Below are positions 1 through 64,000 of a stretch of DNA of 64,000 nucleotides, piece after piece; the stretch's first letter is position 1, and every line of letters begins with the position of its first letter. The position numbers and the translations under genes are program-made. The notes beneath the pieces were generated by a model that was given only the letters and a program-made list of their open reading frames with translations, was not told the DNA's origin and did not search any database. This DNA comes from Spiroplasma helicoides (lineage in GTDB: Bacteria; Bacillota_I; Bacilli_A; Mycoplasmatales; Mycoplasmataceae), in the NCBI RefSeq assembly GCF_001715535.1, contig NZ_CP017015.1:1240001-1304000 (forward strand), read 5' to 3'.

Positions 1-773
1 GCTAAAGCCATTACTGTTGAACATACAATAGCAGCACCAGACATATCAAACTTCATATTTTGTAGTTCTTGACTATTTTTTAAGTTGTAACCTCCAGAAT
101 CAAATGTGATACCTTTTCCAACAAGTGCTGTGCGTTTTGCATTTGATTCTCCAACATATTCAAGCACAACAATTCTTGGATCAACATAAGAACCTGCATT
201 AACTGCTAAGAATAGTCCCATTCCGTAATCTTGTGCTTCTTTTTTTCCATATACTTTTATATTTATATTTGGTATATCTTTTGCTTTATTAACTATTATG
301 TCTGCTACATCAACTGATGTTGCTAAGTTTGGTGGCATGTCTTGCAAGTCTCTTGCAAAATTTAGATACTCCATTTTAATGAGGCTATTTTCATACAACT
401 CATCATAATCACTTCCAAATAATAAATTATAAGATTCTTTTATACACTCTTTCTCTTTCAAATTATATGGCTGATGGTTTTCAAACATTAATGTTTCCAC
501 TATAGTTTGAAAAACTTCTTTTTTATTTTCAAATAAATTTACAAATGAGTCAATATCAATATTCAAATCATATTTATTTGTATTAACAAACTTAGATATG
601 ACTGATTTTAATTTATTTATTTTTATTTTTGAATCTAAGCAAAAATACAAGGTCTTATCTTCTGATATCAAAGTAGTTGTTTGATCTTCTTTAATAACCA
701 TTGGACCAACTTCTTGCTTTTTGCTAAAAGCTTTTAAAGTTAAGTCAAAAGATTTTGTATTTTTTGTAATCAT
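1..773 (-). CDS. pepA: Leucyl aminopeptidase (M17 family), C-terminus beyond window edge
   Basis: Cytosolic metallo-exopeptidase that removes N-terminal residues from peptides, supplying amino acids to an organism with little biosynthesis. About 257 residues are visible; the rest lies off the left edge. The segment GKGITFDSGGYNLK contains the Lys and Asp that bind the two metals in M17 enzymes, and the preceding DMPPNLATS resembles the family's N-P-x-N block. The start at 773 is chosen because AGGAG lies about nine bases upstream; an ATG at 780 is out of frame. The next gene upstream ends 43 bp away, so this gene may have its own promoter. The N-terminal 160 residues are poorly conserved, as is usual for the family. 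The family call is secure; exact substrate preference is not visible. Confidence 0.9.
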   Translation of the reverse strand, partial: MITKNTKSFDLTLKAFSKKQEVGPMVIKEDQTTTLISEDKTLYFCLDSKIKINKLKSVISKFVNTNKYDLNIDIDSFVNLFENKKEVFQTIVETLMFENHQPYNLKEKECIKESYNLLFGSDYDELYENSLIKMEYLNFARDLQDMPPNLATSVDVADIIVNKAKDIPNINIKVYGKKEAQDYGMGLFLAVNAGSYVDPRIVVLEYVGESNAKRTALVGKGITFDSGGYNLKNSQELQNMKFDMSGAAIVCSTVMAL

Positions 774-816
774 TTCTCATTTCTCCTACAATTCTTATAT
801 TATCACATAATTTTTA

Positions 817-1416
817 CTAATAAATTTGAAATTTGTTATTGCATAACTTGTTTTTGCATACACCGTATACAAATAATTTGAAGGTTTTAGAGTTTTTAAC
901 ATAACTCAAATATGTTCTTTTTACACCATGTCCATTGTCACATCTCATTTTCATGTTGGCTAATTTTGTGTTCAAATTTGTAAACTTAGACTTGAAGAGA
1001 TAAATATAATAGGTTTCTTTCTTTAAACGTTGGTTCTGCTCATTAATTTTAGCTAGTGTCACAAATCTAATGTTTTCAATATTATTTTCTTTACTTCTAA
1101 TTTTTCTAGATTGCTTATTTTTAGCTTTATAGTTATTGATGTGTGTTTTTCACCTTTTTTTAATATTAGTAGATTCTCCAATGTAACTAAATTTAAGATT
1201 ATCCTTATTGTCTAGTGAGAATATTAAATAAACACCTGAAACATTGTCCTCATAATTATTTAGGTTTGATACGTTAAAAATCTGATTATCATATCTTGTA
1301 ATAATATCATTAATTATACTATTGCAATATTGTTGACTTGTTGCTTTGTAAAGCTCTTCCTTTGAAGATTTTATTTTTTTAACTCATAAATATTTTTTAT
1401 AAAAATCATCCTGCAT
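817..1416 (-). CDS. GIY-YIG nuclease-like protein with Cys/His tail
   Basis: 199 residues with TGA read as Trp. A GIY-YIG core is visible at about residues 60-95: GVYLIF, then SYIGESTNIKKRWKTH, which supplies the two family strands and the Arg-containing helix. The C-terminal third carries CDNGH and later CKNKLC, a spacing suggestive of a small zinc-binding module. GIY-YIG proteins cut DNA in repair, homing or restriction; this one stands alone and has no UvrC, intron or methyltransferase partner, so its role is unknown. The start at 1416 is supported by AAGGTGG just upstream. The gene is monocistronic by its spacing. It could be a degenerate homing nuclease or a housekeeping branch; the domain call is moderately sure, the function open. 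Confidence 0.7.
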
Positions 1417-1674
1417 ACAAATCCACCTTAAAGATAATGGTTTAAAAGTTAATATATATATTTTAACAAATATTAATTTTAATAAAATAATAAAAAGAAT
1501 AGTAGTGTAAAATATATATATGATTTCAATTAGAGATCATATTAAAGTTGAAAATAAATCATACTTATATTATGTGTCGAGAGTTTATTGGAAAATAAAG
1601 TTTTTTTATTTCTTAATTTTTTTTTACTATAATTCAAGTTTATTATATTAGTATACAAAAAAGAGGGGTACAAT

Positions 1675-2604
1675 ATGGAAAATCCATTAGGAAATGTTAG
1701 CTGGGTTGTAGCTATTGTTTTAGCAGTATTCATGTGGGCATCATTATCAATGTTTCCCAATTATTATCGACACAAGAAAGTTTATTTAACTATAAGAATA
1801 GTTCTTATTATATTCTTGCTATTTACACAAATTGAAAGAACAGTTTATTTAGGGGGAGTACATCAAAAAGACTTTATTGATGCTGCCACAAATCCTAATA
1901 ATCCAAACTATGATGTTGTTCAAAGTGCAAAAAACTCAGGATTATATTTAAATAATGCTTATGAAGGTCAAGAATGATATCAAAATCCAGTTAATTACTT
2001 TTTATTATATTTCTGTTCAATAGCTGCTTGGGCAACATTAATTGTTCTAATTTTTCCAAGTAAAAAAGTTATGGAATGTTTTTTCCCATTTATGTTAATG
2101 GGACCAATTGTTACATTTATTTTTCCAACAGAAAAACCATTATTTTGATCTTGATCTAATGACCATTGAGACTTTATAAATTGATTTACATTCTTCTTCG
2201 GGCATGGGTGTACTTTATTTGGAACAATGTACATATATTTATATGGACATACAGGTTACAAATTTAACAAAAGTGCAGTTGTTAAGTCTATGGTTACAGG
2301 GGCAATTGTTGTTTTAGGAGTAGAAACTTGAAATAGATTCTTTGGAACTAAATTCATTACTGATGATGTTATTGGCGCTTTAGGTTTACAAAACTGATCA
2401 AGATTCTGAGTAATGTTCTTCTTGTTAACAGTTGGAATACTATATTTAAGTATTGGACTAAGTTTCGCATATTTCTTTAAACCAATCTATGAAAAAGGAA
2501 ATGAAGAAAAACTTCATGATACTTGATGAGAAAGATTTGTTGAGTTTACAAAACTAAAATACAACCAAAGAAAAGAAAAGCTATCAAAAATAAAACAAAA
2601 ATAA
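1675..2604 (+). CDS. YwaF/TMEM164-like integral membrane protein
   Basis: 309 residues, very hydrophobic, with about seven membrane segments and several in-frame TGA Trp codons. A central block HGCTLFGTMYIYLYGH resembles the His-rich segment of the YwaF (TIGR02206) family of bacterial membrane proteins, whose biochemical role is not established. The N-terminus starts in a membrane helix without a signal peptide; the C-terminus is a short Lys-rich cytoplasmic tail. The start is fixed by GAGGGG eight bases upstream. It is a single-gene unit facing tuf, and shares with it a two-way terminator immediately after the stop codon. The family assignment rests on architecture and one motif only, so treat it as tentative. 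Confidence 0.5.
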
Positions 2605-2632
2605 AAAAAATTCCATTTAGGAATTTTTTTTA
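2603..2632. terminator. Bidirectional terminator between convergent genes
   Basis: AATTCC and GGAATT arms flank a short loop, with an A run on one side and a T run on the other. It can end transcription of the YwaF-like gene (+) and of tuf (-). Confidence 0.75.
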
Positions 2633-2643
2633 TTATATTTTGA

Positions 2644-3831
2644 TTATTTGATGATTGAAACAACTGTTCCGGCACCTATAGTTCTTCCACCTTCACGGAT
2701 TGAGAATTTTGTTCCTTGTTCAACAGCAATTGGTTTAATTAATTCAACTATTAATTCAACGTTATCCCCAGGCATAACCATATCTACACCTTCTGGCAAT
2801 TTTACTTCTCCTGTAACATCTGTTGTACGGAAGTAGAATTGAGGACGGTATTTGTTAAAGAATGGTTTGTGACGTCCACCTTCTTCTTGTGTTAAAGCAT
2901 AAACTGATGCATTTAATTGAGTATGAGGTTTAATTGAACCTGGTTTTGCAAGAACTTGCCCACGTTCAATATCTTCTCTGTTAACCCCTCTTAATAATGC
3001 TCCAACGTTATCTCCAGCTTCAGCAAAGTCTAGTAATTTTCTAAACATTTCTAATCCTGTAACAACAACTTTTTTACTTTCTTCTACTAATCCAACGATT
3101 TCAACTTCTTCGTTAACTTTAACTACTCCTCTTTCAACTCTACCTGTAGCAACTGTTCCACGTCCTGTGATTGTGAATACGTCTTCTACTGGCATTAAGA
3201 AAGTTTTGTCTTTATCACGAGCAGGTGTTGGAATGTATGCATCAACAGCATCCATTAACTCTTCTACTTTAGAAACTCATTTTGCGTCACCTTCAAGTGC
3301 TTTAAGAGCTGAACCTTTAATAACAGGTGCTCCATCTCCATCAAATTCGTAGCTTGATAATAAATCTCTAACTTCCATTTCAACAAGATCGATTAGTTCT
3401 TCGTCGTCAACCATATCACATTTATTTAAAAATACAACAATAGCAGGTACTCCAACTTGTCTTGATAATAAAATGTGTTCTCTAGTTTGAGGCATTGGTC
3501 CATCTGTTGCAGCAACAACTAAGATTGCTCCATCCATTTGTGCAGCTCCTGTAATCATGTTTTTAACATAATCGGCATGCCCAGGACAATCCACGTGTGC
3601 GTAGTGTCTTTTGTCTGTTTTATATTCAACGTGAGTTGTGTTAATTGTAATTCCACGTTCTCTTTCTTCTGGAGCATTATCAATGTTTGCGTAATCTTTA
3701 AATTCTGCTCCCCCTTTGTCAGCTAATACTTTAGTAATAGCAGCTGTTAATGTAGTTTTACCGTGGTCAACGTGTCCGATTGTTCCAATGTTAACGTGAG
3801 GTAAACTACGGTCAAATGATTCTTTTGCCAT
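2644..3831 (-). CDS. tuf: Translation elongation factor Tu
   Basis: GTPase that delivers aminoacyl-tRNA to the ribosomal A site. 395 residues, the usual family length. G1 is [10 protein letters not shown]3 is DCPGHADY, G4 is NKCDM, and the C-terminal beta-barrel ends in VVSIIK. One in-frame TGA encodes a conserved Trp. ATG at 3831 is the start: it gives MAKESFDR and has AAAGGAA nine bases upstream, whereas a TTG at 3840 would swallow that site. It follows fusA by 107 bp without a clear terminator, so it can be read from the str operon, though its own promoter in the gap is possible. Confidence 0.98.
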
Positions 3832-3929
3832 TTTGTTCAATTCCTTTCATAAAATTTTTAATGTTTACGACAAATTGTCATAATAATTTTAATTAATTTT
3901 TTCTAAAATACAATAGTTTTTACATAGTT

Positions 3930-3947
3930 GGTAAATAATTATTTACC
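3930..3947. repeat. Perfect 18-bp palindrome across the fusA stop codon
   Basis: GGTAAATAA is followed directly by its complement TTATTTACC, with the fusA TAA at its centre. In RNA it could form a 7-bp stem with a 4-base loop. No U run follows, so it is not a normal terminator; it may protect the 3' end of the fusA message or be fortuitous. Confidence 0.5.
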
Positions 3948-6008
3948 TGCTTTTTTAATAATTTCTTCTGCTATGCTTTTTGGTGCTTCGTTATAGTGAC
4001 TAAATATCATAGTATAATTTCCACGCCCTTGAGTAAATGATCTCAATTCTGTTGCATAACCAAACATTTCTGCTAAAGGTACTTTTGCTTTAACAGTTTG
4101 TGCATTTCCTCTTTGTTCTGAACCTTCGATTAATCCACGTTTTGATGATATGTTACCCATAACATCTCCATAGTATTCATCTGGTACAGTTACTTCAACT
4201 GACATAATTGGTTCTAATAGAACTGGGTTTGTTTTTTTAGCAGCTTCTTTTAAAGCAAGTGATGCTGCAATTTTATATGCCATCTCGTTTGAGTCGACAT
4301 CATGGTATGAACCATCAACGATTGTTGCTTTAACATCAATCATTGGGAAACCAGCAATAACTCCGTTTTCAAGAGCGTTTTGTAATCCAACTCTTGCAGC
4401 GTTGATGTATTCTTTTGAGATTTTACCCCCAACGATTTTATCAACTCATTCAAATCCTTTATCGTGGTTTGGTTCAAATTCAATCACAACGTGTCCATAT
4501 TGTCCACGTCCTCCTGATTGTTTAACATATTTTCCTTCAGCTTTTGCAGCTTGACGGATAGTTTCACGATATGAAACTTGTGGTGCCCCAACATTTGTAT
4601 CAACTTTAAACTCACGACGTAGACGGTCAACAATAATGTCAAGGTGTAATTCACCCATACCAGCAATAATTGTTTGTCCAGTTTCTTCATCAGTATAAGT
4701 TCTAAATGTTGGATCTTCTTCTGATAATTTGTTCAATGATAATCCTAGTTTTTCTTGGTCAGCTTTAGTTTTTGGTTCTAATGCTAAGTGAATAACTGGT
4801 TCAGGGAATACCATTGATTCTAGAATAATTGGGTTTTTTTCATCTGAAAGTGTATCTCCAGTTGTTGTATCTTTAAGACCAACAGCTGCAGCAATATCTC
4901 CAGCATAAACTTCTTCAATTTCTTCACGATTGTTGGCATGCATTTTTAGTAAACGTCCAACTCTTTCTTTTTTATCTTTTGTAGCATTTAAAACATAGCT
5001 ACCTTTATTTAAAACCCCTGAGTAAACTCTGAAGAATGTTAACTTACCAACGAATGGGTCAGTCATAATTTTAAATGCTAATGCTGAAAAAGGTTCATCA
5101 TCTGATGAGTGTCTTTCTGATTCTTCACCATTCAATAATGTACCTTTAATTGAAGGAACATCTAATGGAGATGGTAAATAATCAATAACTGCATCTAACA
5201 ATAATTTTACACCTTTGTTTTTAAAGGCACTTCCAGCAAGAACTGGGAAGAACTCAGCTGATATAACACCTTTACGAATTGCAGATTTTAATTCTGGTAT
5301 AGTAATTTCTCCACCATCTAAGAATTTCATCATCAATTCTTCATCATATTCAACTGCTGCTTCTATTAATTCAGCTCTTAATTGTTGAGCTGTTTCTAAT
5401 AAATCTGCAGGAATTTCTGTTTCTTTTGCTATTTCTTCAGCAGCTCCATCATAGTGTCATGCTTTCATTTCCACTAAGTCAATGATTCCACTAAATTGAT
5501 CTTCAGCTCCTATTGGTAATTGAATGGGTGAAGCTTTTGCTCCTAATCTTTCTCCAATAGTTTTAACTGAATATAAAAAGTCAGCTCCTGTTTTGTCCAT
5601 TTTGTTAACAAAAACAATTCTTGGAACTCTATATGTTGTTGCTTGTCTTCAAACAGTTTCAGTTTGAGGTTCAACCCCACTTTGACCGTCAAGAACTGCA
5701 ACAGCTCCATCTAATACCCTTAATGATCTTTCAACTTCAACTGTGAAGTCAACGTGACCAGGAGTATCAATGATATTAAAACGGTGGTCTGCTCAAAATG
5801 CAGTAGTTGCAGCAGAAGTAATAGTAATACCACGTTCTTGTTCTTGAGCCATTCAGTCCATTTGTGATTCTCCTTCGTGAGTTTCACCAATTTTATGAAT
5901 TTTTCCTGTGTGAAATAAAATACGTTCTGTTGTTGTAGTTTTACCTGCATCAATATGAGCCATGATACCAAAGTTACGAGTCTTATCTAATGTAAATTCT
6001 CTTGGCAT
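3939..6008 (-). CDS. fusA: Translation elongation factor G
   Basis: GTPase that drives translocation of the ribosome along mRNA, and with RRF splits ribosomes. 689 residues, family length. The N-terminal G domain shows [15 protein letters not shown] (G1), DTPGHVDF (G3) and NKMDK (G4); domain IV near the C-terminus carries the conserved glycine-rich loop GGRGQYGHV. Five Trp positions are TGA. The start at 6008 gives the usual MPREF. It lies third in rpsL-rpsG-fusA-tuf, the standard str operon order, 25 bp after rpsG. An 18-bp palindrome spans the stop codon. Confidence 0.98.
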
Positions 6009-6033
6009 TTTTTTGTCTCCTTATATTTTGCTT

Positions 6034-6501
<468 letters not shown>

Positions 6502-6563
6502 GCTTTATCTCCTTTCGTATTTTTGTAAGTTGTTATTTATAATTTTTGTTTATACACTCAATG

Positions 6564-6983
6564 TTATTTTTTTTCTTTTGGACGTTTTGTTCCGTATAAT
6601 GAACGACTTTGCATTCTACCATTAACTCCAGTAGTATCAAGTGTTCCACGAATGATGTGGTAACGTACCCCAGGTAAGTCTTTTACCCTACCACCACGAA
6701 TAAGCACAACGCTGTGTTCTTGTAAGTTGTGACCTTCTCCTGGTATATAAGCAGTAACTTCCATACCATTTGTTAATCTAACCCTTGCATACTTACGTAA
6801 AGCAGAGTTAGGTTTTTTAGGTGTCATAGTCGCAACCCTTGTACAAACTCCTCTTTTTTGAGGTGAAGAGATTTTAGTCACTTTTTTAAGTAAAGTGTTA
6901 ACACCTCTATTTAAAGCTGGCGCCTTAGTTTTTCAAGTTTTTGCTTTTCTTGGCTTTCTAACTAATTGGTTTATTGTTGCCAT
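6564..6983 (-). CDS. rpsL: 30S ribosomal protein S12
   Basis: 139 residues, the usual length; sits at the decoding centre and is the classical site of streptomycin resistance. The start at 6983 gives [13 protein letters not shown] and has AAAGGAGGAACC just upstream. The conserved loop around [13 protein letters not shown] is intact, including the Lys at the canonical streptomycin position, and GVRYHIIRG is present. It is the first gene of the str operon, with a presumptive promoter about 60 bp upstream and a terminator of the neighbouring ABC operon beyond that. Confidence 0.98.
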
Positions 6984-7039
6984 GTATTGGTTCCTCCTTT
7001 TCCACTATACCGAGTGTATTGTTTACACACACAAAATAT

Positions 7040-7045
7040 ATTATA
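7040..7045 (-). promoter_or_regulatory. Probable -10 box of the str operon promoter
   Basis: Minus-strand TATAAT about 57 bases upstream of the rpsL start; no good -35 hexamer is visible. The resulting leader would contain a small inverted repeat, GTGTA-N5-TACAC, at about 7014-7028, a possible regulatory hairpin. Confidence 0.4.
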
Positions 7046-7078
7046 TATTAAATTAATGGGTATTTATAAAAAATAAAA

Positions 7079-7103
7079 AAATCACACAAATTTTGTGTGA
7101 TTT
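7079..7103 (-). terminator. Terminator of the ABC exporter operon
   Basis: AAATCACACAAA and its complement form a 12-bp stem, followed on the minus strand by a long T-rich run. It lies 27 bp past the stop of the ATPase gene. Confidence 0.85.
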
Positions 7104-7129
7104 CAGCTAAATTTAATTTAAATGTTATT

Positions 7130-7828
7130 CTAACTAATATTTCCTTTGTAAAATTCTTCCATTAAATTTCTTACACTTCCATAAGAATTTTGAACTTGTT
7201 TAACTGGTTGATCTAGAATAATATGGTTTTTATCCACTAATATCAACCTATCACATAATTTTTCGACTTCTTCAGGATGGTGTGAAACTATCAATAAAGT
7301 TTTGTTATTTTTTATTTGATTTTTGAAAAAATTAATTATTTTAAATTGTAGTTCTAAATCTAGACCAGTTGTTAGTTCATCTAAAATGATGATTTTTGGA
7401 TTATTAACAACTGATAATAAGGCATTAAATCTTTGTTTTTGACCTCCACTTAATTTATTTAGCGGTGTTTTTAAAAAGTTTTTTATATCGAATGTTTCAT
7501 CCAATTTATCAAAATGATCTTTTGTAAATTTTGGGAAAACACTATAATAAAAACTTAAAATGTCATTTGCACACAACCCAGTAGGTCAATTACCTTCTTG
7601 AAATTGAATCCCAATTTCTTGTTTTTGATTTTCTTCAATATTTATTATGACTTCGCCTTTTGTAGGATTTGTAAATTTAGCTATGATTTCAACTAGGGTA
7701 GTTTTTCCTGCACCATTTTTACCTAAAAATGCAACAGCCTCACCTTCGTTTATGCTTAGAGATATATCTTCTAAAACTAATTTATTTTTGTATTTTTTTT
7801 CTATGTTCTTTAATTCAATTAAACTCAT
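7130..7828 (-). CDS. ABC-2 exporter, ATP-binding protein
   Basis: 232 residues, one ABC nucleotide-binding domain. Walker A is LGKNGAGKTTL near residue 35, the signature is LSGGQKQR, Walker B is IIILDELTTG, and the His switch is IVSHHPEEV. One TGA Trp joins the two halves just after the Q-loop. AGGAG precedes the ATG at 7828. It follows the permease gene by 17 bp, so the two form one exporter in which this subunit powers transport from the cytoplasmic face. The fusion-free ATPase plus ABC-2 permease pattern is typical of drug, peptide or lipid efflux; the substrate cannot be read from the sequence. The operon ends at a strong terminator. Confidence 0.9.
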
Positions 7829-7845
7829 AACTTCGTTCTCCTATA

Positions 7846-8721
7846 CTATCTACTTTTATGTCATCTAAACATAAAAATACCCAATGTAAATAGTGTTGAG
7901 ATTATCAAGATTGAACCCAATACAGGTTGTCAAGTTTGTGTAAAATCTTTAAACAATGGGGTTTCCCTTTCATCTCATCTACCTATATTAAATCCCGCTG
8001 TATCTCATGAACCTTTTTGGTACTGAGAAAATAACAAAATAGCTACAGGATATTTTAATGGAACAAAATATGTGAATATTCTTAGTCCTTCAGTACCTTC
8101 ATAAAGTCTAGGATCTAACATTATTCCTGAAAAAAACATACATATAAAATAAATAATTAACGATACACCTTGGCTTAATCCTTCGTCGTTCATTAAGCCT
8201 CCTAACAAAATACCTATACTTATTGCAACTAAGATTAACATACATACTGCTAAAAAGAAGTAACCTCAGTTCATTTCTTTATAAAGAATCTTAGCATGTT
8301 CACTATCGAGACTGAAACCTACAATCAATTCTACAATTACCCCTGTTCAAGTAACCATAAAATAAAATAAAGCAATAGTAGTAATAAACAAGGGCTTATT
8401 AATACCTGTAGTTTCAACTCTTTTTAAAAATATAGAGTTTTTTCATTCGACTATTGTTGATGATAATGATACTATGACTCATAATGATGGTAGTGCAAAG
8501 TAGCCTAATAAAGCACTTGCTGGATTACCTTTGTTAAAAGTATCTTTAAATAATAAATACAACATTACTGTAAAAAATATAGGAACTACATATGTAAACA
8601 ATGGTCCTCTTACATTTTTAAAATAGGACTTTTGAATTAACATATATAATTTACCAAAAACTGCTAAAAAGTTATTTTTTTTAATAAATAACTCATTTTC
8701 TAATTTTTCTTTATTCTTCAT
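7846..8721 (-). CDS. ABC-2 type permease
   Basis: 291 residues. A short charged N-terminus (MKNKEKLENELF) precedes six predicted membrane segments, in the arrangement of ABC-2 permeases such as NatB/DrrB: helix 1 near residue 45, then a pair, then the conserved region FICMFFSGIMLDPRLYEG before the last helix. Several Trp are TGA, and translation continues to TAG at 7846, well past the first TGA. GGAG lies upstream of the ATG at 8721. It is flanked by the ATPase gene downstream and a small membrane protein gene 30 bp upstream, all apparently cotranscribed. The substrate is unknown. Confidence 0.8.
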
Positions 8722-8751
8722 ATATAAAACTCCTTCTAAATATTTATATTT

Positions 8752-9423
8752 TTATGAAAGTTTTATTGAAGGGGGCCTCCTAAAAAATTTATTTAAAAGA
8801 AAAACCTCAAAAATTTTAGCCTTAATATTAAGAATGAATATATGCTGCCGTTTTTGAAGAAACAATAAAGTTTTTAGTCAAATTAAAGCTTGCACTAAAA
8901 CATTTGTTAATTTTATTAAAATGAATGCTATATCTTTTAAAAAACTATATAGTTTTTTCAAATAATTGTATTTAATAATTGTATGTATAAATTTAATTAT
9001 AAAATATGTATTAATTAATAAAATCGCAAAAGTAAGAAATGACAGCAAAAAAAGTAATATCATCACTGACTCTAGTGCATCAAAATTATCTTGAATAGAA
9101 ATTTTTAAAACTATTCTTATAAAACTAGCTATTGCTAGTGGTACATATATATTTATAAGATTTAACATGGAAAACATAATGGTTTTTGAAATATTTCTAA
9201 AATTATTATTTTCTTTTATATTTTTTATGTGATTTAAATATTGTTCGAGTAACTCAAAAAATACTGCAAAGATGAAAATTAAAAAAATTACTCCTAGTAT
9301 TAAAAAACTGTTTAATCTGTTTTCCATATCTACCAGAGAGTTATTTATATTGAAGTTGTAAAAAATAGAAACCACTAAATATGCAAATAATGCAAATAGA
9401 GTATTTATCACTTTACTTTTCAT
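8752..9423 (-). CDS. Four-helix membrane protein leading an ABC exporter operon
   Basis: 223 residues, not recognised. There are four long hydrophobic segments (about residues 5-25, 35-60, 85-110, 125-155), then an amphipathic Leu/Lys-rich tail. A TGA at 8878 is read as Trp and adds about 40 residues, including a basic PPRR-like end with an AGG-AGG pair and one CGG codon, a rare codon in this group; the tail could therefore be less certain than the rest. It lies 30 bp upstream of the ABC-2 permease. A protein of similar size and layout (52663-53274) leads the other ABC exporter operon in this window, suggesting a functional link such as an accessory or immunity subunit; that is inference. Confidence 0.6.
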
Positions 9424-9464
9424 AAACTAACTTCCTTATTTTTTTATAATAACACAAAATAAAA

Positions 9465-9496
9465 ATGAACACTATAATTTACATTATAATGTTCAT
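9465..9496 (-). terminator. Terminator after the 252-residue hypothetical gene
   Basis: ATGAACA and TGTTCAT arms, extended by TATAAT/ATTATA with one mismatch, are followed on the minus strand by TTTTTATTTT. It lies immediately past the stop codon at 9503. Confidence 0.75.
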
Positions 9497-9502
9497 TAAC
9501 TT

Positions 9503-10261
9503 TTAATATATATTGATTGGAGGAATAATCCTGTTATAAATCTCTTTTGCCATCATCCCTTCTTGTAATGGATAAGTTAGTGCTAATCTCAAGAAGAAGT
9601 TAAATAAATAAAATGCATTCATATACTCAACAAGCAAACTAACTCTTTGATTTGTTCATGATTCTGGATTTTCTTTTCCCAATATTTCATAGCAATTTAA
9701 ATATGAATCACAATAGTCAATGATATTTTGAATCAAATTAGTAAATGCTTTTTGAGCTTCAGATTGGTTAACTGTTTTTAAATGATTATTTATATTTTTG
9801 TATATTTCAACACTTTGATCTTCTTTTTTTAGTTTTTCATATAGTTCTGTTAACTCATTTGATTTAACACTTAGAGCCTGAACTGCTGTAGTAATTAAAA
9901 TATCCAAACCACTCATGCCTATTATAGAGTCTGATGGTAACTCTTCTTTCTGAAGGTTTTTTTCAACTGAAAGAATAACTACCATAGCGTTTTGTAAAAC
10001 ACAAATTATATGACGTATTATGATTTTTTTATCTTCATCTTCATTTATTGGTTTTCATTGCTTAAAAGTTTCATCAAAAGTTTTTCCTAATTTTTCAATG
10101 TCATCTCTTGTTTTAATTTCATTAACTTCATTGAATAAAGCTTGCATTTTTTCAGGTGGTATTAAATCATTGTTAATATTAGATTTAATATTCAAATAAA
10201 AATCATTTACTACATTTATAATTATTTCTTCATATTTTATTGGTTGAATTTGCTTCTGCAT
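9503..10261 (-). CDS. Hypothetical helical cytoplasmic protein
   Basis: 252 residues, no recognised domain. It has no signal peptide or clear membrane segment; the composition is Asn/Ile/Leu/Glu-rich and mostly helical, with a moderately hydrophobic stretch near SIIGMSGLDILITTAVQALS. Two internal TGA codons are Trp; the protein ends IPPINIY at TAA. It is divergent from the 10343 gene across an 81-bp AT-rich promoter region and is followed by a terminator, so it is a one-gene unit. I cannot assign a function. Confidence 0.75.
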
Positions 10262-10309
10262 AAAAATCTCTCTTTTCTACTCTTTTTAATAATACCTTAA
10301 TTTTAATAT

Positions 10310-10315
10310 TATAAT
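10310..10315 (+). promoter_or_regulatory. -10 box for the 10343 gene
   Basis: TATAAT 27 bases before the ribosome binding site AAGGGG; the -35 region is only T-rich. It lies in the divergent intergenic region shared with the 10261 gene. Confidence 0.45.
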
Positions 10316-10342
10316 AAATATATATAAAAGGGGTTGTAAATA

Positions 10343-11479
10343 ATGGTTTGAGGTGAATCAAATTCAAGAGCATTTTTAGATTGAGCTGATTATTGCAGAA
10401 GTAACGCAATTAGGTCGAGAGGTATTGCTAACACCGGAGGACCAAATTTCACTAATGATAGAAGTTCTGCAAATTACCAAAATGCTAAACAACAATTATT
10501 AGACTATATACAAAGAAATACAACAATTAGTGTACAAGAACTTTACAATATTTTACCAACACCGCTTGTAGCAAATCCAACTATAAAACATGTGCTATTA
10601 CAACTATATTATGAAGATAATTTACAAATTGAAGGTAGAAGTGCGTCTAATAGTGATAGAGAAACAGATTTTGTTTTAACATTTGTTAAGAAAGCCTCTC
10701 CACAAAAACCAGTTCAGCAGGTTTTTCAAGGGGAAAAAAAACAATCTAATATCGAAGATGTTTTTGATAATAATTGAAGAGCAACAGGGAGAAAACTCGA
10801 ATTTGATAAAAGAGAGAAACCAAAAAGAGAAGACTTAAATATTAGTTTGAAAAAAACCCCAAAACCAACATTTACTCAAACTAATGTAAAACCAGTTGTT
10901 GATGTAAGACAACAAATACAAGTACCAAAAGTAAAAATTGAACCAATAGTTGTTGATGTACCAAAATTTGTAGCACCTAAAGTTAAAGTTGAAAATGTTA
11001 ATTATATACAAATTCCCAAACCAGAACCTGAACCTATAATTGAACAACCTATTATCGAACCAACAATTAAATTAAATCTTGAAATCAGAAAACCTTCAGA
11101 GGTTGAGATTCCCGAAATAGAAGAAAAAGTATTTTATGGTTTATCAGACTATGAATTGTATTACATTGAAGCTTTTTTGGGCGATGCAATTCATAAAGAA
11201 AATAATTTAAAAAAACAAATAATGATTACCAAAGAGTTGGTTAGAACAAAGGCTGATATCGCATACCTAAACTCTAAGGATGAACCAAGCATAGTATTAA
11301 AAGTAATTGCCGGAGTTTTGTGTTTGGTTTTAGTTGGTTTTATAATTTTAGCTGCAATTAGCAAAAATAAAGTTAGATCAAAAGCTTATAAAGCTTATAA
11401 CCAAAATTTTAAAACCCAAGGTTATGAACAAATCAAAAAACAAATTAGGTTGGATCACCCAAAAATAATTACGTTTTAA
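10343..11479 (+). CDS. Hypothetical protein with Pro/Lys linker and C-terminal membrane anchor
   Basis: 378 residues. Residues 1-115 form a compact domain with a possible winged-helix-like pattern (SVQELYNILPTPL, then HVLLQLYYEDNLQIEG). Residues 120-250 are a low-complexity linker rich in Pro, Val, Lys and Glu with repeats such as VPKVKIEP and VAPKVKVEN. One hydrophobic helix follows near residue 320 (VLKVIAGVLCLVLVGFIIL), then a basic tail. This suggests a tail-anchored membrane protein whose N-terminus hangs in the cytoplasm. Early TGA codons at positions 3 and 14 are Trp. AAGGGG supports the ATG at 10343. The function is unknown; a scaffold or cytoskeletal role would fit the shape, but this is speculation. 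Confidence 0.75.
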
Positions 11480-11508
11480 AAAAACCTTCTTTGAAGAAGG
11501 TTTTTTTA
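11480..11508. terminator. Bidirectional terminator
   Basis: AAAACCTTC and GAAGGTTTT arms with a TTTGAA loop, flanked by A and T runs. It serves the 10343 gene (+) and the small coiled-coil gene (-); the stop codon of the latter lies at its edge. Confidence 0.85.
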
Positions 11509-11700
11509 AATTTTTTCGTTTTTAAATTGTCTTTTTAGTTGTTTCATATCACCTTTGATGATTTTCAATTCATTTTTGTGTTTTTGAAGATCACCTTTTG
11601 TTGATTTAATAAGTGCTACTGTTTTTATTATTTGAACTTCTTTGTCCTTTTTACGTTGTTTGATTTCTTCGAATCTATTTTTAAAATCTTCTTTTTCCAT
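11506..11700 (-). CDS. Small charged coiled-coil protein
   Basis: 64 residues, about 40 percent Lys plus Glu, with heptad-like spacing of Ile/Leu/Val through most of its length (for example KEVQIIKTVALIKSTKGDL). It is probably a short alpha-helical coiled coil. The ATG at 11700 is chosen because AAAGGAG ends eight bases before it; the GTG at 11709 lies inside that ribosome binding site. It is monocistronic, with an inverted repeat over its promoter region and a shared terminator at the 3' end. Function unknown. Confidence 0.65.
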   Translation of the reverse strand: MEKEDFKNRFEEIKQRKKDKEVQIIKTVALIKSTKGDLQKHKNELKIIKGDMKQLKRQFKNEKI

Positions 11701-11741
11701 TTTTTTCACTCCTTTGTTATATGGCCTTATAATTAGAGTTT

Positions 11742-11770
11742 AAACACTTTTAAAAATTATGCAAGTGTTT
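11742..11770. promoter_or_regulatory. Inverted repeat upstream of the small coiled-coil gene
   Basis: AAACACTT and AAGTGTTT separated by 13 bases, about 40-70 bp upstream of the ATG at 11700 and overlapping where a -35 box would fall. It is a candidate operator, or a second hairpin downstream of nrdE. Confidence 0.35.
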
Positions 11771-11811
11771 ATTGTAAACCTAAAAATTTATGCCAAAGCC
11801 TTTTTTGAAGT

Positions 11812-11835
11812 AAAAAAGGTAAGTAATACCTTTTT
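11812..11835 (-). terminator. Terminator of the nrd operon
   Basis: AAAAAGGTA and TACCTTTTT arms around a 5-base loop, starting four bases after the nrdE stop codon and ending in a T run on the minus strand. Confidence 0.85.
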
Positions 11836-11838
11836 CAA

Positions 11839-14010
11839 CTATATTACACAAGCATCGCAATCGTATTTTTCACTGTCTTCTAATACTTCTTGTCTAACTC
11901 TTACGTAGTATATTGAAGCACAGCCTTGTTTGAAAGCTTTTATATATGCTTTGTTTAGGTCTCTTGTTGTTACAGTATCTTTCATAAATAATGTTAATGA
12001 TATGGCTTGGTCAACATGTTGTTGTGCTGCAGCTGCAATATCAATAATTGGATCCGGTCCAACTTCATATGCTCCCAGTGCATAGTAACTCATGTTTTCA
12101 AAACTAATGTTATATGCGGGAACATATACTCTACCAAGTTTTCCTTCTTTTCTAACTTCAACCGGTGAAACAACTGGTTGTAAACTTGGTGTACATGATG
12201 ATAAATAACTTATTGAACCTGTTGGAGCAACTGCCATCAAATGTGAGTTTGCAATTCCGTTTACTTTGATGTCTTCAACTAAGTTAACTCAGTCTTGTTT
12301 AGTTGGTATTGATACATTGTATTTTTCAAATAATTCTTTAACAGTTGAAGTTTCTGGTGTTCATTTTGAATCATCGCATGAAGTGTATTTCTCAAAATAA
12401 CTACCATCAGCAAATGATGACTCTTTAAAAGTTGAGAATGGTCCGTATTCTTTAGCTAATTTATTTGAAGCTTTGAATGCGTGATATGCCATTGTGTAAA
12501 AGAACATGTTTGTAAAGTCAACAGCTTCTTTTGAATTGTAGTAAATAAAGTTTGTTGCTAAGAATCCATGTAGATTCATTGCCCCCAAACCAACTGCGTG
12601 ATTACTTTTATTTCCTTTTTGGATTGATGGTGCACTTTGTAGGTTTGTTGAACGTGAAACATAATCTAAAGAATAAATTGATCTAAATACAACATCTTCA
12701 AACTCTTGTCCACTTTCCATAACCTTAGCAATGTTTAAACTTCCAAGGTTACAACAAATGTCTTCTCCTACTTTTTTAAATGATAGATCTTCATTGTATT
12801 CACTTGGAGTACTTACTTGTACAATTTCACTACACAAGTTACTCATAACAATTCTTCCTGTTGATGCATGTGCATTTCTATTGTTTACAGTATCGTCAAA
12901 TAAAATGTAAGGATATCCACTTTCAAAATGTAATTCTGCTATTGTTTGAAATAACTTTCTAGCATTAATATATGTTTTTTTGATTTCAGGATTTTTAACC
13001 ATGTTGTGATATTCTTTTGTAATTGAAATATCTGACATTGGTTTACCATAAACTCTTTCAACATCATATGGACTAAATAAAGCCATTTCTTCGTTGTTTT
13101 TTGCTAGTTCAAAAGTAATATCTGGTATTACAACTCCTAGTGATAATGATTTAATACGAATTTTTTCATCAGCATTTTCTCTTTTAGTATCCAAGAAGCT
13201 CATTATGTCTGGGTGATGAGCTTGTAAATAAACAGCTCCAGCACCTTGTCTTTGACCTAATTGATTTGCATATGAAAATGAATCTTCTAATATTTTCATA
13301 ACTGGAATTACACCTGTTGCTTGGTTAGCAATTTGTTTAATTGGAGCCCCATATTCTCTAAGGTTGGTTAAACAAACAGCAACTCCTCCACCACGTTTTG
13401 ATAGTTGTAAAGATGTAGTAACAGCTCTACTAATTGATTCCATGTTATCTTCCACTCTAATCAAATAACATGAAACATATTCTCCACGTTGTTTTTTACC
13501 AGCATTTAAAAATGTTGGTGTTGCTGGTTGAAATCTACCTAGCATAATTTGTTTTAAAATTGCTTTTGCAACATCAAAATTTCCATTTCCTAAGAACAAA
13601 GCATTCATAACAACTCTGTCTTCATAATTTTCTAGATATTTTTTTCCATCAAATGTTTTTAATCCGTATGCATTATAAAATTTTAATGCACCCATAAAAC
13701 TTGGAAACTCTCTTTTAAATGAATAAGCTTCTTTTGTTAAGTGATCAATTTGATCCATAGTATATTTTTCAATTACTTCTTTTTCATAGTAATCGTTTTC
13801 TAATAAATATTTTATTCTTTCTTCAGTTGAATTAAAGTTTACAGTATTTGGTTTAACATGATTTTCCAAGTATTTTTTGGCAGCCTCTACATCAAGTTTA
13901 AAATTATCTTTTCCTTTTTCTGTAAACATTTTTGACTTAGCATTTAATGTAATGTATTCATCAGATTCATTATTTCCTGATAAGCTTACAACTTTTTTAT
14001 TAGTATCCAT
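11839..14010 (-). CDS. nrdE: Ribonucleotide reductase class Ib/Ie, large subunit
   Basis: Reduces ribonucleoside diphosphates to deoxy forms, receiving a radical from NrdF. 723 residues, family length. Visible: [22 protein letters not shown] with one of the active-site cysteines, the glycine-rich [23 protein letters not shown] around the thiyl-radical Cys, and [12 protein letters not shown]. The C-terminus ends DCDACVI, the swinging CxxC pair that is re-reduced by a thioredoxin-type partner. Trp residues are TGA. The ATG at 14010 is preceded by AGGAGATATT; an upstream in-frame start would overlap nrdI. It is the last gene of nrdF-nrdI-nrdE, which ends at a strong hairpin. Confidence 0.97.
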
Positions 14011-14018
14011 AATATCTC

Positions 14019-14474
14019 CTATCTTTGTCAAAAGTCACTTAAAATTCTTTTGACTTCTTGAACATCGTGTTCAGTGCCCAATAGTTCAAATTGATATAGC
14101 AATGGCACTTGCAGTTTTTTAGAAAGTATCGGTCCGGCAATCGCAAATGTGTCACCAAAATTGGTATTTCCTGATGCAATTACTCCTCGGCAAAAACTTC
14201 TGTTCTTTTCATCTGTTAAAAACTTTTTAACTTGCTTTGGAACAGCTCCTGCTACAATATTTCCTCCGCCCGCATATGTTGGAACAATTAAAACGTAATC
14301 ACTATCAACATACAAATTCTCATTTTCGTCATAAGGTATTCTTTTATTAGGTAAATCTAATTTAAGAATAAATCTGTGTGTGTTATTAGAAATTGATGAG
14401 AAGTAAACAATCAATATGTCACCCTTAGGTTTTTTGACATTTTTGCTATCAATTCGAATGACATCATCATGCAT
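14019..14474 (-). CDS. nrdI: NrdI flavodoxin-like activator
   Basis: 151 residues; a small FMN protein that generates the oxidant for NrdF cofactor assembly in class Ib and Ie systems. The flavodoxin-like start [17 protein letters not shown] binds the FMN phosphate, and PTYAGGG and [11 protein letters not shown] are conserved NrdI loops near the isoalloxazine ring. The protein ends DFWQR with the Trp as TGA. It sits between nrdF (TAA four bases before this ATG) and nrdE (eight bases after), so translation is coupled; the ribosome binding site is weak (GAGAG), which fits coupling. In metal-free class Ie enzymes NrdI is needed to modify the NrdF tyrosine, so the adjacency is meaningful. Confidence 0.95.
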
Positions 14475-14477
14475 TGT

Positions 14478-15500
14478 TTAAAACTCTCAATCCTCATCAA
14501 TTGTCTCTTCAGTCACACCCATAATATATGAAGAACCATTTCCTGAGAAAAAGTCATGGTTCTCATCAGTTCTTGCTGATAATTGAGTAAATATTTCTGG
14601 TTCAATTCTTGTTTCTTCTTCTGTGAAAGGTGAATCGTATCCTAAATTTTGTAAAAATTTCCCTGCGTTATACACACTAAATCTTATAGCATCATCAGCT
14701 AACCCAAAACCATCATACAACTCGATCAAATATTTTTTTTCTAAGTCAATTAATTTGTATAACAAGTCGAAAACAAATTCTTTCATTTCTTTTTGTTTTT
14801 CAGGACTTAGTTTTTCCACTTTTCTTTGGAATTTATACCCACTGTAATAATTGTGAATAACTTTATCCCTTAGAATAAGTCTTATTATATCAGAAGTATT
14901 TGGTAACTTGCCTCTTGCTGATAAGTAGAAAGGTAAATAGAATCCCCCATATAATAAAAACCCTGGCATTAGTGCCGCTGCAACCTTTGATTTTAAAGGA
15001 TCTTTACCTGTATAGTAAGGAATTAAAATATCTGCTCTTTCTTGTAGAGATTGTGTATTAATAACTCACTCATGAGCTTCTTCAATTTGTTCACTTGAAC
15101 ATAAAGTTGAGAATATTGTTCCATAACTTCTTGCGTGAACCGCAACCATAAACGCAAAATTAGTATAAATAACTTGCTCATGATCTGTAAGTGAGTGATC
15201 TATTTGAGCAATATCTCCAATAGTAGCCTGTATCGTATCCAACAAAGTTAACCCCGTGAATGTTCTTGTTATTAATTGTTGTCATTCTGGAGTTAATTCT
15301 GATCATGATTTTAAATCATTAGATACTGGTACTTTTTCTGGTAACCAAAAGTTTTGAGTTATTCTATTTCATACTTCTAAATCTTTTTCATCATTGATAA
15401 CGTTTCAGTTAACTGACCTCATTTTGCCCTTAAATCCATTTAATGCATACTCAAGTGGTGAAACTGATTCGTTGTAGTAACTATTCTTTTGTTTTGCCAT
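14478..15500 (-). CDS. nrdF: Ribonucleotide reductase small subunit, VPK (metal-free class Ie) type
   Basis: Radical-generating beta subunit, 340 residues, made first in the operon from AAGGAA plus ATG at 15500. The six usual metal ligands are Asp, Glu, His, Glu, Glu, His. Here Asp88 (TLLDTIQ), His122 and His216 remain, but the three Glu are replaced: Val119 in AFMVAVHARSYG, Pro179 in AALMPGFLLYGGF and Lys213 in LILRDKVIHNYY. This V-P-K set defines the class Ie enzymes described from Mesoplasma florum and other mollicutes, which use a DOPA radical formed on a tyrosine instead of a metal-tyrosyl radical. Tyr126, four residues after His122, is the likely modified residue. I checked all three substitutions codon by codon. 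Trp codons are mostly TGA, with one TGG at residue 52. Confidence 0.95.
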
Positions 15501-15884
15501 GCGAATAATTCCTTCCTTATACTTCATAAAACTTTAAATTTTTAAATTTAAAGTAGTAAATAAATTTTTATTTATTACCAACTAAAAAGCCAATATAAGT
15601 TGTTTTTTAATTTTTGCACAATTAAAAATGCCCTAACAAATTTTATACTCAACTTTAAATTGTATGATTAGGAGGGAAAAGCGGGCAAAAAAACGCTTGT
15701 TATTTTAGAATTAGTAAAGAAAAATAGTTAATACGCTTTAATTATTGCTTTAATTTGCTGTATCACTTTTCCAAGCTATAAGCTGATCCTTCTCATCCAA
15801 ACTATTTAGTTGTAAAGTTATATTACTATATATTTAGAAAAAAACAATTTTATTTTTGAAATGTTTTAAGAAAAATTTATAGTT
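15501..15884. other. 384-bp intergenic region upstream of nrdF
   Basis: The only gene-free stretch above 300 bp. It holds a perfect AT palindrome at 15531-15554 (ACTTTAAATTT with its complement, two bases between), a second palindromic stretch at 15557-15577, and a further copy of ACTTTAAATT near 15652, which could be operators for the nrd operon. AAGCG/CGCTT arms occur near 15680. I see no ORF over 20 codons, no tRNA and no clear NrdR box; the nrd promoter must lie here but I could not place it with confidence. Confidence 0.55.
15531..15554. promoter_or_regulatory. AT palindrome in the nrd upstream region
   Basis: Perfect 11-bp arms ACTTTAAATTT/AAATTTAAAGT with a two-base centre, about 30-55 bp before the nrdF ATG. 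A candidate operator or leader hairpin; in AT-rich DNA it may also be chance. Confidence 0.35.
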
Positions 15885-16583
15885 TTAAACCATTTCTAGA
15901 AAAATTTTTTTTATTTTGTTTTCCCCGTTTTTAGGTAGTTTATCGTACTTCATAACTATTTGCTGCTCACTAACGTTTAAAATCAGCATTTCTACAACTC
16001 TATATTCACCACTTTGCTCAAGAGCCAATTGGTCCAAGTATAGTTCTGCATTATATTTTTCTTTGAAATTTACTCTACTTGTTTTAAGTTCAATTACATA
16101 TAAACTATTTTTATTCTTTAAAATTACATCAATATTACATATTAGTGGTTTGTTATTTATAAAACAAACAAATGATTTGTTAGCAAAAACTTCATATGCA
16201 TTAAACTTGTACATTATTCTATTTAACTCGCTTACAAATCTTTTTGCTATTTGGATGTGTTCGGAATTTTTACAATCACTTTCTTCTAAAATTATTTTTT
16301 CACTTGTTTTTTTAGAAATACTCAAATAAATCATTGTTTTTATACATTCCATCTTTTCAATTGAGTTTTGTATAATGTTTTGACTTATATTATTTATAAA
16401 CGGAAATGCCTTAATAAGTAATTCATATTCATTAGTGATTTTTAATCAGTTATTTCTAGTGTTATTTTTGATAACCTCTGTGTATATGTTTTCACTTTTT
16501 GGCAATATTTGAACCTCGTAAGCCTGACTTTTATAGTTTCATGAAACATATTTAGTAATATCATTTAGTGTAAGTTTTTTCAT
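15885..16583 (-). CDS. Stand-alone PD-(D/E)XK nuclease-like protein
   Basis: 232 residues. Residues 148-190 fit the PD-(D/E)XK core of the RecB/Cas4-like branch: Asp152 in ICNIDVILKN, Glu165 and Lys167 in LYVIELKTSR, and a Gln (DQLALEQ, residue 185) in the position of the motif that helps bind DNA ends. A His at 109 precedes the core as in RecB-type nucleases. No helicase domain, iron-sulfur cysteine cluster or cas genes are nearby. It follows the 1237-residue repeat protein by 34 bp and is probably the last gene of that operon. It might be a DNA repair or defence nuclease, or a non-cutting relative; motif evidence is by eye. Confidence 0.6.
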
Positions 16584-16617
16584 AAATATATAATATAAAA
16601 AAATAGCGCCATAAGCA

Positions 16618-19600
16618 CTATTTTTGGTTATAAACATGTCTTTTTGTTAATGAATCAATTATGGTTTTTGAATTTTCTTCCACTTTTTGTGCATTTACTT
16701 TGCTAGTAATTTTGTCTAGCTGTGAAGTAATTATTGTGAATTGCTCTTTCAAAGCATCTATAACATTTTTGTTATCTAACGAACTAATAGCACTTTCAAG
16801 TCTATCCATACGTTTTTCAAGTTCTAAAATCATTGAGTTGTCCATTACATTTTTTGTAGGTTTGATTGATACTGCTTGTGATATTGATTGTTGTATTAGT
16901 GATGCTTTAGGTAAACTTGCTACCACTGATACGTTCTTAGTATTACGGTTTATTTCATCAGTAATTATTTGTGCTTTAATATCAGGTTGAATTATATCAT
17001 TATAAGTCTCAAAACTTGGAATTGGGGCACTAGATGCACCATTATCTAAAAACTTACTTAATTCTTTATCTAACTCTTGCTTTGTTAAATCTTCGTCCAT
17101 GATGTGTTTGTCAGAATATATAGTATCTACATCAGCATTAGAACTTTGTTCAACCTGTTTTATAGTGTTAACATCTTCATTAATGCTGTTTATATCCATA
17201 CCTTTGTGCACATCATCTTTTAATATATCTTGTGTAAATTCTGGTTTTGAATTAAAAGCTAAATTCTTAATGTAATCATTTTTAGGATTATTGTATTCTT
17301 CTTGTTTTTCGGTATAAACTTGCTTTGTTAGATCTTCGTCCATGATGTTTTTGTCAGAGTATATAGTATCTGTGTCGGCATTAAAACTTTGTTCAACCTG
17401 TTTTATAGTGTTAACATCTTCATTAATGCTGTTTATATCCATACCTTTGTGCACATCATCTTTTAATATATCTTGTGTAAATTCTGGTTTTGAATTAAAA
17501 GCTAAATTCTTAATGTAATCATTTTTAGGATTATTGTATTCTTCTTGTTTTTCGGTATAAACTTGCTTTGTTAAATCTTCGTCCATGATGTTTTTGTCAG
17601 AATATATAGTATCTGTGTCGGCATTAAAACTTTGTTCAACCTGTTTTATAGTGTTAACATCTTCATTAATGCTGTTTATATCCATACCTTTGTGCACATC
17701 ATCTTTTAATATATCTTGTGTAAATTCTGGTTTTGAATTAAAAGCTAAATTCTTAATGTAATCAATTTTAGGATTATTGTATTCTTCTTGTTTTGAAGCA
17801 TAAACTTGCTTTGTTAAATCTTCGTCCATGATGTGTTTGTCAGAATATATAGTATCTGTGTCAGCGTTGGGTAATTGCTCAACGCTTGGTACTTTACTAA
17901 TGTCATCATTTACACTATCTAGTTTAATACCTTTATATATTTCATCATTTACTTTATTTAAAGCTTCTTTTGTTTCGTTTTGTTCAATCTCTTGTGTAGG
18001 AGCGAACGCAAAGTCCATAATGTGATCTTTTTTAGGACTATTGTATTTTTTTTGTGCATCCTCATATGCTTTTTTTGTTAAATCAACATCCATAAAGTTT
18101 TTATCTGAATAAATGGTGTTAACATCTGCATTTGATATGTCATCAATTTTCGGGAAATTTGAAGTATCTTCATTTATACTTGTTAACAATATTCCTTTAT
18201 ATATAGCATCTCTTTTTGCGACATCTTCTTTATTTGTGTCATTAGAATTTGATACAACAAATTTTAAATCTTGTTCACTTGAAGTTTCTGTGTTGAAGTG
18301 ACCAAATGGGACTTTACTTTCAAAATCTTGAGCAAATTGTTCGTCACTCATATTTGTATCAATTTCTTTGTTGTCATCTTCAATTGATTGATCTCTAAAA
18401 GCATATGGTAAATTTGATTGAATTCGTTCATTGCTTAGTTTTGCTATTCTATCATTTTCAGTTTTTTCTAGCGCAATATTCAATAAGTTTTTTTCTTTAA
18501 CTTTTTTATCTGTATAAATATCTTTGGAATTTACATTAGCATCCTCAGTAATTGGTGTTAATGAATTAACATCAACATTTATTGCATACGCCATCAAATC
18601 TCTTAAGTCATTAATGTACTGACTTTTATCTTTATATTGGGAATCCACATTATTATTTGGTAATTCAAAACCTTTTAGTATAGATTCGTTTGCTGCTTCT
18701 GAAGCTATCTCATCATCATTAAATGCATTTGTAACTTTTTCGATTGGAGAAGATTTAGTAATTTCTTCTTTGATTGATTTGTCATCCTCTTTAGAAAGTT
18801 TTTTATCTTCATTTTTTGAAAATTTTGCATTAAATTTTTCTTGTTTTGCAGCTTGTTTTGCAGCTTTTTTAGCTTGTTTTGCAGCTTTTTTAGCTTGAGA
18901 CTTTGTAAGAATTATGTAATCTTCTTGCTCTTCTGTAGAATCAATATCATCAATTGAGTTCTCTTCGTTTGATTCAAGATTTATTTCTTGGTCATCAAAA
19001 TCTCTTTCATTATCAGAGCTTTCTTCGCTTAATTTTTGTTCTAATGGTTCAATTTCTTTTTCTTCAACTTGATCCATTCCTTCTTCAAGAGAATCAAAAT
19101 CGATATTTAAATCCTCAATATTAGTTACTTTTTCTTCAACAACGTCTTCAACTTCATGTTCTATTTCAGTATCTTCTTGTTTAATATCTTTCATTTTAAT
19201 TGATGTATCTTCATCAAGTTCTTTCAACATTTGTTTTTTAGCTTCTTTAGCTTCTTTAACGGCTTTTTTTGCGTTAAGTTTTTCTTGTTTAGCCTGTAAC
19301 TTAGCTTCTTTTTTACTTAAAGGAGCTTCAACTTCATGTTCAATCTGGATTGATTGATCTGCGTTTTTTACATCTTCAATAGCGATGTATGATAAATAAA
19401 ACTCTGATGGTATTTTCAACTTCTCAGCTTTTTTATTCAGACTTTCAATTTTTTTATTAAAGTCATTTACAGTTTTTTCTTTTTTACTGTCGCTTAAATT
19501 ATCCAAGTTGTAAACAACAACTTGTTTTGTAGCTTCAAGTTTATCTTTTTCAAATTTTCATTTATCAAATTTTTTGTCAACTTTTTTATGTATACTTGTG

Positions 19601-20331
19601 TCAATTTTACTATTAACACTAGAAGATACTTCAAGAGTATCTTCTTTTAATATATTTGGGTTTGGCAACGCAGAACTATCATTTGTGTTTGCTTTCTCAT
19701 TTTGGTCCAGCATATTTTTTTGATGTTTTAGTTTTAATGCTTCCAAATCTACGTTGCCAGTTAGCTTTCCCTCTTTGCTTACCTCTTTTTCAAATTTTTT
19801 CTCTTCTTTATATATAGCAATCAAGTTTCTTTCTTCTGCATAGTTGTTTAATGCTTCAGAGTCAAATAATACACCTTCTAATAGCAATCACGCAACTATC
19901 AATGCTGCTGCAAGAATGATTGTTATTACTTGTCCGTATAATAAACCAAATATTGGTAATAATACAAGAACTGATTTTATGTATGGTTTTGATATTTTTT
20001 GTCTTTTTTTCGCTCTAACTAGTTCAATTATTGCAATTATGTATAGCATTAACGCTATAGCCATCATTACTGCTCCTGCAATTATTGTACCAGTGCTTGA
20101 CATACTTGTAAATTGGTCTTGTCCATCTACTTCATCTATTCTAAGTGATGTATCTCCTTTTGTAAAGAATCCCACTCCGAATGGCTGCTTAGATAGTATT
20201 TTAAAAATAGCTTTAACTATTGCAACACCAGATCACATATTATGAGTTATTACTAATGCTCCAAATGCAAGAAGCAATGTAGAACTCACAATAACTATGG
20301 ATCAGGCGAATATAATAAGTATTAAAAACAT
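16618..20331 (-). CDS. Giant membrane-anchored repeat protein
   Basis: 1237 residues, not recognised. Residues 1-130 hold three or four membrane helices (MFLILIIFAWSIVIV at the start, later TGTIIAGAVMMAIALMLYII). A charged region follows with Lys/Ala-rich coiled-coil stretches (AKKAAKQAKKAAKQAAKQ) and acidic tracts. Residues of about 650-1080 contain six units ending in DTIYSDKxxMDxDLTK; three are almost identical 81-residue copies. A final coiled coil (LELEKRMDRLESAISSL) closes it. Three TGA Trp codons lie inside. The ATG at 20331 has AGGGGG eight bases before it and starts two bases after the stop of the 807-residue gene, so the two are translationally coupled. A large cytoplasmic scaffold tethered to the membrane is plausible, but the function is unknown. 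Confidence 0.8.
17077..17860 (-). repeat. Three tandem 243-bp in-frame repeats
   Basis: Unit ends (CTTCGTCCAT) recur at 17100, 17343, 17586 and 17829, an exact 243-bp period encoding 81 residues. The copies differ at only a few bases, which suggests recent duplication or gene conversion. More diverged units extend to about 18560. Confidence 0.9.
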
Positions 20332-20333
20332 GT

Positions 20334-22757
20334 CTAATTCCCCCTGTTTATGTTTGTTCAGTTACCACCAATTTTGATAGAACTTTGGTTATTGTTATTG
20401 TTGTTCATATGTATGTTGTCATTTATATTGATATTTTGTTTTTGTGAAAATTGTTGGGCCATTTTTTCAAGTCCATTTTCAATCTCATCTTTGCTTCTTG
20501 GGTCATTGCTGACAACTCGTCTTGCAAATGGTGAGTTAGCTATGTTGAATGTTGGTTCGGTTCTTCTATAAATTGGTGAGTTTGAATCATCTGCTAATAT
20601 AGCTGGATTAAACTCAACATCGCTCAGTCTAATATTTTTTTGTTCTTCTTCTTTTTTCTCCTGAGCTTTTTGTTCTTCTTCTCTTCTTTTTATGTTCAAA
20701 TCAACTCTTATTCTTATATTTGAATCTAGTTCGGGAACTTCTTGATCAGCAATTGAGTTTTGAAGTGTTTCATTTTTGAAACTAGGTTTACTCATAAAAT
20801 ATGATTCACTTTGAACATCTTGAATGTCTTCGTTTTTATAATTAATATCAATGTTTGGATTCATTTGTTGTTGCACCCCGTAACTTTTAACCATTGAAAC
20901 TGGTCTTTCCCTTACAAATGGAGCCGATTCAACATATTCATCTTTTGTTTCTTTTTGTAGCTCTATTGTTTCATCAAAGAAGCTATTATAGTTTGAGCTT
21001 GGTGGTGATGAGCTACTAAAGTCATTTTCCATCATATTTTTATTTTCATCGTAATTATCATAGCTTGGAGCATTAAAGAATTCTGGAACTACAATTTCAT
21101 CCTCAGTTTCTTCTCATGCAGCTTCAAAGCCTTGTACTGTTGCATTATTTGATTGAGAAATGTTATTCTCTACAATAGAGCTTTGAAATCTATTTTCAAA
21201 TAAATTATCAAATTTTGTTAAGCTTTCTAAATCATCGTTATCTATACTAATATTTGCATAATCTAAGACTTCTGCTTCAACACTTTTAACAACTGCCTCC
21301 ATAGATTTTTCAAAAACTATAGCATCCATTTGATCTAAAATTTTATGATGGTCTTCAGAGTCTTGCATTAGTTGATAAGTTGACTTATTAATTTCGAAAA
21401 CGAACTTAACTTGCCAAACTTTTTTAAATAAAAGTCTTACAAATTGAATAATCTCAGTGATAAACTCGAAACCAATTTCTTCAAATCCTACAAGTGTCAA
21501 TGGAATAACTTTTTCTTTTAAGTTGTAATCTTCAAATATAGCTTTAAACTCTTCTTTTATAGAACCAATAGGGTCAAACAAATCGAGTTCTTCCATAAGG
21601 TCATCAATATCTAAACCTGTTTTTCCATAGTGAGTTGCCGCCAAGAATAATGAAGTTCTTTCTCATAAAACTCTTTTGTCATCCAAAGATACTTCTGGTA
21701 AATAACCAATTATTTGTTTCAACAAATACAAGTAAGGTGAGCCATATAATTTTATTTCTTGCATGTCCAGCTCAACATTTTTATCTAAATCAAGCTTGTC
21801 TAGAAATTTTTTAGTAGTCAAGTGTACTCGAACATCTTCACCAATAAGCATATAGAATTGACCTTTTGTATTATTGTTATTTAAGTTATTTGCAAGATCA
21901 CTCAACTCCATATAGTTTCTTTTTACAATTTTATTTAAATCTTCCAACTTTAATTGTTTCGCATTTTTCAATTTAGAGATGTTTTTTTCTTCACTATTTA
22001 GGTTAATTGTGCTTAGCGGTGATTTTGGAAACTCAATTTGCGGTTCTTTTACACCAATATTTTCAGGTGGATTTAAATAGGAGTTTCTCATGTATTGTTG
22101 TGATGAGTTATTTTTTAAATTCTCAGTCGCATCATTAAATTGATTTAGGTTTTGTGGTCTTTGAGATGTTTGAGGCATACTACTTCCAAAACTTGATCAT
22201 TGGTGTTGATTAGTAGAACCTCCAGGAATTTGTGGACTAAATTGATTTAGGTTTTGTGGTCTTTGAGATGTTTGAGGCATACTACTTCCAAAACTTGATG
22301 ATTGGGGTTGATTAGTAGAACCTTCAGGAATTTGTGGACTAAATTGATTTAGGTTTTGTGATCTTTGAGATGTTTGAGGCATACTACTTCCAAAACTTGA
22401 TGATTGGGGTTGATTAGTAGAACCTTCAGGAATTTGTGGACTAAATTGATTTAGGTTTTGTGGTCTTTGAGATGTTTGAGGCATACTACTTCCAAAACTT
22501 GATGATTGGGGTTGATTAGATACATTTGAATTATTTGTATCAAAATTATTCATTGACATACCAAAAGGTGGTACAGACAATTTAGGAGAGTCATCTATTA
22601 TATTTTTAATAAAAGAAGGCATCAATCCTTTTTCTTGTGTGAAACCCATTTGAGCTCCCAGTTTTGAATACTTTTCTTTTTCTTTAGCAGCTTCCATTTT
22701 TGCTTTTTCATCATTTTCTTTCTGCTTTCTCATTCTTTCAAATGGATTTGTATACAT
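20334..22757 (-). CDS. 807-residue protein with N-terminal Pro/Gln/Ser repeats
   Basis: Not recognised. Residues 1-45 are Lys/Glu-rich, then GFTQEKGLMPSFIKNIID. Residues 85-210 hold about 3.7 copies of a 34-residue unit (NQPQSSSFGSSMPQTSQR...). Residues 240-560 look like a folded helical domain (for example HLTTKKFLDKLDLDKNVELD, then FLAATHYGKTGLDIDDLMEE). The rest is disordered and ends in an Asn run and GGNWTNINRGN. There is no signal peptide or membrane helix, so it is cytoplasmic. Four TGA Trp codons. AAGGAGGT precedes the ATG at 22757, the strongest ribosome binding site in the area. It is the first gene of a three-gene operon with the giant membrane protein and the nuclease-like protein; a partner or substrate of the membrane scaffold is a reasonable guess. 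Confidence 0.8.
22139..22512 (-). repeat. Tandem 102-bp in-frame repeats
   Basis: About 3.7 copies of a 102-bp unit; GGAATTTGTGG recurs at 22225, 22327 and 22429. They are nearly identical in DNA, so copy number may vary between strains. Confidence 0.9.
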
Positions 22758-22857
22758 AGAATTACCTCCTTTTCAATATACATATATTATATCACAAAAT
22801 TTTCATTTTTTTACTATAAATTGTTGCATTAAATATTTATCTTTGGTAATATATATG

Positions 22858-23370
22858 CTACCTTTTTTTCTTATTTAAGATTAAATCAACTATATTTGAT
22901 GGGCTATTTTCTAAATTTTCAGTAAAAAAACAATGATCCATATCTATAAATTCTTCTAAATCTTTCTTATTTTTTAAGTGTGGTTCATCAGAAATATTTA
23001 CGCTTGTAGAATAAATAGGTCCTACTTTTGTTATTATTTCTTTAATATCGTCTCTTTTAACAAGTCTTATTGCATAAGTTGTTTGTGAGTCTTTCAACTT
23101 AGAAATTACTGTTGTTGGTTCTTTAGAATTTAATAAGTCATTCGCTTCTTTAGTAAGGTCAATAAACCGCTTAGCTTGTTCCACATTAGCAACCAAAATT
23201 ATTAAAGGCTTATTTAATTCACTTTTTTTCATGTTGTTTATTTTATTTTGGTTATCAGTGATTGCCCTAGCACTTAAACCATAAATTGTATCAGTTGGTA
23301 AAATAATAACATCGTTCTTAATTAGTAAATTTATTGCCCTTTTAATTTGTTCTTCATTTAGTAATACCAT
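22858..23370 (-). CDS. tsaC: Threonylcarbamoyl-AMP synthase (TsaC/Sua5 family)
   Basis: Makes threonylcarbamoyl-AMP from Thr, bicarbonate and ATP, the first step of the t6A37 modification of ANN-decoding tRNAs. 170 residues, the short single-domain TsaC form. Conserved segments: LPTDTIYGLSA near residue 25, KPLIILV near 52, and STSVNIS near 120 that bind the substrates. The start at 23370 has AAGGGG upstream. It is separated from the tdk-prfA-prmC cluster by one membrane protein gene and a terminator, which recalls the Bacillus order in which the sua5 homologue follows prmC. Confidence 0.88.
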   Translation of the reverse strand: MVLLNEEQIKRAINLLIKNDVIILPTDTIYGLSARAITDNQNKINNMKKSELNKPLIILVANVEQAKRFIDLTKEANDLLNSKEPTTVISKLKDSQTTYAIRLVKRDDIKEIITKVGPIYSTSVNISDEPHLKNKKDLEEFIDMDHCFFTENLENSPSNIVDLILNKKKR

Positions 23371-23467
23371 GTTAGCCCCTTACTGTGTATACATTATACC
23401 ACAAAAATGTTATATATAATACACTACTTGCACTTAAAAATCAAACTAAATGTAAATTTTTTTAAAT

Positions 23468-23493
23468 AAAAAACCCTTTATTTAAAGGGTTTT
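23468..23493 (-). terminator. Terminator overlapping the 3' end of the membrane protein gene
   Basis: AAAACCCTTTA and TAAAGGGTTTT arms; the T run follows on the minus strand. The TAA stop codon (23482-23484) and the last codons form part of the hairpin. Confidence 0.85.
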
Positions 23494-24795
23494 ATTATTT
23501 TTGAAAATTTTTTTACTCTTGCTTGTTAACATTGTGAATGAAACACCAGTAAATGCTAGTGAAATTATAAGTAACGAAATATACTGTTCACCATATAATC
23601 ACGGATAACTAATATTACCATTAACAATGTTTTGACTTAAAAACGGAATAGAATCGACATATGGTTTGACTAACTCAGCTAAGTTATATTCATTTCACAC
23701 ATCCACTATTTTGTTTATTTCATATATTGTGTATGTATTAACCGCTAATACCAAAACTAACTCAGCAGCCATAATTGCAAATTGTGTTATAAAAAAGCTT
23801 TTACTTATATTTATTCTTTTTATATAAATTATTAAAAAGATACATATAGTGGCCGCTAAAAAACCCGTCGCAATCAATGGCAAATGACCTATGACAACAT
23901 ATGAAGCATCTATTTTGCTTGTTTTTTCATAAAATTCTGGTACCTCATTTTTTAAAAGAAATGATGCTATAAAAGTTCATTCCAACAAAGAAAATCCCAT
24001 TGAAGATTCAGACTCTAATATTATTATAAAAATAAGCTGCGGTATAAAAACCAGCATAGAGCATATTAATAATCATAAACTAATATTTTTATTTGTATTT
24101 CCAGTTATTTTACCTACGAAAGCACCAATTTTACCATAACCAACACTATTAATTGTTGATGTTTTGTTTGTCTCTTCAACATTAACTTCTTTAGATGAAA
24201 TACTACTATTAAACATTGAAAACTGGATCATAATAACCATTATTTGGAAAATGCAAATAAGTCAACTAAATATATCACTGCTTCATTTAAAATTTCAACC
24301 TTCTGAATAGTTTTGAGCATAATAATTTATTATGCTGTTAAATTCCTTGTCATCAGTGGTTTTCATATTTTTTATATATGTATATATATCATAAAATCTA
24401 GAGTAATTATATTCAGATAATGTAAAAAATAAACTTGAAGCTAAAAAGATGGTTATCATTCAAGCTAGAAAAATATTTTTTAGTATTTTATTTTTTGCGT
24501 GTTTTTTAAAGATTAAAGAAATAAAAATTAAATGTCCAATTGATAATATAAATAAAGAAAAGCCGAGTCATAAAAAAATAGTCATTGGTAATGGTGTTGG
24601 TAAAATATTTGAATCTAATTTTGATGATATCAAATCAAAATTATCTTCATACATTGCAAAATTAGGATTTGCATAAAAAATACCTATAAAAGTATAAGAA
24701 GGGAAGAAAACCAAAAGAAAAATAGTGCATCTTATAATTGCTTTTCTGATTTCTATTCCTTTTTTTTCTACTGTAGCTTCTGATTTATTTTTCAT
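23482..24795 (-). CDS. Hypothetical multi-pass membrane protein
   Basis: 437 residues, not recognised. There are about eight hydrophobic segments: one near residue 30 (FLLVFFPSYTFIGIFYA), others in the middle and the C-terminal third, separated by polar loops rich in Asn and Ser; a basic tail KSKKIFKNN ends it. Many Trp are TGA. AGGAG lies upstream of the ATG at 24795. It is downstream of prmC by 31 bp on the same strand, so it is probably the last gene of the rpmE-side operon, which ends at the terminator embedded in its stop codon. No transporter signature is visible. Confidence 0.7.
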
Positions 24796-24826
24796 GTAAC
24801 TCCTTGCTATTTATGACAAAATAGCG

Positions 24827-25618
24827 TCAATTATTAAAGTAGTCTTTTTTAAATTCTACATTATATTTTACACTCAAATGTTTAAAAATGCTTTCTATTG
24901 CTTGTTTTTGTTCATAACCAAATTCACATATAATTACAATTTTTGGGTTTAATTTATAAAGTTTAACTATATTTTGTTCTAGCAATTTGTAAAATTTTAA
25001 TCCATTTTCCTCTGTAAATAATGCTTTTTTCGGTTCATACTTTAATGTTTTTATATCCACATTGTTATCATCATAAGCAATGTATGGTGGATTAATTAAG
25101 ATAAAATCAGGTACAACTTTTTTATCAAAAATAGGTTCCAAAAAATCTCCTAGGTAAACATCAGCTTTTATATCAAATTTTTCCAAATTTTGCTTTGTGA
25201 CCTCCAAGGCTTTAGAAGATATGTCTGTTAAAAATAATTTAATTGATGGTTCAGCTAGTTTCAAACTTATACCAATGCAACCCGAACCACAACAAATGTC
25301 AATCACTTTTTTATTTTTGATTTCATATTTGAGAGTTTCTTCAATCAATAGTTCTGATTCAAACCTAGGTATCAAAACGTTTTTATTAACTATAAATTCA
25401 TTTTTATAAAAAAACTTATATCCTAATATATATGCTAAAGGTATATGATTTTGAAACTTTTTTAAGATAATAAAAAAAGAATCTAATTCTGATTCATTTA
25501 AATTTATTTGTCCAAAAGAATTAAAGTCACTATTTTTTTTGATATAAATAAGAATTTCTCTAAATGAAGTTTTATCAAACACTTCATAATACTTTAAATA
25601 TAGTTTATGAGCGTTCAT
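24827..25618 (-). CDS. prmC: Release factor glutamine methyltransferase
   Basis: Methylates the Gln of the GGQ motif in release factors, raising termination efficiency. 263 residues. The SAM-binding part shows DICCGSGCIGISLKLA, and the catalytic NPPY motif appears in FILINPPYIAYDD. The start ATG overlaps the prfA stop codon (TAATG), so its translation is coupled to that of its own substrate. The N-terminal helical domain (about residues 1-75) is present but diverged. The pairing with prfA is the same as in Bacillus and E. coli. Confidence 0.95.
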   Translation of the reverse strand: MNAHKLYLKYYEVFDKTSFREILIYIKKNSDFNSFGQINLNESELDSFFIILKKFQNHIPLAYILGYKFFYKNEFIVNKNVLIPRFESELLIEETLKYEIKNKKVIDICCGSGCIGISLKLAEPSIKLFLTDISSKALEVTKQNLEKFDIKADVYLGDFLEPIFDKKVVPDFILINPPYIAYDDNNVDIKTLKYEPKKALFTEENGLKFYKLLEQNIVKLYKLNPKIVIICEFGYEQKQAIESIFKHLSVKYNVEFKKDYFNN

Positions 25619-26709
25619 TAGCTTGATTGTTCAATTTGTTGAGCTATTAATTCTTTTTGTGCGTTATTAATCAATTCTGTAATTAATTCGTCAATATTAC
25701 CTTCCATAACTTGGTCTAATTTATTTAAACTCAAGTTAATTCTATGGTCAGTTACTCTATTTTGTGCATAGTTATACGTTCTAATTTTTTCACTACGAGC
25801 ACCTGACCCAACCGCATTCTTACGCATATTAGCAGCTTCTGAGTTTTGTTTTTCCAGTTCAGCCTCGTAAACACGTGCTCTTAACATTGTCATAGCTTTA
25901 TCTTTATTATCATGTTGACTTCTTCCATCTTGTGATGCTGCAACAATTCCTGTGGGTATATGTGTAATTCTAACAGCTGAATCTGTTGTGTTAACGTGCT
26001 GTCCACCTGCCCCACTAGATCTATATGTATCAATTCTTAAATCAGATGCTTTAATTTCAACTTCTACATCACTAATTTCTGGTAAAACAGCAACGGTTGC
26101 TGTAGATGTTTGAATTCTTCCTTTAGATTCTGTTTTAGGTACTCTTTGTACTCTGTGTCCACCTGATTCAAACTTCATTTTAGAATAAACGTTTTCACCT
26201 TTTACCATAAAAGATATTTGACTAAAACCACCTGCTGTGGATTCATTTTGGTCTAAAACATCTATTTTTCAATTATTTTTTTCAGCAAACTTAGAGTACA
26301 TTCTAAATAAATCACCAGCAAAAATATTTGCTTCGTCTCCACCAGCTGCCCCCCTAATTTCAAAAATAACGTTTTTGTCATCATTAATATCTTTTGGAAG
26401 TAATAATAACTCAAGTTCTTGTTCTATTTTTTCAATTTGGATATTTGCTTCTTCTAATTGCATTTTTGCTAAGTCTCTCAATTCGGGATCTTTTTCTTTA
26501 TCCAAAACTTCCTTAGCATCATTAATATCTGCTTCTACTTTTTTATATTCTATATATTTGTTAGCTTTTTCTTCTAAGCTTGCTCTTTCCTTATTAAGAA
26601 CAGTCATTAACTTAATGTCTTTAAGAGTGTCATCTTTTTGTAATTCCAAATCAATTGTCTCAACTCTTTTTAAAATAACATCAAGTGCTTCAATTGTTTT
26701 TTTGTTCAT
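25618..26709 (-). CDS. prfA: Peptide chain release factor 1
   Basis: Recognises UAA and UAG and triggers peptide release; with UGA reassigned to Trp it should be the only stop-codon factor needed. 363 residues. The catalytic loop [14 protein letters not shown] and the preceding tip region are intact. The ATG at 26709 follows GGGAG by eight bases; a GTG at 26718 overlaps that site and is rejected. It lies 15 bp after tdk and overlaps prmC by one base. One TGA Trp is present in the middle. Confidence 0.97.
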
Positions 26710-26724
26710 ATTAAACACTCCCTT

Positions 26725-27318
26725 TTATTCTGGTTTTATGTAACAATGTCTACATCTAGCTTCATATTTTTCGTTTGCTGATAAAAGTACAAGTGGTTCA
26801 TCCGCCTTTGCAGGAACACCTCCAACAATTCTTTGTGTTCTACTAGCGTTTCCACCACATACATAACAAATTGATGTTAGCTTATCAACATATTCCGCTT
26901 GTACTAATAATTTATCTACATTTTGAAATGGATCATTTCTATAATCTTTATCCAATCCATTCGCAACTACGATAATTCCTTTATCTGCGATTTCTGATAA
27001 AACATCCACTATATCTGTATCTAGGAATTGAACCTCATCTACACCTATTATTTTTACATCTTTGTCTCTAAACACATGCTCTCTCAACTCATTGCTATTT
27101 TTCACCCTTATTGCTGGTAATTCTAATCCTGAGTGAGAAGTTACATTATCTTTTGAATATCTATTTTCCATAGCTGGTTTAAAAACTAAAACTTTTTGTT
27201 TTGCATATTCATACCTTTTAAGTCTTCTGATGAACTCTTCTGTTTTACCAGCAAACATACAACCAGTTATAAGTTCAATTCAGCCCCTTTTGCTATTTGG
27301 ATTAATTCTATAGCTCAT
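26725..27318 (-). CDS. tdk: Thymidine kinase
   Basis: Phosphorylates thymidine for salvage. 197 residues, type II tetrameric family. The P-loop is GCMFAGKTEEFIR near residue 19, VDEVQFLD is the Walker B-like region, and a zinc site is formed by CYVC...CRHC near the C-terminus. The ATG at 27318 is preceded by AGGAGAAGATT and gives MSYRINPNSKRGWIELITGC, with Trp as TGA. It is the third gene of the rpmE-side cluster, directly before prfA, as in Bacillus. Confidence 0.96.
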
Positions 27319-27349
27319 AATCTTCTCCTGTTTTGTTATCCAAAAATAA

Positions 27350-28309
27350 TTATAGTTGATTATCTACCAATTTTTTAAGGTCTTTTACAATATTTTCAAT
27401 TTCGCTTCAATTATTTAATTTTGCTCCGGCAGCAAGCCTATGCCCACCACCATTATGAAGCGCAGCAACTTCATTGATTGAGTAACTGCGTGATCTAATA
27501 GAAACTTTTATGAGATTATCGTCCTTAGATTCATAAGCAATAAATCATATATTTATTTCCTTTATATTAGCCATAGTTGATTGTGCCAATTTATATTGTC
27601 ATTCTAATAAATCAAAATTTTTATAATCTTCTTCATCAATTAATATATATGCAATAGGGTAATTATCAACTAGTACAGCTTTACTAAAAGCATAAGATAA
27701 TCATTTTGCTACTTTAAAATCACGTATATATATATCTTCATATACCTTTATGATGTCAACTCCACATTCAACCAAATATTTTGCAACATTGAAAGTTTCT
27801 GCATTTGTTTTTTCAAATAAAAATCTTCCAGAATCCGTTATCAAACCATAATAAAGATGAGTTGCACCATGTAAGCTTAATTTAAAATTATTCATCATTG
27901 CTCAAGAAGTAATTACTTGTGTACAAGCTATTGCACTATCATCAACAACTTTATTTTGAGAATATTCTTCCGCGTCTGGGTGATGATCCAATTTAAAAAT
28001 CTCTTTAACTAATTCTTTATATTCAAAGTCTACTCTTGCAAAATTACCTGTGTCAACAGTTATCAAAATAGAATTCTTGATTATTTCGTCGGTAAGTTTT
28101 GATTCATCTTCAAATGATTCATTTTTTTTGTTTATTATTGAACCAACAATGTAGACGTTTTTGTTTTTAAAATTGTTTTCAATTATATCTTTTAATCCAA
28201 TCGCACTCCCTTGCGCATCTCAATCTGGCTGAACATGTTTTGCAATAATTATGTTTTCGTATTCATTTATTTTTTGTATTAATAAATTTGATTGTTCTGT
28301 TGAAATCAT
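27350..28309 (-). CDS. DHH/DHHA1 phosphoesterase (NrnA-like)
   Basis: 319 residues. The DHH domain starts with HVQPDWDAQGSAIGL (the D-x-D-A-x-G-S metal site) and contains LDHHPDAEEY; the DHHA1 domain ends with GGGHRLAAGA. Members degrade nanoRNA oligonucleotides, pAp or cyclic dinucleotide breakdown products; the exact substrate cannot be told from sequence. AGGGGG precedes the ATG at 28309 and overlaps the stop codon (TAG) of the previous gene, so the genes are coupled. It follows the pseudo-ABC protein by eight bases. Confidence 0.88.
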
Positions 28310-28317
28310 ATTTCCCC

Positions 28318-30177
28318 CTAAAGTATTTCTAAAATAGCATCTTCTGAAAAATAAACACTTATAGATTTTTTAGATTCAATCTTTTCACTTGAATAGAAAA
28401 ACAATTTATGTCCATCATCACATTGCATTTGATATACTTTTTCATCTCTAAACTCTGTGGTTGGTTGAACTTTACCCTTCACTTCAATATATTGACCTTC
28501 AATTTTTCTTTTGCTAGTTGAAATTGACAACGGATTTAATAACAATTGACCTTTCTCGTGAAACTTTGAGTTTGTAGTTTTAATTTTATCATTGAAGATG
28601 AATAAATGTTTTTCGTTATAGCTATATGGTATTCTGTTTTTATTATGAAATACTCCGCTTCCAAATGTGTTTCATTTTGATTTTAATAACATATCAAAAG
28701 ATAATTCTGTTATTTGTGCTTCTTCTACCAAAAATAGCTTTTGTTTTAAATCATAAATATTTTCTAAATTTTTCTCCATAAAAATAACGCAAAACTTTTT
28801 ATTAATTATTTTTAGGTTTTTTAAAACATTTATGAGTTCATCATAATCAGTTTTTGATAAATTAGATAAAGAGTTATATAAAATAATGTTATATTTTTTC
28901 AAGTATATAGATTCTAAGATTTTTAAATAAATAGAATATAGTGCACTAACTTTAAATGTTTTAACACCTAAACTAAAATTCATTCCCAACTCTTCAACTG
29001 TTGAGTTAATTCATATTGTTGCTTGTTTAGATATAGTTTCAATCTTACTTTTGTATTCTTTTAACTCTTTATTAAAATTCTTTTTATTTCCAAATTCTAC
29101 TTCACCACTTAGTAAAGATTGATGATATTTATGAATAATTTCAACAATTTTACCTCTTATCATCGTTGACTCGTCGCTTAGTCCTTCGAAAAACATTTTT
29201 TCTTGTTTTTGCTTAAACTCAAATCTTTGATCAATTGACAATTGTCTTCAAGAAAACATGTCGTCTATTTTTCTAAACTTTTTATATTTTTGATTATCTA
29301 CTTTTGATAATTCAAAAAATATTTGTTTTTTTAGACCATTTATAGTAAATCTGTTTTTTGACAATTTTCTTTTTATGGTGCTTATTTTTAAATCTATTAT
29401 TTTTAATTGTTTTCTAATAACAAAATTATGTTGTTTAAATGATAATTCTTTTGCTTTTTTTCTAACTTTTTTATCTTTACTTTTTTTAGCTTTATATTGA
29501 CAAGTACATAGAGAGTTCAAATCAATAAATGAATAAACTTTATCTCACAAACTTTGTAAAAATGTTTGTAACAATTCTAAATTATTGTTGTTTTCAACTA
29601 AATAATAGTAATCTTTTAAAATTATTAGAATGTGTTCTGATATTTCGTCAATATTATCATTTAGCTTATTTTCATTAAAACTAATAATTTGTTTTAAAAA
29701 TTCGTTAAGTCATTGTTCTTCAATCTCACATGAGTTGCTAATAAACTTTTCTACCATCTTATCAACTTTATCTCTCATTTCCAAATCAGTCTTGTTACTT
29801 TTTGAAGTAGCAAATGAAAGGTATGAAAACTTTGTATTATAGTAATTAATTTTAGCCTGGTTGTAAAAATCTTTATTAAATAAAAGAGAACTGTGTAACC
29901 AAAACTTTTCAGGTCACTTTCTAAAGAAACGATTACCGGCTTTTATAATTGCTAACTTTTTTTTAGTTCAAAGTCTATTAACTTTATCATAACCATCAAC
30001 TTTAAAGGTTCCACTATCTACCAAATATCTACCTTCTAAAATCTTTTTAAACTGTTTTAAAAGTTTGGCTTCACTAGAAACAATAGTAGTCATATTTCCA
30101 CTATTAACCTCAAAATTAATTAATGGAGGAATAACTTTTTTATTTACAAATCTAGCGTTTTTTATTGAATAACTCAT
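28318..30177 (-). CDS. Degenerate ABC-ATPase-like protein with large helical insertion
   Basis: 619 residues in one frame with seven TGA Trp codons. It keeps the outline of an ABC ATPase, but the motifs are eroded: the Walker A position at residues 32-42 reads IVSSEAKLLKQ, followed by family-like KKILEGRYLVDSGTFKVDG; the signature position near 400 reads NFSLGVKTFKVSALY; Walker B near 431 reads IILYNSLSNLSKTDYDEL; the His-switch position reads VIFMEKNLENIY. Residues 70-395 are a long Lys-rich helical insertion. The last 75 residues are beta-rich and resemble the TOBE-like tail of importer ATPases. ATP binding seems lost, which suggests a structural or regulatory role. It sits between rpmE and the DHH gene. 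Confidence 0.65.
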
Positions 30178-30225
30178 TATTTACCTCCCACTTTTAATAT
30201 TGTATAACAAATCTATTTTCTAAAC

Positions 30226-30252
30226 AAAAAAACCAGTTTCCTGGTTTTTTAT
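30226..30252 (-). terminator. Terminator of rpmE
   Basis: AAAACCAG and CTGGTTTT arms with a four-base loop and a T run on the minus strand, just past the rpmE stop codon. Confidence 0.85.
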
Positions 30253-30260
30253 AATAAAGA

Positions 30261-30548
30261 CTATTTTTTGTCTTTTGCTTTTTTTGCATTTTCTTGTTTT
30301 TGTGCTTCACTAATAGCTTTTTTTTGCGCTGCCATAGCTTCTTGTTTAACAAATTTTTCCTTAAACTTCTCTACTCTACCCTCTGCATTTGCAAAAGATT
30401 GTTTACCTGTGTAGAATGGGTGACAGTTTGAGCAAGTATCTACTCTCACTTCTTCACCTCTAGTTGATCCTGACATAAATTCATTAGAGCAAGTAGTACA
30501 AACAAACTTAGTTTCAAAATATTTTGGATGTATATCTAATTTTGGCAT
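30261..30548 (-). CDS. rpmE: 50S ribosomal protein L31
   Basis: 95 residues, the zinc-binding C+ type: CTTC at residues 17-20 and CSNCHPFYTGKQ at 38-49 supply four Cys. The family core ends near residue 66; about 30 extra residues, rich in Lys, Ala and Gln (VKQEAMAAQKKAISEAQKQ), form a helical tail not found in the typical protein. AAGGAGAG precedes the ATG. It is followed by a terminator, so it is read separately from the genes further along. Confidence 0.96.
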   Translation of the reverse strand: MPKLDIHPKYFETKFVCTTCSNEFMSGSTRGEEVRVDTCSNCHPFYTGKQSFANAEGRVEKFKEKFVKQEAMAAQKKAISEAQKQENAKKAKDKK

Positions 30549-30647
30549 ATCTTCACTCTCCTTATTGAAATAAAAACCTTTAAGTTCAATACAAGAATAA
30601 TATTAACATATTTTTAAAAATATTTACTAATTTTGATAAATTAAATA

Positions 30648-32195
30648 TTAAAATGTTACAACTATGTCAAAATCACAACTGCCACTAATATTTTTAGAAG
30701 ATGGATTTGCAGTTATTGTTACAGAACCTTTTGGATTGATTGGTGTTGGTTTTGAATTAACTTGCATTATGTAGTCGCTATTTTCCTCAACTTTTATACC
30801 AAATAATTCACTTATTCTAGCATTAACTTTTTTGGCAAGCTCTGATTCAGAATAGCTTGTCATAGATAAAACTGTATTTTTTCCTTTTGTTATTGTTGAA
30901 AGATCACCCATAACAAAATTAACAAGGATAATTACATCTCCTGTAACAATTGGGCTTGAATTTATAGCACTCATCATTATTTGACCTTGTGAATCATTTG
31001 TTGCTTTTTTAAATATTTTCTCATCTTTACCTGATTGATCTGTTGAAGAAGCACCTTTGAATGAGTTATATCAAAAGTCTTTTTCATATTTTATATTTCA
31101 AGCTTCTGCAGCGTATACTTCATCTTTAACTAAATCTGGAAATGAATTTTGAATTAATGATATCGCAGATTTTTTAACTGCTTCTAATGTATTATTTTCT
31201 GGTGTTATAGTTTTTTCACTTACTACATCATTTAAATCCTTTTTCTCAAATACAGTAAATGTAACTGCTCCTTTGAATGTTTTGCTATCTTCTTTTGCAG
31301 TTAATTTAATAGATTTTACTTTTGTGTCATCTTTTTCATATTCAAATGTAAAATCAGCTTCTGGTGTAACTTTAAAACCAAGTTGAAGTGTTATTGAAGA
31401 GATGGCTGCTTGTTTTGCTGCTTCTTGTGATTTTTGTCAAATACCAACAGAAGTAATTGAATCACCCTGAGCTCCATAGATGCTTTGTAATTTTGCATTA
31501 TCTTCTTCTGCATAATTAATATTCAAATTCTGTAATGCAAGAAGTCTCTCTGCACTTTTTAGATCATTTAATTGTTGTTGACTCAAATCACCTCTTTGTG
31601 CTTCTGCTTTTTGTAAAATATATGCAGAAATTACTTGAGCAATGTGTGCAGTGTTAAAATTTTTTATATCTGCAGTTTCAAGATCTATATTTTCCAGATC
31701 TTTTTCAGTAAATTTTTGGCCCAACAAAGTAATTGCGTTATTATAACATACATTATTGATTCGTTTTTCAAGATAGTCTGCATTATCATTTGCAGGTACT
31801 TTATTATTACTTGCTTCATATTCTGTTGCATATCTAGTTTTCACAGAATTCATGTTTTCGGTAACAATTTTTGCATTATCTTGTATTGCTGGTAATGCAA
31901 AGGCTTGGGCAGCTTGACCCAAAACATCATTTGGTTTAATAGCTCAATCTCCTATAAGTTTATTTATATCTATTGCATTGTTTATAGCTTTGTTAGAATA
32001 GTCAACAGAACTTGCAGATAAATCAACAATTTTTCTTGAGTCAATTCAAGGAACAATCTTTGTTCTAGATAATTTACTTATATCTACTCTTGTGTCACTT
32101 TTTTTAGCTGTATCATCTAAAATACATGCTGTTGTTGCTGCACTTGTAGTTACTATTAAACTAGTTGCTGATAAAAAACTTAATAGTTTTTTCAT
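30648..32195 (-). CDS. Surface lipoprotein, paralogue A
   Basis: 515 residues. Signal peptide MKKLLSFLSATSLIVTTSAA with the lipobox TTAC places the lipid-modified Cys at residue 24. The mature protein is Ser/Asn/Lys-rich with a long helical middle. It shares blocks with the next upstream gene: TRVDISKLSR near the start, ATEYEAS, FTVFEKKDL and ITGxVxxxVxFVxGDLS near the end. TGA Trp codons join the segments. AGGGG is upstream of the ATG, and a TATAAT lies 37 bases before it. These proteins are typical variable mollicute lipoproteins displayed on the outer face; no enzymatic motif is visible. Confidence 0.8.
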
Positions 32196-32231
32196 ATGAT
32201 TTCACCCCTAAAAATTTAAATACTTTTTATG

Positions 32232-32237
32232 ATTATA
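32232..32237 (-). promoter_or_regulatory. -10 box for lipoprotein A
   Basis: Minus-strand TATAAT 37 bases upstream of the ATG at 32195; no clear -35. Confidence 0.4.
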
Positions 32238-32266
32238 CTACATTTATGTGTTACATCCTAAGGAAT

Positions 32267-33745
32267 CTAGTGAATGATAAATGTAACTTTACCCTCATTA
32301 AAATTAAGACTATTTTTATTTATTGATAAAGTTATGCTTCCTAATTGTCCTTCTTGTTTAGGGTTATAGTCACTAAAAACAAGATCTTCTTCCAAAGAAG
32401 CGCTAATTCCATATTTATTATATAATAAATCAATTATGCTTTGCTGAATGGATTTTATGTCAGAAGAATCAGTGAACAGATCTAATTCCTCGGTTGATAA
32501 TTTTGATAAGTCACCTTTGACAAACTTAACATTATAAGTAACTCTTCCAGTAACTAAAGAACTAGAGCTGATTGCATCAATTGTAATGCTACCGTCTTTA
32601 GAATTGGTTGGTTTTTCATAGTATAAATAATCACCGGCGTGGTCGTTAAATCATAAGTCTCTTTTTTCTTTTAATACTCAATTATTTCAATCATACTTAC
32701 TTTCGTTAATTACTGGTTGTATGGTATTCTTTATATCTTCAATTACACTTTGCTTAACATCTTCTAGTTTTATAGAATCGGCTTTAATTGATGGACTTTG
32801 AAAATAGTTTGAAATATCTATTTTCTCAAATACATTAAATACATTTGAACCTTTTACGAGTTTACTATCACTATTTGCTTTTACGCTCACAGATTTAATC
32901 CTATTGTTAGAATCATAGTTAAAACTTTCAATTTCCAAATCATACTTTATATCACTATCTGTGGTTGTTTCATCATTATTATCTTCTTTGGCACTAAGGT
33001 TGACACCTTTTTGTAACCTAATTGATGATAATACTGCATCAACAACTCCATCTTTGCTTTCTTCTCACTTTGTAGCTGACTTTATAAAATCTTTTCTTCG
33101 ATATGAGTTATCAACATTATTTCACTTATCAGCAGCAAATCCAAGATAAAATTTTGAAACATCAATAGATTGCTGTGCCTCAACCACTTTTTTCAAATTG
33201 TCATTATCTGTTGCTAATGATTTTGCCTTAGTACAAAGATTTTGAGCTTGAAGTACTGTTAATGCAGCAGACGCACTTGCATCACTTGCGTTGTAATATG
33301 CTCTATTTGTTATTCTTGTTTCTAAATTTATCACAGATTCTTGATTTAAACTTGCTTCATACTCGGTTGCATATCATTTAGAGACATTTATTTGATCTTC
33401 TTCGGTTTCATTGATTGTTGTCAAAGCAAGACTTATTGACATAATCATTAGTTGATCTTCATCATCTATACCATTTCGTTCCAATATTTTCATGATTACT
33501 TGTAAAGCATCAAAACACTTTTTGATAGCCCTTTGTGAATATGAAACAATAGAGTCTGTTTCTGATGCTATTTTTTTAGGATCTGCCCAAGGTAAAATAT
33601 ATAACTGGCTACCATGCAATGAACTAAGGTCTACTCTGGTGTCAGTACTATTTTTGGGTATTATTTGAGATAAACATCCAATTGATGGTGCTGTGCTTGC
33701 TGTTACGATACCAAAACTCATCAAAAATTTTAATAACTTTTTCAC
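32267..33745 (-). CDS. Surface lipoprotein, paralogue B
   Basis: 492 residues, related over its whole length to the gene at 30648 and placed head to tail with it: TRVDLSSLHGSQLYILPWAD, WYATEYEASLN and VTGRVTYNVKFVKGDLSKLS match blocks of that protein. The signal peptide has a SIGC lipobox. The start GTG at 33745 is chosen: GGGGG lies seven bases before it, while an ATG at 33751 is only one base from that site; GTG also gives the KKLLKF start shared with the other lipoproteins. There is a hairpin in the leader. Function unknown; its own -10 box lies about 50 bp upstream. Confidence 0.8.
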
Positions 33746-33762
33746 AAACATACCCCCAACTA

Positions 33763-33786
33763 GAACTTAATAAAACTTTTAAGTTC
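33763..33786. promoter_or_regulatory. Inverted repeat in the leader of lipoprotein B
   Basis: GAACTTAA and TTAAGTTC with an 8-base loop, between a TATAAT-like box at 33793-33798 and the ribosome binding site. It could be an operator or RNA hairpin. Confidence 0.4.
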
Positions 33787-33792
33787 CTTAAT

Positions 33793-33798
33793 ATTATA
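33793..33798 (-). promoter_or_regulatory. -10 box for lipoprotein B
   Basis: Minus-strand TATAAT 48 bases upstream of the GTG start; it lies between the upstream terminator and the leader inverted repeat. Confidence 0.45.
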
Positions 33799-33810
33799 TA
33801 AGCAAAATTA

Positions 33811-33848
33811 AAAAATAAGTTTGTTAAATATAACAAACTTATTTTTTT
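33811..33848 (-). terminator. Terminator at the stop codon of the membrane protein gene
   Basis: AAATAAGTTTGTTA and TAACAAACTTATTT form a 14-bp stem with a 4-base loop and a T run; the TAA stop (33839-33841) of the gene is in the stem. Confidence 0.85.
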
Positions 33849-34663
33849 AATCTAAGAACTTTTGTTTTTCATCAAGTTATAATTTTTTCACTATGTTTAT
33901 TTTTAAAATTATGCACTGCGTTATTTACTCATATTAAGAATATGTGTTGTAAATATATTCATAATGCAAAAACAACTATTAGTAAAATAATATAACCAGC
34001 AACCGAATTACCTACAAACAGTTTGCTTTTTTCAAACATTGTAAAAGGATATGGCCAAGTAGCTTGTTCATGATATCATCTATCACCATTAATAGTTGAA
34101 TGACTAAGGTCTTTCATATAAATTAATCCTCTAAAGTAAACATAGAATAGATAGCAGAATGGATATAAACCTGCAATATAAATATCTTTTTCTTTTCAGA
34201 ACTTTGTATAACTCAATTTTGTTGTTCCAGATGTTATTAAGTACATTATAAATATATATAGTGGACAAACAAAGTGTGTTGCTATTGTACAAGCAATCTG
34301 GTTTTTAGTATAAAGATTTAATTTCATCTCTCCTTCAACAAAAGAGTAAATAATACCAATTCAAAAAATTATAAAAACGATCAAGTTTCAATTTAATAAT
34401 GATCTTGTAAATCCCTCAGAAGTAATACCCCTACCTCTTCTATCATAATTAATTACCAAAAATACTAACCAAACTATTGACATTATATTTACCTGAACTG
34501 ATAAAAAACTCATAATAATATCATAGTTTATCACTCAAGAATATGCATCATATCACTGTTCAACAAAGCAACATTCATATAAACCAAAAATCAACATACC
34601 ACCAAAAAAGGCAGCTAAAATTAAATAACTATATCAAATTTTACTTTTATAAAATGGTTTCAT
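33839..34663 (-). CDS. Hypothetical multi-pass membrane protein
   Basis: 274 residues with about six membrane segments and aromatic loops; 11 of its Trp codons are TGA. A conserved-looking block FCYLFYVYFRGLIYMKDLSH lies in the second half, and the C-terminus is basic (WWKTKVLRLKK). The size and topology recall the 1675-2604 membrane protein, but I see no clear shared motif. AGGGG overlaps the stop codon of the lipoprotein gene just upstream, so the two are translationally linked, which suggests the lipoprotein and the membrane protein act together. Family not recognised. Confidence 0.7.
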
Positions 34664-34675
34664 ACAATTACCCCT

Positions 34676-35551
34676 CTAATAATTAATATCTTCTATATTT
34701 ATATTATTTACCATATCAACAACTGATGGAGTAAAATCCAAAAATGATGATGGCATGTAGTTTTTGTCACTATTGTAAATTATATTTGATAAATCGATCA
34801 AAGTGCTACTATTTACAAACCCTTGGTAAATAACACCATAATTTTTTGTTTGAGTAGCAGAAGAATTTGCAATTGGCGTTATAGCATCTGGAACATTTCC
34901 GTCACTTGTTCTTCAAAATGAATAGGGATTAGAATTTTTAGTATCAACTTCTAATGAATTATCTTGTAATGCAATTTTTTTGTTTACATTTATTCTTGCA
35001 TAAAATGGTGTCTCACCTTGTTGACTTCCGGTTTTGTCTGAGTTTAAAAACGTCACAGATAAAGATCATTCATCATCGCTTATTCATCCTGCTGCATTTT
35101 TTGCAATTGGTTGCTTTGGTGATTTTGCATCTACTAAATCTGTATAATTTCATTTAGCAGCCTGCCACTTTACTTTATTGTTTATTCAAGATAATGCTGG
35201 TATTTTAGCCGCCACCTCATTTAGTAAAATATTTGCCATAACATATTGCGTTAGTGAAGCATCCAAAACTTTTGTTAACTCTTCTTCACCAGTAAACGTA
35301 TATCCCATTGTATTTGCATAAAGATTAATGATAAGTTTTTTTCATTCAGCCAAATTATCTTCGTCTAGTTTACTCATTAGTTTAACATCATATTTTTCAA
35401 AAAGAGAGGTTGTTAAGGAAGTTATAGATAATATTTTTTGTTCATTAGTATAACTTGAAGAAAATCCCAAACTTCCATTACATGAAGTAGTCATTGAAAC
35501 CATATTTGCAACAATAGAAAAAGATAGTAAAAATTTAACTAGTTTTTTCAT
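34676..35551 (-). CDS. Lipoprotein upstream of a membrane protein
   Basis: 291 residues. Signal peptide MKKLVKFLLSFSIVANMVSM with TTSC as the lipobox. The mature part is polar, Asn/Ser/Lys-rich, with WISDDEWSLSVTFLNSDK and YSFWRTSDGNVPDAITPI as the most structured-looking parts. It does not match the two paralogous lipoproteins beyond the signal peptide. The ATG at 35551 has AAGGG nine bases upstream. It runs into the membrane protein gene with a 12-bp gap that contains the latter's ribosome binding site, so the pair forms a two-gene operon. No function can be assigned. Confidence 0.75.
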
Positions 35552-35630
35552 ACAACCCAACCCTTTTTAAATCATTAAAGATATTATATACTTCTAAAAA
35601 ATAATTTACCACTTTTACAATAAATGTTTA

Positions 35631-37526
35631 TTATCTTTTAAGTTTGAATACTAGTGAATTTAATAAAACCAAAATTGAAGAACAAAACATTGCAAACATA
35701 CCAATCATTGGATTGGTGATATTAAAAATGGCTAATGGTATCAAAATAATATTATAAATAAATGCTCAAAATAAGTTTGATAATATAATTTTTTTAGTAT
35801 ATTTTGCATACTTGATAGAATCAACTATTAAAGATATATTAGGGTTTAATAAACTTATATCAGATTCCAAGTCTAAGTAGGTTTTATTCGTCACTATTGA
35901 AATTGATAAATTAGCTTTTTGCATAGCTAATATATCATTCATTCCATCTCCTACAAATAAAACTTTTTTGTTTTGTTTTTGATAGTTTTCTATTAATTCT
36001 AGTTTTTGCTTAATTGTTTTTTCAGAATGTACTACATCAATGTCAAGTTTTTTGGCAACGTAATTTGCACTGTTGTTGTTATCACCAGTTATCATAACTA
36101 CTTCATAATGTTGCTTTTTTAAAATGCTAATAGCTCTTTTAGCTTCTTCTCTTACAACATCATCAAATTCTATAAGAGCAACTATTTGATTTTCTTCTAA
36201 CAATAAAGTGGCTGTTTTGTAAATTTTATTTTTATCAAAAACTATTTTTGACTTAACTTGATCTTGATAATTTGAAATAGGCATTAGACTGTAATTAAGT
36301 TTATTAATAGAAAAACTTGTATCACTCTTTTTAACAAACGAATCTGATTGATTGTAAAGCACTTTTTTATTTCTTAAGTAGTTTAGAAAACCTGTTGCTA
36401 GTGGATGACTAACTGTTGATTCAAATTGACCAAGTATATCTAAATACTTTTTATCTCCTATAAAATTTTTTACGCTAACTTCTCCTTTTGTTAGAGTTCC
36501 GGTTTTATCGAATGCAATAACATTAACTTTTGAAGTTTTACCAAAGGCATCGGGCTTATTAAATATAACTCCTTTTTTAGCAGCTTTGGTAGAACCAATC
36601 ATTACAGCAAAAGGTATTGCAATACCAATTGAACATGGACAAGCAGAAACCAATACAGTTATCATAACTTTTATAGATTCATAAATATTTGCTTGATTTA
36701 ATCAAAAATAACTAATGAAAAAAGAAGCAATAGAGATAATAATTACTAGTGGAGTAAATATTTGAGCTATTTTATCTACAATATTTTGAAGTCCTGACTT
36801 TTCTGATTGGATTGTTGCAACTTTGTTAACAACTTTATTTAAAAAAGAGTCGTAAAATTTACTTGTTGTAGATAATAAAATCTCATTACCTTTATTTATC
36901 ATTCCCGCAAATAGATGATCATTTTCATAAAATCTTTTTGTTGTGTTTTCCCCATCTATTATTTGAGTATTTATTTGGGCAATCGGGGTTATTAAACGAG
37001 CATCAAGTGGTATGACTTGATTAGTTAAAACTTTTATTGTGGTGTCTTTTTCAACACTATAAATTTCTTTTTCAACAAAATTATCATCAGTTTTAATCAT
37101 AACTTTTTTTGGTTGTAGTGTTGTGAGGCTTTTCAAATCTGAAGATATAACTTTTCTCAACATATCATTGATTGTGTCTCCTGTTAAAACAAAAAGAATT
37201 ACAAAGATACAAACTTCAATTAGTTCTGGAAACTGATTTACAATCAATTGATATATTGAAAACAAAAATGCAGACTGAGTTGATATAAAAATCAAAAGAT
37301 TCATACCTATTCTTTTTCATTTAAAAACTTCATAATAAGTGTTTTTGATATATTTTTTTCCAATTATGTAGGTTGCAATTAGCCCGAAAATAAATAAAAA
37401 ATATTTATTATAAAAAATATCTACATATATACTTTTAGAAAAATGATTTATTATCATTGCTATTGCTACCAATAAACTTAATATTCAAAACACAATTAAA
37501 TTAATTTTTTTTAAAAGTTTAGTCAT
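35631..37526 (-). CDS. copA: Copper-exporting P1B-type ATPase, without N-terminal HMA domain
   Basis: 631 residues. Landmarks: the metal-binding membrane motif CPCS in VLVSACPCSIGIAIP, the phosphorylation site DKTGTLTKG, the class-specific SHPLA, MITGDN, and GDGMNDILAM. The N-terminus goes straight into membrane helices, so the usual soluble HMA domain is missing; its role may be taken by the separate CopZ encoded just upstream. The start ATG overlaps the copZ stop (ATGACTAA), so translation is coupled. CPC with Ser in place of Ala still fits Cu(I) transport, though Ag or Zn cannot be excluded. The cysteine-rich regulator at the operon head supports copper. Confidence 0.9.
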
Positions 37527-37737
37527 TTATCAAATTGCCTTTGAACCCACTTTTTTTTAGTTTGGTTAAAATTTCATCAATCTGTTGGTTACTTTCATCA
37601 TAACTGAAGTGAACTTCTTTAAGTGGAATAAGTATTTTAGAATCTTTCACATCTATTTTTTCCAGTACCTTAGATATTGATGCAGCACAATTTGGACATT
37701 CTAAATTGTCAATATATACTTTTGCATTTTTAATCAT
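37519..37737 (-). CDS. copZ: Copper chaperone (HMA domain)
   Basis: 72 residues, a single heavy-metal-associated domain. The metal loop is LECPNCAAS (CxxC) near residue 15. The rest matches the beta-alpha-beta-beta-alpha-beta fold with VLEKIDVKD and VHFSYDESNQQIDEIL. It carries Cu(I) to CopA and may serve as CopA's missing N-terminal domain. AGGAG precedes the ATG. It lies 14 bp after the putative regulator and overlaps copA by eight bases. Confidence 0.88.
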   Translation of the reverse strand: MIKNAKVYIDNLECPNCAASISKVLEKIDVKDSKILIPLKEVHFSYDESNQQIDEILTKLKKSGFKGNLIND

Positions 37738-37751
37738 TTGATTTTCTCCTA

Positions 37752-38123
37752 CTATAAAAACGTTTCTTCAATATTTTCAATACCTTTAAATTTTTTCAAT
37801 AATCTATAAGCTGATTTATAATTTATGTTTAATTCACTAGAAAGAAATTGTGCAGTTATTTTTTTATTATCACAATAACGTGCTAAAGCTTCAAAACAAA
37901 TTTTTAAAGATAACTTACAATTTTCAAATATTGTGTCTTTTCTTGGATAAATAAATTTTTGACAACAACAAACAAAGCAGCTTCTCTCTAAGTAACATTT
38001 CATCTTATCTAAGTTGCATCCACAATTACAAAAAGTAAGTTTATTTTTTTGTTTTCAATTTATTAAAAAGATCATACAATCTTTTTCCTCTTTAAAATTT
38101 TTTTTGAAGTATTCAAAATTCAT
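37752..38123 (-). CDS. Cysteine-rich zinc-ribbon/HTH protein, putative copper regulator
   Basis: 123 residues with 12 cysteines, including CNCGC (32-36), C43, C49 and CCC (52-54). Residues 58-112 (YPRKDTIFENCKLSLKICF and ITAQFLSSELNINYKSAYRL) match the pattern of the DNA-binding region that precedes the catalytic domain in IS1595-type transposases: zinc ribbon, then Thr-Ile-Phe-x-Asn-x-Lys-Leu-Ser-Leu, then a helix-turn-helix. The DDE domain is absent. It heads the copZ-copA operon, so I infer a metal-sensing repressor or activator co-opted from a transposase. There is a TATAAT at 38146-38151 and no good ribosome binding site, so it may have a very short leader. Confidence 0.65.
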
Positions 38124-38145
38124 AATAAACCATTCTAGTATTAAC

Positions 38146-38151
38146 ATTATA
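38146..38151 (-). promoter_or_regulatory. -10 box of the copper operon
   Basis: Minus-strand TATAAT about 23 bases upstream of the regulator ATG at 38123; the leader would be about 15 nt and lacks a Shine-Dalgarno sequence. Confidence 0.45.
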
Positions 38152-38180
38152 TCACTTATTGTGTCTTATGGATAAAATAA

Positions 38181-38203
38181 AAAAATAGGTCAAACCTATT
38201 TTT
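38181..38203 (-). terminator. Terminator after the small HTH gene
   Basis: AAAAATAGGT and ACCTATTTTT arms with a three-base loop and a T run. The stop codon TAG at 38196-38198 lies in the stem. Confidence 0.8.
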
Positions 38204-38369
38204 CGTATTTTGTCTTAAGTGCTTCTTTTCCGCCCTGCTCATATTTCTTAACCCAGTTTCTTAAAGATACTACACTAATGTTTCTGGTTGGTGCAAAGTG
38301 TGAAGCTGATACCCCTGAATTTTTAAAGTCATTAATAATTTTAACTTTTTCTTCAGCAGTTAAATGCAT
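38196..38369 (-). CDS. Small helix-turn-helix protein (transposase OrfA-like)
   Basis: 57 residues: MHLTAEEKVKIINDFKNSG, then HFAPTRNISVVSLRNWVKKY and EALKTKYEK. This matches the HTH_Tnp pattern (helix, a conserved Ser-Leu-Arg-Asn-Trp recognition helix) of IS3-type OrfA proteins, but no transposase ORF or terminal inverted repeat follows. Its single Trp is TGG, unlike most here. AAGGG lies just upstream, and the start is 16 bp after fba, so it is in the fba transcript. It may be a co-opted regulator or a remnant of an insertion sequence. Confidence 0.6.
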   Translation of the reverse strand: MHLTAEEKVKIINDFKNSGVSASHFAPTRNISVVSLRNWVKKYEQGGKEALKTKYEK

Positions 38370-38385
38370 TTATAAGATACCCTTA

Positions 38386-39279
38386 TTAGTTTGCTTTCCC
38401 ATAGCACCCAAATAATTTTGTTAATTCTACAAAAGTATCTTTAATTGCTTTTGCTCCAGGTGCCAACAATTTACGTGGGTCAAAACCTTTAGCTACATCG
38501 TCAAGATCTTTTTTCTCTTCAATATATTTTCTTGTTGCATCTCTAAATGATAATTGAAGTTCAGTATTAACATTAATTTTTGAAATTCCAAGACTTATAG
38601 CCTTTTTAATTTGATCTTGTGGAATACCAGAACCTCCATGTAATACCATTGGCATGTTACATGCAGCTTGTAATTCTTTTAATGTGTCAAATGATAAAGA
38701 TTCTCATCATTCAGGATATTTACCGTGAATGTTTCCAATTCCAGCAGCTAACATAGAAATACCTGTTTTTGACATTTCAGCTGCTTGTTTAGGATCTCCT
38801 AATTCACCTGATCCAATAACTCCATCTTCTTCTCCACCAATTGAACCAATTTCTGCTTCAACTGACACTTCGTGATCGTTTGCAAATTTCATTAATTCAT
38901 TTACTGATTCTAAGTTTACTTTGTAATCTAAGTGTGAACCATCAAACATAACTGATGAGTAACCTGCTTCAATACATTTTTTAGCCATATCAAGTGATTG
39001 ACCATGATCTAAGTGTAAAGCCACTGGTACAGTAATATTTAAATCCTCTAATAATCCATTTACCATACCTACTATTACTTTTAAACCTCCCATATATTTT
39101 ATTGCACCTTCTGAAGTTGCAATAATAATTGGTGTTTTGCTTTCTTGAGCTGCCTCTAGTAAAGCTTTTGTTCATTCTAAGTTATTAATGTTAAAATGAC
39201 CAATTGCATATTTACCAGCATGAGCGTCACTCACCATTTTTTTAGCATTAACTAATTTTGCGTGATATTTTCTTGACAT
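38386..39279 (-). CDS. fba: Class II fructose-bisphosphate aldolase
   Basis: Zn-dependent glycolytic enzyme that splits fructose-1,6-bisphosphate into DHAP and G3P. 297 residues, family length. Visible: HLDHGQS (zinc ligand and catalytic Asp), EAEIGSIGGEEDG, IGNIHGKYPE and LHGGSGIP with ligand His residues, and INVNTELQL. The start at 39279 has GGGAGGAAAT upstream. Its -10 box TATAAT lies at 39301-39306. It is next to pyrG and rpoE, a neighbourhood also found in Bacillus. Confidence 0.97.
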
Positions 39280-39300
39280 AAGAATTTCCTCCCAATATTT

Positions 39301-39306
39301 ATTATA
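39301..39306 (-). promoter_or_regulatory. -10 box of fba
   Basis: Minus-strand TATAAT 22 bases upstream of the fba ATG; the spacing leaves room for the GGGAGG site. Confidence 0.5.
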
Positions 39307-39340
39307 CAACTTAAAGCAAAATAAAACATAATAATGTAAA

Positions 39341-39368
39341 AAAGAGAAATTTATAAAGAGAAATTTAT
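39341..39368. repeat. Perfect 14-bp tandem duplication upstream of fba
   Basis: AAAGAGAAATTTAT occurs twice in a row in the leader region between the pyrG terminator and the fba promoter. It may be a regulatory site or slippage product. Confidence 0.5.
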
Positions 39369-39378
39369 TTTTATATAA

Positions 39379-39406
39379 AAATAACATATCTAAAGATATG
39401 TTATTT
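39379..39406 (-). terminator. Terminator at the pyrG stop codon
   Basis: AAATAACATATC and GATATGTTATTT arms with a four-base loop. The pyrG TAA (39401-39403) lies inside the stem. Confidence 0.8.
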
Positions 39407-40999
39407 ATAATTATCACTTATGGCTTGCACAAATCCTTTAAAGAGCGGATTTGGTTTATTTGGTCTAGATGTGAATTCTGGGTGGTATTGACAAGCAATA
39501 AAGAATTTATGAGTTGGTATTTCGATTATTTCAACTAAGTTTTCTTCTTTATAAATACCTGAAAACACTAATCCTTTTTCTTCTAGTAATTCTCTATAAC
39601 TATTATTAAATTCATATCTATGTCTATGTCTTTCAACAGCTGTTTTGCTACCATACAATTGACTTGCTAATGTATTAGGTACAAGGTTAGTTGTGTATTT
39701 ACCCAATCTCAAAGTACCACCAATATTTTCCCCATCTTTGCCTTCTAAAATGTCGATTATTTTATTTTTAGATTCTTTATTAATTTCTGATGAAATAGCA
39801 TCTTCAATACCAGCAACATTTCTCGCAAATTCTACACAAGCGACTTGCATACCAAGACATATTCCTAAGTAAGGTATATTATTTTCTCTAGCAAATTGGG
39901 CGGCAAGTATTTTACCTTCCACACCTTCTTCACCAAATCCTCCAGGCACCAATATTCCCTTAGCATCTTGAAGTTGTTCTTTAACATTGTCTTTATTTAA
40001 ATATCTAGAATTTACTCAAACAAATTTAACTTTCTTTTTAATATCATATCCCGCAATTTTTAAAGATTCCATAACAGATAAGTAGGCGTCACTTAATTCT
40101 ACATACTTTCCTACAATATGAATTTCCATTTCTGTACTTGATTCCATTATATTTAAGTTAAATTTTTCTCAACCACTCATATTTAAATTTTTTAATTCTA
40201 ATTGCAATTGATTAGCAACAATGTTGTGCAGGTTTGTTTGCTTTAATATTAAAGGAATTTTATAAATTGAATCACTGTCAGGACAAACAATAACATTTTG
40301 AGTTGTTATATTACAAAATAAAGATATTTTATTTTTAAGCCTTTCATCAATCTGACCCTCGGTACGTGCAACAATTACATCTGGTTGAATACCTAAACTT
40401 AACATTTCTTTTACTGAGTGTTGAATTGGTTTGGTTTTGTATTCTCCTGAAACTCTCAAAAATGGTAGTAGTGCTACATGTATAAACATCACATTGTTAT
40501 AACCTTTTTCCATTCTTACTTGTCTAATGGCTTCTAAAAAAGGTTGTGATTCAATATCACCAACAGTTCCACCTATCTCACTAATTATAATGTCTGCTTT
40601 GCTAATATTCTCTGCTTGATATATTTTTTCTTTTATTAAATCTGTTATATGTGGGATAACTTGTACTGTTTTACCAAAATACTTTCCGTGTCTTTCTTTT
40701 CTTAAAGCTTCTGAATAGATTTTCCCCGCACTTCATGAAGACACTTTAAATAAATTTTCATCAATAAATCTTTCGTAGTGGCCTAAATCTAAGTCGGTTT
40801 CTCCACCATCCTCAGTTACAAACACTTCACCATGTTCGATTGGGTTCATAGTACCTGGGTCTATGTTTAAATAAGGATCAAACTTTTGCATAAAAACTTT
40901 TAAGCCAGAGTTTTTTAATAATACACCTAGCGAACTACCGGTTATACCTTTACCAAGACCAGAAACAACTCCACCAGTTATAAAAATATACTTTGCCAT
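39401..40999 (-). CDS. pyrG: CTP synthase
   Basis: Converts UTP to CTP using ATP and Gln. 532 residues, family length. N-terminal amidoligase: [19 protein letters not shown] and [20 protein letters not shown], plus [12 protein letters not shown]-terminal glutamine amidotransferase: [18 protein letters not shown] with the nucleophilic Cys, and [11 protein letters not shown] with the His/Glu pair. Trp codons are TGA. It follows rpoE across a terminator, so expression could be partly independent. Its own terminator overlaps the stop codon. Confidence 0.98.
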
Positions 41000-41029
41000 T
41001 TTAACTTCCTCCTTTTTACAAAAATAAAA

Positions 41030-41051
41030 AAGTAGTCACAAAAAACTACTT
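41030..41051 (-). terminator. Terminator between rpoE and pyrG
   Basis: AAGTAGT and ACTACTT arms with an eight-base loop and a T run on the minus strand, 11 bases past the rpoE stop. Confidence 0.75.
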
Positions 41052-41061
41052 ATTAAAACTC

Positions 41062-41529
41062 TTAGTCGTCGTAGTCGTCTTCACCTAAATCTGTTAGGCT
41101 TAGTTCGTCTGAGTCGTCAAAGTCTTCATCATCTTCTTCTTCATCTTCATCATAGTCGTCATCAATACTTAATTTCAGTTTTGAGGCATCAATTTTATTT
41201 GTTGTATCTGAATCGTCATAGCTATCAGTGTTTGAATAGTCAATATCATCGAACTCTTCTGTGGTTTCAAATTTATCAATGTAATCATATTGCTTTTTGA
41301 TATCATCAAATTTTAAATAATCTCTTAAACCCCACTTACCTTCTGAGGTTAGTGCAAACCTGTTGTCTAAAACCAGATCACTATAAAGTTCTGCGATTAA
41401 TTCATTCTTTGATTTGTTAACATCTGCAATGTCGTTCTTGATTGAGTTTCAAATATCTTCAAAACTTGCATCACCTTTACTTGATTGTAAAAAGTTGTAA
41501 GCTAATTCGATTGTTGGTATGTTTGCCAT
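41062..41529 (-). CDS. rpoE: RNA polymerase delta subunit
   Basis: 155 residues. N-terminal winged-helix domain (PTIELAYNFLQSSKGDASF, then WGLRDYLKFDD) binds RNA polymerase; the C-terminal half is an acidic tail of Asp and Glu (KLSIDDDYDEDEEEDDEDFD). Delta speeds release and recycling of polymerase in Firmicutes and mollicutes. GGAGG precedes the ATG at 41529. Trp codons are mostly TGA. It sits 21 bp after the HD phosphohydrolase gene and before pyrG, the same rpoE-pyrG pair as Bacillus. Confidence 0.92.
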
Positions 41530-41550
41530 AAAAAATATCCTCCATGTTTT

Positions 41551-42744
41551 TTATTCTACATTATCCTTTAAAAAAACGTATAAGTTTTTTTCTATATTTT
41601 TTGGTGTTAATTTAAGTATTTGTGATTTTTCGATGATTTCTTCAAGATTGTTATTAAAAACTAAATAAATTTTTTCATCCTTACTTGAATGACTAGGGCT
41701 ATAAATTCCTGAATTTATATTTTTTATCGTTTTAAAGTAATACTTTTGTTCTTCTTTACTATAACTGTTCTTGTATTTTTCGAATTCTTTTTCATCTAAC
41801 TTTGAAGATACTTCTAAAAACTTTCTATTAACAATTCTATCAGATAAATTTTTTAGAATTTTGTCATCTTCATTGCTAGTACATTTTATGAATTCCATCA
41901 AACTATAATCATCTAATCTTAGGTATGATTTTAAATTACAAGTCTTATTTTCTAATAAATCTTTAAAAATATCAATAACTTTGGTGTTTTTAAATTGAAA
42001 ACCTTTATTATATAAGTCTTTTAATCTCAAAAATCATGACAAAAGTGTTTGATCAAAAGCTTTACTTACATTATGATTGTAGATTTGCTTAAACATATAA
42101 AATCTACCCAGTAAATAATGTTCGATTGCATACATTGCTTTTGTTTTAAAAACCAATTTTTCTTCGAAAACAAGAGAGTTTCTAATAATTCAATTCAAAT
42201 CTAAATTTGCATAGTTAACACCAGTATAAATAGAATCTCTTAACAAGTAATCCAATCTATCAGCATCTAATTGACTAGAAATTAGGCTATTAATTATGTT
42301 ATTTTTGTGATTACCCAATATAACTGATGCTACTTCTTCTGGTGATACTCCGTTTTTTGCAAGCACCTTATTGATGTTGGTATCTCCTAAAATGATATCG
42401 ACTGTGTATTTTTCATGTGGTTGACTAGATGCTATTTTTTCAAAACTATGGCTAAATGGACCATGACCAATATCATGTAATAAACCAGCAATCTTTACTG
42501 TAAGTTGATCTTTTGAATTGATGTGAGAACTTATTTCTTTATTATCTAAAAATTTATTTATAATATGGTAAACTCCAATACAATGTGAAAAACGGGTGTG
42601 GCAAGCACCTGGAAATACAAATTGACTTCCACCTAGTTGAATTATTCTTCTTAATCTTTGAAACTCTGGTGTATCTATTAACTCATTTATAATAGTTTCT
42701 TTTATAGAAATATCCCCATGGACATTGTCTCTTATAACTTCCAT
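41551..42744 (-). CDS. HD-domain phosphohydrolase (SAMHD1/YwfO type)
   Basis: 397 residues. HD-domain metal residues: HTRFSHCIGV, LLHDIGHGPFSHSFE and DADRLDYLLRDS, the last also typical of dNTP triphosphohydrolase-like proteins. Related proteins hydrolyse dNTPs or other nucleotides; the specific substrate is not deducible. The C-terminal 150 residues are helical and less conserved. Trp codons are TGA. It lies between gltX (13 bp) and rpoE (21 bp) and is probably in the same transcript. Confidence 0.88.
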
Positions 42745-42757
42745 ACTAATCTCCCAT

Positions 42758-44194
42758 TTATATTAGTGATTCAATATTTAATAAAACTTTTTCTTGGCCA
42801 ATTAATGAAATTGTTTTTGCTAATTCTGGTCCGTGAAAACTTAGTGTTGTAAAAATTCTTATCGGCATAAATAAATCCTTACCTTTTTTACTAAAATCTT
42901 CACCTAATTTTTTAATAACGTCTTTTATTTCTTGTTCTTTAAATTCTTTAAGACTAGAAAGTTTTTTCTTAAGATCTAAAATCATTTCTTTATAGTCTGA
43001 CATTTCACTTAAAACTTGTTTAGTTTGATCATCTGTGGCGTTTTTAGCAAAAAATATATCTAAATGTTCATTAATTTGTGATCCAAATTCCAACTCTTTT
43101 TTAAATAATAGAAGAACATCTTCAATTCATTGATCGCTTTTTCCACTCAAGTTAAATTTACTTTCATCTATAAATTTTTTTGTAAAATCTACAAATTGTT
43201 TATCATCAAGTTTTTTCATTCATTGACTGTTGATTCACTTCATCTTAACCATATCAAAAGTACTTGGAGATTTAGAAAATCTTGCTTCATCAAACATTTT
43301 GACAAATTCTTCTTTTGAAAATATTTCTTGCTCAACTTTTGGGCTTCAACCCAATAAAGCGATATAATTAAACAAGGCTTCTGGCAAATAACCTTGTTCT
43401 CTGTATTGAGAAATAAAAAATAATGCGTTACCACTTCTTTTTGATAATTTCTTTTTGGTTTCATCCACAATCAAAGTTAAATGACAAAACTTTGGTTCTT
43501 TTCATCCAAAAGCTTCATAAATCAAGCATTGTCTTGGTGTGTTAGAAATGTGTTCTTCTCCTCTAACAACATGAGTTATTGCCATATCAACATCATCAAT
43601 AACAACCGCAAAATTATATGTAGCTATTTTGTTAGATTTTAAAATCACAAAGTCCCCGATTTCTTTAGTGTTGAATTCAACATCTCCTCTAACAACGTCA
43701 TTAATTTTTATTATTTTATTTTCTGGTACTTTAAATCTAATATTGTATGGTTTATTTTTATGTTCTTCTGTTAAGGTTAGATTTAGACATTTTCTATTAT
43801 ACTGAGGGGCTACAATACCTCTTGCTAATTGCTCTTCTCTATCTTTTTCTAATTCCTCTGGTGTACAAAAACATTTGTAAGCATAACCTTTTTCAATTAA
43901 TTCATGTGCTTTTTTATCATACACATCAAATTTTTTAGATTGCATATATTTGCCGTACAACTTGTTTGGGTTTAGAAATGATTCATCAGGTCCAATACCC
44001 AACCACTCCATATTATCGAATTGTGATTCAATTGCTCCTTCCACATTTCTTTCTATATCAGTGTCTTCAATTCTTACAATAAAAACACCCCCATAATGTT
44101 TTGCGAATAGATAATTCATTAAAGCTGTTCTTGTATTACCAATATGCAAAAAACCTGTAGGTGATGGTGCGTATCTTAATCTAATCTTGTCCAT
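42758..44194 (-). CDS. gltX: Glutamyl-tRNA synthetase
   Basis: Charges tRNA-Glu, and in mollicutes usually also tRNA-Gln (corrected by GatCAB). 478 residues. Class I signatures: HIGN in [18 protein letters not shown] and KLSKR in [13 protein letters not shown]; the zinc/acceptor region follows with [14 protein letters not shown] at 44194 is chosen: AAGGGACC lies six bases upstream; an in-frame extension to 44224 would overlap ispF more. It overlaps ispF by 14 bp, as ispF-gltX neighbours do in Bacillus. Confidence 0.97.
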
Positions 44195-44666
44195 TTTTTT
44201 GGTCCCTTCCACAAACAGATACATTGCTATAAACTGTTATTAGTGATTTATCGTTAATTTCAGTTCTTGTTGCTTTAATAGAAACTTGTGTCTCAGAAAT
44301 GTGAAAGAACTTAGCAACGTTTGTTCTTAAATCTCTTTTGTGATCCACAAGAGAAGGTTCATCCAATACAACAGTAACATCTATATTTGATATTATGTAA
44401 TTATATGAAGTCAAAAGTTTATTAACATCAGCTACTATTTCTAGTGAACTAAAATTCTTTGGTTTTGTTTCAGGATTATAATAAGTACCCAAGTCGTCAA
44501 ATCCCATAGCACCTAAAAAAGCTTCGCAAATAGAGTGTAACATTGCATCACCATCACTATATGCATCTGTAGAAGGAAAATCCTTAAAATATAAACCTCC
44601 TAAGTTCATTCCTTTTTTATCCCAATCTAGTAAATGTCTATCTACCGAAAAACCTACTCTAAACAT
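44181..44666 (-). CDS. ispF: 2-C-methyl-D-erythritol 2,4-cyclodiphosphate synthase
   Basis: 161 residues, normal length. Fifth enzyme of the MEP isoprenoid pathway. Metal ligands appear as VGFSVDRH (Asp9, His11) and [17 protein letters not shown] (His near 46); [13 protein letters not shown] and IKATRTE fit the CDP-binding core. The ATG at 44666 has AGAGGTGA upstream; an earlier in-frame start is rejected. The order ispF-gltX matches Bacillus. Its presence suggests that the organism makes isoprenoids by the MEP route, which only some mollicutes keep; the other genes would have to be elsewhere. Confidence 0.9.
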
Positions 44667-44684
44667 AAAATCACCTCTAAAAAA

Positions 44685-44690
44685 ATTATA
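44685..44690 (-). promoter_or_regulatory. -10 box for the ispF-gltX operon
   Basis: Minus-strand TATAAT 19 bases upstream of the ispF ATG; the divergent plus-strand promoter is about 70 bp away. Confidence 0.5.
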
Positions 44691-44755
44691 CATAATAATT
44701 ACGATAATATTTGTTGAACTTTATTGTGTTTGTGGTCATAAAAACTTTATTTGTA

Positions 44756-44761
44756 TATAAT
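44756..44761 (+). promoter_or_regulatory. -10 box placing transcription start at the ATG
   Basis: TATAAT ends six bases before the ATG at 44768, and no Shine-Dalgarno sequence exists. If used, the message would be leaderless. Confidence 0.4.
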
Positions 44762-44767
44762 AAAAAT

Positions 44768-45639
44768 ATGATTGACAATTCACAAATAATTAAAAAATAT
44801 GAGTTAGATGAATTTATCGATTTTGATAAAATACATGTTAAGGCAGATCACTTAGACCAAAAAACTAAGAACAAAGCATATATTTTAATAGCTTTAAATG
44901 TTTTTATATTAATCGCATTTTTTGTATTAATTTGAGTTAACTCATTATTTATAGATTTCAAAACCAAGATGGTACTTATAATAAAGGTTCAATGATTTTT
45001 TATGCATTAACGACAGTTGTTTTAATAACAATATTTATTATCTCTTTTATTATTTTTTTATCAATAATTAATTTATTTTTAAATTATGGAACACTTAGAG
45101 ATAGAAGTTTATTCAATTTTATAAGAGAAATAGATTTTCTTACATTTTACAATAAAGTAATTGAAAAAGATTTTAAGGGAATAAACATGGTTATTGAAAA
45201 AATTGAGTTTAATGATGATGCGAACTGTTATAAAAACTCAATTCTTCAGGCAAATTTATATCATATAAAATACGATAATAAAAAATATATAATAGATTTT
45301 TCAAAAGAGAAGAAAAAAAATAGCTTTATGGAGTATGCAAGAATATACATATTTTGATCAGCATATCAATATACAAAGTTTGCAGAATTCTTCTCTTCAT
45401 CAGTTTTAGAAAAGGGTGGAGAATTTAACAGTAATATAGTTAAAGATCAACTAGTAAGAAATTGAGTTTATAAATTATATTTAAAAGATGAAAACAATCA
45501 AGTTATTAAAGAAAGCCCTGATACTTATAATATAAGTGAATTTAATTTGGGCATTAACTTCAACTCTATAACATTAAAAAAAATTATTTCACAAATGAAC
45601 AAGAACATACAAAACTTTATTACTCTTGTAACTAAGTAA
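44768..45639 (+). pseudogene. Frameshifted two-helix membrane protein gene
   Basis: Two overlapping reading frames. The first, 44768-45010, starts MIDNSQIIKKYELDEFIDFD, has one membrane helix (YILIALNVFILIAFFVLI) and ends early. The second is one frame over; from about 44941 its pre-ATG codons read FQNQDGTYNKGSMIFYAL, a plausible continuation, then a second helix and a soluble domain to TAA at 45639. Joining them near 44945-44960 gives a continuous protein of about 290 residues, so a single-base loss, a sequencing error or programmed frameshifting is likely. ATG at 44992 could still start a 215-residue protein. Function unknown. It faces ychF tail to tail, 10 bp apart. Confidence 0.6.
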
Positions 45640-45649
45640 AATAATTTTT

Positions 45650-46747
45650 TTATTTATTAAATTTGAATAAACAAACATCTCCATCTTGAACTTGATAACC
45701 TTTACCTTCAAGGCGAACTTTTCCACTATTTTTTAGTTCTTGTTCACTACCTAGTTCAAAAATATCTTCACATTTATATACATCGGCTTTTATAAAACCT
45801 TTTTCAAAATCAGTGTGAATAATTCCAGCACATTGTGGTGCTGTGGAACCGTCTTTGAATTGTCAACCTCTTGCTTCTTGCGGTCCAGCTGTAAAGTAGG
45901 TTTTTAAACCTAGTGTTTTATAAGCTGATTTGATCAAAACTTCTAATCCAGATTCAGAAATTCCAGCTTCTTCAAGAAAAACTTGTTTTTCTTCAGAATT
46001 TAATTCGCTTAATTCTTCTTCAACTTGAGCACATATTTTTACAATGTCGCTCCCGCTATTTCTTGCATATTCTTTTAGTTTTGTAACGTATTCATTATCC
46101 TTAGTTATAAATTCCTCAGACACGTTGGCTACATATATAAATTTTTTAGTTGTTAATAATTGAAAAGACTTAAGTAAAATCTCTTCTTCTTTATCAAATT
46201 CTAATTTATTAAGTAACTTTCCATTACTTAATTGTTCTTCACACTTTTTTAATAAATTGTATTCTGCAATTATATTTTTATCTTTTGAAGATTTAAATTT
46301 AGGCTCAACTTTAGCAAGTCTCTTCTTAATACTAGATTCATCTGCCAACATTAACTCTAATTCAATAATTTCTGCATCTCTAATTGGATCAACACTACCT
46401 TCAACATGAGTAATTTCCTTAGAATCAAAGCACCTTATAACTTCACATATAATATCAGTCTCTCTTATGTTTGCTAAAAATGCATTTCCTAATCCTTCAC
46501 CCTTGCTGGCACCAGCAATTAATCCTGCAATATCAACAAATTCAATCGTCGTGTAAATCGTCTTCTTACTTCCAAATATTTGAGCAAGTCTGTCTAGTCT
46601 TGCATCCGGAACTTCAACAACCCCAACGTTTGGTTCTATTGTTGCAAATGGATAATTTGCAGCTTCTACCTTCGAATTCGTTATTGCATTAAATAGTGTA
46701 GACTTACCCACGTTTGGTAATCCAACTATACCTACTTGTAATCCCAT
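45650..46747 (-). CDS. ychF: YchF/OBG-family GTPase (ATPase)
   Basis: 365 residues, family length. G1 is GLPNVGKSTLFNAI, G3-like DIAGLIAGASKGEGLGNAFL, and the C-terminal TGS-like domain has YFTAGPQEARGW. YchF/OLA1 proteins bind ATP better than GTP and associate with ribosomes. The ribosome binding site is weak. It follows parB by 33 bp, and the parA-parB-ychF run recalls the origin-near soj-spo0J-yyaF order in Bacillus. Confidence 0.95.
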
Positions 46748-46780
46748 TATTTTTATTTCGCTTTCTATTTTTAATTAGAA

Positions 46781-47653
46781 TTAATCTTCGTCTAGTAATC
46801 CTAAAATTTCTAGTATTCTATTCAAATCATTGTTATCTAAATATTTTATTGTTAGTTTTTGATTTTCAATAGTGACTTTTGTACCTAATCTTCTCATCAA
46901 CCTATTTTCTGTATAAATTGTTGATGTATCTTTTTGTTTTTTTTCTTTTTGTTCTGGGGTGTTTCCACCATTTTTAATTAAAGCTTCAACTTCTCTTGCA
47001 GTTAAATCTTCTTTTAAAATTTTTTCAAAAATTTCATTAAGCAATTTTGTGTCATTTAAAATTGAAAGCAATGGTTTTGCCTGCCCCATTGTAACTTTTT
47101 TTTCTAACATTGCATCTTGAATTTTTTGTGGTAAATTTAATAACCTCATAATATTGGCAACATGCGATCTGGATTTTCCAACCCTTGACGCTATTTGCTC
47201 TTGTTTAAGTTTTAAACTTACTGATAATTGTTTATAAGCTATAGCTTCTTCAATATCTGTTAAATCAACTCTTTGAATATTTTCGATAATGGCAAATTCT
47301 TCCATTTGTTGATTTGACAACTCTAAAATAACTACCGGCACTTCTTTTAGTCCGATTGATTTAGCAGCCCTAACACGTCTTTCACCAGCAACTATTTCAT
47401 TATTTTTAGTAATGATAACAGGTTGAATTATTCCATGCCTTTCAATTGATTGAGCAAGTTCTTCAATTTCTTCTGGTTCAAATATTTTTCTTGGTTGATA
47501 AGGGTTTGGTTTTAAATCATCTACTAGAACATAGGATTTAATTTCATTAGCAACCTCTTTATTGGTTTCAATTACATCAATTACATCTTTTACAGATTCA
47601 CCAAAAATTTCATCTAAACCTTTAAAGTTATACTTTTTCTTAGCTGTAGCCAT
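46781..47653 (-). CDS. parB: Chromosome partition protein ParB
   Basis: 290 residues. Binds parS centromere sites and loads SMC, acting as a CTP-dependent clamp. The N-terminal ParB/Sulfiredoxin domain shows NPYQPRKIFEPEEIEELAQS and the CTP-binding GERRVRAAK; the central HTH is QEQIASRVGKSRSHVANIMR; the C-terminus dimerises (LNRILEILGL). GAGGTG lies upstream of the ATG, which overlaps the end of parA by 14 bp, so the two are coupled. It is probably Spo0J rather than Noc because it is paired with parA. Confidence 0.95.
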   Translation of the reverse strand: MATAKKKYNFKGLDEIFGESVKDVIDVIETNKEVANEIKSYVLVDDLKPNPYQPRKIFEPEEIEELAQSIERHGIIQPVIITKNNEIVAGERRVRAAKSIGLKEVPVVILELSNQQMEEFAIIENIQRVDLTDIEEAIAYKQLSVSLKLKQEQIASRVGKSRSHVANIMRLLNLPQKIQDAMLEKKVTMGQAKPLLSILNDTKLLNEIFEKILKEDLTAREVEALIKNGGNTPEQKEKKQKDTSTIYTENRLMRRLGTKVTIENQKLTIKYLDNNDLNRILEILGLLDED

Positions 47654-48413
47654 TTTCTTTTAGCACCTCTTTTACAAAGTCAAGATATGCAACTGATCCT
47701 GGACCATTGCGGTCATATTCAAAAATAGACTTTCCATCAATTGAAGACTCAGATATTTTAATATTTCTAGGTATTACAGATCTATATACTTTAGGACCAA
47801 ATGTTTTCATTATTTCTTCTAATATATCATGTGCTAATTTAGTTCTAGCATCAAACATTGTAACCAAAACACCTTCAACCGTTAAATCTTTATTTAAAGT
47901 TTCCTTAACTTTTTTGATTGTTCTTAAAAGTTGTGCCACCCCATGCATTGCATAATGTTCTGCTTGGATTGGTATTAAAACAGTATTAGATATAGCTAAA
48001 CCATTTCTATTTATTAATCCTAAACTTGGTGGACAATCAATAATTATAAAATCATAATCATCTTTTATTTCATCAATTTGTGTTTTTAATACATTTTGAT
48101 TATTGTTTTTTTGCTCAAGAAGAATTAAATCAACAGCAGCCACATCGATTGAACTTGGTGCTAAGTCAACATTTTCTTTTACATTTTTAACAATAACATC
48201 TTTTAGTTTTTTTTCACCAACAAAAACGTGATACATACTTAACGTTTTATTATCAATTTCGTAACCAACTCCTGTTGTTGCATTAAACTGAGGGTCAATA
48301 TCTATTAATAAAACTCTTTTATTTGCCATTGCTAAACCACAAGCCAAATTAATTGATGTTGTTGTTTTACCCACTCCACCTTTTTGATTTGATACTGAAA
48401 TAATTTTTGCCAT
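47640..48413 (-). CDS. parA: Chromosome partition ATPase ParA (Soj)
   Basis: 257 residues, the short chromosomal type without an N-terminal HTH. Deviant Walker A is SNQKGGVGKTTTSINLACGLA, followed by LLIDIDPQFNATTG and the IIIDCPPSLGL switch. With ParB it drives origin segregation. GGAGATAAAG precedes the ATG at 48413. It follows rsmG by 16 bp in the order rsmG-parA-parB-ychF, the arrangement found near oriC in many Firmicutes. Confidence 0.97.
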   Translation of the reverse strand: MAKIISVSNQKGGVGKTTTSINLACGLAMANKRVLLIDIDPQFNATTGVGYEIDNKTLSMYHVFVGEKKLKDVIVKNVKENVDLAPSSIDVAAVDLILLEQKNNNQNVLKTQIDEIKDDYDFIIIDCPPSLGLINRNGLAISNTVLIPIQAEHYAMHGVAQLLRTIKKVKETLNKDLTVEGVLVTMFDARTKLAHDILEEIMKTFGPKVYRSVIPRNIKISESSIDGKSIFEYDRNGPGSVAYLDFVKEVLKENGYS

Positions 48414-48429
48414 AACTTTATCTCCTAAA

Positions 48430-49128
48430 CTATTTTCCTAATGGTTTTTTCTTAATTTGCGGATAAGGTCTTGGATAATCAATGCTAGTTGACCTTACTT
48501 TTTCAAAAAACAAGTTGACCCTTTCACCCAGTTGATCTATTTCTAGATTTTGCTGTTTTACTAATTTTAGTCCAATAGCACACTCTTTACCATTAAGTTC
48601 TGATAGTTCGGTGCCTGCATTTTTTGATTTTAAGCAAATAAAGTGACCATTAATTTTTAAAGCCTGCACACCAAGTTCCAATAAAATGTTTAATTGTGCT
48701 AATGCTCTAGAAATTACAATATCATATTTCTCTTTATTGTCTATAGAAAATTGTTCTGCTCTTTGAGAGCTAGTGGTAATGTTATTCAATTCCAGTTTTT
48801 TTATTACGAGATTTAAAAAAGCTATTTTTTTATTATTAGATTCTACTAATGTAACAATTGTTTCTGGAAAAAGAACCTTTATAACTATGCCGGGAAACCC
48901 AGCCCCAGTTCCTATATCTAAAATAAATTGATTTGATAATTTAAAATCTTGTGAAAATATAATTGAATCATAAAAGTGCTTTCAAAAAATTTCTTCATCC
49001 AATACAATTGTTGTTAAATTGTATTTTTTGTTTTCTTCTTGAATCAAATTTTTATAATCAACTAATTGTTTTTTTTGTTTTTCTGTAATGGGACCTACAA
49101 TATCTTCAATAACTTTTCAGTTGAACAC
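48430..49128 (-). CDS. rsmG: 16S rRNA (guanine527-N7)-methyltransferase RsmG
   Basis: 232 residues. SAM site ILDIGTGAGFPGIVIK, then VESNNKKIAFLN and ISRALAQLNILLE. The start is GTG at 49128: AGGAGG lies five bases before it, and the nearby ATG is out of frame and closes after 11 codons. It methylates G527 near the decoding site; loss gives low-level streptomycin resistance elsewhere. It is first in the origin-type cluster with parAB, but mnmG, its usual neighbour, is 4 kb away here. Confidence 0.93.
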
Positions 49129-49162
49129 ATTGACCTCCTTGCGAAAAACTAAATCACTTAAT

Positions 49163-50743
49163 TTATTTTACCAAGTTTTCAGTAGATTTTTTATTAGAAT
49201 TCTCTAAATTACTTTGTTTTTTTAAAAGTTCTTCATTTACAAAATAAATAACTGCTATTACTATAAATTGTAACAGTCATAATACAGATGTTATTCTTCC
49301 ATTAATAATGTTTAGATCACTATCAGGTGTTACCCCTAGTTTTTGAGTGAATGGAAAGATGAACATAACGTAATACACATATGGCATTATTAGTCCAAGT
49401 ATTACGAGTGCAACAATTGTTGTTACAAATCCACCTTTTACTTTTCTAACTTCTACTTTATTTTTAACTCTATTTAAAACTTGTCCTATCATCAGCATTA
49501 TATAAAATACAAATGCATAAACAACAGTTGCTCCTGTTAGAGTATCAGATATATACATAAAGTCACCTGAGGATTTGCCTGTTTCTCTAATTGGTCCCAT
49601 GGCAAATGAAAGTGCAATACTTAAAAAGAATACAGATAAAATTATTAGGTAACTTAAAAAAATGATTCTTTTTCTAGTAATATCTTTACTTCCTTTTCCA
49701 AAATACATCAAACCTTCGTTTGCAGATGATTCAAGGGCGTTTGGTAGAACACCTGTGTACCCATTCACTAATGTAATAACAGTAAAAGTTATCATAATTT
49801 TGACTAAAAAACTAGCCCAGGGTGCTTTTACAAATAATTTATCTATTAGTTGAAATATATTACCATTACTTGCTCCAATAAATATAGCTATAGTAATAAT
49901 AATATAAAAAGCTCCAACTGATATGATTGCTATTAATAAAGCTGGTGATACAACTTTTTTGTTCTCAACATCTTTTTGTAAAGTTGCTGCATGAACAAAA
50001 CCGTCAAATGCAAATATAATTGGTACAACAGTTGCAAAGATTGATGAGAATGCCCATTGATTATGCTCTGTATACATGTCAAATGAGTTTTTTCCTCCTC
50101 AACCTTCACTAGTACTAAAGTGAACCACAAATCCACCAATAATAACTATTATCAGGGGTAAAAATTTCAAGAAAGTTAAAGCTGTTTGAATAATATGTCC
50201 TGGTTTTTTAGAATATAAATTCATTGTTTGAAATCCAACTAATATAATAGTTGCTAAAAATATTTTTAAAACACTGAATGCTTCATAACTCAAACTTTCA
50301 CTTACTGGAGTACTTCCTGTTGTCGCTAAGAATGGATCAAGTCCATATGAGAAAAATACTTCAACTGTGAACATTGAACCAAGTGCAGCAATAATTGGCA
50401 TATAAAACGATACATAAAATATTGCAGTCACTGATGCTGCTCTTCTGTTTATGAATTTTGAAACTCATGACATCATAGTGTTATGTTCATCACTTTTTAT
50501 ACCTGATGATATCTCTATAAATGAAAGCATCATCAAAGTTGCAACTATCGCTACAAAAGTTCAAATTGCAATTGCTAAGTAGGGGTTTTGGTTTGCTGCT
50601 TCTAAAACTCCTCCACTATTTTTTTCACTTCTATTTTTTAAGTAAATCCCAGCACCAACAACTAGTCCAAATGCCAGGGAATAAATTGAAAGAAACTCAA
50701 ACACTTTGTTAAGTGCTTTGTTCTTTTTGTTAATTTTTATCAT
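49163..50743 (-). CDS. APC-family amino acid permease
   Basis: 526 residues, about 12 membrane helices. The first helix carries the unwound-helix motif GLVVGAGIYL (Gly-x-Gly-Ile region) typical of the amino acid-polyamine-organocation family. Several loops have TGA Trp codons. AGAGGT precedes the ATG at 50743. It is on the same strand as rsmG but 34 bp from it, and has no coupled partner. The substrate is unknown; in an auxotroph it is probably an importer of amino acids. Confidence 0.85.
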
Positions 50744-50831
50744 AACTACCTCTTTTATTTTTTTTCGACTGATATGTTTTTATTATATATAAATAACACA
50801 AAAAATAGGTATTTTTATTAATATTGTTTAT

Positions 50832-50857
50832 AAAAACTACCTATTAAGGTAGCTTTT
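50832..50857 (-). terminator. Terminator of the fused ABC exporter gene
   Basis: CTACC and GGTAG arms with a six-base loop followed by a T run on the minus strand, between the ABC gene stop and the permease promoter. Confidence 0.7.
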
Positions 50858-50871
50858 CAAAATGAAATATT

Positions 50872-52641
50872 TTATAATGGTAAATCTTTTTTTATAAAGA
50901 TAAAATAAGAACCTGTTGTCAATGACGCTGCAATAACAAACAGTACTCCACATCCAATTAAAAACTTTTTCTCAGCTTCTTCAAAAGATAGTCCAAATTT
51001 CGCAGGATCTAAATATTCTTCAAAGCTAAATAGGCTATTAATATTTAACGATTTTATTGCTTGTAGTTTATTTGGATCTGAATTTAAAGAAGTTATTATT
51101 GCTAATATGTAAAAAGTCAATATAAGTGCTCCTGATAATGAGAATGAAAATACTCATTTATTAAAATAACATGATGTTATTAAACATATTGAGGCAATTG
51201 CAATTAACAATAAATAAAATCCTAAAAATGACAAATTAAATATTTTATAATTAATACTTACAATTTTACTTGAAGCACTAACCATTGAGAAAGTAAGTAT
51301 ATATAATACTAAAACACTTATTGTTATGTACCCATAATATGTTGCTATTTTTATTGAAAATATTTTTTTTCTAGATTGATTAGACATTAGTAAGTTAGAT
51401 AAAGTTCCTTTTTCCACCTCACTTGCAAATAAGCTATTTCCAGAAAATACAATAAATAATACTAAAAACAAATATGGTGATCCCAAGGGTGCTTCCAAAA
51501 CTGGTAATAATGTGTATCTATAATCAACATCTTCACCGATATTATTAAGTGTTGTGATATTTAGTATTGGTATTAGTAATGCAACAGCAGTCATTACTGC
51601 TCATAAAATTAGATATTTTCTGGCTGTTGCTCTAACAAGCTCAAATGTTGATCCTATTTTCAAACCTGGTTTGTGTTGTTTTTTTAAGTTTTCTGTTTGA
51701 ATTTGTCCATTTTCATAATGTTCCATAAAATATTCTTGTAATTTTAAAGGTTTTTCTTTCATAAAACTTACATCAAAATCCCCTAAAGCTTGAATTAACT
51801 CATTGGTTTGTTCGTTGGTTATTGAAAGAAATACTTTATTTTTACTTTGAATTACTAAATTATATTTGTTTAATTTAGTTTCATTAAAATCATATTCTTT
51901 TTTAAATTCTATTTCATATGTTTTGTTTGAGTTGTAAAAGATGTCTTTTAATTCAATTGTAGATATTACAACTCCTTTTTTAATAACTGCAACATAATCA
52001 CAAGTTGCTTCAATCTCAGAAAAAATATGACTTGATAAAATTATTGCCTTACCTTCATCTTTTGTTTTTTGAACCAGTTTTACAAATTTATCTTGCATTA
52101 ATGGATCAAGTCCTGTTGAGGGCTCATCAAGTATAAATATATCTGGTTTATGCATTCACGCTAATATTAAAGATATTTTTTGTTTCATACCTTTAGACAT
52201 TTTTTTAATTTTAACACTTGCATCTAATTCTCAATAATGAATCAGCTCTTCTACATAATCTCAATTATCTTGATTTCTTAAGTTATATACCTGTCTTATT
52301 AAGTCTATTCCTAACATGCTTTCTGGTAGTGCAATTTCCCCAGGAACATATCCTAATTTTCTTTGTATTTTTTTTGCATCAACTCATGAGTCTAGACTCA
52401 CAAGTGACTTGATAGAAGTGTCTGGGTTTTGAATGTTGTCAATCAACACTGTGCTTTGTCCTTTATCAGCTCTCACAAATCCCAACAGCACTCTAATAGT
52501 TGTTGTTTTTCCTGAACCATTTGGACCTAAATATCCAAAGGCTTTTCCATATATTACATCGAAGTTTATGTTTTCTATTCCATAACCTGTTTTAAATCTT
52601 TTTGTTAAATTTTTAACACTTATTGCTACATTATTTTTCAT
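50872..52641 (-). CDS. ABC exporter, ATPase fused to ABC-2 permease
   Basis: 589 residues in one frame, so a single protein. Residues 1-240: Walker A LGPNGSGKTTT, signature KMSKGMKQK (Gly reduced), Walker B IFILDEPSTGLDPL, and switch ILSSHIFSEIE. Residues 300-589: six membrane helices in an ABC-2 pattern, from TMs with VALLIPILNITT through FLIGCGVLFVIAASLTTGSYF. TGA Trp codons link the parts; stopping at any of them would split the gene. AAAGGACG precedes the ATG. It follows a small membrane protein gene by 21 bp. The substrate is unknown; the fused arrangement suggests a dimeric exporter. Confidence 0.88.
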
Positions 52642-52662
52642 AATAGTCGTCCTTTCGTTTTT

Positions 52663-53274
52663 TTATTTAAAGAAAGGTTTTTTACATTTATCATAAAACG
52701 AAACAATATCTAATTTTATAACTTTTGTGTAATTAATTTTTTGCATTTTATTGTTAACTCAAGCCTGTTTTTGATTCTTGTAAAACATCATTCTTAATCA
52801 TTTTATAAAATTTAAGTAACTAATTAAAAAAAGTATTTTTTTTGTCATTTGTTTTACATAACATTGTAAAATTTTTTTTACACTTAAATGATTTGTTTTT
52901 ATTAAATCATTTAACAACATAAACAATATATAAGTAGAGTTAAAAGTTGCTAAAATTATAATCGCTATTAAACTTAAAAAGCTTTTTGCAAATACTAAAT
53001 TATTAGCAATATTTGATGAATAATCATTAACACTTACCATTAAAAGAGTGTAGATAATTATAATTCTCAAAAATTCATTTTTTATAGTTTTTTTTGTAAC
53101 ATTTGATTTTTGATATAAGTTATCCTCAAACAACATTAAAAAAGACCAAAATAAAAGTAAGATTTCTAGTAGATTAACTACAATACTAGCCGTTGGTGAA
53201 TAAGTTGAAAAAATTATACTGGCAAGTAATAATATTGTTATTAAAGTTTTAGTTAAAATTTTTTTTATGATCAT
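52663..53274 (-). CDS. Four-helix membrane protein preceding the fused ABC exporter
   Basis: 203 residues, not recognised. About four hydrophobic segments (first: KTLITILLLASIIFSTY) and a basic, TGA-containing C-terminal tail (WLRMMFYKNQKQAW). Size, topology and the Leu/Lys-rich end are like the 223-residue protein at 8752, which also precedes an ABC exporter; the two may be diverged paralogues. ATG at 53274 was chosen (AAGGA ten bases before); a GTG at 53280 is also possible. Function unknown. Confidence 0.6.
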
Positions 53275-53340
53275 CAACACTACATCCTTATTTATATAAT
53301 TATATACCAAATAATTAATTAAAAATATCATTAACAAATA

Positions 53341-53377
53341 AAAACTACAACTTGATATTAAATCTTGTTGTAGTTTT
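53341..53377 (-). terminator. Terminator overlapping the mnmG 3' end
   Basis: AAAACTACAAC in the last codons of mnmG pairs with GTTGTAGTTTT beyond the stop; the TAA (53358-53360) lies in the 15-base loop. Confidence 0.75.
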
Positions 53378-55229
53378 TTCTTAAGTAAAATAAAAGCATT
53401 TGAATATCTGCAGGATTTACACCACTTATTCTAGAAGCCTGGCCTATGGATTTTGGTTTAACTTTTTCTAGTTTTTGCTTTGCCTCAACTGCAATATTTT
53501 CAACTTTTGCATAATCAATATCATCTGGTATTTGTTTTTTTTCTAATTTATTAAAACGGTCAATGGTTTCGTTTTCTTTCTTAATGTAACCCTCAAATCT
53601 AATATCTATTAGTATATTTTGTAGTTGATTATCTGTTAGAGATTCCATTTCTTTTACATATTTTTTAATGATGTTTATATCAACTTTTGGTTGTTTTAAT
53701 ATTTCATACCCACTTAATCCTTGTTTTAAATCAGCTTGCTGCAAAATTCTTAGTTCATTTGCTAAATCTGATTTTGGCAAAAATCTTGTTTCTTTCAAAA
53801 TATTTATAGTTGAATGCATTTCTTCTTTGTATTTTAAAAATCTTTTATATTCTTCATCAGAAACTAAACCAATTTTATGTCCATATTCTTTTAACCTAAT
53901 TTCTGCATTGTCATTTCTTAGAGTTAGTCGGTTTTCAGCTCTACTTGTAAGAAGCCTATATGGTTCAACAACACCTTTATTAATTAAATCATCGATCATA
54001 ACACCAATATAAGATTCACTTCTTTTTAATATTAAGGGTTCCAAATTATCAATTTTGCGACATGCATTTATTCCAGCAATTAAACCTTGACCAGCAGCTT
54101 CTTCATAACCACTTGTTCCGTTTATTTGACCTGCTGTAAATAGACCTCCAACTTTTTGTAGTTCTAAAGATAATTTTAACTGTTGTGGATCAATACAATC
54201 ATATTCAATTGCATATGCTCATTTATCAACAACTACATTTTTAAACCCTGGCAAGCTTCTTAGCATTTGTTCTTGAACATCAATAGGCATTGATGTAGAA
54301 AATCCCTGAACATAAAATGTATCTAAATCTAAAGATTCGGGTTCTAAAAATATTTGATGTGTTTCTTTTTTGTTAAATCTAACAATTTTATCTTCAAAAC
54401 TTGGACAATATCTTGGGCCAACTGAATTTATTTCTCCAGAATACATTGCAGACTTATTTAAATTATTTTCAATTATTTCTTTTGTTTCTTTGGTTGAATG
54501 AATTAAATAACAGGGTTGTTGCTTTTCGTAAGGTACAAAACTTTTTGTTGAAAAAGAAAAAGCAAGTTCTTTATTGGTTCCTGGTTCTAAAGCTGCATAT
54601 GATAAATCAATAGAATTTTTTAAAACTCTTGGGGGTGTTCCTGTTTTAAATCTAAAAGAATTAATACCTAACTTTTTAAAAGTATCTGATAAATATTTTG
54701 TTGTTTTTTCACTATTTGGACCACTTTCAAACTTTTCTGATCCCCTATATATTAGACTTGATAAATATGTTCCAGTAGTTAAAACTACTGCATTAGTTAT
54801 AATTTGTCTTTTATCAGATAAAAAAACAGATTTAACATTATTATTTTCATCTAATTCAATATCTGAAACTTCACCAACAACTAATTCTAGATTTGTTTGT
54901 TTCTTAATAACTTCACGCATATATTTTGAGTACTTAATTTTGTCAGATTGTGCCCTTAATGCTCAAACACCGGGTCCTCTAGAAGAGTTTAATAATTTCA
55001 TTTGTAAAGCTGTGGCATCGGCAGCCTTTGCCATTTCGCCACCAAGTGCATCGATTTCTCTAACAACAATACCTTTGGCTGGTCCACCAATTGATGGATT
55101 ACATGGCATGGTTGCAATCTTGTCTTCATACAAGTTTACAATTATTGTTTTTTTACCAAGTCTTGCACACGCTAAAGCTGCTTCAACTCCTGCATGACCA
55201 GCACCAACAATTACTACATCAGCTTGCAT
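53358..55229 (-). CDS. mnmG: tRNA uridine 5-carboxymethylaminomethyl modification enzyme MnmG
   Basis: 623 residues, family length. FAD-binding [22 protein letters not shown], then [21 protein letters not shown] and [11 protein letters not shown], all conserved in MnmG/GidA. With MnmE it installs the cmnm5U34 modification in the wobble position of tRNAs that end in A or G. TGA Trp codons are in the middle. GGAGG lies upstream of the ATG at 55229. It follows metG by 15 bp and is probably in a metG-mnmG transcript; the terminator is built into its last codons. Confidence 0.97.
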
Positions 55230-55244
55230 AGCAAGACCTCCTTT

Positions 55245-56765
<1,521 letters not shown>

Positions 56766-56766
56766 A

Positions 56767-57291
56767 TTATTGTTCTCCTTCTGTACTCAAACTATAAATT
56801 CCTTTTAGTCCTCTATAACTTTCGTTGTAAGTTAGTCCATATCCAACTATAAATACATCCTCAATTTTAAACAACGCATCAACTTCAAAACTTAGTTCGC
56901 GATCTTTATTTTTTTTCTCAATTAATGTTATAACTCTAACATCTTTGGGTTTGTCTTGCATAGCTATATCATAAATTTTTTGTAGTGTTCGCCCTTTATA
57001 AAGTACATCACTTACTATCAAGACATTTTTGTTGTGTAGAGATGTACTCAAACCAAGATCGATTCTTGTAGCACCTTCAATTGCATCTATTTTTGTAATA
57101 AATTGAATTGTCACATCAATTGGTAATTCTCTAATTAAGTCTGCCACAAAAACAAAAGTACTAGATAATTCAGCTACTATTGTTAGTTGTTCATTTTCAT
57201 ACATTTTTGCATATTCACTTGCAGCTTTTACAATCGCAGCTTTTATTTCATCCTCAGCTATTAATGTAATTAATTGTCGATTTTCAGTCAT
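56767..57291 (-). CDS. hpt: Diverged hypoxanthine-type phosphoribosyltransferase
   Basis: 174 residues. Type I PRTase outline: [21 protein letters not shown] near residue 45 and the conserved C-terminal [14 protein letters not shown] as in hypoxanthine-guanine PRTases. But the PRPP loop, usually VEDIIDTGLT, reads [14 protein letters not shown], so the Glu-Asp pair and the DTG are changed. PRPP binding may be weakened or altered, and the protein might be regulatory. It lies between metG and purB, with overlaps of a few bases, so it belongs to a purine operon. The start ATG at 57291 comes right after the purB stop. Confidence 0.8.
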
Positions 57292-57292
57292 T

Positions 57293-58588
57293 TTAAATCA
57301 ACACCCTTCTAAATATTTTTTCTACATTCCTCATATAATAATCGATATTAAATAACTCATCTAATTCATTAGCATTTTCTAAATAATTTAATATTCCTTT
57401 TTCTAAAAGAACTTCTTTAAAAGATTTATCTGATTTTTGACATTCCAATGTGCACATTTGAATAAAATCATAAACATCTTCTCTGGAATGATTATACTTT
57501 ATTAAAATGTAAGTTAATACTCTTTGACTAAAAAATATTCCTTTTTGCTCTTTGATGTGTTTTTCAATTTTCTCTTTATTTATATATAAATTATCTATTG
57601 TGTCTTTTAGTCTATTCAAAATATAAACTATTGTGTTGAACACATCAGGAAGTAATAGCCTTTCATTAGAGCTGTGAGATATATCTCTTTCATGTCAAAG
57701 TAAATTATTTTCGTATGACATAGAAACAAATGTTCTTATATACCTAGCAAGTCCAGAAATATTTTCACTGCTAATGGGATTTTTTTTGTGTGGCATTGAG
57801 CTTGAACCTTTTTGTCCTTGAGCAAAACCTTCACTAATTTCTTGTACTTCACTTCTTTGGAAGTGTCTAATTTCAATTGCAATTTTTTCTAAGGTTGATG
57901 CTATATTTGCGAAAATAGAAATTAAAAAAGCATGTCTATCACGTTGTGTGACTTGTGTTGATATCTTATCGATATTCAAATTCATTTTTTTTGCAACAAA
58001 CTCTTCAATCTCAATTTCTAAGTTGGCAAAATTTCCCATTGACCCGGAAATTTTTGCAACTTCTATTTGTTCTCTTGCTAAATTGAATCTTTGTATTTGT
58101 CTACTGATTTCATCAAATCAAAGCAAAAATTTTAATCCTAAAGAAGTTGGTTCACCAAACATTCCGTGAGTTCTTCCCATAATTAAAATGTTTTTTGTAT
58201 CTATTGCTTTTTGTTTTAAAGTTTGTTTTAAGTTTTCTAGTGATTCGAAAACTACGTAATTAGAAAGTTGAATCATTTTATTTTGTGCAGTATCAACAAC
58301 ATCTGTTGAAGTTAATCCTAAATGAATTCATCTTTTTTCTTCTCCAAGAGTTTCTGATATTGCTCTAGTAAAAGCAACAACGTCATGTTTGGTTTCTTTT
58401 TCTATTTCCAACATTCTTGTTCTTGAAATTTTTGCATTGTTTAAAATTTTTTGGCAATCATTATTAGGAACAATTTTTAAAGTTGCCCATGCCTCGACAA
58501 CAGCTTTTTCAACATCTAATCAAATATTTAATTTATTATCTTCCGCCCATATTTCTTCAATTTTTTTTATTGCATATCTATCTATCAT
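57293..58588 (-). CDS. purB: Adenylosuccinate lyase
   Basis: 431 residues, family length. The signature GSSSMPHKKNP is intact, with the catalytic His/Ser loop, and GRTHGMFGEPTS precedes it. It splits adenylosuccinate to AMP and fumarate, completing IMP-to-AMP conversion with PurA; without de novo purine genes nearby, salvage is likely its only role. Trp codons are TGA. It lies 12 bp after purA and adjoins the hpt-like gene. Confidence 0.96.
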
Positions 58589-58600
58589 TTTTTGATTCAC

Positions 58601-59899
58601 CTACTCAAACAGATTTTCTAACAATACAGTTTGTTTACGGTCTGGTCCAACAGAAAAACCTGCAACATTTGTTTCGCAAATTTTTTCAATTAATTTAATG
58701 TAATTTTTTGCAGCATCTGGTAAATCTGAAAATGATTTTGCTGACGTAATATCTTCTTTTCATCCTGGTGTAATTGTGTAGATTGGCTCACACTTTTCAA
58801 ATTCCTCAGAAGTAGCTGGCATAGTTGAAGTTTCTCTCCCATTGATTAAATATTTTGTACACAATTTTATTTCGTCTAATCCAGATAAAACATCTAACAA
58901 TGTTATAAATAATTTATCAATAGCTGATGAGCGAATCGCATATTTTAAAGCCACTAAATCAATTCAACCAACCCTTCTTGGTCTTTTTGTGTTTGAACCG
59001 TATTCATTTCCTCTTTCACGAATTCCATCTCCAACCTCGTCCAATAATTCTGTTGGAAAACCTCCTGCCCCAACTCTAGTACTGTAGGCTTTAACCACAC
59101 CAACAACTGTATCAATGTATTTAAAACTTATTCCTGAACCCAAAGCAACATTTGATGCTGAACAATTTGAGCTTGTAACATATGGATATGTTCCGTGATC
59201 AATATCTAGCATTGCTCCTTGTGCACCTTCAAATAAAATCTTTTTGCCCTCTTTAATTGCGGATTCTAAAAATTCTCCACAATCGATAACCATGAAAGCA
59301 ATTTTTTTGTAACAATCCATCAGCTCATTGTATATATCTTCAAATGAGTCAATTTCTTTATTGTACATTTTTTTCAAATAATCTTTTTGGTATTCGTAAA
59401 TTGATTGAAATTTTTCTTTAAAGTTAGGCAGTGCTAAATCACCCAATCTAATTCCAATTCTTGAAACTTTATCTTGATAAGTTGGACCTATACCTCTTTT
59501 GGTAGTTCCTATTTTTTTTGCACCCTTAGCCTCTTCTTGAGCTTCATCAATTTGAATATGATAAGGCATAACAATTTGTGTTCTATTTGAAATTAATAGT
59601 GTACCTCTGTCTCCAACTGTTTGATTAATTAATTCATATTCATCAACTAGTTGCTTTAAATTTACTACACAACCATTACCAATAACATTTATTACATTTC
59701 TGTTAAAAATTCCTGATGGGATAATTCTAACTTTATGTTTTTCACCATTAAAGTTTATTTGATGTCCTGCATTATCTCCTCCAGAAAATCTCACAACAAC
59801 ATTTGTTACTTGAGCAAAATAATCTGTAATTTTACCCTTTCCCTCATCGCCTCATTGAGACCCAACAATAACTAAGGTATTATATTTTTCGTTTTCCAT
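58601..59899 (-). CDS. purA: Adenylosuccinate synthetase
   Basis: 432 residues, family length. GTP site GSQWGDEGKGK at the N-terminus, RFSGGDNAGH, IGTTKRGIGPTYQDK and VTSSNCSASNVALGSG are all conserved. It joins IMP and Asp using GTP. AAAGGAGAA precedes the ATG at 59899. It is the first enzyme of the purA-purB-hpt-like run and follows pth by nine bases; the run is read with prs. Confidence 0.97.
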
Positions 59900-59908
59900 A
59901 TTTCTCCT

Positions 59909-60472
59909 TTAATTATATTTGTTCATTATTTTTTTAAAATCTTCGTCGTTAGTTAAATCCTTAACAAAATCATTAAATTCTTGAACACTATTTTTTATTT
60001 TTTCTACTTCTTCATTTTTAAATTTACTTAAAACCCAATCAACTATTTTAAAGTTCGGTGCTGGTGGATCTATTCCAACTCTAATCCTGTTAAAACTTGT
60101 TGTTCCTAATAATTGGATTATGTTTTTTATTCCGTTGTGTCCACCAGCACTGCCTTGTTCTCTAAATCTAAAAGTACCAAGTGGTATATCTTTATCATCA
60201 TAAATTACAACAAGTTCATCCATTTGAATTTTGTAAAAGCTCATTATTGCAATTATTGCTTGACCAGATAGGTTCATGTATGTTTGTGGTTTAGCAAAAA
60301 TAACCTTTTCACCATTAATTTGGGAAAAGTACAATTTAGATTTAAAATCGTCTTTTTCAGATTGAAAACCATAATTTTCGATCAAAACATCAATTGCTAT
60401 AAAACCTGCATTGTGTCTTGTGTGTTCGTATTGACGACCAGGATTACCTAAGCCAACAATTAGTTTTGGCAT
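59909..60472 (-). CDS. pth: Peptidyl-tRNA hydrolase
   Basis: 187 residues, family length. Releases tRNA from stalled peptidyl-tRNA. The active site shows VGLGNPGRQYEHTRHNAGF (Asn and His) and FAKPQTYMNLSGQA, and YDDKDIPLG; all are conserved. Starts at 60472 right beside the prs stop codon. Prs-pth adjacency also occurs in Bacillus. Confidence 0.97.
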   Translation of the reverse strand: MPKLIVGLGNPGRQYEHTRHNAGFIAIDVLIENYGFQSEKDDFKSKLYFSQINGEKVIFAKPQTYMNLSGQAIIAIMSFYKIQMDELVVIYDDKDIPLGTFRFREQGSAGGHNGIKNIIQLLGTTSFNRIRVGIDPPAPNFKIVDWVLSKFKNEEVEKIKNSVQEFNDFVKDLTNDEDFKKIMNKYN

Positions 60473-60473
60473 A

Positions 60474-61511
60474 TTATTTATTTTTCCCTTTTACATACTC
60501 ATCAGCTTTTTTTCTAACATCATCTCTTAAATCTAAGTAAACCTTAGATAAAGATTGTTTTTCATATGAGCTTTGAATCATTATTGCTAGTAAATTTGCA
60601 ACAGATATTATTTTTAATCCCTCAAATTTCTTTGCCTCAGGCATTTCAATAGTGTCTGTAACAATTACTTCCTCTACTATTTTTTCTTCGATTGCTTCTT
60701 TCATTCTACCAATCGCAGGACCACTGAATACTCCGTGACAAGCTATTAGATAAATCTGTTTTGCTCCTGAAGCTTTTAATGCTTTAGCTCCGTTTATGAT
60801 TGTTCCAGCTGTATCAATCATGTCATCAATTACAAAACATATTTTGTCTTTAATATCTCCTAGAACAAATTCTACTTCCGCTTTATTTGGTTCTGGTCTT
60901 CTTTTTGAAATAACCGCTATTCCAGTTGTTATGTTTCCTGTGTAACTTGCAACTCCATGAACTCTTGTTAAACCACCATGGTCTGGTGATACCAATATGC
61001 ATTCATCAGGATCATATTTATTTTTTGAAACAATATTTATTATTTCAGTAGCGACTGTTTGTGCTGTTAAAAAGTTATCGGTAGGGACATTAAAAAACCC
61101 CATTGATTGAGCTGAGTGTAAGTCCACTGTTATTATTCTGTTAGCTCCTGCAGTTTCTAGTAAGTTTGCAACTAGTCTTGCTGTAATTGGCTGACGACCT
61201 TTAGCTTTTCTATCTTGTCTTGCATATCCAAAATATGGAATCACAACATTAATTCTTCTTGCGCTAGCTCTTTTAAATGCATCAATTGCAATTAATAATT
61301 CCATTAGGTTTTCGTTAACCGGTTGATTAGTTGATTGAATTATATAAATTTCTTGTCCTCTAACTGAATCTAGTGATTGCACTATTAACTCACCATCTTC
61401 AAATTTTGATGTTTCTACTTGTGATTCTTTTACTCCCAATAAATCACATATTTTTTTTGTTAATACTTTACTTGATGATAATCCAAATATTTTTATATCA
61501 TTTTTGTCCAT
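60474..61511 (-). CDS. prs: Ribose-phosphate pyrophosphokinase
   Basis: Makes PRPP from ribose-5-phosphate and ATP, the substrate of the salvage enzymes downstream. 345 residues; the C-terminal 25 (LSKVYLDLRDDVRKKADEYV) are beyond the usual length. Catalytic regions: YFGYARQDRK, DLHSAQSMGFF and PRPP loop VIDDMIDTAGTI. GGGGAGAAG precedes the ATG at 61511. First gene of the prs-pth-purA-purB-hpt-metG-mnmG run, so it may be under the promoter just upstream, which has an inverted repeat. Confidence 0.97.
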   Translation of the reverse strand: MDKNDIKIFGLSSSKVLTKKICDLLGVKESQVETSKFEDGELIVQSLDSVRGQEIYIIQSTNQPVNENLMELLIAIDAFKRASARRINVVIPYFGYARQDRKAKGRQPITARLVANLLETAGANRIITVDLHSAQSMGFFNVPTDNFLTAQTVATEIINIVSKNKYDPDECILVSPDHGGLTRVHGVASYTGNITTGIAVISKRRPEPNKAEVEFVLGDIKDKICFVIDDMIDTAGTIINGAKALKASGAKQIYLIACHGVFSGPAIGRMKEAIEEKIVEEVIVTDTIEMPEAKKFEGLKIISVANLLAIMIQSSYEKQSLSKVYLDLRDDVRKKADEYVKGKNK

Positions 61512-61531
61512 GAAAATTCTTCTCCCCTTTT

Positions 61532-61537
61532 ATAATA
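61532..61537 (-). promoter_or_regulatory. -10 box for the prs operon
   Basis: Minus-strand TATTAT 20 bases upstream of the prs ATG; an inverted repeat lies between it and the -35 position. Confidence 0.35.
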
Positions 61538-61542
61538 TCAAA

Positions 61543-61559
61543 TTTCAGTTGGCCTGAAA
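61543..61559. promoter_or_regulatory. Inverted repeat at the prs promoter
   Basis: TTTCAG and CTGAAA around a five-base centre, where the spacer of the prs promoter would lie. Possible operator for a purine- or stress-responsive regulator; no regulator is known here. Confidence 0.3.
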
Positions 61560-61632
61560 ATATAAAAGCAAAATGACAAAAAAATTGTTATGTTTCAATA
61601 ATTAATTTATAATTTTCTAGGCAAGTAAATAT

Positions 61633-61638
61633 TATAAT
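61633..61638 (+). promoter_or_regulatory. -10 box for the ABC-F gene
   Basis: TATAAT 28 bases before the ATG at 61667; the leader includes GGAGGT. Confidence 0.45.
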
Positions 61639-61666
61639 ACATTATTTGCATTTTGGAGGTAACTTT

Positions 61667-63199
61667 ATGGGTTTAGCGAGTTTAACAAACATTACACATA
61701 GTAATGGTGGTAAAAAATTATATGAAGATACTGCACTAAAGATTAATAGAGGTGAACATATTGCTTTAATTGGTCCCAATGGTGCTGGTAAAACAACCTT
61801 ATTAAATATAATTTCTGGAAAAATTCATCCAGACAAAGGTGATGTGGATATTCATCAAAGAACAAAAATTGGGTATTTAGATCAGCATTTGGATGTTGAT
61901 AAAGAGCAAACTGTTGATCAATATTTAAAAACAGCCTTTGCGGATTTGTATGAACTAGAAGAAAGAATGAACAAAATTTATGAAGGTATGGCTGAAAACT
62001 ATGATGAAAATGAACTTGTAAAAGCTCTTAAATACCAAGATATTTTGAATAACCGGGACTTTGACACTATTGACAAAAGAATTGGTAACTTAGTTGATGG
62101 TTTAGGAATTGGATTAGATAAATTACCAAAAAAATTGAGTGAGTTATCAGGTGGACAACTAGGAAAAGTTATGTTAGCAAAACTTTTATTAAGTGAAAAT
62201 GACTTTTTATTGCTTGATGAACCTACCAACTTCTTAGATATTCAACAAGTTGAATGATTAGCTAAGTTTTTACAATCTTTTGAAAAAGCCTATTTGATGG
62301 TTTCTCATGATAATGAGTTTGTAAATAAAACTTGTAACATCATTTATGCTTTAGAAAATTTAAAACTGACAAGATTTGTAGGTGACTATAATAAATACCT
62401 TGAAGACTCAGCGATGCTTAAAAATCAATATGATAAAGCATTTGAAGCTCAAAGAAAAGAAATTAAAAAACTAGAAACATATGTTGCTAAAAACAAAGCA
62501 AGAGCAAGTACTGCTAAATCTGCTCAATCAAGACAAAAAGTTTTGGAAAAAATGGATGTTATGAAAGAGAGAAAAGATATTACTAAACCTAAATTTAGCT
62601 TTTCATATAAAAGACCTTCATCTGCAGTGGTTTTAGAAGCGAAAAATTTAGTTATTGGATATGATTCTCCTTTGTTACACCCTTTAAATTTTGAGTTAAG
62701 AGAAGGCGAAAAATGTATCATAACAGGTAGAAATGGTATTGGTAAAACAACATTTTTAAAAACAACAGCAACAGAAATAAAACCTTTTGAAGGAACTGTT
62801 CAGCTTGGTAATGGTGTTGATTATGCATACTTTAGACAAATAGAAAACGTTAATGATATGACTCCTGTAGAATACTTATTAAATAAATTTCCTGATATTA
62901 CAGATTCAGAAGCAAGAGCTAAAATTGGACAATTCGGTTTAAAAAGTGGTCTTATGAATCAAAAAATGCAGACGCTTTCCGGGGGAGAACAAACCAGAAT
63001 TAGACTAGCTGCTTTAAGTATGATTCCATGTAGTTTACTAGTACTTGATGAACCAACAAACCATATTGATGTATTAGCAAAAGAAGCATTATTGGAAGCT
63101 ATTCAAGCTTTTAAAGGAACAGTTTTACTAACAACTCATGATATTAATTTTTCAACTTTATGAGCAGATAAAGTTCTAGACTTTGAAACTTTGGTGTAG
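61667..63199 (+). CDS. ABC-F family ATPase (ribosome-associated)
   Basis: 510 residues with two ABC domains and no membrane helix: Walker A LIGPNGAGKTTLLN and ITGRNGIGKTTFLK, signatures LSGGQLGKVML and LSGGEQTRIRL, Walker B LLLDEPTNFLD and LVLDEPTNHID. The linker is Lys-rich and helical (LETYVAKNKARAS). ABC-F proteins act on the ribosome to relieve stalls or antibiotic blockade; this one is like YkpA/YbiT. The start at 61667 is fixed by GGAGGT; in-frame upstream ATGs have no such site. Two TGA Trp codons. Divergent from prs. Confidence 0.93.
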
Positions 63200-63235
63200 A
63201 ATTTTAATAAGTATTTATACACTAAGGAGGAAAAA

Positions 63236-63391
63236 ATGAGTAAAGATTTTGATTCAAGATGTTTTAAATGTGTAGAAGAAATGCAAAAAGGTAAACAAGG
63301 AGGAGCGGCTTCAATTCTTGCTGGAAAAATGCAACAAGGTTTAGCTGGTCAAGACTTAGATAGCATTTATGTTTGCCCAAAACATTCATAA
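63236..63391 (+). CDS. Small Cys/His protein downstream of the ABC-F gene
   Basis: 51 residues, unrecognised. Two metal-type pairs: CFKC at residues 9-12 and CPKHS at 47-51 (Cys/His), separated by a Gly/Gln-rich linker (GKQGGAASILAGKMQQGLAG). A small zinc-binding protein is likely. AAGGAGG lies ahead of the ATG at 63236. It follows the ABC-F gene by 36 bp and ends before a terminator, so it may be cotranscribed with it. Too short for homology by eye. Confidence 0.7.
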   Translation: MSKDFDSRCFKCVEEMQKGKQGGAASILAGKMQQGLAGQDLDSIYVCPKHS

Positions 63392-63410
63392 AAAGAAATT
63401 TATTTTATTA

Positions 63411-63445
63411 AAATGACTTTTTGGTTTTTAAAAAAGTCATTTTTT
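63411..63445 (+). terminator. Terminator after the small Cys/His gene
   Basis: AAATGACTTTTT and AAAAAGTCATTT arms with a T run on the plus strand. Confidence 0.8.
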
Positions 63446-63480
63446 TTTGATAATATATATCAAGTCAAAAAGGAGAAATT

Positions 63481-64000
63481 ATGAAAAAATTATTATCCGT
63501 TTTATCGTCATTTCTAATTGTTATCAATGGATCTGCAATTTCTGTTGCATGTAATAAATCAGATGAACCAACACAAAATGATACTGAAAATGATGGTTCA
63601 ACAGCAAAAAATAAGATTGAAAAGTTTGAAAACTTTTATACAATGGGAGATAGTCTTAGTGATGCTGGAGGCTATAAAAATATAGCAAAAGCAATTATAA
63701 ATAAGAAAAAAAATCCACCAAAAGAATTTCAAAATTTTGAAAACTTTGATTATGATTTTGGAGGGAGTTTTAAAACTGATTTTATGGATAATAAATATCC
63801 ATCATATACAAATGGTAGAACAGCAGCAGAATGAGTTAATCAATATTTAGGATTCACAACACCAATGAAACCAGGAGGAGCCTGACTTGAGGATTCAAGT
63901 GATGGAGTTGGTAGAAACTATGCTGTTGGTGGCGCTAGAGCTTCTTTTGATATAACATTCAACTTTAGAGAAGCTGGAATTAAGAACGAATACATGAAAG
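63481..64000 (+). CDS. GDSL/SGNH-family lipoprotein (C-terminus beyond window)
   Basis: About 173 residues are visible. Signal peptide MKKLLSVLSSFLIVINGSAI with lipobox SVAC, then a polar linker. The GDSL block I has the nucleophile Ser in YTMGDSLSDAGGY, and later GRTAAEWVNQYLG and NYAVGGARA fit blocks II and III of SGNH hydrolases; the catalytic Asp/His are off the right edge. Probably a membrane-bound esterase or lipase on the outer surface, able to attack host or environmental lipids. Trp codons are TGA. AAGGAGAAA precedes the ATG. Confidence 0.85.

Follow-up and report, generated by a model that had tools for sequence, protein, structure and literature searches.

A VPK-type class Ie ribonucleotide reductase operon, very probably functional, in a Spiroplasma helicoides genome that also carries two class III reductases

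Does Spiroplasma helicoides make its DNA precursors in air with a ribonucleotide reductase (RNR) whose small subunit binds no metal? The question is raised by nrdF in a 64,000-nucleotide stretch of contig NZ_CP017015.1 (positions 1,240,001 to 1,304,000, here the window). The gene lies on the minus strand at 14478-15500, with its ATG at 15500 and its stop at 14478. It encodes a full-length small subunit (R2) of 340 aa matching Pfam PF00268, and the frame is open only if TGA, present as six codons, is read as Trp.

Residues 88, 119, 122, 126, 179, 213 and 216, read from the translation, are D, V, H, Y, P, K and H, and all seven stand where the initial annotation had placed them. Val119 (GTT, 15144-15146), Pro179 (CCA, 14964-14966) and Lys213 (AAA, 14862-14864) occupy the places of the usual metal-ligand Glu. 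Retained are Asp88 (15237-15239), a carboxylate that acts as proton switch in a DFT model (PMC8902622), His122 (15135-15137) and His216 (14853-14855), and the codon TAT at 15123-15125 specifies Tyr126, the residue made into DOPA in the R2e of Mesoplasma florum (PMC7615503, PMC8902622). The other residues checked from the mechanism papers, Trp52, Leu84, Gln91, Tyr163, Leu183 and Phe187, are kept as well; Gln91, Tyr163, Leu183, Phe187 and Trp52 are those to which the paper on the radical-state structure draws attention (PMC7615503). The four carboxylate and two His ligands of class Ib are thus incomplete, E being replaced at V119, P179 and K213. The exchange of three ligand Glu for Val, Pro and Lys, with Tyr at the DOPA position and D88, H122 and H216 kept, is the VPK pattern of class Ie.

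The closest solved structure is 6gp2, the active M. florum R2 (PMC8902622). The alignment, which had been proposed as a check, is gapless across 340/340 residues with 302 identities (~89%, counted from the printed alignment; 1.3e-208) and has no Glu at the three positions. Asp88, Val119, His122, Tyr126, Lys213 and Trp52 bear the same numbers in M. florum (PMC8902622), so that the number 126 given for its tyrosine in the initial annotation was correct, as was the reading of V/P/K as a mark of the M. florum-type class Ie enzyme. This orthologue is metal-free and active (PMC11846895, PMC7615503), carries a DOPA radical and depends on NrdI for its activation. With 89% identity to it, the S. helicoides NrdF almost certainly uses the same metal-free DOPA chemistry.

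The two partners follow on the same strand in the order nrdF (15500-14478), nrdI (14474-14019), nrdE (14010-11839), with spacers of 3 bases between nrdF and nrdI and 8 bases between nrdI and nrdE. This is the published order of class Ie VPK loci, found in virtually all species that have the enzyme (PMC11846895), and the support that the initial annotation drew from it is well founded. nrdI encodes a flavodoxin-like activase of 151 aa (TIGR00333, 183 bits against a cut-off of 74.65; PF07972), the expected supplier of a superoxide or hydroperoxyl oxidant; its closest solved counterparts are 6ebq and 7mmp, the latter a solved entry in which R2 and NrdI chains occur together. nrdE, with its ATG at 14010, encodes a class Ib-type catalytic subunit R1 of 723 aa (TIGR04170, 1002 bits; PF02867) with intact motifs: N391-x-C393-x-E395, the pair Y701-Y702 and a C-terminal CDAC (C-x-x-C). 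Since the genome contains one thioredoxin and no match to a glutaredoxin-like NrdH, thioredoxin is probably the reductant of NrdE, and NrdH/glutaredoxin was rejected for this role.

Upstream of the operon, 15501-15884 (minus strand) is its probable regulatory region, in which promoter-like and NrdR-box-like sites are at chance level. Promoter and terminator scans likewise stayed at chance level, and Rfam gave no match in the window. Even the best NrdR-box-like sites have two mismatches; they are dispersed over the AT-rich window, and none form a pair ahead of nrdF. The genome also showed no NrdR protein, and control of the operon by NrdR was rejected on these grounds. Farther upstream, at 16618-20331 on the minus strand, lies an open reading frame of 1237 aa whose N-terminus is membrane-like and which contains several almost identical repeats (TIYSDK..MDEDLTKQVY.. 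KPEFTQDILKDDVHKGMDINSINEDV).

The residue pattern was followed through 52 relatives from named genomes and through 60 genomes of the family of S. helicoides. Only three of the 52 relatives, Pectobacterium, Aliivibrio and Mycoplasma haemofelis (class Ib-like), have Glu at all three positions, and all others have VPK. R2 is present in 40 of the 60 family genomes, always as VPK and with the same twelve mechanism residues (40/40). As all close relatives carry V/P/K, neither chance nor sequencing error accounts for it. Across 78 loci the codons vary only synonymously (GTT, GTA, GTG or GTC for V; CCA, CCT or CCG for P; AAA or AAG for K), which argues that selection maintains these residues. The order nrdF-nrdI-nrdE is seen at 81/81 VPK loci, copies of the window's own locus included, and at 0/3 E/E/E loci. 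A split with 100/100 support divides the tree into 81 VPK rows and three E/E/E rows, with long branches, an unsettled bootstrap and no QSK rows. The window nrdF groups with two same-genus genes (99/89), the nearest 92% identical; deeper nodes are poorly resolved, and long branches lead to the outgroups. The idea that nrdF came from a phage was rejected, since its best phage matches reach 55-56% identity against the 92% of the nearest same-genus gene.

Could the protein still be a normal class Ib NrdF, with Mn2 or Fe2 held by the remaining ligands or by an alternative set? D88, H122 and H216 are kept, NrdI and NrdE are class Ib-like, and NCBIfam names NrdF class 1b; the label extends to the whole NrdF/NrdI/NrdE set, and among the matches there is no separate class Ie model. 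However, three of the four carboxylates are gone, one of them now a Lys, the class Ib relatives found keep E/E/E, and the 89% identical M. florum protein works without metal, which together make metal binding of this kind highly improbable. The VPK-type class Ie reading, with a functional nrdF-nrdI-nrdE operon and a metal-free, NrdI-activated DOPA radical at Tyr126, is by our analysis very nearly certain.

Under the published model for class Ie (PMC11846895, PMC7615503, PMC8902622), the flavin of NrdI would react with O2 to give superoxide or HO2, which would pass through a channel between NrdI and R2 to the former metal site of NrdF. There Tyr126 would be hydroxylated to DOPA and then oxidised to the DOPA radical. 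No metal would be bound at this site, because three carboxylate ligands have given way to Val119, Pro179 and Lys213, the last of which would fill the space. The radical would travel via Lys213 and Trp52 to the tyrosine pair of NrdE and there generate a thiyl radical, by which ribonucleoside diphosphates would be reduced, and thioredoxin would re-reduce NrdE.

In the genome, a single contig of 1,326,546 bases that is 99.96% complete, there is one R2 and one alpha subunit of class I/II type, and a class II enzyme is absent; class I is therefore represented by the class Ie enzyme alone. Two genes for the oxygen-sensitive class III NrdD are present too, each adjoining a gene for an Fe-S radical-SAM activase. 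One belongs to a standard nrdD-nrdG pair of 712 and 168 aa (L054, 1399-4046, at ~433 kb in the genome), and this 712-aa nrdD is common to many same-genus genomes. The other is short, with 566 aa (L055, 1495-3195), overlaps its radical-SAM activase (3173-3631) and lies at ~1,036.9-1,039.0 kb. It is the only second intact class III copy among the 60 family genomes and adjoins a deoxynucleoside-kinase-like gene, named from sequence alone; its best phage match, to the uncultured gut phage NatCom_17901, is 53.5% identical, which suggests that the gene was acquired from a mobile element. The genome showed no Fe/Mn superoxide dismutase, and a literature search on nrdD and ribonucleotide reductase in Spiroplasma returned no paper.

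To judge from these genes, metal-dependent anaerobic routes to dNTPs are present in the organism as well. The initial annotation had concluded that dNTPs are made without iron or manganese in NrdF. For NrdF itself this is upheld by the close orthology, but as a general metal-free supply it does not stand: given the two class III reductases, metal-free synthesis is the expected aerobic route of the cell and not its sole one. The class Ie enzyme could even be dispensable under anoxia. We give about even weight to an arrangement in which the metal-free class Ie enzyme would serve where O2 is present and the Fe-S-activated class III enzymes where it is absent, the short phage-like nrdD, absent from the other family genomes examined, having perhaps come from a phage.

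The two nrdD-nrdG pairs are also what would favour an inactive or decaying R2, with the class III reductases or salvage supplying the dNTPs. Against this stand an intact frame with conserved mechanism residues and only synonymous codon change in relatives, intact NrdI and NrdE, and at least six same-genus genomes in which the VPK enzyme is present and class III gave no match (G029, G033, G038, G039, G042 and G045); such decay is thus just as improbable as a metal-binding class Ib protein. As the sole R2, paired with the sole class I alpha subunit of a nearly complete genome, nrdF would be the aerobic source of dNTPs and not a relic.

Within the family, ten of the 60 genomes lack R2 and have a more distant alpha subunit instead. 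Three of these were checked and contain B12-dependent class II reductases (NF005991, 1247-1320 bits), located at L096 1480-4023 in G004, L097 2643-5177 in G014 and L098 1404-3881 in G048. In G048 the product of the gene that follows the class II gene carries a corrinoid adenosyltransferase domain fused behind a membrane part at its N-terminus; other neighbours resemble ECF-type transporter components. No class I R2, class I/II alpha subunit or class III NrdD was matched in ten further genomes, 94-99% complete (G001, G002, G015, G017, G020, G021, G025, G026, G051 and G053), which apparently have no RNR and therefore probably rely on salvage or on something missed by the searches. G019 has a class III nrdD pseudogene with many stops (contig 1, 136562-138460), its VPK nrdF and a second alpha subunit being intact.

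John et al. 2025 (PMC11846895) count 128 GTDB species with VPK class Ie enzymes, of which 93 belong to the Mycoplasmatales, and about half of the species with VPK class Ie have other RNRs too (PMC11846895). With 93 such Mycoplasmatales species published and the same gene order, the S. helicoides NrdF is an unexceptional representative of an established enzyme class. The metal-free enzyme lets host-dwelling bacteria make DNA precursors when their hosts withhold Fe and Mn. Its chemistry, residue signature, operon order and distribution in Mycoplasmatales are already published, and the present locus is one more well-supported example. The useful addition is the RNR context of the family, in which many species combine VPK class Ie with class III, and several that lack class Ie have B12-dependent class II, making it a good system for the study of RNR class swaps.

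Among known systems, the M. florum class Ie R2 (MfR2, 6GP2 and related entries) shares the V119/P179/K213/Y126 numbering and the nrdF-nrdI-nrdE operon type, and no mechanism-related difference from it was found. The genomes differ in that S. helicoides has class III reductases, whereas none was matched in the 7 genomes of genus g7, apparently Mesoplasma to judge from the match of L002 to L061. The R2e-VPK of 7mmp, 7mmr and 6ebo (E ~1e-183), co-solved with its NrdI and presumably from Aerococcus urinae, also keeps VPK in the printed alignment but is more distant from the S. helicoides NrdF than the M. florum R2 is; its NrdI carries, just behind the PTY-GG motif, a short insertion that the NrdI of the window lacks. 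Class Ib NrdF proteins (Mn2-Y or Fe2-Y; Pectobacterium L051, Aliivibrio L052) share the fold, the dependence on NrdI and the NrdE partner, but they carry E/E/E in loci of the order I-E-F and are only ~52% identical to the NrdF described here. The R2e-QSK of Gardnerella/Bifidobacterium vaginale shares the metal-free DOPA chemistry (PMC11846895), but it has Q/S/K instead of V/P/K and its genes never occur in the order F-I-E (PMC11846895).
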